NCBI GenBank assembly: GCA_951799425.1
Contig: OX637391.1
Location: 21,810,551 to 21,874,550, forward strand
Length of the DNA stretch: 64,000 nt
Direction: 5' to 3'
DNA from: Ilex aquifolium
Taxonomy: Eukaryota; Streptophyta; Magnoliopsida; Aquifoliales; Aquifoliaceae
The translations under genes and the position numbers were made by a program. Of this stretch, positions 1 to 64,000 are shown piece by piece. The notes under the pieces were generated by a model that saw only the letters and a program-made list of their open reading frames with translations, was not told the origin of the DNA and did not search any database. Position 1 is the first letter of the stretch, and each line of letters opens with the position of its first letter.

Positions 1-1418
1 TCCTAGGAAAAGTATACTATCCCTTGTTCGAACTCCAGTGAACGATAGTGGTTTCATTACCAAATGACAACCCACTACAAGTGCTAGGAAACCATCTCAC
101 CCCCACTGAGGTAGACTAACCTCTAACACTCTACGGCATCTCTCGAAGGCAATCTAAGTCCCTCACAACAACCATATAATTGAGGAAACCAAAATATTCT
201 CAATTCATCAACATTTCAAGGAATTACCAAATTCCACAATTTCTAATATAATGTTTCATAATATGATGGAAGAAAATGAGCAAGATATCATAATAAGTAA
301 CATTTTGGTGTACAATATCAAACACTAAAGTTTTGAAAGAATACCAAGGAAAAATAGAGGAAAAAGTCCATTTCTCTTTAGAACCAAGGTTTGAAGATGA
401 AAAAGAGAAATTTAATAGTTACCCAACCATCACAATGTTCAAAACATGGCATTTATTTCAAGAGGAACAAGAATCATGTATTTCTTATCATGTATATAAT
501 GATGAGAGTGAAAAACATATATATATACATAAACCCTAGCCTCAATGTAAGAGATTAGGAAGAAATCCCCTACCTTATGCTCTTGAAGAAACCTAGGGTT
601 TGAGTCTTGGATCACTTGTGAACCCTTTGTCTTTCCTTTTGATCTTGAGTTTTATCTTTCTCTCTTTCTCTCTAAGGGTTTCTAGGAGGGTTAGGGTAAG
701 AGGGAGACGAAGAAATGGGGCAAATGAGGCTAAAAAGGGTGTTTTAAAACACCAAAATCCCGATTTTTACTGTTCGGCGGGCGTCAGACAAATGGTACCG
801 GTACCCAGTACCGGTACTGTATGGTACGGGTACTCAGTACCGGTACCCCAAACCTTCTGGAGTCGAAGTACCGGTACACAGTACCGGTACTGTATGGTAC
901 CGGTACTGAGTACCGGTACACTTTGTCTGCTGCAACTTCCAGGGCAGTTTTGACCCATTTAGAGGTTGAATGGGAAAATTTCAATGAGACACACGTTTGT
1001 AGCCCTAGATGTCTACTATCTACTGTAAAAATTTCAGATCAATTGGACTTAAGGATAAAAAGTTATGGCCAAAACACTAAGTAGTGTCCAGGACCCATTT
1101 TACCCAAATTCTCTCTAAAGTGTGTTTTAACTCCGGGACACTTCCTAACTTCTAATACATCCCTATTACCTCCCCCAATGTTTTTCGACCTTCTGGATTC
1201 AATGGAAGCATTATTTTGACCTAAAAACCTTTAGAAACTTGTCTATTCACCCTTTCCAAGTTTAAACATCTTCGACACGTAAACTTCCCAATCAAATTAT
1301 CTCCATAGTATTTATTCCTACGGTTTATTCTTATGTCACTACATATATCCACATTTTTAAAACAATTATTTACTATATATTTATATACATATATAAAAGA
1401 AAAATGCAGGGTGTTACA
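1..1418 (-). repeat. Element A 3' LTR (partial, cut by window start)
   Basis: It matches the right LTR from 5581 onward with roughly 1.8% difference by eye. It ends in GGGTGTTACA at 1418, directly next to the polypurine tract. It carries the TACCGGTA palindrome cluster at 793..922. Confidence 0.85.
793..922. repeat. Cluster of GTACCGGTAC palindromes in element A LTR (left copy)
   Basis: Eight near-perfect copies of the self-complementary decamer GTACCGGTAC lie in two blocks of four. Within each block the start-to-start spacing is 13, 16 and 13 bp. The two blocks are separated by a ~21 bp unrelated spacer. One copy here has a single mismatch (GTACGGGTAC). Confidence 0.9.
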
Positions 1419-1420
1419 AT

Positions 1421-1431
1421 CCACCCCCCTT
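1421..1431 (-). other. Polypurine tract of element A
   Basis: On the minus strand AAGGGGGGTGG lies two bases upstream of the LTR start TGTAACACC. This is the normal plus-strand priming site of an LTR retrotransposon, and it fixes the element's orientation as minus. Confidence 0.75.
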
Positions 1432-1459
1432 AAAGAAAGTTTCGTCCTCGAAACTTACC

Positions 1460-1990
1460 TCAAGTAGCGAACAAATATGGATACTTCTCCCGCATTTCTT
1501 GCTCCGGTTCCCATGTAGCTTCCTCTACTCCATGGTGTTGCCACCACACCTTCACCAATCTGATAACTTTGTTGCGAAGTACTTTTTCCTTTGCGTCGAG
1601 AATTTCTACCGGTTGTTCTTCGTAGGTTGCTCCGTCTTAAATTTCCATCTCCTCCAAGTTCACGACTGGAGTTGCATCTGAGTGACACGTCCTCAACATC
1701 GACACGTGAAACACGCCATGTACTCTGGATATCTGGGCTAGTAGTCGAAGTTGATACGCCGCATTGCCTACTGCTTTGATCACTTCAAACGGTCCGGTAT
1801 ATCTTGGCGCTAACTTCTCCTTCTTGCCGAATCGAAACACGCCCTTCTTGTGTGACACCTTGGAAAACATGTAATCTCCCACTTTTAATTCCAAGGATCT
1901 TCGTCTGTGGTCCGCGTAGCTCTTCTGTCTACTTCGCGCCGTGCGTAGCCTCTCCCGGATGAGTTGAATCTTCTCCGTAGTTTCCCCATT
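1460..1990 (-). pseudogene. Integrase C-terminal domain plus chromodomain (element A pol remnant)
   Basis: Minus-strand translation gives the integrase C-terminal beta-barrel region of plant chromoviruses: motifs like SRQKSYAD, LKVGDYMFSKV, RYTGPFEVI and VHGVFHVSMLR (about 1650..1960). After an in-frame TAA at 1637..1639 the same frame continues into a chromodomain-like segment (VEILDAK, RLVKVWWQHHGVEEATWE, YPYLF), ending with a TGA at 1460..1462. The catalytic integrase core and everything upstream in pol are absent; the reading frame breaks up above about 1990, where the minisatellite begins. This places the element among chromodomain-bearing Ty3/gypsy elements. It is non-functional by itself. 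Confidence 0.75.
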
Positions 1991-2199
1991 GTAGTCCTTA
2001 CTCCGTTAGTTCGCTGCGCACTCTGATATAAATTACAATCCACCAAAGGTTACAGTTGAAACCTAACCAGACTTGTCCTCCCATCTTAGCTTCCAAATCC
2101 ATATACATTTTTCCAACGAAATAATTTAAGAAAAATTAACATAATATCATCGAAAATACCATTTTATTGGTCAATACCAATCTTTAGAATTTTGAATTA

Positions 2200-3440
2200 A
2201 AGAACAAATAAATAATCAAGCTTTGGAATCAAGAATAAATGGATATCAAGCTTGGAAATCAAGAACAAAAGAACAAGCAAGGTTTGAAATTAATAATAAA
2301 CGAATCTCAAGTTTTTGGAATCCAAAATAAAGGAACAATCAAGTCTCGAATTCCATAACAAACTCATATCAAGCTTTGGAAATCAAAATAAGAAACAATC
2401 AAAGCTTGAAATCAAGAACAAAGTAACAATCGAGTCTTGGAGTCAATAACAGATGCATATCAAGCTTTGTAACCAAGAACTAAAGAGTATCAAGTTTTGA
2501 ACTCAAGGACAAGAAGAAATCAAGTATTGAAATCAAGAGCAATTGAATGTCAAGTCTTGAAATCAAGAACCAATGAATATCAAGTATTGAATATCAAGAA
2601 TAAATGAATCACAAGGATTAGAATCAATAGCAAATGAATATTAAATTTGGCTATCAAGAACCAATGGATCATCAAGCCTGGGGAAATTAAAAACAAAGGA
2701 ACAACCAAGTCTTGAAATCAAGAACCAAAGGATGTCAAATATTGAATATCAAGAATACATGAATTACAATAGTTAGAATCAATCAAAGGAATACCAAATT
2801 TGGCTATCAAGAGCAAATGAATATTAAGCTTGGAAATCAAGAATAAAAGCGTATCAAGCTTGAAAGTCATGAACAAAGGAGAAATTAAGATTTAACGGAA
2901 CAATCATGTATGGAAATCAATAGCAAACGACTATCAAGGTGTGAAATCAAGAACAAAGGATTATGACGCTTAGAAATCAAGACCAAAAGAACACTTAAGT
3001 CTTGAAACCAAGAATAAAGAATATCAAGTATTGAATATTGAAAATAATTGAATCAAAAGGGTAGAATCAATAACAAACGAATATCAAATTTTTGATACCA
3101 AGAACAAATGGATCATTAAGCTTAGTAAATTAAGGACAACGAAACAATCAAGTCTCGAGATCAATAACAACGGATATCAAGCTTGGAATCATAGATAAAG
3201 TAACAATCATATATTTGAATCGATAACAAACGACTATCAAGGTTTGAAATCAATGACAAAGGCAAGATAAAGAGAAAACACCTCTCCCTTGAAAACTAGG
3301 ATTTCAAGGGCATACCAAAAGGATTTGGTGGTCACCCACCCATAACATAGCTTAGAACAAATCACATTTAAGTTCGGGAATCAAGAGCAAAGGAGAAATC
3401 AAGAGAAAAACACATCTCCTTTGTAAACTAGGGTTTGAAG
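2200..3440. repeat. Degenerate ~30-35 bp minisatellite inside element A
   Basis: About 30 diverged units of the type TCAAGCTTGGAAATCAAGAA + CAAAGGAACAA run from ~2200 to ~3270. Two longer ~110-bp units follow (3270..3360 and 3375..3490), each ending in a TTGAAAACTAGG / CCCACCCATAA-type segment. The array sits where reverse transcriptase, RNase H and most of integrase should be. The long units resemble the element's own LTR (compare 300..440 and 30655..30780), so the array may have grown from LTR sequence. Confidence 0.8.
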
Positions 3441-3454
3441 GCATAAGAAAAGAT

Positions 3455-3967
3455 TTAGGGTTTACCCAACCATAATATATTTTGGAACAAGGTAGTATTA
3501 TCCAGAATGGCAAGCCATGATGATTCCCTAGCAAGTAGATATAAATTAGAGTCAAAGAAATACATATAAGTAAACCTACTGGTAACTGAAATGTAATCCG
3601 CCTGCACGTATCCCTTACAGACCAGCCTGGTATCCCCATGTTCTCCCGTACGCAAGTCAACATATAAAGCATGTTCTAGCTCCTCGAAACCCAATCCCAA
3701 TTCCACCGCGTCCGCAGTACGTATAAAAGAATGAGTCGCATAGGAATCCAATAAAATTCGGGCCCAAGAATGGTAGAGAAGAACGATACCTTCCACAACG
3801 GCATTGGAGGCATCTTCCTCCGGTTGGGTCAAAGCAAAAACCCTTCCTTGATTGGCGCCGCCGGTGGCATGAGCTTGTAACGGTCTCGGTGGTGGTAATG
3901 GTTGTCGTCGCGGTGGCTTGTTTGCATTCACTCGCCCAGTTGCTTGGTTGGTCTTGGTAGAAAGCAA
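3455..3967 (-). pseudogene. Retropepsin-like aspartic protease (element A)
   Basis: The 170-codon open frame resembles the plant gypsy protease that follows gag: RVFALTQPEED, then a strand around ILLDSYATHSFI. The usual active-site triad reads D-S/T-G; here Gly is replaced by Tyr (DSYA), so catalysis is doubtful. Downstream residues (LGLGFEELE..., VCKGYVQAD) fit the family until ~3580; the last ~45 residues run into minisatellite-flanking sequence and do not match. The gag zinc knuckles lie just upstream at 3971..4198 in shifted frames. Confidence 0.7.
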
Positions 3968-3970
3968 TGG

Positions 3971-4460
3971 ACAATTATCTATGAAGTGCCCAACACCTCC
4001 ACAGGCAAAACATCGGCGTGCATCCGTGCCTATTCTCTTTGGTATGCCTCCCGCTCCTCGAGCTATCTGAGGTCTTTGCTGTGCTGGCCTTTGTAGAGGT
4101 GACTAGTTTGCTGGTACTTGCTCGGTTGCTTCCTTAGTCATTGGGGGAAACGAGGGGCATCTATGTTTGAAGTGCCCATACTCTTCGCATGCAAAGCATT
4201 GGCGGGGTCCATGCCTGCTCTCGTCTGAGTAACTCCATCTTCTCCAACTGTCTGAAGTCTTTGTTCAACCGCGTCCACGTCCACGTACACGTCCACGTCC
4301 ACGTCCACGTCCACGTTCACGAGATCTTGTATTCTCGAATTACGAGTGTAACCAGCTTCTCGCGGATGGAAGGCTTCAAATCTTGTTCAAAGCGTTTAGC
4401 CCTCCTTGCCTCAGTGACCACAAACTTGATTGCGTAGCGAGACAACTCATCGAATTCGAA
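3971..4460 (-). pseudogene. Gag C-terminal fragment with two CCHC zinc knuckles (element A)
   Basis: Minus-strand translation near 4330..4460 gives FDELSRYAIKFVVTEARRAKRFEQDLKPSIR, typical of the capsid end of gypsy gag. Two complete CX2CX4HX4C knuckles follow: CFACEEYGHFKHRC at 4157..4198 and CFACGGVGHFIDNC at 3971..4012. A (CCACGT)n hexamer run lies between the capsid part and the first knuckle. Only ~160 bp separate this fragment from the primer binding site, so most of gag is deleted. Frames shift between pieces. Confidence 0.7.
4274..4322. repeat. CCACGT hexanucleotide repeat in gag
   Basis: Eight tandem hexamers (CCACGT, with single variants TACACGT and TTCACG) lie between the capsid and zinc-knuckle parts of gag. 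In the minus frame they encode alternating Val-Asp. Confidence 0.85.
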
Positions 4461-4617
4461 CAAATAATTAACCCTTAACCTAAATATAAAATGAATCTAA
4501 CCTATCTGATAAACACATAACTTCAAACCAATACAAGCCTACGGTTCCTTCAACCTAGTCCTACCTTTCCAGTGGTAATCCATAACCTACAGCTCCCATG
4601 TAAGACCTAAAGCCTAA

Positions 4618-4629
4618 GCTCTGATACCA
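4618..4629 (-). other. Primer binding site of element A (initiator tRNA-Met type)
   Basis: The minus strand reads TGGTATCAGAGC, the standard plant site complementary to the 3' end of initiator tRNA-Met. It lies four bases inside the LTR boundary at 4634. Confidence 0.85.
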
Positions 4630-4633
4630 ACTT

Positions 4634-6999
4634 TGTAACACCCCAAATACCACCCTGGACGACATTACACTATGAAACCATTCATGTCATGAGAGCAACT
4701 AAATATATATCCATCGAATAAGAAACATTCTTAATTTTAACAAAATTTGGGCAGAGTCTCCTTTGTACAGGAAGCTCCACCCAAAAATCACAACCTGTGC
4801 AATTCTATTAACTTGACCACACAGGGTCCATTTAACCATCCAATAACAATAAAATTTCTATTTACCATCTATACTATCCTTAACATTATCACAAAAGAAT
4901 AGGCCAGATATGGCAATTACATTCCCCAAAAGAATTACATGAATATATCGCAGCGGAGTTTCAAAAGAATCTAGACTTTACATTGTTCAGAAATAAATCT
5001 CCTAGTCTAGAACAAAATAAGCTATATCTCTAGATGTCCCATTCGGGATCTAGGTACCCCTCCAAGGAAGCTTCCCCAAGGCCCGGCTCATTCACACCGA
5101 GCTCCTCCTCTAAAGCCAAATCTGAAAAATATTAATTGTAAGGGATGAGCACGAAGCTCTGTAGCAAAATCTTCCCAAACTCAAACAAGGTTTAGAAAAG
5201 CATATAAAACAGTTGGTCTCATTTTCACAAATAGCATATATACCATTTTGAAGGAAAAGCAGGATATTTTAAATAGATCTCAAGTTTAAAGGTTCGCAAT
5301 AATTTAAATGAACCGTAAAGCTCAGTCACAATTATCACCATAACCATTTCCAACAGGTCCTTGTGAAGTCCCATACCTCCACAAGCACTTGTTGGAAACC
5401 ATTCCGTAACAATAATAATAATCTCATGTTCTCATGTATATTGATTCATCCCCGTACCATGTATGTTGATTACTTCTCCTGAATCTACCCAACGATTATA
5501 CCTAGTCCACCTATTTACATCATAATCACAAGCACTATAGGAAAGGGCGTCTACCATCCCAATGGCAGTGACGAGTCCCTTCCTAGGAAAAGTATACTAT
5601 CCCTTGTTCGAACTCCAGTGAACGATAGTGGTTTCATTACCAAATGACAACCCACTACAAGTGCTAGGAAACCATCTCACCCCCACTGGGGTAGACTAAC
5701 CTCTAACACTCTACGGCATCTCTCGAAGGCAATCCAAGTCCCTCACAACAACCATACAATTGAGGAAACCAAAATATTCTCAATTCATCAACATTTCAAG
5801 GAATTACCAAATTCCACAATTTCTAATATAATGTTTCATAATATGATGGAAGAAAATGAGCAAGAGATCATCATAAGTAACATTTTGGTGTACAATATCA
5901 AACACTAAAGTTTTGAAAGCAATACCAAGGAAAAATAGAGGGAAAAGTCCATTTCTCTTTAGAACCAAGGTTTGAAGATGAAAAAGAGAAATTTAATAGT
6001 TACTCAACCATCACAATGTTCAAAACATGGCATTTATTTCAAGAGGAACAAGAATCATGTATTTCTTATCATGTATATAAGGATGAGAGTGAAAAACATA
6101 TATATATACATAAACCCTAGCCTCAATGTAAGAGATTAGGAAGAAATCCCCTACCTTATGCTCTTGAAGAAAACTAGGGTTTGAGTCTTGGATCACTTGT
6201 GAACCCTTTGTCTTTCCTTTTGATCTTGAGTTTTATCTTTCTCTCTTTCTCTCTAAGGGTTTCTAGGAGGTTTAGGGTAAGAGGGAGACGAAGAAATGGG
6301 GCAAATGAGGCTAAAAAGGGTGTTTTAAAACACCAAAATCCCGATTTTTACTGTTCGGCGGGCGTCAGACAAATGGTACCGGTATCCAGTACCGGTACTG
6401 TATGGTACCGGTACTCTGTACCGGTACCCCAAACCTTCTGGAGTCGAAGTACCGGTACACAGTACCGGTACTGTATGGTACCGGTACTGAGTACCGGTAC
6501 ACTTTGTCTGCTGCAACTTCCAGGGAAGTTTTGACCCATTTAGAGGTTGAATTGAAAAATTTCCATGATACACACTTTTGTAGCCCTAGATGTCTATTAT
6601 CTACTGTAAAAATTTCAGATCAATTGGACTTAAGGATAAAAAGTTATGGCCAAAACACTAAGTAATGTCCAGGACCCATTTTACCCAAATTCTCTCTAAA
6701 GTGTGTTTTAACTCCGGGACACTTCCTAACTTCTAATACATCCCTATTACCTCTCCCAATGTTTTTCGACCTTCCGGATTCAATGGAAGCATTATTTTGA
6801 CCTAAAAACCTTTAGAAACTTGTCTATTCACCCTTTCCAAGTTTAAACATCTTCGGCACGTAAACTTCCCAATCAAATTATCTCCATAGTATTTATTCCT
6901 ACGGTTTATTCTTATGTCACTACATATATCCACATTTTTAAAACAATTATTTACTATATATTTATATACATATATAAAAGAAAAATGCGGGGTGTTACA
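4634..6999 (-). repeat. Element A 5' LTR (complete, 2366 bp)
   Basis: It begins TGTAACACCCC at 4634 and ends GGGGTGTTACA at 6999, a perfect inverted terminal repeat. It matches the partial LTR at the window start. The palindrome cluster is at 6374..6502. The solo LTR at 29513..31771 is a diverged relative with the same ends and overall order. Confidence 0.9.
6374..6502. repeat. Cluster of GTACCGGTAC palindromes in element A LTR (right copy)
   Basis: This is the same two-by-four layout as at 793..922, with 13/16/13 bp spacing. The mismatch of the left copy is absent here (GTACCGGTAC); instead the first unit carries one changed base (GTACCGGTAT). Confidence 0.9.
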
Positions 7000-7555
7000 A
7001 TTAGAGATAGTCTTGATCTTCGAGTAGTGAATATCCGGGTAATTACTCCCCACATGCACTGATCTTCTGGGTCTTTTGAATTCTGGATTGGGCTGAATGT
7101 ATGAGTTGGGCTCAACCTTCTTTGTAGCTAATTTAGGCTTACTCCATGAGTTAGGCCTGGACCCAGTTGGATCTGGGCTCATCAATTTCATTTGAATGAT
7201 GTCCTTCATTTAAAAAATATATGTGAGTTATATTTTGCTTTGACAATGTAATTTCTTCCCTCACATATAATATGTGAGTGAAACAGTCACAAGAATTAGA
7301 GGCTTTCTATTCTAAGGGTGAAACCATGGTGAGATTTCTATCAAAACTAATATTGGATAGCTAATAAAGATGTGGATATTGTTTGATAAATTTCTTAAAC
7401 TTCATAATCATCTCAAAATCACACGAGTTTCGGATGCTAACATGTGTGTGAATACTCTTACATAACATTTAAATCTATAGCATGACTTTGTGTGAACTAA
7501 TTTGAGTGGATGTGATATATCTTAAATTTCATTTTAATTAGGAAAGAATAATATC
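7000..7555. other. Spacer between elements A and B, no gene recognised
   Basis: AT-rich sequence. A short open stretch on the minus strand (7010..7209) encodes a Pro/Lys/Ser-rich peptide that I do not recognise; it may be the tail of an older element. The last five bases (ATATC, 7551..7555) are the left target duplication of element B. Confidence 0.4.
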
Positions 7556-7942
7556 TGTAAAACCCGGGAAATTTGAACTTTTTCCGGAAAGGGCAAAATA
7601 GTAATTTGCCACGATAATGCGTATTTAAAATACTCATATTCTAGACCTCTGATGAGCAAATGGAGTTCGCCGTTGGATTCGTATCGCGAAATCTAGTCAC
7701 CCTGTCAAATTTCGTCGAATTCCGAGATAGTCGGATTTTGCACGTCGTTCGAGACGGCTGCGTGGCGAATAACCTCACGAACGTCCCCATAAATAAATTT
7801 TATAAAATTTCCTTAAAATTAAGTTAAAGTTCAAATAAAATTAATTTGAACTTAAACCGAAATCAAATAAGTCGTTTCGGGACGAAATCGGATCCGATTA
7901 AGCGAAGGACACGTGGCGCGACGTGGGCCAAGTATTTAAAAT

Positions 7943-7950
7943 TATAAATA
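7943..7950 (+). promoter_or_regulatory. Probable TATA box of element B LTR
   Basis: TATAAATA lies ~390 bp into the LTR, repeated at 15367..15374 in the 3' LTR. If transcription starts just downstream, most of the LTR, including the palindrome cluster, would be in the transcript. Confidence 0.5.
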
Positions 7951-9530
7951 AGGGTAAATATCTTAGAAAATGAGATTTTTAGCCCATTTTGTTCTTGTTT
8001 GGCCGGCCAAGAGAGAGAGAGAAGAGAAAAAGAGAGAAAACTATTTTCTTCAAGCTTTTTCCCTTGGTTTCTCGGACTTCCGTCACTCGGAATTGCTCGA
8101 GCCAAGAATTAAAGCTGCTCTACGTGACTAGGGCTACGCGTGGGTACCAAGAACGAAGAGTTTCACCGAAAATCAAAAGGCAAAGTTTTGGAGAAATCAA
8201 AGTCTTGAGATTTTGGGGGTGTTCTTGGTGTGTTCTTGAAGCCTAGTCTTCCTTTCAAGCTTCAAGAGGTAGGGTTCTTCCTAAGATTAATCTTTCCTTA
8301 GATGTTGATAATTTAAGGGTTTGATATATGTATATATGGACCCATGTTATATATATATGTGTGGAAATGAGGAAACAAGTCTAGAAACGATCTAAATCAA
8401 TCCTAGCTTGAGTTTGGTATGTGGAAGTTACTTAGGTGATTTTCTTGATACTCGATGTTATGTTAGCATAATTGGTGATAACATGATATGTTTGCCTTGA
8501 AGGTGTTTGATAAAATGCCTCGAGTGACTTGAAGATGTGTTTTGATTGAATTGAAATAGCATGCTTAAGTTTAACTTGTGGAATCATATGCTTAGGATAT
8601 GATTTGTAATTGAATGTGCATGTTGAAATTGTTCATGTGTTGTTCTTGGCATATTGAGCATTAGATTGTGTGCAATGGGACATGACATTGCATATGCACG
8701 GAAGCATCTCATCACATGGGTGTGTGCATGGTTAATGTCAACACCACACTTGGTGATTGACGGTATGGCTTGGGAAAAGTTGGGTCAAAGACCTAGCTAA
8801 GCCGCTTGGTTGCATGATAAATTGGGTTGGGATTAGCAAGAAGAGGCATGACGACCTCTCGGGTGCAAGGCCCGGTGATTTGGGAGATGCACTCCATTGG
8901 TGTAAGAGTCCATAAAGTGTGCGGGTATGGAAGACCCTTGGTGTAAGTCCATGAATATCCAATCCCAAGAAAGACCCTAGTTTTGAAAATGTCATTTGAT
9001 GTGAACATAAATGATGGAATGAAACACTTTGGCATTGCATCGTGTAGTAGGAGTCGGCGAGGACTCGGGTTGAAGTGCATGAGTGAGTGTCGTCTCATTT
9101 CATGGCATGGTAATGTTGCATTCCAACTTAGAATGCATATCCTTATAAGGAATGATTGTTTATAAGTTGCAAATGAATGTTGCATGAGCATGAGCATCTA
9201 GGGGGGAGTAGCCTTTGTAGGACCTACTCTACTGGGCGCTGGCTCACCCTATATGGGAAACATTTCAGGTGTGGGTTTTGCACCGGTGGACGGCTCACTT
9301 GGAGAGCATCAGGCATGAAGGGGGCCAACTTGTGGCTTTTATGGTTTATTTTGTAAAGCTTTGTGAAAATTCCATTTTGATGTGTAAAAGTATGGAATTA
9401 ATTGTAATAGAACTTGTACAAATTATGTTTTATATGGGAAATCCTATCAAACATGTGTTGGATCATTTTTGGGAGGTTTGGAATGGATTGAGAATGGAAA
9501 ATGGTTGAAAAAGGCAAAACTGGACAGAAA

Positions 9531-9672
9531 GTACCGGTACGTAGTACCGGTACGGTGTACCGGTACGCACTTTCCAGTAGGTAAACCGCACCGGTACGCA
9601 GTACCGGTACGGTAGGGTACCGGTACGCAGTACCGGTACGCACTTTCCAGTAGGCAAACCGTACCGGTACAC
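9531..9672. repeat. Cluster of GTACCGGTAC palindromes in element B 5' LTR
   Basis: Eight decamers are arranged 3 + 4 + 1. They are separated inside blocks by 3 or 6 bp (13 or 16 bp start to start), and the blocks are separated by a repeated spacer CACTTTCCAGTAGG-AAACC. One copy is GCACCGGTAC. Confidence 0.9.
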
Positions 9673-9958
9673 TCTCAAGAATTTTCAGATTTTTAAACTG
9701 TTTTTGCCCTAATTTCGGTCTATGTTTTCCTTCACTCCACTGATGTAAATGGACTATAATGGGTATAAATCCTGGTATGTTGGATCTTGGTTGAACCCAA
9801 TAAATAATAGAATCCAGTTTACATTTGTGAGTTATGATCCCAGTTAAGGGGATGCTATCGCCGTGGTGTTGGGTTGAGTGACCTCCACGGGTAATTCCGC
9901 GGGTTGATGGATGATCAACGGTTAATATAGGACCCTCGGATTTAGGGGCGTCACAGCT

Positions 9959-9970
9959 TGGTATAAGAGC
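9959..9970 (+). other. Primer binding site of element B
   Basis: TGGTATAAGAGC, one mismatch from the initiator tRNA-Met site TGGTATCAGAGC, starts four bases after the LTR end. Confidence 0.75.
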
Positions 9971-10297
9971 ATAGGTATACGATTTACCTAGGGCTTGATG
10001 GACATGGGTTTAGACCATTGCATGCATTGTGCATTTCATCTTATGTGTTTAAATGCTACCTGCTATGTGCTATGTGGATTATATGCATTGTAGAATGTAT
10101 GTGTAAATGAACGCACTAGGTTAGAAAACATAACATTGGGAGTGGGAAAGTAGATGAACGGAAGGGTTCATGGTATAAATGTCTACTAATGAGAGGCATA
10201 TGCTCCCCTAGTGAGGCAGTGAGAAAACTCTTGATGTTTTAATATTGATTCGTATTTTGGGATGCCTTGTAAAACTATATTGCTATTACTTATGTAG

Positions 10298-11451
10298 ATG
10301 GCATATAGAGGGCGAGGACGCCGAGGCGGTAGGTGGAACAACCAACCACCTCCGGTCTTTGATCACCAAGCCTTTGCAGAGGCTATTGGTGAGGCAACGG
10401 CGACTATTGCACAGGGTAGTGCTACAGCCGCTACCATTGCACAGACTGGTGCAAATATGGGACACGGAGGCTCGAGTAACCTCCAGAGGTTCAAAGCCCA
10501 CCATCCTCCGGTTTTTCTGGGAGGGGCGGATCCAATGGTAGCCGACCGTTGGATTCGGCAAGTGGAGAAGATCTTGAGGGCTATGGAAATCACTTCCGAT
10601 GCCACCAAGATAACTCTGGCGACTTTTCAGCTGGAGGGAGAGTCCCAGTTATGGTGGGATTGGGTGAAGGACTCCAGAAATTTGGAGGCCATGACTTAGG
10701 CAGAGTTCTGAGAGCTCTTTATGGGAAAGTATTTTCCGGCGGCTGCTCGACACGCTAAGGCCAAGGAGTTCCTAGAATTGAAGCAGGGGACTATGAGTGT
10801 GCTAGAATACGTGGCCAAATTCACGGAGTTGGCCCGTTTCGCCGACGTTTATGTGGCCACAGACATGGCCATGGTACGTAAGTTTGAGGATGGACTGAAG
10901 TTGTCCATTCGAGGCAAGATTGTGGGACTTCTCCTGCAAGACCTTGATATGATGGTCAAGACTGCAATGGCTATCGAGAGAGAGGTGGAGGACGCGCGCA
11001 ACATCCGGGAAGCGGGTGTCAAGGACAAAAAGAAGGAGGGTCAAACCTCTTCTTCTGGTGCGGGAAAGAGGCAAAGGACTTCTGTTCCGCAAGGATCTCA
11101 AGGGCAGAGCCGCGGCTATCAAGGCCAAGGCCAGGGTCGATTCTCCCAAGACGAGGGAAACTTCAGGACCACCTTCCCGACGGGTCAGAAGACTTGTTAT
11201 TTTTGTCACCAGCCGGGGCACATGAGGAAGGAGTATCCTCAACGACAGGGATCCCAGAACTATGGGACATCCCAATCCCATTCTTCTGTGGGACAGCTGC
11301 AGACACAGTTTGTTCCTCCTTACCCCACCATGGGTCAAAGGAGCCAGTACCAGTCTCAGGGTGCTGCATCAGCGCCTACTACTTTTCGAGCGGGAACTCC
11401 GCAAGCAGGCCAGATGGGCCAGGGCATGGGTGCCGGGGCTTCAGGGACCCA
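10298..11451 (+). pseudogene. Gag of element B (two in-frame stops, broken zinc knuckle)
   Basis: The likely start is ATG at 10298 (MAYRGRGRRGGRW). The capsid region (FLGGADPMVADRWI, LATFQLEGESQLWWDWV) is typical of plant gypsy gag. A TAG at 10697..10699 stands where the family has Trp (usually TWAEF), and a TGA follows at 10709..10711. The same frame then continues (FMGKYFPAAARHAKAKEF, ELARFADVYV, FEDGLKLSIRGKIVGL). The zinc knuckle at 11195..11236 reads CYFCHQPGHMRKEY: the last Cys of CX2CX4HX4C is now Tyr. All these changes fit single G-to-A or C-to-T transitions. The capsid would normally package the element's RNA. Confidence 0.85.
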
Positions 11452-11779
11452 GAGGCGTGTCTACGCCATTATGCCACAGACCGAACCGGCAGATCAGTCG
11501 GTGATACATGGTACATTTCTACTCTCTCGTTTATGGGCAAGAGTATTATTTGACTCTGGTGCATCACATTCATTCATTTCTGCATCTTGTGTGAAAGATC
11601 TGGGCTTAGAGGTTGAGACCTTAGAGGAACCATTGCATGTGAGTTCTCCCCTGGGAGCTAGGGTGAGAGTTGATCAGATATGTCGGGGTTGTGAGCTAGA
11701 GATCTCAAGGATTCTACTCACTGTGGACCTTCGGGTCATGGACATGTCAGAATTCGATGTAATCCTGGGAATGGATTGA
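11452..11779 (+). pseudogene. Retropepsin-like protease of element B
   Basis: In frame with gag. The active-site motif LFDSGASHSFIS is intact at about 11548..11583, followed by LGLEVETLEEPLHVSSPLG and the flap/strand region ending VILGMD. A TGA at 11777..11779 replaces the Trp usually found in GMDWL, cutting protease from reverse transcriptase. The domain would process the gag-pol polyprotein. Confidence 0.85.
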
Positions 11780-13474
11780 TTGGCGGCACACCGAGTCGTC
11801 ATTGATTGTGACCGGAAGCGGGTCACTGCTTACACACCGGATGGGGTTTGTTTCATGTTTCAGGGGGATAAGCACGATGTTTTTCCTCAAGCCGTGTACG
11901 ACTCTAGATGGCACGGACAGTTGATGGGTTGGCTAGCAAGCCTTACCCTGGAGGACGAGGTGAGACATGAGTTGGGTCTACCTCGGGTTGTGAGTGATTA
12001 TGAGGATATTTTTTCGAATGAACTACCGGGATTACCTCCACATAAGGATGTAGACTCCACTATAGAGTTACATCCTGGTACATCGCTCATTTCTATGACT
12101 CCACATAGGATGGCGCCTGCTGAGTTGCAAGAACTCAAGGTCCAATTGCAGGAATTGTTGGACAGGGGGTTCATTAGACCGAGTACCTCACATTGGGGCG
12201 CTCCGGTGTTATTTGCAAAGAAGAAGGACAAAACCCTTCGACTATGCATAGACTACCGGCGGTTGAATAGGGTTACTATCAAGAATAGGTACCCTTTGCC
12301 GAGGATTGATGACTTGTTTGATCAGCTGAGAGGGGCACGGGTCTACTCCAAGATAGATCTCCGCACTGGTTACCATCAGTTGAGAGTTAGGGAGTCAGAT
12401 ATCCCTAAGACGGTGTTTCGAACGCGGTATGAGCATTTTGAGTTTACAGTGATGCCATTCGGATTGACGAATGCCCCAGCGGCATTCATGGATCTCATGC
12501 ATAGGGTGTTCCAACCCTACCTTGATCAGTTCGTCGTAGTTTTTGTTGACGACATCTTGATCTACTCCAAGTCTGAGGAGGAGCATGAGGGTCACTTGAG
12601 GGTCGTTCTCCAGACTTTGAGAAACCATCAATTGTATGCCAAGTTCAGCAAGTGTGAATTTTGGCTTACTGAGTTGAAATTTTTGGGACATGTGGTGTCG
12701 ACTTCGGGTGTATCCGTAGACCCGGAGAAGGTTGAGGCAGTCATGAATTGGGAGAGGCCGAAGTCAGTCTTCGAGATACGTAGTTTCTTGGGATTGGTGG
12801 GGTATTACAGGAGGTTCATTGAGGACTTCTCCCGACTAGCTTCACCTATGACGAGGTTGACCCGGAAGGAGGTTAAGTTTGAGTGGAATGATTCATGTGA
12901 GAAGGCATTCCAGGAATTGAAGAGGAGGCTTACTTCAGCTCCTATTCTGATAGTCCCAGAAAGGGGACAGAGGTACACAGTGTATTGTGATGCTTCTAAG
13001 GACGGACTTGGATGCGTCTTGATGCAGTCCGGGAGAGTGGTAGCTTATGGTTCTCGGCAGTTAAAGAACCACGAGCAGAGTTACCCCACACATGACATGG
13101 AGTTGGCAGTCATTGTCTTTGCCTTGAAGGCTTGGCGCCACTATTTATACGGCGAGCAGTTTGAGGTGTTTTCAGACCACAAAAGTCTGAAGTACATCTT
13201 TACACAGCGGGACCTCAATATGAGGCAACGCAGGTGGATGGAGTTTCTGGAGGACTATGACTTCATTTTGCATTACCATCCCGGTAAGGCAAATGTGGTA
13301 GCTGACGCACTCAGCCGGAAGTCACGGGGAGTCTTGGCTAGTGTGGCTTCCCGAGAGTGGCAAATGCTCGAGACTGTGGGACAGTTCGGACTATGTTATA
13401 TGGGTCAGACTCAGGGTACTTTGGGGAGTTTGGTGGCTACGCCTTCCCTACTGAGCAGGGTTGTTGAGTCCTAG
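11780..13474 (+). pseudogene. Reverse transcriptase and RNase H of element B
   Basis: This 564-codon stretch is in the same frame as gag and protease. Reverse transcriptase motifs are in order: [45 protein letters not shown] and the catalytic FVDD at residues 255-258 of the stretch. RNase H follows ([50 protein letters not shown]). All catalytic acids that I can place are present. It ends at a TAG where the flanking sequence suggests an ancestral CAG. A frameshift follows near 13515 before integrase resumes in another frame. Confidence 0.92.
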
Positions 13475-13572
13475 AGTCAGGACACAGAGCTATTGTCCAT
13501 CCGGGACCAGGTACAGGTGATGAGGGCTGGGCCATTCACTCGGATGGTAGTCTTCGGTATCGGGGAAGGGTT

Positions 13573-14886
13573 GTGGTTCCTCAGTTGGCAGATCTGAGAG
13601 AGGAGATCCTTAGGGAGTTTCATTGCTCCCGTTTTGCGGTTCATCCAGGAGGCACGAAGATGTATCATGATCTTCGTCGCCAGTATTATTGGAATGGGAT
13701 GAAGCGACAGGTTGGCGATTTTGTTAGTAGATGTCTCACGTTTCAGCAAGTGAAGGCTGAACACCAGAGACCAGCAGGGTTACTCCAGCCATTGGATGTA
13801 GCTGAGTGGAAGTGGGAACATGTCACAATGGATTTTGTGACTCACTTGCCACGGACATCGCAGGGACATGACGCGGTATGGGTGATAGTGGACCGGCTTA
13901 CGAAGTCGGCACACTTTTTGGCTGTGCGGATGACCTTCACACTGGAGGAATTCTGCAGGTTATATATACGGGAGATTGTCCGGTTGCATGGGGTACCCGT
14001 ATCTATAGTGTCGGATAGGGATCCCAGGTTTACGACTCATTTTTGGGAGAGTTTCCAACGAGCCATGGGGACACAACTGATGATGAGCACTGCTTTTCAT
14101 CCCCAGACGGACGGTCAGTCTGAGAGGACCATTCAGACATTAGAGGACATGCTACGGGCATGTGTCCTAGATCTCAAGGGTAGTTGGGAAGATCATTTAC
14201 CCTTGGTGGAGTTCGCCTATAACAATAGTTATCAGGCGAGCATACAGATGACACCCTACGAGGCACTATATGGGAGGCCATGTCGATCTCCGGTTTGTTG
14301 GACAGAGGTTGGAGAGAGACCTGCTATAGGTCCAGACTTGGTTAGAGACACCTCAGAGAAGGTGGGCTTGATACGGAAGCGTCTTCTCACGGCTCAAAGT
14401 CGGCAGAAGAGCTACGCCGATAGACGGCGGCGACCTCTAGAATTTGAGGTGGGGGATCATGACTTCTTAAAGGTGATGCCTACGAGAGGAGTGATCAGGT
14501 TTGGCAAGCGAGGAAAGCTGTCATCGAGGTATATCAGACTCTTTGAGATACTTGAGAGGGTTGGTAAGGTCGCTTACCGGTTGGCGTTACCGCCAAACCT
14601 ATCAGGTGTTCATGCGGTATTCCATGTCTCCATGCTCCGGAAATACACCCCAGATCCGACTCATGTGGTGGATTGGGGCGAGCTTGTTGTTGATGCGGAT
14701 GACACCTTCGAGGAGGGACCGGTGCGTATCATGGATAGCCGAGATCAGGTTTTGCGAGGCAAGACCTTGAGGCTAGTGAAGGTACTGTGGCAGCACCGGG
14801 GAGTGGAAGAGGCGACATGGGAGCGCGAGGACACCGTACGTGCCAATTATCCTTTCTTGTTTGAGGATAGAGGTACGTTTTTATAG
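13573..14886 (+). pseudogene. Integrase and chromodomain of element B
   Basis: A 437-codon open stretch. The N-terminal HHCC zinc site has H17, H24 and C54, but the fourth ligand is Phe57 (CLTF where CLTC is expected). The catalytic core keeps D87, D148 and E184, the standard DD35E spacing. Next comes the C-terminal region (SRQKSYADRRRRPLEFEVGD, VFHVSMLRKY). Residues ~378-432 form a chromodomain (PVRIMDSRDQVLR, VKVLWQHRGVEEATWE, YPFLF). Coding before this start (about 13515..13572) continues the same frame (DEGWAIHSDG), so the visible ATG is not the original start. Integrase inserts the cDNA; the chromodomain guides it to chromatin. Confidence 0.92.
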
Positions 14887-14966
14887 TCATTTACTATTAC
14901 ATGACTGTAGCATATGCATGGGATTGCAGGTATGTGTGTGTGAATTTCGGGGACGAAATTCTTTTT

Positions 14967-14979
14967 AAGGGGGGAAGAA
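14967..14979 (+). other. Polypurine tract of element B
   Basis: AAGGGGGGAAGAA lies immediately before the 3' LTR, preceded by the usual chromovirus tail CGGGGACGAAATTC. Confidence 0.85.
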
Positions 14980-17389
14980 TGTAAAACCCGGGAAATTTGA
15001 ACTTTTTCCGGAAAGAGCAAAATAGTAATTTGCCACGATAATGCGTATTTAAAATACTCATTTTCTATACCTCGGATGAGCAAACGGAGTTCGCCGTTGG
15101 ATTCATATCGCGAAATCTAGTCACCTTGTCAAATTTCATCGAATTCCGAGATAGTCGGATTTTGCACGTCGTTCGAGGCGACTGCGTGGCGAATGACCTC
15201 ACGAACGTCCCCATAAATAAATTTTATAAAATTTCCTTAAAATTAAGTTAAAGTTCAAATAAAATTAATTTGAACTTAAACCGATATCAAATAAGTCGTT
15301 TCGGGATGAAATCGGATCCGATTAAGCGAAGGACACGTGGCGCGACGTGGGTCAAGTATTTAAAATTATAAATAAGGGTAAATATCTTAGAAAATGAGAT
15401 TTTTAGCCCATTTTGTTCTTGTTTGGCCGGCCAAGAGAGAGAGAGAGAGAGAGAGAGAAGAGAAAAAGAGAGAAAACTATTTTCTTCAAGTTTTTTCCCT
15501 TGGTTTCTCGGACTTCCGTCACTCGGAATCGCTCGAGCCAAGAATTAAAGCTGCTCTACGTGACTAGGGCTACGCGTGGGTACCAAGAACGAAGAGTTTT
15601 AACCGAAAATCAAAAGGCAAAGTTTTGGAGAAATCAAAGTCTTGAGATTTTGGGGGTGTTCTTGAATCCTAGTCTTCCTTTCAAGATTCAAGAGGTAGGG
15701 TTCTTCCTACCTTGGATTAATCTTTCCTTAGATGTTGATAATTTAAGGGTTTGATATATGTATATATGGACCCATGTTATATATATATATATATATATAT
15801 ATGTGGAAATGAGGAAACAAGTCTAGAAACGATCTAAATCAATCCTAGCTTGAGTTTGGTATGTGGAAGTTACTTAGGTGATTTTCTTGATACTCGATGT
15901 TATGTTAGCATAATTGGTGATAACATGATATGTTTGCCTTGAAGGTGTTTGATAAAATGCCTCGAGTGACTTGAAGATGTGTTTTGATTGAATTGAAATA
16001 ACATGCTTAAGGTTAACTTGTGGAATCATATGCTTACGATATGATTTGTAATTGAATGTGCATGTTGAAATTGTTCATGTGTTGTTCTTGGCATATTGAG
16101 CATTAGATTGTGTGCAATGGGACATGGCATTGCATATGCACGGAAGCATTTCATCACATGGGTGTGTGCATGGTTAATGTCAACACCACACTTGGTGATT
16201 GACGGTATGGCTTGGGAAAAGTTGGGTCAAAGACCTAGCTAAGCCGCTTGGGTTGGGATTAGCAAGAAGAGGCATGACGACCTCTCGGGTGCAAGGCCCG
16301 GTGATTTGGGAGATGCACTCCATTGGTGTAAGAGTCCATAAAGTGTGCGGGTATGGAAGACCCTTGGTGTAAGTCCATGACTATCCAATCCTAAGAAAGA
16401 CCCTAGTTTTGAAAATGTCATTTGATGTGAACATAAATGATGGAATGAAACACTTTGGCATTGCAGTAGGAGTCGGCGAGGACTCGGGTTGAAGTGCATG
16501 AGTGAGTGTCGTCTCATTTCATGGCATGGTAGTGTTGCATTCCAACTTAGAATGCATATCTTTATAAGGAATGATTGTTTATAAGTTGCAAATGAATGTT
16601 GCATGAGCATGAGCATCTAGGGGGGAGTAGCCTTTGTAGGACCTACTCTACTGGGCGTTGGCTCACCCTATATGAGAAACATTTCAGGTGTGGGTTTTGC
16701 ACCGGTGGACGGCTCACTTGGAGAGCATCAGGCATGAAGGGGGCCAACTTGTGGCTTTTATGGTTTATTTTGTAAAGCTTTGTGAAAATTCCATTTTGAT
16801 GTGTAAAAGTATGGAATTAATTGTAATGGAACTTGTACAAATTATGTTTTATATGGGAAATCCTATCAAACATGTGTTGGATCATTTTTGGGAGGTTTGG
16901 AATGGATTGAGAATGGAAAATGGTTGAAAAAGGCAAAACTGGACAGAAAATACCGGTACGCAGTACCGGTACGCACTTTCCAGTAGGTAAACCGCACCGG
17001 TACGCAGTACCGGTACAGTAGGGTACCGGTACGGTGTACCGGTACGCACTTTCCAGTAGGCAAACCGTACCGGTACGATGTTGTACCGGTACACAGTACC
17101 GGTACACTCTCAAGAATTTTCAGATTTTTAAACTGTTTTGCCCTAATTTCGGTCTATGTTTTCCTTCCCTCCACTGATGTAAATGGACTATAATGGGTAT
17201 AAATCCTGGTATGTTGGATCTTGGTTGAACCCAATGAATAATAGAATCCAGTTTACATTTGTGAGTTATGATCCCAGTTAAGGGGATGATATCGCCGTGG
17301 TGTTGGGTTGAGTGACCTCCACGGGTAATTCCGCGGGTTGATGGATGATCAACGGTTAATATAGGACCCCCGGATTTAGGGGCGTCACA
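14980..17389 (+). repeat. Element B 3' LTR (2410 bp)
   Basis: It matches the 5' LTR. Visible differences include longer (GA)n near 15434 and (TA)n near 15778, small deletions near 16250 and 16466, and a different palindrome copy number. Confidence 0.93.
16951..17107. repeat. Cluster of GTACCGGTAC palindromes in element B 3' LTR
   Basis: Nine decamers are arranged 2 + 4 + 3, versus 3 + 4 + 1 in the 5' LTR, with the same CACTTTCCAGTAGG spacer. The extra copies lie at the right end. Confidence 0.9.
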
Positions 17390-18122
17390 ATATCTCCCGG
17401 ACAGATAAAAGTAAGTTTGTAGGTATATTCCCTCTAAACCTTCACGAGACAAAACTCGTCCACTAGGGGTAACCAAGGGTTTTAAGGGCTTATTGCATAA
17501 GCTAAATGTAATCGTGATTGCCTACGAAATTGATTTTTTGATTACATTTTATTTGTGTTTTGTGTTTGCTAGAGACAAGCAAAACTTAAGTTTTATGTCT
17601 CAAACCAGTCACTTTAGCTTTGCTCGTTAACTCTATGTTTTGTTTTAGTTGAGTTTGTATTTTATGAGCAAACTGTGTGTTTGCAGGTAATTCGTTGTAA
17701 GAATGATGCTTTACACAGGCAAAAAAACCCTAGTTTTACTGGTAGGACTTGTACCGGTTCACTAGGTAGCAGATAGAGTTTATACTGATATAACATAGTG
17801 CCAGTTCATCACTAAACATAAACCACTTCTACCGGTTCAAGCCTAGTCTTGTACCAGTTCATCACCAAGCAGAGAGCTCTTGTATCAGTTCATACTTTCT
17901 TTATATCGGTACAAGTGGTAAAAATGTGAAAACAAGATTTTATTTTGGAAATTTTCATTAGCAGAATCTTAAGAAAGGGGTTTTTTTTAGAATCGAAACG
18001 ACTAAAAATAAGGAAATAGAGGTCAAATTCGAAGAAGATGGAATTGACAGAAAAAGGTAGGCATAGTTAAGAGGTTCAAATTTGGGACTAAAAAGGCTTT
18101 TAGTAAACCTGATTTCAGTCCC
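17390..18122. other. Older repeat relic flanking element B, with ACCGGTTC-type motifs
   Basis: It starts with the right target duplication ATATC. The stretch GACAAGCAAAACTTAAG near 17573 resembles the segment before the 3' end of Athila-type elements, but this is weak. Between ~17745 and ~17910 variants of ACCGGTTCA / ACCAGTTCA / ATCGGTACA recur every 20-50 bp. No coding region is visible. Confidence 0.35.
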
Positions 18123-18461
18123 CTATAGTTGGTGTTGATCAACCCCTAAAACAAAGGGAGCTAAGGCTAGTCTTTTGTTATTGGCCAAACATGTGGTCAC
18201 ATTAACGTATTCCTTTGCTACTTTGAAAGCAGGAACGCATAGAATAAAACGATAGAGCCAATGAAGAAAAAAGAAAACATGTTCCTCAAAGTGAGGAGAT
18301 TTAGAGTGTTGTTTGAAGAAGCGATTGACAAGTTCAGAATAGTCTAAGCTAGAAGGAAAATTGGATAGAATTTTATCAAACTTTAGACAAGCATGAACTT
18401 TAGTACCTTTTGATGATAGCCCAGTTAAATATATAATGTCTAGAATTGATGGGGATATCAT
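18123..18461 (-). pseudogene. Plant mobile domain (PMD, aminotransferase-like) fragment
   Basis: The 112-residue minus-strand frame shows PMD-family features: ISPSILDIIYLTGLSSKG near the start, FFFLHWLYRFILCVPAFKV in the middle and LANNKRLALAPFVLG at the end. Plant mobile domains occur in MAIN/MAIL nuclear proteins and, very often, in transposon-borne genes. Upstream on the minus strand (about 18462..18960) family-like phrases appear in several frames with stops (VEHTKKHLASQWRH), so this is a decayed copy. A TATA-like TATATATA occurs near 19031 on the minus strand. Whether it came from a host gene or a transposon cannot be settled here. Confidence 0.6.
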
Positions 18462-20001
18462 ACCAATGCGAGCATTGCAAGATTGGGACTAGAAACACAT
18501 ATTTGCTCTAATCAACCACCTATTCATAAACAGTGAACAAGTTGAGAGCTTGATCAATTCTCGTATGCCTCCATTGGGAAGCAAGGTGTTTTTTTGTATG
18601 CTCTACCCAATCAACCCATTATTGGTCAGGATTAATCCAAGACTGCAAGGGATTACTACATTGGTCCCAAGATTTCTATTGGAGTTGTGATTGGTGGAGC
18701 ATTAGGTTTCCCCTTCGGAGATGGGATAGAATTCTGTAAACCCTTCAGGGACATATGATTTAAAAGGAACAAGAGCAAGGCTCGAAGTTGAACTAGGTGT
18801 GGGAATTAAAATCCTCTCATTTGTGGAAGACTAATGGCATCCTTAACGTAGGAGGAAATCGTGGAGAGAACGGGATGTCCGAAGTCGAAGAGGAGGCAGT
18901 TGGTTGAGTCACTTATTTTTTGGGGAGAATTTCAAGGTTTAAAAGATAGACAACGAAGGGAAATTCAGAAGTTACCAAAGAAGAAAGAGGTGAAAAATAA
19001 AGTGAGACCGATGGTGGGGTCTTCAAGTGTTTATATATAGCGTCTTAAAAAACAGATGTGCCTGTTCAGTTTTTCACATTAGTTCATTTATTCAAGTTAT
19101 TAATTAACCCAAATAAATGAGGGAGCATTGTTTGGACCAAATTCTAATTTTTTATACATAGGCGATAAACGATACTTGTCCAATGAACAAGTCAGCCAAA
19201 GAGAATAGCCACGTGGCATTTATTTAATCAAAAATGAATACACAGTCAATCGATATGTCTATTCAAATTTAAGAGCAATTATAGCCCTTGTAATTGAGGG
19301 AATGAAACAGTTATCTTAAAATTTGAAAATGCAGCAGTTATTAATGCTGAATGGGCTCTAAGAATTTGAAAAGTGACATGTTAAACAAGGGAAAAACTAT
19401 AGGGGAATTGAAGAAATCAGTGTAACTGTTGATGGGAAGATACATATAAAAGATGCATTAATTGCAAGGAAAATGCATGATCAAACTCATCAAAGACCCA
19501 CAACTTGGGCATTTTAAGAGTAGTTTTAGGCTAATTTTAGAATTATGGTTAGCTACAAAGTCTGTTTCATAAGTCTGTTGTATCCCAAAAACCTTCAAGA
19601 TTAATAAAAATGTATTTCCTTTGTCAATCCTTTTTATTGTCATTCTACTTGCTTTAAATCTATCGATTGTAATCATCCAAAAAAAATTCTAGGATAAGAC
19701 AATAAAACCCAACATTAAACTGTTGTCTGAGATCTCTTTGTAAAAAAATTAAGCCCATCGATCGTAAAAGAAATCATTTGTAAAAACCAATAGAAACATC
19801 ACATGCCGTATAAGTAAAAGAATTTGTACTCTCTATAGAAAAAGCTCTTTGTAGAGTGATCATCTTTCTCCATTGGATTTGAATTGTGGGAAACAAGTGG
19901 CTGACTATAGTAACGACTTTAGGACTAAGATAACTTGTGGTTATTCCGAGACTTGTAACACAATTACAAAATCTACTACTTCACATTGTGATGATACCTA
20001 G
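18462..20001. other. Intergenic sequence, no gene recognised
   Basis: 18462..18960 is the decayed 5' part of the plant-mobile-domain relic. From 18960 to 20001 the sequence is AT-rich without clear coding. The last five bases (CCTAG) are the left target duplication of the solo LTR. Confidence 0.4.
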
Positions 20002-20868
20002 TGACGAGTCCAAATTTGACTGGATCAAGCCCAACCTGAACAGACCGAGAAAGCCCAAAGGAGATACTATTCGGAGCTGGGCAGTAAACCAATACGGAGG
20101 GCATAAAGGGAATTAGGCGATCGTAAAACAATACGGAGGGCATAAAAGTAATTATGGCCCCAAGCCAATACAAGGGACAAAGGACCCAAGGCCAAGCCCA
20201 AGGGGGCGCCGCCCATGTAGGCGTTTGCCCCTTGATCTCTTCCTGCCTTGATCTCCTCCTCCCTTGTCTTCTCACTCCATGAAGGCCTCCTCCGACTCAA
20301 GCCTAGCCCATTCCAAGCCTAGTCCAACTCAGAGCCTCCTCCGACGAAATAGGGACACGAGGGAGAAAATATCGGGATACACACCGGAGATCAAATCCTA
20401 CCATACTTGTACTTACCAAAGTGGTGGAATCCTACCATAACTACACTTACCAAAATAGTGGTGACCGCCTCAACTCACCACCTTAGTGAACCTATATAAT
20501 GTAAGCTCTCTCAACTTGGAGAGGCATCTGGTGATTTACACACCACACCTCCTTGAGACCTCTACACCAAGCATCTCTCCCTCTCTCCACCGAGAGCTTT
20601 GCCTCTTTACACCAAGTCTCTCTCCCACAATACATTGTAACTCTCCGGAGTACCATTATTCATCAATAAAGAACATCAGGCCACCGCTGCCGTTCCCGAA
20701 AGTGGACGTAGGTCATCCGAGACCGAACCACTATAAATCTCTGTGTTGATTCTCTGTTTATGGTTTTGATTCATTGATTGTCGTTGATTGCTCATTAATT
20801 ACTCGTTAATTGCATCATTATTCATACTTGATTGTTGATCTTGCCAAAGACGATTTTGTGCATCATCA
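20002..20868 (+). mobile_element. Solo LTR (TGACGAG...GCATCATCA) with TSD CCTAG
   Basis: It begins TGACGAGTCCAAATTTGACT and ends GTGCATCATCA, with both ends matching the LTRs of the SDH1-intron element (48135..48998 and 52543..53406, reverse orientation). It is flanked by CCTAG at 19997..20001 and 20869..20873. There is no internal domain, so it is a product of LTR-LTR recombination. It shares the GGGCGCCGCC motif of that family near 20203. Confidence 0.9.
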
Positions 20869-22278
20869 CCTAGAAAAAATTTCAAGTATGAGCTCGAGTA
20901 TTGAGGTCAGGAAGGGAGCTCAGCCAAGAAAGCCTGAGCTCAGAGGTCCAGACCTTGGGCTCCCTCGATTTGCTCCCTAAAAAAAATGAGTGGAAGACAG
21001 CTGGCAACCACTAAATGTCCCCTCAACGACAATAAACGTCAGTCCAGGCGTAAGAACCTCAACCGCCTAAACCATCGCCTGAAATCAAGTAAAGTGTTAC
21101 AAGAGGAAGGCGAAGATCTCGCTCCAGACCCCATTGAACTAGGCACTAAGCTATAAATACTGTACAATATCCTCACTTTGGGGCAGACAATAAGATTGCT
21201 ACTCAGAAGATGGTGTAATCATTTCTTAATCTTCAATATAATTTCTAGGAGTAAGAGACTCTATTAAAGAGTGGATTAGCCGAACTCCCGAGCTGGTAAA
21301 CTACTATAACTCATTTGTGCAATCCACCCTTTTCCCCAAAAGTTACCACATCATTTTCAAGAGCCCCGAAGCTCAGATCAAACCCAATAGCATTCATAGT
21401 CTGCTCAATCACGTTTCACACACCATCACATTGATTTTGCAATTCAGAATATTTGTTTTTATTGTACTCTTTTGCGGGCATCGAGATTCAAGATTATCAC
21501 TCCTCAAAACCTTTTGTGCAAACTACCCTCATATTTTTTCTTTTGAGATGTAAGCAGCCTAATAAGATATCGTATCAAAAAGGTCAAAATCTATGTCCGC
21601 CACACGTGCAATCAAAATTAGATATTACTAACTATCTATCTAATTTCAATATTTCCCTGAAACCAATATTGGCAAATACCTAATCAGTAGTTTTCGCAAA
21701 CATCGTGGGCAAATGGCATTGTGGACAAAATATAACTAAGGATGCTAAGATGACCTTTCGGAACTCCTTTTTGAAGCTGGTGGCAGGGCCAAATGCAACG
21801 TGGATAGGGCTCCCGATGAATTATGTCATGGCTTGGAGGTCGTCAGCGCGTTCCCTCTCCGCACCAAGTATTGGTTGGCATAGCCTTAGGGGTATCCTTA
21901 TTTTTCGCGAAGACATCTTAGGATCATCCCACGTGGCACTTTGAATTTTGTATAATATTATGATATCAAAAAATTTTGTTAATATGTTGTAACTTAACTT
22001 TTAAAAGATATAATTTTTATGATTGATTATAACTTTTTATGATGAATTATGTTTTTTGTAATTCTAACTTACACTTTAAAAAACTGTGATTTAACTTTTA
22101 AAAATTATAAGTTTAATACCACAACTAAAACCCTACAATATTCTTCCTCTTGGATCTTAAACCCGTGACTATTGAACTTTGTTTGCCTTTACTCTCTCAA
22201 TGTCAGACCCTATTGGGAGTGATAGAGGATTATGATCGGTCATTTGCTCTATTGTTTTTCGTTGTATGTATCTAGATG
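20869..22278. other. Intergenic sequence with a probable older LTR fragment
   Basis: The part ~20880..21300 looks like the end of another LTR (CTATAAATACTG near 21151, then a TCTTCAATATAATTTC tail), but its borders cannot be placed. A 79-codon open frame at 21705..21944 resembles nothing I recognise. The last eight bases are the left target duplication of the next element. Confidence 0.35.
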
Positions 22279-23346
22279 CAATGCCGGCCCAACCTTTAGG
22301 TCACTTAAGTTATTGTCCAGGACCCCCAAATTAGAAAAAAAATTTGGGACCCCAAAATAATAAACAATGATATATAATTAAAATTTTAGAATATAGTTTA
22401 AATAATCAATATATTTTAATCATTTAATTAATAGTGATTGCTAATTTTAAACAAAATTCACTATTAATCTAATGTACTTGACCCTAAAATTAAGTATAAC
22501 TAGCATTATTGTAAAAATTTTAGAACCTCTTTCAAAAAAATTTAGGGCCCTAAAGTTCAACTTATTTTTTTATCTCACCTAATATTTATATTATATATAT
22601 TATCACTTTGCAGTCTTATTATTAAAATCAATTGTCTATTGTATAATAGGAACGAAAAATAATTTTACATTTGTATAAATTAAATTTGAGGTCATTTATT
22701 AATAACTTTGTTTACAATGCATAAGATGACTATAAAATAGAATGAATAGAAGTAATACACTAGCTATCTTTTTTATTTAAAAATAGTTTTTTTTCTCTAT
22801 AATATCTAACAATTATGGGTAACCCATGTCTAAAAGAACGATGCAACGTAAGTGAGAAGTGATGGATTTAGAGGGGGAAATTCAATTTGAATGGTTTTGA
22901 AAGAGATGTCCATGGCCGTTGGATAAATCTATTTGAGACTGTCAGATGGACTTATTGAAATCTGTCATGTTTTATATTATAGATGTCTCATTTATTTTAG
23001 AACTGCTCAACTTGTATAAATTCCTATTTTTATATTCATTTAGAAGAAAAAAAATCATTTTTTCTAATCAAACAAAATTTCAATTATGTTTCTCTTTTAT
23101 CTTAAACAAATAGTATGTATCATTGTATTTGATCTTCGTATTTGACTTTGATTAACACAATTTTTATTTGTAAAATTTAAATTTAAAATTTGAATTAGTA
23201 TATTATATCTCAAAAGGCAAAATAAATAGGAAATAAATAAACATATTTTAATAAGTATTTAATATTACTATTATTAATGAATAAGTATTTATAGGGTCTC
23301 ATATAACATTTTCGCCTAGGGCCCTAAATTAGATTGGGCGCCTCTA
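22279..23346. mobile_element. hAT-like non-autonomous element, TSD TCTAGATG
   Basis: A perfect 8-bp duplication TCTAGATG flanks it (22271..22278 and 23347..23354), the length expected for hAT transposons. The ends are CAATGCCGGCCC and, on the opposite strand, TAGAGGCGCCC: imperfect inverted repeats of the CAGRGCCGGCCC type common in plant hAT families. The interior is AT-rich with no transposase. A segment at ~22845..22985 also occurs in SDH1 intron 9 (57840..57980). Confidence 0.7.
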
Positions 23347-23797
23347 TCTAGATGTTGGATAGATGAGTAATTGTGCATCGATTATGTACTTATCTTGATT
23401 AAAAAAAATTATAAGTCAAATAAATAAACAAGGGTATAGTATTAGAAATAATTTTTTGATATTATATCCAAAAAAAATTGTAATCATAAATCTTTCCCTG
23501 ATTTATTTTTAGCTCTTGATCAAATACTCATAAAGTCAAGTATAAATTTGGCTAACACCTTCTGAAAAATGACTTAATTATTGGGACATTCTCTATGATT
23601 TTTGAAATATTACAATAACCCCCCGTCAGTTTTGTCTTTAACATAATGTAACAAAAAGTGTTAAATGTCATTACAAACCTTAATAACTATTCATTCCCTT
23701 GTCATACAGACTTATTATTTAATTTAGCCTTAGATTAAGTATTTATTTGACTAATATTAAAATAATATAATCATAGTTTAAATAATTTTTATTCATT

Positions 23798-23801
<4 letters not shown>
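23347..23801. other. AT-rich spacer
   Basis: No coding or structured feature, apart from weak similarity between ~23590..23640 and the reverse complement of ~24590..24640, which might be the ends of another small element. Confidence 0.3.

Positions 23802-23856
<55 letters not shown>
23802..23856. repeat. (CA)n(TA)n microsatellite
   Basis: About 20 CA units (23802..23841) run directly into eight TA units. Confidence 0.95.
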
Positions 23857-23969
23857 CAAGACATTTATTATATAATAGCACTAATAAAATAATAATTATA
23901 TATATTCAGAGTGAAGAAAAACTATTTTACTTATTTACACCCGTTGTTACTCACTCCCATTTGACCTTT

Positions 23970-24370
23970 AATTTACCAAATTAATATTCAATATCATCAA
24001 ATAAATTATCAAATGACCTTCAGTTTTATCCAAATGATATTTAGTTTCATCAATTTACATTTTATTTTCAACAGCTTAACACTGATTTTAGTAATTTTAC
24101 ACCAAATTAATGTTTAATTTTATCAAATTAACATTTAATTTTATCTAATTAACATTCAATTTTGTTAAATTAGCGCCAAATTCTCATTCAATCTCATTAA
24201 ATTAAAATTTAATTTATCAAATTAATACCGAATTGACCTTCAAGTTCATCCAATGTATACAAATGTTATCAAATTAACATTCAAATTTATAAAATTAATA
24301 TCAATTTATGAATTTAATACCAAATTAACATTTCAGCTCTATAAATTTAACACCAAATTAATATTAAAGT
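23970..24370. repeat. Degenerate ~22 bp AT-rich minisatellite
   Basis: Phrases of the type ATCAAATTAACATTTAATTT recur about every 20-25 bp across 400 bp, with many substitutions. There is no coding capacity. Confidence 0.65.
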
Positions 24371-24942
24371 GGCCATTTATATTTGAATGGTATGAATTCA
24401 ATTTGGGAATAAGACTATACATAGTTTTTTTTTTTATCCAAACTATACATAGTTGAAGGATAAAATTGCTATTTACAATAAAATATTGGCTGACATCATC
24501 ACTTTTTTGATATGCCACCAAGATTAGTATGTAAAATAGGCATATAAATTACCAGGACTGACTGATAGTTTAAAAATTATAAGGGGTGTCCTTGTAATTA
24601 GTTCATTTTTTATGAGTGTCGGTGAAATTTATCATATACTAAACTGATATAATAAAATAAGAGAATTTTAAAAATGTCAATATTTATTAAATGAGACATG
24701 ATGGGGAAAATAATTTCTGATTACCATAGTTGGACTCCAAAACAAATTACTGACCTGTATTATATTTAGACCTAACTTACACGTTATTAATGTAAGACCA
24801 AATAAATTATTTTTTCTTAAATCCTTTTACCCGAGATTTTAGAAATTGTTTATAAACTTCTATTCCAACTTCTTATTTGTGACAACTTTTGACATTATAT
24901 GTTCGGAGCAAAGGGAAAAGGCCTCACATTTTCTTAACATTT

Positions 24943-26015
24943 ATGCTATGTTTGGTATGATAAAAAAATAAAAAAATAGAAAGTTTAATTTTTTTTTTGA
25001 TCAAATAAAAGATAGAAAGGTAGAAGGATGTAAAGTTTGAAGGATAAATAACACATCATGTGTTGGTAAGGAATGATAAAAAAATTGATGGATGAGTTTT
25101 CCTTCCAACCACCAAAATCAATTCATTCAAAATCGGAAGGAAAGTGGGTGTAAAGTTAATTATTTGTATTAAAATATATAAATACAATGATAAAATATGT
25201 ATATATATATATATATTTTTTTTTTTAAAAAAATTAAAATAAAAAAAATTATTTTTCCATCTTAGCTAGGGTTGGAAATTTTCAACTCAACACGATGACA
25301 TGATTCGAACTCGACACGAATTTAATTATAACTCGACACGAACTCGAAAATGATCTAATACACGAGCACGAAATATAAACGATTCATATTCAGTTCAACC
25401 CGTCAAACTCAAAATTGACATCATCAACCTATTTATTTAAGAATAATCATTTTCTATATTTTCTGGTTTATATGATAATACGAAATTAACATGTTTAACT
25501 AGTATTATAGACATAAAATTTTAATTATTTATAACTATTTATTTAGCACTGACATAATTATTATATAAAAAATATATTTTTACCTATTATTATTTTATAT
25601 TTATTTAAGTTAAATTTTAGTTTGTAAAAAAAGTATGAGCATGCATTCAATTAAGTGAAAATAAAATATTAGCGTTAAATTTTTTATTCAAAATTTATGT
25701 GGGTCAACACGAATACGAACAAGAGCACGATACGAAAATAAATAGGTCAATTCGATACGACCCGATTAGTTAAATAAGTTGAATTATGTTTGACTAATGT
25801 TCGACACGAACCTGACACGACATGACTCGATTGTCATCCCTAATCTTATCAAGCACAAAAAAAATATTTTTTTTTTTATTTTCCATTCATCCTACCAAAC
25901 ACAAAGGGAGGAAAATGTATCATTTCTACTACTTCCTTTCTTAAATGATAGAAAGTGTATTCCTGCTACTTTTTATCCCTCCTACTTTTCATCCTTCCTA
26001 CCAAACGGAGCATTA
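24943..26015. mobile_element. MITE-like element with TGCTNYGTTTGGTA ends, interrupted by a hAT insertion
   Basis: The left end ATGCTATGTTTGGTATGATA and the reverse complement of the right end (ATGCTCCGTTTGGTAGGA) form an inverted repeat. TTA/TAA next to the ends would fit a PIF/Harbinger-type 3-bp duplication, but this is uncertain. The middle is occupied by the inner element 25267..25842, so the original was ~490 bp. Confidence 0.5.
25267..25842. mobile_element. hAT-like non-autonomous element nested in the previous one
   Basis: Ends are TAGGGTTGGAAATT and, reversed, TAGGGATGACAATC. It is flanked by ATCTTAGC (25259..25266) and ATCTTATC (25843..25850), an 8-bp duplication with one mismatch. 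The interior repeats ACACGA-type phrases near both ends. No transposase. Confidence 0.65.
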
Positions 26016-26245
26016 ATCTATACTTATATACATTGCGCATATTGTTCATACCTGAAGACATGGTGTAACAAACCAAAAAAATTGTTAATTAGAAGACATA
26101 ACAAATCAAACAGCGCTCATGACATTGAGGAATGCACATTTCACTACATTAGCATTCCCTTTTTTTTGTTGAAAAAAATGGTTATGAACAAGTCAGTTTT
26201 CAGCAACTTTAGGTTTACATAAAAGTGAGATCCACACTTCGAAAT

Positions 26246-27236
26246 TGTTGGGACCAAGTTTAAATGTATTCTCCTTGAGGAGATGAATGTGGTATATTTA
26301 TTAGTTCAAAACCATTAAGTATTGAATGAAAAATTATGTTTCAAAGTGACGCACTTGAATGGATGAAAGGAACTAATGAAGTGTAGTGTATAAGGCTTGT
26401 CCCACATTGAAAAAAAACAAAAAACTTGGTGAGTTAATAGACTCCTAATTTGTTTCATGGGTTAGGCCTCAAGAGGTACCACACCTTTGTAAGCAAATTG
26501 AGTACTTACACGACCTTGGTTACTACACACACGCGCGTCGCCATGCCTCGACCTGACCCGACCCGATCAGGCTCAATTTGGGCTTTGGGTCAAAAAGATA
26601 TTATCTTTTTAGAGAAAATTTATTTGGTGCAATGCAGGTTGTGAATCAAACCAAACTGATCTGGATTCGAATCACAGTGTTTCCTTTCAACCAAAATTTA
26701 AATATCTAACCGAATTTTTAAATTTTATGTATGTTAAATTTGAATTTAGGCACCAAAATTTATTCTAACTGTTCACACTCCAGATGTTTCTTTCCCTTTC
26801 ATTACTGTTCAGATTAATAGGTGTGTCTCTTCAATCTGAACAAGTTCAACGAACAGTGGCTTCCCATGTCTCTTTTGGCAATCTGAGCAGGCACTAAGGA
26901 TTTATAAATAGACAATCTTATAGCCATTTTCAAGACAAAAAAACATACAGTAAATTCTACATACTGTTGCATCCATTCTATCTTTTTTCTGCATTTCATT
27001 GTTGTTCGGTTCGAGTACAAAACACAAAGTTGTGTTCTTTGGAGTTTTGAAGATTGAACTGTTGTTTCTTCAAAAACGGAAATCATTTCTATCTTGGAAA
27101 ACGACTGTTTATAATTTTGAGCACCAAGAGGGAGCAAATCTATTTTAAAGAAACTGTGACTACACATGATCCGAATTATTATTTCTGGATTCTTATTATT
27201 TTTCTTATTATTTGTTGTTCTTCATTCAAGTAAATA
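26246..27236 (+). repeat. Probable Ty1/copia LTR (solo or truncated; right end uncertain)
   Basis: It starts TGTTGGGACCAAGTTTAAAT. It contains the phrase CTTGTCCCACATTGAAAA (26396) and a TATAAATAGAC promoter-like site near 26904, followed by a T/C-rich leader, a layout I associate with plant copia LTRs. No coding or matching second copy lies nearby. The right border was not found; 27236 is a guess. Confidence 0.45.
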
Positions 27237-29106
27237 CATTTTGTTTGTACATTATCTTTTGTTTAAACATTTTGTTTTATATTAATAGTTTTCATATAAT
27301 AGTATACTTGGTGATTATAAATTTGCTACATTAATATTTAATTCTGATTATATATTTTGGATAACTATTTCAACATTAAACCACCTGTTTGGCAACACTA
27401 ACCAAAAATATATTATATGTAGCTATGACTACATACATGAATCCCATATAAAAATATTGGTATAATAAACAAAGTTTGACAATTATTATTTTTAAAAACT
27501 TTTCACAGAGTTTCATTTGAAAACATGATCTCTAAACAATTTTGACTTGTATGTACAACTTATATAATCAAACATTTGTATGAACTAGTTGATGCACGTG
27601 TGTTGTACAAGAACCATTTTGAGTAAAGATTGTCAAATATATTATTATTCAGATATATATTCATAGAAAAAGTGATCCTCAACCATATATATAGAAATTT
27701 AGTGACTTAGATATACAATACTGCAATTCATGCTTGCCTACTCTTAGTTTTCTTCCATTCTTTTAAGTGCATGTTGAACTGTTGTTGTCTACAATAGCCT
27801 CCAAAAAAAAACAAAAAAATAATAATTCCACAAATAAGGATTCTATAATACTTGTCCCTATAAGAGAAAATCTTGTATCCATTGAGCTTCTCCACACAAA
27901 GTAGCAACCCTGCAATTTAGCTTCTATAATGATTATCATGTTTCAAAATATCTTTCCCCAAATGTTAAAGACTGATATTAGTTCTAGGCAAAGAAACCTG
28001 CCAAGCTTGCAACATTGTGTTGTTCTAAGGAGTATTCCTTTACTTGAGATTTGCGACATCTTTATAATGGTTATCAAAGTTTCTTGCATTCCTCTTACTT
28101 TTTGCAAAACGAGTTTGACTACTTAGTTCTTAATAATCTTCCCGTCCACTCCCCTGAGATCCTCTGGCTAAAATTGGCCAACGAGAAGGATGTCAATTGA
28201 AATTACACCTCTATGAAAAATAACTTCATTAATTTAATAAATTGGAGAAAAAAATGTTTAGGTGTGAGAATGAGATTGTGGACATACCACAACATTCTTA
28301 TAAACTAACATGTTCCTTCTGCAACACTAATGGAAAGACCCTTGAGCCGTATGGAAATTATTATTCTGCACAGAGACAACTAGTTGCAAAGGATTTTAGA
28401 TTATGTCCTACAATATATGAAAAATAATTAAGATGAATGAAGTCCCTACATTGTGCTCAAACATTGCTAGTAATTTGTGCAATTTATCAAAGGTTTAGAT
28501 TGTGTAGTTGTTGCGTCCACGTAATATGTAACCCATAATACTAAATTTCCTCCAAATCCATAACACTAAATTTCCTCCAAATTCATGAACCTTTTTGCTA
28601 GTACACACGTTGTCTCCCTAAAAGCATTGAACAACCTCAATAGTAATTTAAAACACCTATCAACAAATGATTTTTTTTCCTTCTTGATTGACAAAAAATG
28701 AAAATCAACCACTAACTCCACTATTTTATGTGTTACAGGACATCAATGATGGTTTTATGAGGAACTCGAAAACATTATAGCAGACTACTGTGAATAAATT
28801 AGAGCAAAAGAAAATTGAAGATTAAGAATATTATGTTATATATAGTGCGCGAAAGATAGCCACCAAATAATATTTAAACTAGCTAGAAAGCAATAATATT
28901 TGATAAACTATTTTAATCGAGATCATTTTTCAATAGGATAACATTACTCTCATAACCAGTCACATATAAAACTTGAAAATAATGATTGATGGATTGAAAT
29001 CATAAATGATAAGTCTCATCTTTTGCAACTTCCACCTTTAATAGCTCAAACCCATCCACCACTGATTAACCCTAGAAAGTGTGGTATCGATTTAAGGGTT
29101 AATTTT
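27237..29106. other. AT-rich intergenic sequence
   Basis: No recognisable gene. A ~28-bp phrase (ATAACACTAAATTTCCTCC) is directly repeated at about 28536..28580. Short open frames here look random. Confidence 0.4.
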
Positions 29107-29438
29107 GTGTCTTAATTGATTTAAAGTAGTTAATTGAGATTATATTATGATTAATGTTTTATAAAAGTGTAAAAAGGGGAAAGAAGGAAAAAATCCAGCA
29201 ATACATCACCATCCTAATGGTGAGAATGCCATCCCAACGGACCAAAGTCAAAAAGTCAGCAAAGGAGGCAGCAAGCAAGGAATCCAAAGAAATGGCACCA
29301 TCCGGACAGTGGTGGTGGCATTCAGAGGGTGGCCTTAACCAACTTACACTCTTCTTTTCTCCTATTGGTCCATTTTTGCAACAAAGTTCCTGATTGGTTG
29401 GTGTAGGGGTCTGCTGACTTAAGCTGCTTGGAAAGGCC

Positions 29439-29446
29439 TATAAATA
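29439..29446 (+). promoter_or_regulatory. Probable TATA box of the Athila LTR
   Basis: TATAAATA lies in the context GGCCTATAAATAGGCATGG. The nested solo LTR was inserted ~67 bp downstream, near or just after the expected transcription start. Confidence 0.55.
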
Positions 29447-29512
29447 GGCATGGTTAGGAGCCATTTTCATCAACTTAAGGGAGACCAAAAAGAGAAAAAG
29501 GGGAAGAAAAAT

Positions 29513-31771
29513 TGTAACACCCCAAAACACACCTTGGACGGCATTACATTCTAAAACATTCACATCATGAGAGCACTAAAATAATCCATCAATAAATAAG
29601 ACTTCATAAAGTCATCCATAAAATTTACAGCATTAACCCAAAAGAATAGGCCCATTTTGGCCTTTACATTCCAAAATCAACTAATGTAGCACAGCGGAAA
29701 TAACAAAAGAAAACTAGGCTTTACAATGTTAAAAAGGAATATCCTAGTCTAGAACAAAAGAAAGTGTCACTCTAGGCGTCCACCTCGGGATCCACACTCC
29801 CGTCCAGTGGAGTCTCCCAAGTAGCGGGCTCCTCGACCCCTACGTCCTCCTCTTGTAGAAAATCTGAAAAATGTTAGCGGTAGGGGGGTGAGCACAAAGC
29901 TCTGTAGAACAATTCTCTCAAACCCATACAAGGTTTAGAAAAGCATTCAAAACGGTCGGTCTCATTTCACAAATATCATACATAAAGATTTTGAATGAAA
30001 ATAGTGACATTTTAAAAGAGATCTCAAGTTAAACAGTAGCAATAATCCATTAAAAGAATAGAGTGAGTTTAGCATCGATAAACACAATTCCAATTTAAGC
30101 TATTTAAGAAGGAATTCTCCCCATGCATTGTCCCATACCAATGCATCGGCAAGAACGACCCAACTCCTGATTTCATGTATTTTTGGTTCATCCCCGTACC
30201 ATGTATGTTGATTGCTTCCCGTGAATCTACCCAACGATCATACCTAGTCCACCAATTCCAACCAACAATCACAAATCTCTTTAGGAAGGGCGTGTACCGT
30301 CTCCTACGGCATTGACGAAATCCTCCCAAGGTGTCTAGTATACTAACCCTTTTCCTCGATATATATATGTGAACAATAGTGATCGCGGTCACAACAACGA
30401 TCCACTACGAGCATTAGGCAACCATCTCACCCCCCACTGGGATAGACTAACCTCTAACACTCTACGGCATCTCTCGAAGGTAATCCAAGTCCATCACAAC
30501 AACCATACAATGAGGAAACCAAGAATATTCACAATTCACAACAATTTCCCAAATATAGTAAAAATCCCCAATTTTTTTTCACATTTGTCATATAATCGAA
30601 TAATCCAAGAAAATATGCAAGAGATCGTAATCTATATCATTTTGTTATACAATATTCAACACTAAAGTTTTGAAATCAAAGACAAAGAATAAATTAGGAG
30701 AAAATCCCATTTTCTTCAAAACTCGGTTTGGATTGTGAAAAAGAATGGTTCCATGGTTACCCAACCACCAAAATGTTTGAAACATGCCCTTTATTGCAAA
30801 AATATCAAGAATCATGTACTACACATCATATATATGAGAAGACAAGTGAGAGACATACATAAATATACAACCCTAGCCTCAATGTGTGAGAAATGAGAGA
30901 AAAACCCCTACCTCTTAGTTGTAGCTTTAAATACAAGACCCAACCTTCAAAACCTTTTTATTCTCCTTCCTTTTCCTCTTAATTTCCTCCTCCTAGGGTT
31001 TCAAGAGATTTGGGTGAGATTGGGTGAAGAAGGGAAGAAAAGGAAATAGGTATAGAAGTGGAATCTTGAGGAATTTAGGGTTTTGATCTTCACAAATGAT
31101 GTAAATCTCTCTCTTAGATGTGTTTTTCTCTTCCTCTCTTCTCCTCTCAAGCTATCTAGGGTTTGGAGTGGTGTAATGAAGGCTAAGGAGGTGACAAAAT
31201 GTATTTATAGTGGAGGAAAAATCGAGGGTTCGCGAACAGAAAATTCGGATTTTTATAGTGGCTACCGGTAGCTGATTTTGGCTACCGGTAGCTCGGACAC
31301 ACGGGACCCTCGACTACCGGTTGGCTACCGGTAGCTGATTTTTATTGGACCATCGGCTACCGGTTGGCTACCGGTAGCTGATTTGTACTGGACCATTGGC
31401 TACCGGTAGCTGAATTTGGCTACCGGTAGTCACTACCCAGATTTTTCTACTTCCACTTCCAATGCATTTTTGACCCATTTAGAGGTCGAATTGGAAAATT
31501 TCCATCAGATACACTTTTGTAGCGCTAGATGTCTACTATCTACTGTCAAAATTTCAGGTCCTTTGGAATTAAGACTAAAAAGTTATGTCCAAAGTACTAA
31601 GAAGTATTCAATACCCATTTTTCCCCAAATTCTCGCTAAAGTGTATTTTAACTCCAGGACACTTCCTAACTTCCAATACATCCATATAATTTATTCTTAC
31701 ATCATTATCTATATATATGAATCACTAAACAAATACTTTACTATATAATTATAAACATGCGGGGGTTTACA
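29513..31771 (-). mobile_element. Solo LTR related to element A, TSD AAAAT
   Basis: It starts TGTAACACCCC and ends GGGGGTTTACA, with blocks matching element A's LTR in order (for example the GAGAGCAC segment, the TTTTGACCCATTTAGAGGT block at 31470, and the ATGCGGGG end). It is flanked by AAAAT at 29508..29512 and 31772..31776. Orientation is given by similarity to element A. In place of the GTACCGGTAC cluster it carries GCTACCGGTAGC units at 31258..31432. Confidence 0.85.
31258..31432. repeat. Cluster of GCTACCGGTAGC palindromes in the solo LTR
   Basis: Six copies of the 12-bp palindrome GCTACCGGTAGC or close variants (one ends GTAGTC), plus two CTACCGGTTGG half-variants, often occur as pairs joined by TGATTTT(GG)- or TTGG-type spacers. 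The cluster is at the same place relative to the TTTTGACCCATTTAGAGG block as the cluster in element A's LTR. Confidence 0.9.
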
Positions 31772-32812
31772 AAAATAGAGAAATGCCCTACAAAACTAAG
31801 CCAAAATTCTCTTATTCTACATTTCTTGTTTTTCTTTCTACTTGGAGGGTTGAATCTTTCTCACTTTTTCACTCTAGTCGGTAATAAGAGTGAGAGTGTT
31901 TCAACTATTCCTCGGTGAAGGACTTGTTGTGTTTTATTTCTAGTGTAATGGGATTTACTTACCCTTCTTGCTCGTCTATAGCAATGGAGAGTGAGTAGTC
32001 CGTTTATACTTTTTATGAAAGGTAAAGACGTGTGTAATATTGTTTGAGTAATTGAAATGTAGATGTTTTATTTATACTTTAATGTTTATACCTCCCTTAA
32101 GTGATAGATGGTTTTCATTTATGTTTGGTATTGTACTACTAAATGGTCATAGTTACAAGTATCGAACTAGACTTATTGTTTACCACCATTTTATCTATAC
32201 TCTATTATGTACTTCATGCATGATACAACAATGCAAGTAGTTGGGATTTATGTAATAGTCGGGAGATTGGTTATAGAATGGTTAAATCTTGTCATAGCCA
32301 ATGCTTTCGATTCAATGCATAAACTGGAACTCCGTCTTCATTAAGTCATAGACCTGCCAATCCAATAGCCATAGTAAACCTTTTGAATGGTTCACCTTTG
32401 GGTTTACTAGGGCTATTTGGTGGTTGTATGGTGCATAGAACTTTTGGCTAACTTAACTGTTGTCGTGATATAGTTCAATAAATACATCAGACCTACCGAT
32501 TAACTCTTTGTTGACACATGAGTTAATTCTTGTAAGGTGGCATTTTCATAGTCAAGCAATAAAATGTATGTTGGATCCCCAAACTAAAGAGTAGATTGTT
32601 TCATTTGTTGTAATCAAAGTTTAGTTTAAGTGTTTATTTATCAGTTTTAAGTTCACATCACAGATGTTATAATGCACACTACACGCACGACAATTTCACC
32701 CTTTCTGTTTGGAGTTCCAATAGATAACTCCATGTGATTCGACCTTGGACTTCACTGAGTAATATTACAACTTGACCACTTATCTTTGGGTGTACGATTA
32801 AGATCAAGTCAT

Positions 32813-32831
32813 TGGCATCGTTGCCAGGGAG
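32813..32831 (+). other. Primer binding site of the Athila element
   Basis: TGGCATCGTTGCCAGGGAG, two or three bases from the common Athila-type site TGGCGCCGTTGCC, lies directly after the LTR end. Confidence 0.7.
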
Positions 32832-33011
32832 TTACGGTAGATTGAAAAAGAACAGGGAAGTTGCCTAGATTGTGTTATGTGTATATATACTATCTTTTTC
32901 ATTATATTGTTTATGTCTGCTAAGTCATCAGTAGGGTCTGTAAATTAGTCTAGTCCTTCATCTTCACCTTCTTCGTCGTCATAAGCATCTTCAGAATCTT
33001 TTGAATTAAGC

Positions 33012-34527
33012 ATGACTAATAAAAATCGAAGAGAACAAGAGGTGGTTCAGAATGCTAGACTTTTGAGAGAATATTTACATCCTACACACATTAGTGCCCC
33101 CTTATTTTTTTTTTTTCCACAAATGCTCTAAATTTTAATATCAAAGTAGGTACAATACAGCTTTTACCATCGTTTCATGGTCATGAGTTTGAAAATCCTT
33201 ATTTGCATATGAAAGAACTTGAGGAAGTATGTGGTACATTACAAGATAACTCTGAAACTACCCGGTCGAAACGTTTTCCTTTCTCTTTGAAGGATAAAGC
33301 TAAACAGTGGCTAAATTCTTTGAAAGCTCAATCCATTCCAAGTTGGCAAGTTTTACAATTTAAATTTTCAAGAACTTTTTTCCTGCACATCGCACCAATG
33401 CATGGAGACGTCAAATCATGAATTTTTGTGTGAAAGAGGGAGAAATTTTTTACTAATGTTGGGAGAGATTTAAGGATCTTCTCCAAGCTTGCCACATCAT
33501 GCATTTGAGAGTTGGACCCTAGTTAGTTTCTTTTATGATGCTTCTCCCTTTGCATTGCATCACTTCGTAGAAATGATGGCCCAGGGAGAATTCATGGTAA
33601 AGAATTCCAATGAAGCATTCAAGTTCTTTGATACCATGTTCGAGAGTTCCCAAATGTGGGACTCGACCTCAGAAACTAAGTCATCTACATCACAGGGAAG
33701 AAAACATGTGTTAAAAGAGGATGATAATCTGAGGGCCAGAATGGCTACTCTATCTCAAAAGCTAGATGCTCTGGAGATAAAAAAAAAAAAGGTCAATGAA
33801 GTTTCTGTTGTGTCTCCTACTAACCAATTGTGTGAAATTTGTACTTTGTTAGGACATCTCTCGGAAGAGTGTCCCAACATTCCAGCATTTAAGGAAGTCT
33901 TGATGGAACAATCAAATGTCATTTCTAACTTTAACAAGCCTTATTCCAATCCATATTCTGAGACCTATAACTTAGGGTGGTGGAATAACCCGAATTTCAG
34001 CTGGAGAAACACACATCCAGCAACCAAGTCCACCTCCACCACAACCTCAGACTCAACAACCATATTAGCCTTACCAACCCCCAGATAAAAGAAGTTTATA
34101 AAATACAATGAATTAGTTCATTTAGAGTAAAATGAGTTTTAATACACAGTCTACTCATGCATTCAATGATTTCAAAGCTCAAACATCACAAAACATTGAG
34201 GATATTAAGAGTTATTTAGTCAAGTTGACCCAGTCTTTGAGTACAATGGAGAAAGAAAACTTTTCATCTCAACCTAAACCTCCTCAAGGTCAAAATGAGG
34301 CTAATGTCATGTCTTTTGAACCTTCTCCAAGCCAAGTCCAAGAAATTACCACACTAAGGAGTGATAAAGTGATTGACAAGACCATCAAAGCCAAAACTCT
34401 TGAGCCATTAGCTGAGTCAATCCCTATTAATGAACCAGTTGAGTTTGAACCAATTATTCAAAAGGAAACAGAGTTGCCTGACGAAAAAGACAAATCAAAT
34501 CCTATTCTTTTACCTTTTCCTCAATGA
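33012..34527 (+). pseudogene. Athila gag (several frameshifts)
   Basis: Coding pieces lie in different frames: 33012.. (MTNKNRREQEVVQNAR), 33203..33421 (FPFSLKDKAKQWLNSLKA, typical gag capsid), 33489..34088 and 34132..34527. The zinc-knuckle-like CEICTLLGHLSEEC near 33835 fits CX2CX4HX4C. The phrase NPYSETYNLGWWNNPNFSWR is characteristic of Athila gag. Poly-T (33106) and poly-A (33780) runs mark likely slip sites. The protein would be the structural capsid of the element. Confidence 0.75.
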
Positions 34528-34654
34528 GTCAAGAAACCTCAACCATTGAACAATTATGTTGAAATATTTGAGTTGTTTAAGCAAGTGAAGATTAACACCC
34601 TCTGCTAGATGCAATCAAGTAAGTCCCATCATATGCCAAGTTTTTGAAAGACCT

Positions 34655-35225
34655 TTGCACAGTGAAAAGAATGATCAATGTACAGAAAATATCATTTTTA
34701 CTGAACATGTCAATGTTATCATTCAGCACAAGGTCCCACTAAAGTACAAAGATCCTGGGAGTCCCATAGTTTCATGCATAATTGGAAACTTCATAATTGA
34801 GCAAGTTTTGCTTGATCTTGGAGTCAATGTCAATTTACTCCCACATACAATCTATGAGCAGTTAGGGTTGTGTGAATTAAAACCCACAGATATCACATTA
34901 TATTTGGTTGTCCAATCTGTGAAAATTCCACAAGGAATTATTGAGGATGTACTGGTCCAATGGTACTCCTTGTCTGGTAAAGGTTTTGTCTTTTTGAGGT
35001 CAAGGGTTCAAGACTCTTTCCCCTTCCCAAAAAAAAATGGATAAGTTTTATTTTCCTGTGAATTTTATTTTTTTGGATACTCAGCCTATTTTGCATATTG
35101 CTACTCAAATTCTTGTCATTTTAGGACGACCATTCCTAGTCACATCAAATACATTAATTAAGTGTAGAAATGGAGTCATGAAACTTTCATTTGTAAATAT
35201 GACCAGTGAATTGGGGTGGGAATAA
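34655..35225 (+). pseudogene. Athila protease region (frameshifted)
   Basis: Two overlapping pieces in different frames (34655..35044 and 35037..35225), with the shift at an A-run near 35030. They include KYKDPGSPIVSC, LLDLGVNVNLLPHTIYEQLGL (the active-site motif reads DLG, as is common in Athila), SVKIPQGIIEDVLV and RPFLVTSNTLIKCRNGVMKL. Reverse transcriptase should follow but is absent. Confidence 0.75.
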
Positions 35226-35468
35226 CCTCACCCAACTTATATAGTGGTAATGAAAAGTGTGGATGACAGACATATACGAAGCGGTGTCGGCTAAGTTTAA
35301 ATGGTAACAAAATGCAACAGGCAACCAATTTAATTTTCATTTAAGGAATTAAAATGACCTATTAAAAATAAGTATGAGAATTATTTATTTTATTAGGACT
35401 ATTTTAGTCAATTAAAAGTTTTCCACTTAACTACATTTTATTAGTAGTATCGATAAACACTACCATGC
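35226..35468. other. Short spacer, no feature
   Basis: It holds non-coding sequence only. The last eight bases (TACCATGC) are the proposed left target duplication of the next element. Confidence 0.4.
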
Positions 35469-35938
35469 CAGGGCTGACTCCACCCCTAGGAAAGTGAGGT
35501 GGTCGCCCAAGGCCTTATTCACATATGTCCCTTAAAATGATATGACCAAATTTTAAAAAAAATATACAAAATGTATGATATTACGTCAAAAGATAAAAAT
35601 ATATGTACATTCAAAAAGAAAAAAAAGTCACACCATATTATTGTACAAAAAATTATAAGATTCTTATTTCTTTTATTTGAATTCTCAATAACTCTGGCCT
35701 ATTTATTTCGTTTAATTTTTTTGAATTATAATTTTTGAGATAATTTTGATCTTAATATAATCATTCACATTGTGTGTTTATTTTGCAAGTTTTTTTCGAC
35801 ATTGAATATACCTACTAAAATATATGAATTCAAATATTTAAAATTAAAAATAAAATAAACCAAAATTTTCATCTAAAAATAATTTAGGACCTATCCAAAA
35901 TTTTTGCCAAGGGCCACAAGTATTCTTGGGCGGCTCTA
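35469..35938. mobile_element. hAT-like MITE (CAGGGCTGACTCC ... GGGCGGCTCTA)
   Basis: The left end CAGGGCTGACTCCACCCC and the reversed right end TAGAGCCGCCCAAG form a weak inverted repeat of the hAT type. Flanks TACCATGC and TACCTTGT agree at 6 of 8 positions, as expected for an old 8-bp duplication. AT-rich interior, no coding. Confidence 0.5.
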
Positions 35939-35971
35939 TACCTTGTATCAATAATCTCATCACATAACGTT

Positions 35972-36464
35972 TTACGTGCCCGACCCAAATCAAAGATGCA
36001 AGCCAACAAGGGCCAAGTCTATCGTCTTGGAAGATCCAATCTATATCATTAGCGCAATTAGAGAGCGAAGTCATAGGGGTGCGCATCGCCAGCTTCAACC
36101 ACCTCGCCCATTACGCCACCATCACAAATTCACCTCGCTCCCCATTACAAGGGTGACGTCTCAAATCAGGGCTCCCCATAATTGCGCCTTAATCAAGGCT
36201 CCCTCTGAGGCACTATGAAGTTATACTCGCCTATAAATTATAAGCCCCGCCTACACATAGTAGGCATTACTCATATCTTAGCACACCTCACCTTGAGTAA
36301 TAAAACTCTCTGGCCACCGTCGCCATTCCAAATGGAGTAGGTCACTCAAACCGAACCACCAAATCTGTGTCTCTTGTTGTATTAAGCATCCCCGTCACAT
36401 ACACCATCATACAAACAATCACACTTTTGATTGATTTTGCATAAACTCATTTTGTGCATCATCA
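35972..36464 (+). repeat. 5' LTR of the Tat-type element
   Basis: It aligns with 38978..39528, with an internal deletion near its start and many substitutions, so the insertion is old. A CTATAAATTATAAG promoter-like site is near 36232. It ends GTGCATCATCA. Confidence 0.75.
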
Positions 36465-36542
36465 GTTTGGCACCGTCTGTGGGAAACGATTTAGTTTTCA
36501 CCATACTGTATTCTCATTTTTATTTCCGTTACCACTAGAGCC

Positions 36543-37970
36543 ATGAGTCAAAAAAGGGAAAATGATTATCAACCACGTCAGAACAAGGTCCCGCCCCAGT
36601 CGGCAAACCCTGTTGCTGAAACGCGACTATTGGAGACTATGTAGTTGTTGGTGAACCAAAACTATAAAAATCCTCCAATTGATGCTCGATGGGCACCCTG
36701 GGGTCATGCCCCAGTAGCCAGGAAAGTCAGCGCCCTAGGCTCATCGAACAGCATGCCAAGGTGACCCACCTTGCCAAGGCACCCCAAGTGCCCTACCTCA
36801 ATGTGCCCTCCTTGTGCATCTGCTCAATACTCCCATGCTAACGACCCTCTGTTCCAATAAGACGAGGGGTAAACCTAGCATATGGACTGTGAAAACCACT
36901 ATAAAAACCCAGAAGGTGTCCCAAACCACTAGGACAAGAACATCAAGGAAGTAGAAAACCAACTGGGAGATGTCTTCAACGCCATAAAGGCGAGAGAGCC
37001 GAAAATGGTCGAGCACCTCGTGAGGCGTACTGATACGCCATTCATAGCTGATGTGGCCAACTACCCCCTTCCACCAAAGTTTAGAATGCCAACTATGGAA
37101 TTTTTTGATGGCTCTAAAGATCCACTGGACCACCTTGACACCTACAAATCTCTTATGTAGCTGCATAACATACTAGCCGAGATTTTGTGCAAGGTTTTCC
37201 CTACCACCTTCAAGGGGCCTCCACACCATTGGTTCACGAAACTCAGACCAACGTCCATAAATTCTTTTGCTGAATTAAGCAAATCCTTCGCCTCTCACTT
37301 CATAGGGGGACGTTGACACCAGAAACTTGCTACCCACTTGCTCAGCATTAATCAAGATAGGGATGAAGGCCTAAGGAATTACTTTACTCATTTCAACAAG
37401 GAGGTCCTCCAGATTGAAGAGCCATATGACAAAGTCACCATGACTGCCTTCATAAGTGGTCTGCGATCATCTAATTTTTTTTTCTGTTTTGAAGCGCCCA
37501 CCAAAGAGCATGTCAGAGTTACTATCAAAAGCTCAGAAATACATGAACGTCGAAGACGTCACCAAAGCCAGGCGAGGAAAGTCCTCAAGTGGAGGGGAGA
37601 AGAGAAAGGAGCCCTGTGAAGACAAAAGAAAAACCAAAAATAAAAAGGGCAAGATAGAGAGGGTATTAGCGAATTACCACCTCGGCCCTGCACCTCAGAG
37701 GGAACAACAAGCCTTCACACCGCTCAATGCCAAATTTAAACATATTCTACTCCAAATTCAGGACGACCCTGTAATGCGCCGGCCAGGAAAATAAAATCTG
37801 TCCCGAGCCGTAGGAACCCAAACAAGTACTATCGCTTCCACCGTGATTATGGCCATGACACTAATAACTACTTTGAACTCAAAAAATAGATTGATTACCT
37901 TATACAGCGTGGCCAATTGCGATAATATGTGGCAGACAGGGGCCACGCCCCGCCACCTGATTGCAACCAA
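36543..37970 (+). pseudogene. Tat-type gag (broken)
   Basis: It starts near ATG 36543 (MSQKRENDYQPRQN). It resembles the intact gag of the SDH1-intron element throughout: the FFDGSKDPLDHLDTYKSL capsid start (~37104), HLLSINQDRDEGLRNYFTHF (~37330), KYMNVEDVTKARRGKSS (~37540), QAFTPLNAKF, and the histidine-rich YRFHRDYGHD-like zinc region (~37830). Several stops and frameshifts (for example TAG at 37158) disable it. Confidence 0.75.
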
Positions 37971-38079
37971 GGTAAGAAAGAGCTAGTAGAAATCAACACG
38001 ATCTCCGGAGGATTCATTGGAGAAGGTGATTCCAATTCAGCTAGGAAGGCACATGTCAAAAAAGGTTAAGCACTCGGAG

Positions 38080-38792
38080 CCAAATGACACACACCCATTG
38101 AAGTATCACATGTAAGGGGATGACAAGGTCATCTCCTTCTTAGACAAAGACCTGGAGGGGATTTAGCACCCCACGCCAACCCGTTGGTATAGACCATGAT
38201 GGTAGCCAACTATTAAGTAAGAAGGATCCTTGTGGACAGCAGTAGCTCTGTCGATATACTGTTCGCAGAGGCATACAATAACCTACATCTCGGTAGGGAG
38301 AGACTCAACCCCATCAGGGCGTTCCTCATCGGTTTTTTAAGAGAGAAAATGTAACCCCTAGGCTCCAATACCCTGCTAGTCACAGCGGGGACGAAGCCTA
38401 GAAGCTCCACCATAATGGTGAATTTCTTAGTGTTGGACTGCTCGTCTGCCTACAACATCATCTTTGGGTGTCCCGCACTCAACACCTTGAAGGAAGTGTC
38501 ATCTACTTACTACCTCATTCTCTATTCTTCAATCTCATTTGGAATTGGAGAAATTCGAGGGGGCCAAGTTACAGTGAGGGAATGCTATCTAGCTTCCATG
38601 AGAGCCAAGAAACCTCAAGAGGCGTTACTAGTGGAAGTACTTGACCTTAGGGAGGGCAACACGCGGGAGAGAGGAGAACCAGTAAAGGAGCTCAAACCAA
38701 TAGTCTTGGACAAAAGCCTCATAGAGAGAAAAGTCTATATTTGCTCCTCACTTCCTGAAGATCAAACCAGCCAACTCTATGTTCTCAGATGA
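38080..38792 (+). pseudogene. Tat-type protease region (broken)
   Basis: RILVDSSSSVDILFAEAYNNL (~38222) corresponds to the DSGSSADIL-type protease active site, with Ser for Gly. FLVLDCSSAYNIIFGCPALN and VTVRECYLASM (~38422..38600) follow as in Tat elements. After this, pol is missing, and the sequence goes to an A-rich repeat stretch (GCTGCTAAAAGAG) and the 3' LTR. Confidence 0.65.
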
Positions 38793-38977
38793 GTATGCAG
38801 AGCTCTATTTAAAGCTAGCTACTACTCAAAGAGAACCCTGCTGCTAAAAGAGAACCCTTCCGAAAGAGGAATCTTAGATATTTGCTACTAAAAAAGATAC
38901 TTGCTGCTAAAAGAGGATGAATTCTTACTGATGCCCTTTCCCCTAAATTCCATTGGACTTCGAGCATGGGCAGAAAT

Positions 38978-39528
38978 TGACTGGCCCGACCCAGACCAAT
39001 CCCATATTACATATGCGGGCCCAATCCAAAACAGGCCCAGATCAGAGATGCAGGCCAACAAGGGCCAAGCCCACTCTCTTGGGAGACCTAGTCTATCACT
39101 AGTGCACGTGGAGATCTCCATTTTAGGAAGGGAATCATGCAGTGAAGTCATCGGGGTGCGCATCACCAACTTTAACCACCTCCCCCGTTACGCTGGCATC
39201 ACAGATTCACCCCGCTCTCCATTATGAGGGTGACACTTCAATTAGGGTTCCCCATAATGGCGCCTCAATCAAGGCTCCCTCTGAGGCACTATGAAGTTGT
39301 AATCCCCTATAAACTGTATGTCCCGCCTACACATGGGGGGCATCACACATATTTCAGCACACCACACCTTGAGTAATAAAATTCTCCGGCCACCATTGTC
39401 ATTCTCATTGGAGTAAATCACCTAGACCGAACCACCAAATCTGTGTCTTTTGCTGTATTAATCATCCCTATCACATACACCATCACACTCTTGATTGATT
39501 TTGCATAAACTCTTTTGGTGCATCATCA
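38978..39528 (+). repeat. 3' LTR of the Tat-type element
   Basis: It starts TGACTGGCCCGACCC and ends GTGCATCATCA. It contains GGTGCGCATCACC, CCTATAAACTG and ACCAAATCTGTGTC blocks shared with the 5' LTR. Confidence 0.75.
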
Positions 39529-39533
39529 ATGTT

Positions 39534-42214
39534 AGTACCACTATTACCACTATTAATCAACTACAACAATAATCTCATTACATCACTTACAATGATAAAT
39601 ATCTTCAGAGCCAAATCTTGTCACTTCTAAATCATCTTTTACTTGTCAAAATAGGTATCAAGTAAATTTGTATGTCACTTCTATAGCTCATGGAAATAGT
39701 ACACAACTCCTATAATACCTAGCACAACCAATCAAAACAAATAATGCAAAGTAGGAAAATATGTTTTTCATAAGTTCACCTTGGATGAAATTGAAGAGAG
39801 AAGAGATAGGGGAGAGACAATACATACCTTCATAACACTAGAGCCAGAGAAGGGGGTGGCATCGCTGTAGTGGTGGCATGGCGCTGAGACCAAGGCCATT
39901 GTTGGGGAGAAGAGATATGAGGATAGTGAAACAGAGAGGGGGTAGGAGGTTAGGGCATAAATGGGGTAGGTGGGGAAAGAAGGAAATAATTAAGGCAGTG
40001 TCTTAGTGCAATCCACAAAGCCTTTATCGTCAAACTACAAATAAGTAATCAAAACCATAAGATTCACATAGATCTAAAAAAGTACTCAGCCTCTTTTAGC
40101 AAAGAGATCATTATTCAATAGTTATAGCATTATGCCAAGACAAATTGAAGTAAAGCAGTTTAGTACAACCTTAGTAAACGCAAACACAATACCATGCACT
40201 CGTCACCCTTTAACATCAAAATAACAAACCGTGGTTAAAAATAATGTTAAGTTCTCCATACACATGGTTGGCTTTACTATGAAAATTATTTTAGTTAATC
40301 ACAATGATCATGTTAAGCAATGTTTTTCCCAGTCACAATGGACCCCCCTCCCCCAAAAAAAATATATAAAGGGAAAACAAAAAAAAATGGATAATTTAGA
40401 ACTCCTTATTAGTTTTACTTCAGAAAAATGGACAAAGTAGAAGATCAAATCTACACTTGCATAGTAAAATATTTAAGATAGTCTTTCATGAAAAAAAAAA
40501 TCATGCAGACTAATTCAGTTTTTTAGCTTGGGCATTAAAGTATGGAAACTATATCACATTTGTCACATTAACAGCGTCTGTGCCAAAACACGACACTGAA
40601 TCTCGTCTAACCCAATGGTGAATGATGACTTCTTCATGTTAACAATTATACACACAATACTTCAAATACTTAGTGGACAGAAAAACATAATAAAAAATAA
40701 AACCAACACAACCCTTCATTTTCTTCCCAATAAGCTCTTATTGGCCATGGTACCATTTAAAGGAACGTATGGTTAACAATCAAATAAATAAAAAAATCAT
40801 GAAGAATCAATCTTTATCGTGTAGTATCCAAAACCAAATTGAAAGCAGAAAACTAAATAAAGGAAAAAAAACACTCTAACGTAGTTAGAGAGGTATTAAA
40901 AAGTACCATTTGAGGGTAATTCTTTGAAGGCACTATGTGACAAAAAGAAAATTGTCAAAATAAACAAAAGTCAAAAAATGGGAAATTTTTTGCAAAAATA
41001 CAAAAAAAATAGACATAGCACGCACATTTAATTGAGTTGAACTTCACTTTGGCTATTTAGGTTAACTAATAATTGCATCAAATCAACTGACAAAATTTTC
41101 AAATGAAATGAGGAAGAATTGAATTTTACTTTCTATTTCTCTATTATCCTTCAAATGTGTGTGTTTGAATTCTTCTGCTAAATCAATAATTGTTACGTTC
41201 ATGGCACAACAATGTGGTAAGACTAAAAGCAAATACATACAGCACTATCACACCCAATAAGATCAATTAGAAAGCCACGAAGATCTTTTGGAGATGCAAA
41301 GGCACCCTCCTTCCCAAATACATCAAAAAGAACTATTATAGGTAACTTATGGCCTCTTTTGGTGACTGCATTCAAAGATCTCAGGGTTCACCATTAGATT
41401 TATATCTATGCCCACCATCTAGATTTGTCCATATAAACAAAAACAAACTGCATATGTATCCAAAACATTAAAAAGACTGAAGCTTTGGAGATATTGAAAA
41501 GTTATATAGTAAATGGATCACCTATACAATTCATAAATCAATGGCAATTTCAATGCTTTGGTCAGTAATTCTAAAAGAATAACAAAGTAATCTACCCAAT
41601 CCCTTCATATAACCCACTACAATCTCCAAAAAAAGAAAGATAAAAGGAAATCTACCCAATTCAAGGCATCAATATTCCAAGATCACAACCACTCAACACA
41701 AAAAAAAAAAAAAAAATTGTACTCTACAGAACATTGACCTTTTCAAACAAATTACTGAAACTAAGGAACTCTTATAATCTCGCTAAGATACAAATAAAAT
41801 ATAAAATCATGAAAAACCAACCCAGATAATCAATGGATGCTCTGATAGAAATAACAAAAAAGATTCACTGATACGATCAGATGAAAAACATTACCACCAC
41901 TAAAATTTTCAAAATATAATCAACCCATCAATTGCTCAATTTTTAATCAATCTACCAAGAACATAATATCTATAAATATTGACTAAAAAGAACATAACAA
42001 CAACTACCAAGAGCACTCTGATCAACACAACATACTACAAATGTTTCAGAATATTCATAATAGAATCAAATCTAGTATAGCATCATGCAATGAACAACAT
42101 AGAACTTCAGAAAAACGTAAAAATATAAAATTGGTCGAATCCTTTACTTGTTGCAACAAAGTTACATTTTAAGTGATTATAAAGCACAAAATCCTTGATG
42201 AAGAATGCCACAGC
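39534..42214. other. AT-rich intergenic sequence, no gene recognised
   Basis: It is mostly AT-rich with A-runs (e.g. 41700). A G-rich patch at 39840..39960 (GGGGTGGCATCGCTGTAGTGG, split as GGGGTGGCATCG + CTGTAGTGG) resembles, loosely, the purine-rich patch at 44520..44900; the two might be ends of one older element. Confidence 0.35.
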
Positions 42215-42883
42215 CATGAACCTATATTTAGAATACCAAAACAAATAACAAAACCCTGTTATTTGGAAAAATTGTGGTTATTATATTTGAATAGAACGAA
42301 TGACCAAACATCTGTCGTATGCATTATGTATATAATGTGTTGTTTGCGTGTGTTTTATATAGGAGAAAAATAGGGGGAAAGAGTGTTACATGAGAGTGGG
42401 AAAGATAGACACAATCGCAGAATTTCGTTGAACAACTCAAATCCCCACATTAATAATGCTACTTCAACAATCACATATTGCTGTTAAACCTATCATGTGT
42501 GTGTACGTATGAAGAGAGAGAGAGAGAGAGAGAGAGAGGAATCCACCCCTTGCTAGAACAAATACCCATACCCTCTTATTTGGGAAAATTGCCAACCAAA
42601 CCCATACATGTGCTATGTGGGTGCTATTTGTGTTTGTGTTATGTCATATGTGTATGTGTTGTGTGCATGTGTTTGTGTGTTATGTGTGTGAGAGAAATAG
42701 AAGGAAATATAGAGAATTACCTAAGCATGGGAGAGATTGACACAATTATAGCATTTCGTTGAACAACTTAAAGGCCCGTATTGATAATGCCACTTCAACA
42801 ATGGCAACTTACTATTTTGAATGAGAGAGAGAGAGAGAGAGAAAATGAATAAACCCACCTTGGTATTCAGTGGGTGTTGTATG
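42215..42883. repeat. Local tandem duplication with (GA)n and (GT)n tracts
   Basis: A ~290-bp unit is repeated: 42215..42480 and ~42540..42815 share CCTNTTATTTGG-AAAATTG, a TGTG-rich block, GGGAAAGATAGACACAAT/GGGAGAGATTGACACAAT and GCATTTCGTTGAACAACT. A third unit starts at 42820 with another (GA)n run and is interrupted by the solo LTR. (GA)n runs are at 42513..42539 and 42821..42842. Confidence 0.75.
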
Positions 42884-44458
42884 TGTCATGCCTCAATTTT
42901 TTTCTAACATAATTGGGCGTGATTTAGGAATAAAACATCTATAACACATAATAATCTTCCTTATACTATTATTAAACCATTAAAACATATCTTGGATAGG
43001 GTTACATTCCTGAACTAATATAGACAACATGATCAAAACATGATCAAGTAACACATTCTGGTACAGCATAAAGAAAATATTATTAATAGCTTCCAGCTGC
43101 TACTTACTCCTCTCAGTTTAGTCCTGCTTCTGAAAAATGTAAATTAGGGTGAGCTCACTAGTCCAGTAGGATAACTTTTATCAATGACTATCAATGTTTT
43201 AAAATAATACATAAATATAATCAAATAATAAATAAGCACAACTAGCGATCAAGTTAAAAATTGCATAATCACAATTCGTCAATTTTTTGGTCCACACATG
43301 AACCGTCTCTGGAGAAAACTTTGGGATCTTGAACCCTAGGGAACCCGATGCCCTTCTTACTTTTTTGGAAACACTAGTACCGGGAATTATGTGTTACCAC
43401 ACAGGTTATCAACGATAATCGATATTACTAACCAATGAACCCAAGGACTAGTAGGAATTCTATGGATCCTCACAAGGACCATGCATCTACTATCCTTTTG
43501 CCATCAATTGTGTGCATCCAAGATAAATTCATCAAAAATAGTAAAGCAGGTTCATATCGTATTCAGATTCAATACCAAGTAGGAATTTGAACATTAAATA
43601 AATACGTTAGAATAAAATTCAAAACATTTTATATGTCAATTAGTTCCAAAAGATAATTAAGGTTTCAATTCAAAAATATCATATATGCAAAAATTACGAT
43701 GTATTAGTAAAACTCAAATCCAATCCCATGAATAATACAAACTAATATTTAATATTATATAATCAACATAGGTTTGATATGAAACCCCCAAATATGTGTG
43801 TGATGCATCAGTGATATTAAAAGATAAAAACAACCTTACATTTGACGTTACCTCAATTTGATACTGTGTACTGTGGCAAAAAAAACAGAGTAATATTTTA
43901 AAATAGAACTAATTAATAATGACTTAGTTATACTAAAAATAGTTTTTGGAGTGAATAAAGAAGAATAACGATGCCCAAATTTGATCCAAAAATATTTAAC
44001 GATGATCAAATTCAGGTGATTTGAACCTATAAAATTACTAAATCATAACCCAAAAATCTTACCCAAATTTTTTTATCATAAAAACGAACTCCTAGGTTGA
44101 TAAAATTTCTACCCATTTTCTTCTTCTCCTATCCCACTCTCTTGTCCAAGCCATGTCCAAGTGTTTTTTTTTAACCAATACACCTGTCAACTTTTTGTGG
44201 ACTCTTTTTATTTTCATGACAAGTGTCTTTTTAGAAAGTGTATATATATAACATTCGGACATTTTAAATATTTAATATGACATTTTTAGTCCTATATGAA
44301 ATATGACATATTATAGTTATTTGACTTGTTTTTATGCAAAAAAAAAAAATATATTTGAGGTCCATTTATTTATTTATTTAAAATGAATCTTTATTATATA
44401 TAATCATAATTAACAACCTAATTAATGTGTTTGCGATTAATTTTATACGGTCGTCACA
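42884..44458 (+). mobile_element. Solo LTR (TGTCATGCC...GTCGTCACA), TSD GTATG
   Basis: It begins TGTCATGCCTCAATTT and ends ACGGTCGTCACA, and is flanked by GTATG at 42879..42883 and 44459..44463. 1575 bp, no coding. The ends are typical of gypsy-type LTRs; strand is assigned only by the TG...CA reading and is uncertain. It splits the third unit of the tandem duplication. Confidence 0.8.
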
Positions 44459-45302
44459 GTATGTGTGGGTTATGTGTGTGTTGCATGCGTGTGTTGTGTT
44501 TGTGTGTGTGCTCTGAGCAACACTGAAAGAGGGCGAGGGGAGTTAGAATGGGATACCCGGATTGTGATTGTGTTGTCGTCGATGATGGCTGAGTCCATGG
44601 CGTCGCTAGAAAGATAGAGAGGAGGGGGAGAGAAGCCAGAGAGAGAATGGGAAATGTCGCCAGAGGAAGAGAAAGAGAAAGAAAGGGAAGGCAGATGTAA
44701 GAGAGATAGAGAGAGGGAGGGGTACAAGGAGAATAGGGCATGGTTTATCATTGACGGTGACTGGCGTCGAGGGTTGAAGGCTTAGCTTTGGCAATAACTG
44801 GGTAAATGCGAGAGAAAGACAAGAGAGAAGGGCAAGGGAGTTGAGGAGAGAGGAGAAAAAACTATGAGGGGAGGGGAGAAAAATTAGAGGGGGCGAGGGG
44901 CAACGGATACGACATAGAGATTTAGGGTGCAAAAAACAAATTTGGAAAAATTCAAAAATAAAAAAATGAATTTTAAAGACGGGATTAAATTTTTCAGGGA
45001 TTAATCTAGTGCATTGGAGATAATTATGAAATGATCTGAGTTGTTAAAAGTTTGAGATAAGTTGAGACAACCACATCCATCAGATGATGCTTTGTTTTAT
45101 CTTGAAAACGATCTAACCCATTTTTTGTCTTTGAATTCAAAAAACAACTCTAATTTATTATATAGATACACTAGTTATTACTCGTGCTTGAAGACACAAA
45201 GTAATAAAAAAAATGGTCAACAATACACATATTTGTATTCATACAAAAAATCAAATCATAAATATAGAGGAGCGAGAAAAAATTTAAACCCCAGTTGTAA
45301 TA
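44459..45302. other. Purine-rich and AT-rich spacer
   Basis: 44520..44940 is strongly purine-rich on the + strand (GAGAGAGGAGGGGGAGAG type); the opposite strand reads as long low-complexity Ser/Leu/Pro frames that are unlikely to be genes. The start of the stretch continues the TGTG-rich third duplication unit. Confidence 0.4.
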
Positions 45303-45843
45303 GGGGTGAGTAGTGGTAATGGTGGTAGGCGGCAATGGTGATGGTGATGAGAGACGGTGATGGTTGTGGCGGGTGGCGACGATCGTGGTGGCAACAGTGA
45401 TGGTGGTGGTTGGTTTTGGATGACGATGGTAGTAGTGGTAGCCATGGATGATGGCGATGATGGTGGTTGGTAATAGTGCTGGTGGGTGATGACGGGTTCT
45501 TCTGGGCGATAGTGTGATGAGTGGTAGCGTATAACGGTGGTGGTGGTGGTTGTAGGTGTGGTGGGTGTGGATGACAATAGGTGGCGGTAGTGGTGGGCGA
45601 TGACGGTGGCGACAGTGGTGGTGGTGGGGTGGTGGTGGTAGGTGAAATGGTGGGATAGTAGCGGTGGTGGTAGGGTGGTGGTGGTGGGGCGGTGGTAGAG
45701 GTGATGGTGGTGGTGGGGTGGCGGCGACGGTTGTTGTGGTAAAGGTGGTGGTGGGATGGTAACAACGGTGGTAGTGGGGGTGGGGGTAGTCGTGGTGGTG
45801 GGTTGGCGGCGATGGTGATAGTTGTGATGGTGGGATGGTTCCA
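45303..45843. repeat. G-rich (GGT/GAT/GGC)n trinucleotide-like minisatellite, C-poor strand
   Basis: It holds 540 bp of GGTGGTGGT, GATGGTGAT and GGTGGCGAC mixtures, with almost no C on the + strand. All three minus frames stay open as His/Pro/Thr-rich strings because of this composition, so they should not be read as genes. Confidence 0.9.
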
Positions 45844-46298
45844 AACACAATTTTTTTTTAAAGTACTTATAATAAGTTATAAAGTACTTTTAAAAAGTCA
45901 CACAAACACACCCTTAGGTCTTGTTTCCTATTAAATTTGAGGTGTTAATATTAGCCGTCAGATTAACTTTAAAATAAAATTTAAAGAGATCTCAAACGCG
46001 AAAAACAAAAGTCATTTTATTTATCTTTTGATATTTGAATTGTATTGTATTGTATTTTATAGATGTATGTATATAAGCATATCATTCATATATTAAAATT
46101 CATATGATACCTATTATTACATAATAAAAAAATTATTTTTGCTTTTATGACAAAATTAATTGTTTAGTTGAAAACGTTATTCAAATAACATTATCAAATG
46201 CTATCTTAAGGTTTAACATCTGTCATAAATCTCCAAACAATTTTTTAATAAAACATCATATTATGGAAATTAAGTTACATACATATGCATTTTACTTA
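45844..46298. other. AT-rich spacer
   Basis: No gene. The last nine bases TTTTACTTA (46290..46298) are the left target duplication of the small element that follows. Confidence 0.35.
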
Positions 46299-46469
46299 GA
46301 GCAATGCTACGGGGACTTAATTTCAGAACTTAATAATAGACCTAATTTAATACAACTATTGAATTAGTTATAAGTTCTAATGTTGGATGAAACTCACTTT
46401 CAATCCAATGGTTGCATCAAATTAGACCACCAGATTATATCCCCAAATTAAGTTCAAGTAGCATTTTCT
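46299..46469. mobile_element. 171-bp MITE with GCAATGCTAC ends, 9-bp TSD TTTTACTTA
   Basis: The left end GAGCAATGCTACGGGGACTT and the reversed right end AGAAAATGCTACTTGAACTT form an inverted repeat. TTTTACTTA is repeated at 46290..46298 and 46470..46478. A 9-bp duplication suggests a Mutator-like origin, but with 8 bp scored a hAT origin is possible. Confidence 0.7.
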
Positions 46470-46478
46470 TTTTACTTA

Positions 46479-47390
46479 TCTCCAATGTCTTAAATTTCTG
46501 TTATGTTATGAGCCTCATCAATAGAAATAAGTCTTATCTAAGTGGAAAAGAACTTGTGCACTTGACTTTCAATAAATAAAATCAAATTCTTAATATATAT
46601 TACACATATTTAAGAGTAGTTTAGTTTTTAACTGCATTCTTAATTTATACACGTATAACTTGTGAAAAAAGAAGCACAAAGTGTTTACTAATGATTAATT
46701 AATTACTATAATTAATAAGTTTTTTGAAGTAACTGATGACGTTTGAATCTTATATGTGCGTTGTTTTGGCCATTATAGTCACTATGTTAAGTATACTAGC
46801 CCACATTAAAATCTCCAAGGCCATGTACACGTTCTAGTGAATTCAAAATTTATTCCAAGACATTATGAGAGCTTCTAGAGAAAAAGTAATTAGAAGATTG
46901 TTATTGTACTATTGAGGGATTCAGGGTCGTGTCTAAAATTATATTTTCTCTTCAATTTTTTTTAATAGATCGTTCACTATTAATGAATTAAAGACTCAAT
47001 TATATATAATAACAAGTAATTTGTGGAGAATGGAATTAAAGAAAAAATGGATTAGAAAGGATGTCACTCAACTAATGAGTGCTGATTTAAAATCCTAAAT
47101 GAGAAATATATATCACAGAATGATTATCATTTGATTTTTATTAAATTATAAAGTCTCGGAAACAAAAAAATCCGATTACTCAAATGGCATTTTCGTGTTA
47201 TATTCCAAAATCAGGGGCAGTTATACGAATATCCCCAGTTGAAGCTCGCATCTGCCTCCAACAATTCCCAATTAAACCCTCCGCAGTGGGCACAGGCTAA
47301 ACTAAAAAAAAAAAACAAATTCCAAGTATTTGACCTTTTTGCTTTCCTTTTGCATCTTCCTCTGCAATCTCCGAGACGACGAGTCGCAGG
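46479..47390. other. Upstream region of SDH1, no further gene
   Basis: AT-rich. It presumably holds distal promoter sequence. No transposon ends were found. Confidence 0.35.
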
Positions 47391-47470
47391 TGTCATATAT
47401 ATATATAGAGAGAGAGAGAGGAGATTATTAGATACACAGAGAGAGAGGAGATTATTGGATACAGAGAGAG
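47391..47470 (+). promoter_or_regulatory. Probable SDH1 core promoter / 5' leader: TATATATA then GA repeats
   Basis: TCATATATATATATAGAGAG at 47393 is followed by two GAGAGAGGAGATTATTGGATACA-type repeats directly before the ATG at 47471 (the phrase GGAGATTATT occurs twice). TATA-like and GA-rich leader sequence next to the start codon fits a plant core promoter, but the transcription start is not visible from sequence alone. Confidence 0.4.
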
Positions 47471-61076
<13,606 letters not shown>

Positions 61077-62175
61077 TGTGTTTGCTCATCAGAAGATGGA
61101 TAGTGACCCGAGAACATAATTTGTTTACTATTTAGGGTTGCAATAATTTATTTGAATAGAAGCACAATTTTGATAATAATTGTTGCATTACCTTCCAAAA
61201 ATAATAATTGTCGCATTCATCAGTCCTAATCTGATGCAACTTGAAGCGTTTCACATATCTTGGAGCAAAATGTACTTTTGTATCTGCATTAGTTAGTAAC
61301 AATATCCCCATATGCCCACTTTTTTATTACTGATCTTGTGCTTCGGTTTCCATTTTCGTGATTGACTAACCTTGTTGAGGGCCCAGAAAAGTTGAAGGTC
61401 CTCCAGGTTGAAGTGACTCCTAGCTTCCTTTGCTGCCTAATCTCATCTCTTAAATTTATTTTTGGTAATTATCATGATCTCTCCTGAGATTCCCCTCAAG
61501 TATGAATATCTATTCTGCACTCCTTTTTTACATAGATTGTCGTAAGCACGTTTTATGTTCAAAACATCCACATTGCCCATATTGGATCCATGTGCAAAGT
61601 GCGAGGATTAATTCAACCAAACCTTTAAGGAGATCATTGTAAATTAAAAAACAAAAATGAAATTTAAACGTTAAAATTCGAAAACAAAATACTATAATGG
61701 CAGGACCAAGACTCCCTCCTCTTATCTCTTTTCCTCTGCCTTCGCTCCACCGTCACTCTAGAAGGCCGAAGCACCATGTCTACCGTTCACTACCAGGCGC
61801 AGGGCTATGAGGACTTTAATAACCATGACTATCACCCCTACCTGAATTCATCTCCACAACGACCACCACCCACCACCATCGTACTTTTTTATGAGCGGGA
61901 CACCTCCAAACACATACAAATCCACTACATGAATCCGAGTCTCCACATGACTACAACAATCACTGGCAACCCCCACACCACCACTACTCGAAATATATTT
62001 GTATGTATATGTAGAGAGGAGACTGAGGATCATGTATGTGCAGGTGCTTACATTGCCACCGATGGTTGCGAGCTCTGGTCTTCCCTCATAATTGATGGTT
62101 TGTCCATTTGCCATTTGATGGATATAGTCCAGATATCGCTTCCCAATCTTCGGATATCATCAATCACATCTAACT
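61077..62175. other. Downstream of SDH1: 3' UTR then unassigned sequence
   Basis: The first few hundred bases are presumably the SDH1 3' UTR; AATAATTTATTTGAATAG near 61142 could serve polyadenylation. A 156-codon open frame at 61776..62246 (MSTVHYQAQGYEDFNNHDYH...) is rich in Thr/His, has no family I recognise, and overlaps the next LTR, so it may be chance or a decayed fragment. Confidence 0.35.
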
Positions 62176-62678
62176 TGTTGACACGTCGGCATGCATATGC
62201 ACACATGAGCATAGAAGAAACTCGACACGTGGCACGTTATACCTAACATTGCCCATGGGTTTCTGAATGAATCGCTGACACACGTTAGTAGTTGCGGGAC
62301 ATGCATGGGCTAGCCTAAGGTATACTAAACCGTACATGATTAACCCTAATGATGACCCCTTAAACCAAAACCTCACTCAACCCCATATATAAAAGCCCAC
62401 ATTAATGAAGGGCAACTGTAAGCAATTCTTTCAAAAAAGAACTAACGTGTGGCTAAACAAGCTCTATATTTTCTTTGTTGCTTTTCACTGGCATCCACAT
62501 ACTGACTTAGGCATCGGATGTAGTTCGGCTGGGGCCACACCGGTTTCCTACTCTTAAAATTTTCTTCGATAGGTCTCAGGATTTTAATTGGCGTGGCAAA
62601 TAATGACCTCTGACAACAGGTCTCCGAACAACGACCTCCTTGTAGGAATCTAGAACAAATTTACTGACTGATCCATCA
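62176..62678 (+). repeat. 5' LTR of a further Tat-type element (borders approximate)
   Basis: It ends TGATCCATCA followed by the primer-site-like GTTGGCGCTGTCTATAGG (62679). It contains CATATATAAAAGCCC (TATA, ~62384) and the GGGGCCACACCGGTTTCC phrase typical of these LTRs. The left border (TGTTGACACG) is a guess. No second LTR in the window. Confidence 0.6.
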
Positions 62679-62731
62679 GTTGGCGCTGTCTATAGGAAGA
62701 ACAATTTCCTACTCTTTCTTTTCATCTGATC

Positions 62732-63655
62732 ATGGCCCCCCAAGGGTCAAAGCAAGAACGTCCAAACCGGCAAAGATGTAGAAGCTGCTAACCCTTTCGA
62801 AAATCGACCTGATGATCGAGCCTCTGTTGAACGTATATAGGGTGAGGTTGTCGCGTTGGGTCAACAAGTTCAACAAATGGTGGAGGCCGTCCAGGCGGTC
62901 CTCTAGCAACAACATCAAGCACCTCCACCACCTAACCCTCAAAACACCCCGAGACCGGCCAACCCAGCACGTAATACCATCAACCATTATCCTCCTCCTC
63001 GCCAAAATGAGGGAACCCAGGAAGATCCGAACAATGACAAATGAATCTCGAGAACCTAGGACCAGGAGGACGTCGCAGATAACTCCCTTGACTGGGGGAA
63101 TCAGATGAGGGTTTTCTGGGCATAGCTAGGGAAGACCTCACAACAAAATTGAACCACCCACTAAGAAGGAAGGAACTCCATTTATCCCTGCCGTGGTGGC
63201 TTGCCCATTGTCAGTAGGTTTTCGGATGCCCCAGATTGATAGCTTTGAAGGTGGTAAAGATCCAGTTGACCACCTTCAGAGGTTTAAGACCTTATAACCC
63301 TCCATGCATTTCTAGAAGAGATCATGTGTTGAGCTTTTCCAACATCCATAACAAGAAATACTCGCGCATGGTTCAACAAATTGCAACTAGCCACAATCTC
63401 TACTTTTTCCCAATTAAGCCACTCCTTTGTATCACATTTTCTAGGGGCGCAGAAGCACTGAAAATCGACCACTTATTTGCTTAACATCAAACAACAAGTA
63501 GATGAATCCCTCTGAAATTATGTCACCCGGTTCATCTATGAGGCCTCGCAAGTCAAGGACCTTGATGATCGAATCTCCCTCACTACTTTTATGGGAGGGG
63601 TTAGCGCTCCCACTTTTCTCTATTCCCCGTCAAAATTGTCCTGAAAAATCAGGGC
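62732..63655 (+). pseudogene. Tat-type gag (broken)
   Basis: It starts MAPQGSKQERPNRQ at 62732, then soon runs into stops and shifts. Family phrases reappear at 63215..63300 (GFRMPQIDSFEGGKDPVDHL) and 63470..63620 (VDESLWNYVTRF, then FMGGVSAPTFLYS). It is not a close copy of the gag in the SDH1 intron. Pol is not seen before the next element at 63668. Confidence 0.65.
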
Positions 63656-63667
63656 AGACCTCCTAAG

Positions 63668-64000
63668 CAGTGTTTTAAACTCGACCTGGCCCGACGGGTT
63701 GACCCGTTAAACCAGTGAATTGGAACCTGAACTAGGCCGTTTCACCACTTGGACCGTTTGTGCATAGAACCCGGTGTCAACCCGATGAACCAACTATAAA
63801 ACTGCTAAACCATTTAAATCGGACTAGTTTGAACCAAAACTGGACGGTTCAATTTATTTAGTATAAATTTTAGAATTTTAGCCCTTTTACCCTAAATCTG
63901 ATCGTTCCCTTCCCAACCTCTGCTTCTTCGAGTATTTGTCGATGGTGAACAACGTGAGTCTTTCTCTCTCTCTTACAGTTACTCTCACTTTCTATCTCTT
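63668..64000. mobile_element. Start of a probable hAT-like element (runs off window)
   Basis: CAGTGTTTTAAACTCGACC is a terminal type seen in plant hAT-like elements. It is followed by repeated GACCCGTTAAACC / ACCGGGTT-type phrases. It interrupts the gag relic. The other end is outside the window. Confidence 0.4.

Follow-up and report, generated by a model that had tools for sequence, protein, structure and literature searches.

The cis-regulatory regions of LTR retrotransposons have usually been studied one family at a time. Tandem enhancer boxes occur in U3 of plant LTR elements such as Tnt1 and Tto1, copia elements with short boxes that are not known as palindromic. Clustered dyads have been described in Sirevirus LTRs as repeated motifs (RM boxes), which are CpG-rich, reach at least eight copies per element, lie shortly 5' of the TATA box and consist of dyads that differ between families (Bousios et al., 2010; PMC2829016). 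The same paper terms the RM box Sirevirus-specific relative to classic copia elements, and AGCGGTASTACCGCT of the Sirevirus Inga has CGGTA/TACCG half-sites, as do the dyads described below. In LTRs of the Del (Tekay) lineage, TGTAACACCC is the commonest U3 att and plastic CpG islands have been described, none of them in eudicot Del LTRs (Cruz et al., 2014; PMC4029996); the string "palindrom" is absent from the text of that paper. VANDAL transposons carry VANC-target motifs, which are short, fast-evolving tandem arrays in noncoding TE DNA; one motif is also present in the unrelated TE AT9TSD1, and VANDALs encode their own anti-silencing protein (PMC5735166, PMC10398659). The string "palindrom" gave 0 matches in PMC5735166. 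Our literature search found no description of palindromic arrays in Ty3/gypsy LTRs, many matches having been judged from their listing, which leaves absence unproven, and among the matches listed for the letters of TACCGGTA or GTACCGGTAC none was by title on retrotransposon LTRs.

The window, the whole 64-kb stretch of Ilex aquifolium DNA that was analysed, resembles the RM box system in having eight units each (1-mismatch units included) in the 5' LTRs of elements A and B (A5 and B5) and a CpG island at the arrays. It departs from the Sireviruses, which are Ty1/copia (PMC2829016), since element B is Ty3/gypsy and the dyad core is CCGG, and also in that the array can occupy the 3' part of an LTR and that near-identical modules lie in differing LTR backgrounds. 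Element A begins with the Del att, and its CpG-rich block is the array, a difference from eudicot Del LTRs. The arrays are like VANC targets in being short, fast-evolving tandem repeats of noncoding TE DNA shared by several families. We consider it probable that the array is a DNA-level cis-regulatory dyad module of LTRs, similar to the Sirevirus box, and that recombination carries it from one LTR family to another.

Elements and dyad arrays of the window

The ORFs of element B run from gag-protease through RT-RNaseH to integrase, with SH3_Tf2-1, which is the Ty3/gypsy order; B is a chromovirus-like Ty3/gypsy element, the chromodomain match in the integrase C-terminus (Chromo, E=0.0098, 16.2 bits) lying below the cut-off of 25.1. 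The gag/protease and RT ORFs share one frame with a single stop codon between them (11777-11779), and degenerate TACCGGTTCA-like repeats are found at 17745-17885, a few hundred bases past the B 3' LTR (B3). The LTR start of B has one difference from the Del/Tekay att, to which that of A is identical. The A LTRs are 98.2% identical across 1,421 aligned bases, the second being cut by the window start, and the interior of A contains tandem repeats of about 30 bp (2191-3270). The solo LTR C aligns with A at 72.7% (1,357 columns), 82.4% (290) and 77.3% (119), with two further weaker pieces at 68% and 59%. Elsewhere in the window, a 99.8% identical LTR-like repeat pair (48135-48998 and 52543-53406) carries its own short tandem arrays (48758-48812 and 53166-53220) with the palindromic core GTGGGCG-A-CGCCCAC, a different dyad of another family.

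Table 1. Coordinates of LTRs, dyad arrays and candidate landmarks in the window
Feature	Position	Strand	Remarks
A 3' LTR dyad array	795..919	-	LTR cut off by window start
A 5' LTR	4634..6999	-	Begins TGTAACACCC; PBS-like site at 4629
A 5' LTR dyad array	6376..6500	-	8 units; 5' of putative promoter
B 5' LTR	7556..9955	+	TGTAAAACCC...GGGGCGTCACA; 5-bp target duplication ATATC at 7551-7555 and 17390-17394
TATA-like site AAATTATAAATAA	7939..7951	+	LTR position 384; third-best in B5 with plant weight matrix
AGGTAGGG	8267..8274	+	Putative leader-intron donor; order as in A, B, C
TTTCAG	9263..9268	+	Putative leader-intron acceptor
B pre-array segment	9367..9523	+	LTR 1812-1968; 67% match 5' of array in L057 U3
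B 5' LTR dyad array	9531..9670	+	8 units; spacers 3,3,21,3,6,3,21 nt
21-nt spacer	9567..9587	+	Carries box TCCAGTAGG
21-nt spacer	9640..9660	+	Carries box TCCAGTAGG
TGGTATAAGAGC	9959..9970	+	Primer-binding-site-like; 3' of B 5' LTR
B 3' LTR	14980..17389	+	93.8% identity to B 5' LTR
B 3' LTR dyad array	16950..17105	+	9 units incl. 1-mismatch ones; rearranged vs 5' LTR
Solo LTR C	29513..31771	-	Kin of A; AAAAT on either side (29508-29512, 31772-31776)
TATAAATACA	31200..31209	-	About 50 bp 3' of C array; top site of TATA scan in C
C-type dyad array (GCTACCGGTAGC)	31261..31429	-	LTR slot as in A

The arrays and their dyad symmetry can be read directly from the DNA. The window has 28 exact copies of GTACCGGTAC, whereas 100 dinucleotide shuffles gave 0.00 on average, which rules out a chance origin, all 36 copies of TACCGGTA fall within five LTR arrays, and the five clusters with at least four GC-rich dyads per 150 bp are these same arrays. 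The B5 array consists of seven exact GTACCGGTAC units and one 1-mismatch unit at 9588, at steps of 13, 13, 31, 13, 16, 13 and 31 bp. Written with P for the decamer and numbers for spacer nucleotides, its layout is P3P3P21P3P6P3P21P, that of B3 is P3P21P3P6P3P21P6P3P, and that of A5, with steps of 13, 16, 13, 31, 13, 16 and 13 bp, is P3P6P3P21P3P6P3P. The cluster of repeated palindromes with 13- and 16-bp steps that had been noticed earlier is thus real, and the 31-bp step belongs to it as well. In the C array (steps of 20, 32 and 43) the core TACCGGTA is kept and the outer pair is altered on both sides. Scored with our own 100-bp windows rather than CpGplot, the array is the sole qualifying CpG-island block in A5, one of six in B5 and one of three in C.

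Two symmetric dyad types can be distinguished, G-type and C-type, of the form xTACCGGTAx' in which x.x' is G.C or C.G. The 800-Mb host assembly contains 12,088 sites of GTACCGGTAC-N3-GTACCGGTAC, 6,808 pairs of CTACCGGTAG-N1-30-CTACCGGTAG and 26 (13+13) of the asymmetric control pair GTACCGGTAG at N1-30, counts that differ in spacer range (N3 for the first, N1-30 for the others), may be lower bounds for repeated sites and partly mirror amplification of symmetric founders; the reversed-pattern controls of all three gave 0. Some C-type arrays (L053, L054, L055) read TTCTAC-NN-GTAGAA, with a variable centre that often looks CpG-decayed. A scan of viral contigs gave a single match, an iteron-like GTACCGGTAC-rich repeat at 4222-4410 within an ORF (3901-4950) of the phage-like contig L001, which we judged unrelated to the LTR arrays.

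Among 131 G-type spacers of the sample described below, 66 are of 3 nt, 22 of 6, 16 of 21, 8 of 22, 7 of 34 and 5 of 19 nt (others, 7); the 40 C-type spacers include 10 of 33 nt, 8 of 22, 4 of 21 and 4 of 10 nt (others, 14). With at most one mismatch, CCAGTAGG stands at offset 7 in 11/16 G-type and 3/4 C-type spacers of 21 nt, and at offset 8 in 6/8 G-type but only 1/8 C-type spacers of 22 nt. Exact copies are present in 6/33 G-type arrays (shuffled mean 0.03) and 4/13 C-type arrays (0.44), whereas 1-mismatch copies in C-type arrays (8/13, shuffled mean 10.4) carry no information. The box could be a decayed C-type half-site.

It is conceivable, if unlikely, that the arrays are selfish, with functionless palindromic units multiplied and kept alike by slippage, recombination or hairpin formation, and with module exchange as a by-product of homology. 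Since insertion, the B5 and B3 arrays have come to differ through gained or lost units, and unit number ranges from 2 to 13 across the 46 clusters sampled below, as such a process would produce. Selfish amplification accounts poorly for two symmetric types with almost no asymmetric pairs, for a box that keeps its register in most of the 21-22-nt spacers of G-type arrays, for the single promoter-side slot of the array in A/C-type and mosaic LTRs, and for decamers that are conserved while the neighbouring 3-nt spacers vary. In A5 and B5 together, the consensus is broken at 2/160 decamer positions and at 7/24 positions of 3-nt spacers (Fisher 8e-6), the split between the two having been drawn by eye in a way that favours the contrast. 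Selection on the module, which the earlier note had suggested, is compatible with this difference and with the vast excess of symmetric over asymmetric pairs.

Relationships of the LTRs and apparent exchange of the module

The earlier note held that the A and B LTRs share no other visible sequence. This is only partly right. Every A5-B5 match in blastn is anchored in the arrays, but a gap-tolerant local alignment over about 1.4 kb of the array-masked LTRs revealed weak collinear homology. It scored 438, where the best of 400 shuffles reached 396 and A reversed gave 318. The homology is weak because its significance is confined to gap-tolerant scoring (0/400), while under stricter gap costs the real score was equalled or exceeded by 2/400 and 116/400 shuffles. 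TTAGCC, AGGTAGGG and TTTCAG follow in the same order in all three LTRs (positions 686/844/1873 in A, 424/712/1708 in B and 586/859/1903 in C), although TTAGCC and TTTCAG, as hexamers, could recur by chance, and B has a second TTTCAG at LTR position 2128. The 21-nt spacers of A and B have TCCAG[AT]AGG in common, in register, with 8-9 of 21 bases identical. We read the alignment and the landmark order as a distant homology between the A and B LTRs. In A, B and C alike, about 1.0 kb separates AGGTAGGG from TTTCAG (8267-9268 in B), and their arrangement suggests a leader intron within the LTR. The exact cores span LTR positions 501-623 in A5, 344-509 in C and 1977-2114 in B5; the B array is therefore not at the place homologous to that of A, and inheritance of the two arrays in place was rejected on account of their differing positions relative to the landmarks.

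The wider sample comprised 46 distinct clusters, five from the window and 41 from contig C1 loci holding a listed pattern match, a choice that guarantees presence of the module and makes the proportions unfit as estimates; clusters with flanks below 330 bp, fewer than two exact TACCGGTA copies or an array already seen had been left out beforehand. Flanks (20-320 bp per side) were grouped by single linkage at E 1e-6 and at least 60 bp. The groups were B-like (11 G-type, 3 C-type), A/C-like (6 and 2), mosaic (3 and 1), E (3 and 2, plus three G-type clusters with one E flank) and F (6 and 1), leaving L015 (G-type) and L028 (C-type), which have one flank in common, and three lone C-type loci. Several clusters have just two exact cores per LTR. 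Both dyad types are thus present in five flank-pair groups, which are not five independent lineages, since the mosaic group combines one B-like with one A/C-like flank group. In the F family, the LTR pair in L036 is 90.9% identical around an internal region of about 3.3 kb with a CCHC ORF, and the LTR ends of E and F are related; RT_RNaseH and RVT_3 domains, which we take to be a mark of the Tat lineage, are found in the neighbourhood of E and F arrays (L031, L032) as candidate parts of the same elements.

Ten G/C pairs were compared by their flanks. Those of the F pair L013 (G-type) and L056 (C-type) are 82% identical over 346 and 92% over 448 columns and begin to match 13-46 bp from arrays that differ, and those of the mosaic pair L043/L057 (76% and 82%) reach within 5-19 bp of the array. 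Flanks of the remaining eight pairs are 66-85% identical, and most of these pairs have at least one side on which the match stops more than 100 bp from the array.

The converse, near-identical modules in differing flanks, is likewise directly visible. In five cross-group pairs, chosen after the arrays had been inspected, modules are 84.8-95.3% identical. The A module matches those of L015 (94.8% over 96 columns, 32/36 outside decamers), L003 (90.7% over 97, 30/37) and L017 (84.8% over 99, 34/49), and L015 matches L017 (87.9% over 99, 38/49), in each case with no flank match in 600 bp; L027 and L028 (95.3% over 107, 62/67) have one weak 58-bp flank match. Sharing of the module without flanking homology, which the earlier note had proposed to look for, is seen in four of the five pairs. 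A stretch of about 10 bp, ATTTGYCTGA, adjoins the array in A, L015, L003 and L017, and, read beside it, the 21-nt spacer of A runs as the reverse complement of its counterpart in L015, L003 and L017; the A array has inverted-repeat flanks, so the entire module may have flipped.

The mosaic loci connect the two LTR types more closely. L057 has an A-like LTR start (96%, 75 bp) and a C-like promoter side (83%), and its pre-array segment matches that of B at 67% over 157 bp (E 3e-7); L043 matches B at 82% over 50 bp (2e-8). L042 and L048, mosaic by linkage, gave no direct B match, so that such a match is confined to two of the four mosaic loci. The patchwork of L057 and L043 ties the 3' cassette of B to the cassette that A/C-type LTRs have in U3.

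These pairs and the occurrence of both dyad types within flank groups support the view, anticipated in the earlier note, that LTR families of one genome exchange the dyad module. As to how, we infer recombination, plausibly by template switching while RNAs packaged together are reverse transcribed, which would occur at the shared 8-bp cores and would let the two dyad types replace each other within similar flanks; gene conversion in the genome may be an alternative route.

Position relative to the promoter and RNA folding

Start sites and promoter positions were deduced from landmarks and from a TATA scan with a plant weight matrix, which places the expected site first in C, whereas TTTTAAAA of A is not among the nine best. 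By these landmarks the array lies 5' of the putative promoter in A, in C and in eight of nine further A/C-type or mosaic loci, where the LTR start precedes the array by 189-519 bp and TTAGCC and/or GGTAGGG follow it; the ninth, L048, shows none of this landmark pattern. CCACTATAAATACA occurs about 50 bp past the array in C, L025, L043 and L057, which have a clear TATAAATA, and past the array there are TTTAAA-like sites in L004, L010, L039 and L042 and TTATAAG in L040. In B the array occupies the 3' part of the LTR, about 1.6 kb 3' of a TATA-like site, which is unusual for a proximal module. Of the earlier claim of a TATA box at that distance, the TATA-like site at 7939 holds, but it ranks third in B5, the best site being at LTR 229 (window 7784). 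A downstream TATA-like TGGGTATAAATCC (LTR 2205) may place the B array 5' of its promoter too; it ranks sixth in the scan, however, and the region, read by eye, differs in the B-like L009 and L055 (TTATAAATGGAC, AGTAAATGGAC).

If transcription begins near 7970, the B array would sit in the RNA leader, and self-complementary decamers there might promote dimerisation or packaging of genomic RNA, a guess made in the earlier note. Against dinucleotide shuffles, the folds of the B, A and C arrays are indeed much more stable (z -7.5, -13.6 and -9.7). When only non-decamer bases are shuffled, 2/400 (A5) and 6/400 (A3) sequences fold at least as stably, an excess of pairing in A that includes its inverted-repeat flanks; the figure is 32/400 for C but 214/400 (B5) and 341/400 (B3) for B. 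The B array therefore folds no better than its decamers predict, and the one family with the array in the predicted leader shows no extra RNA folding. The module is, moreover, inverted between families and, as far as inferred starts can tell, 5' of the promoter in A, C and the eight further loci. A dimerisation or packaging signal is therefore very improbable, and RNA structure as a common role was discarded on the shuffle-folding result. Rfam gave 0 matches at gathering scores in window positions 1-32000.

A candidate DNA-binding array

Several features together point to a DNA-binding array: the units are symmetric dyads and stay constant across families, the array is met in either orientation and at two different positions of the LTR, and in A/C-type LTRs it lies close to the putative promoter. 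In the cis-regulatory reading, the module would consist of tandem perfect dyads xTACCGGTAx', often with the CCAGTAGG box mid-way in 21-22-nt spacers, and would be bound most likely by a host transcription factor that acts as a dimer, or by a protein of silencing or anti-silencing. We infer such binding, and an effect of it on expression from the LTR promoter, from sequence features. In A/C-type LTRs the module would act from U3, about 50 bp 5' of a TATA-like site, and in B-type LTRs from the 3' part, behind the segment whose counterpart stands before the U3 array of L057.

The dyads might instead be mainly sources of hairpins and siRNAs and targets of RdDM, as has been proposed for the palindromes of maize Sireviruses, whose palindrome regions are described as small-RNA hotspots (PMC5311732, PMC10760457). 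C>T or G>A changes at the central CpG, found in 6/24 G-type and 5/18 C-type 1-mismatch units, would fit a host silencing target. Silencing alone offers no reason why elements should keep and acquire the module, and we regard this role as improbable, slightly more so than selfish amplification.

Under the cis-regulatory reading, a more far-reaching possibility, which we advance tentatively and rate below even chances, is that the arrays form a transferable regulatory address, with two dyad specificities, each recognised by its own dimeric DNA-binding protein and swapped as cassettes between families. If this is true, elements change their trans-acting partner via recombination and not by point mutation. 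A cassette that keeps its symmetry and switches its type, in varied backgrounds, orientations and positions, would demonstrate a trade in regulatory parts among retrotransposons, and would offer a direct path to the recognising protein, with one bait sequence and thousands of genomic sites. The arrays of this genome suggest that different retrotransposon families trade their control switches.
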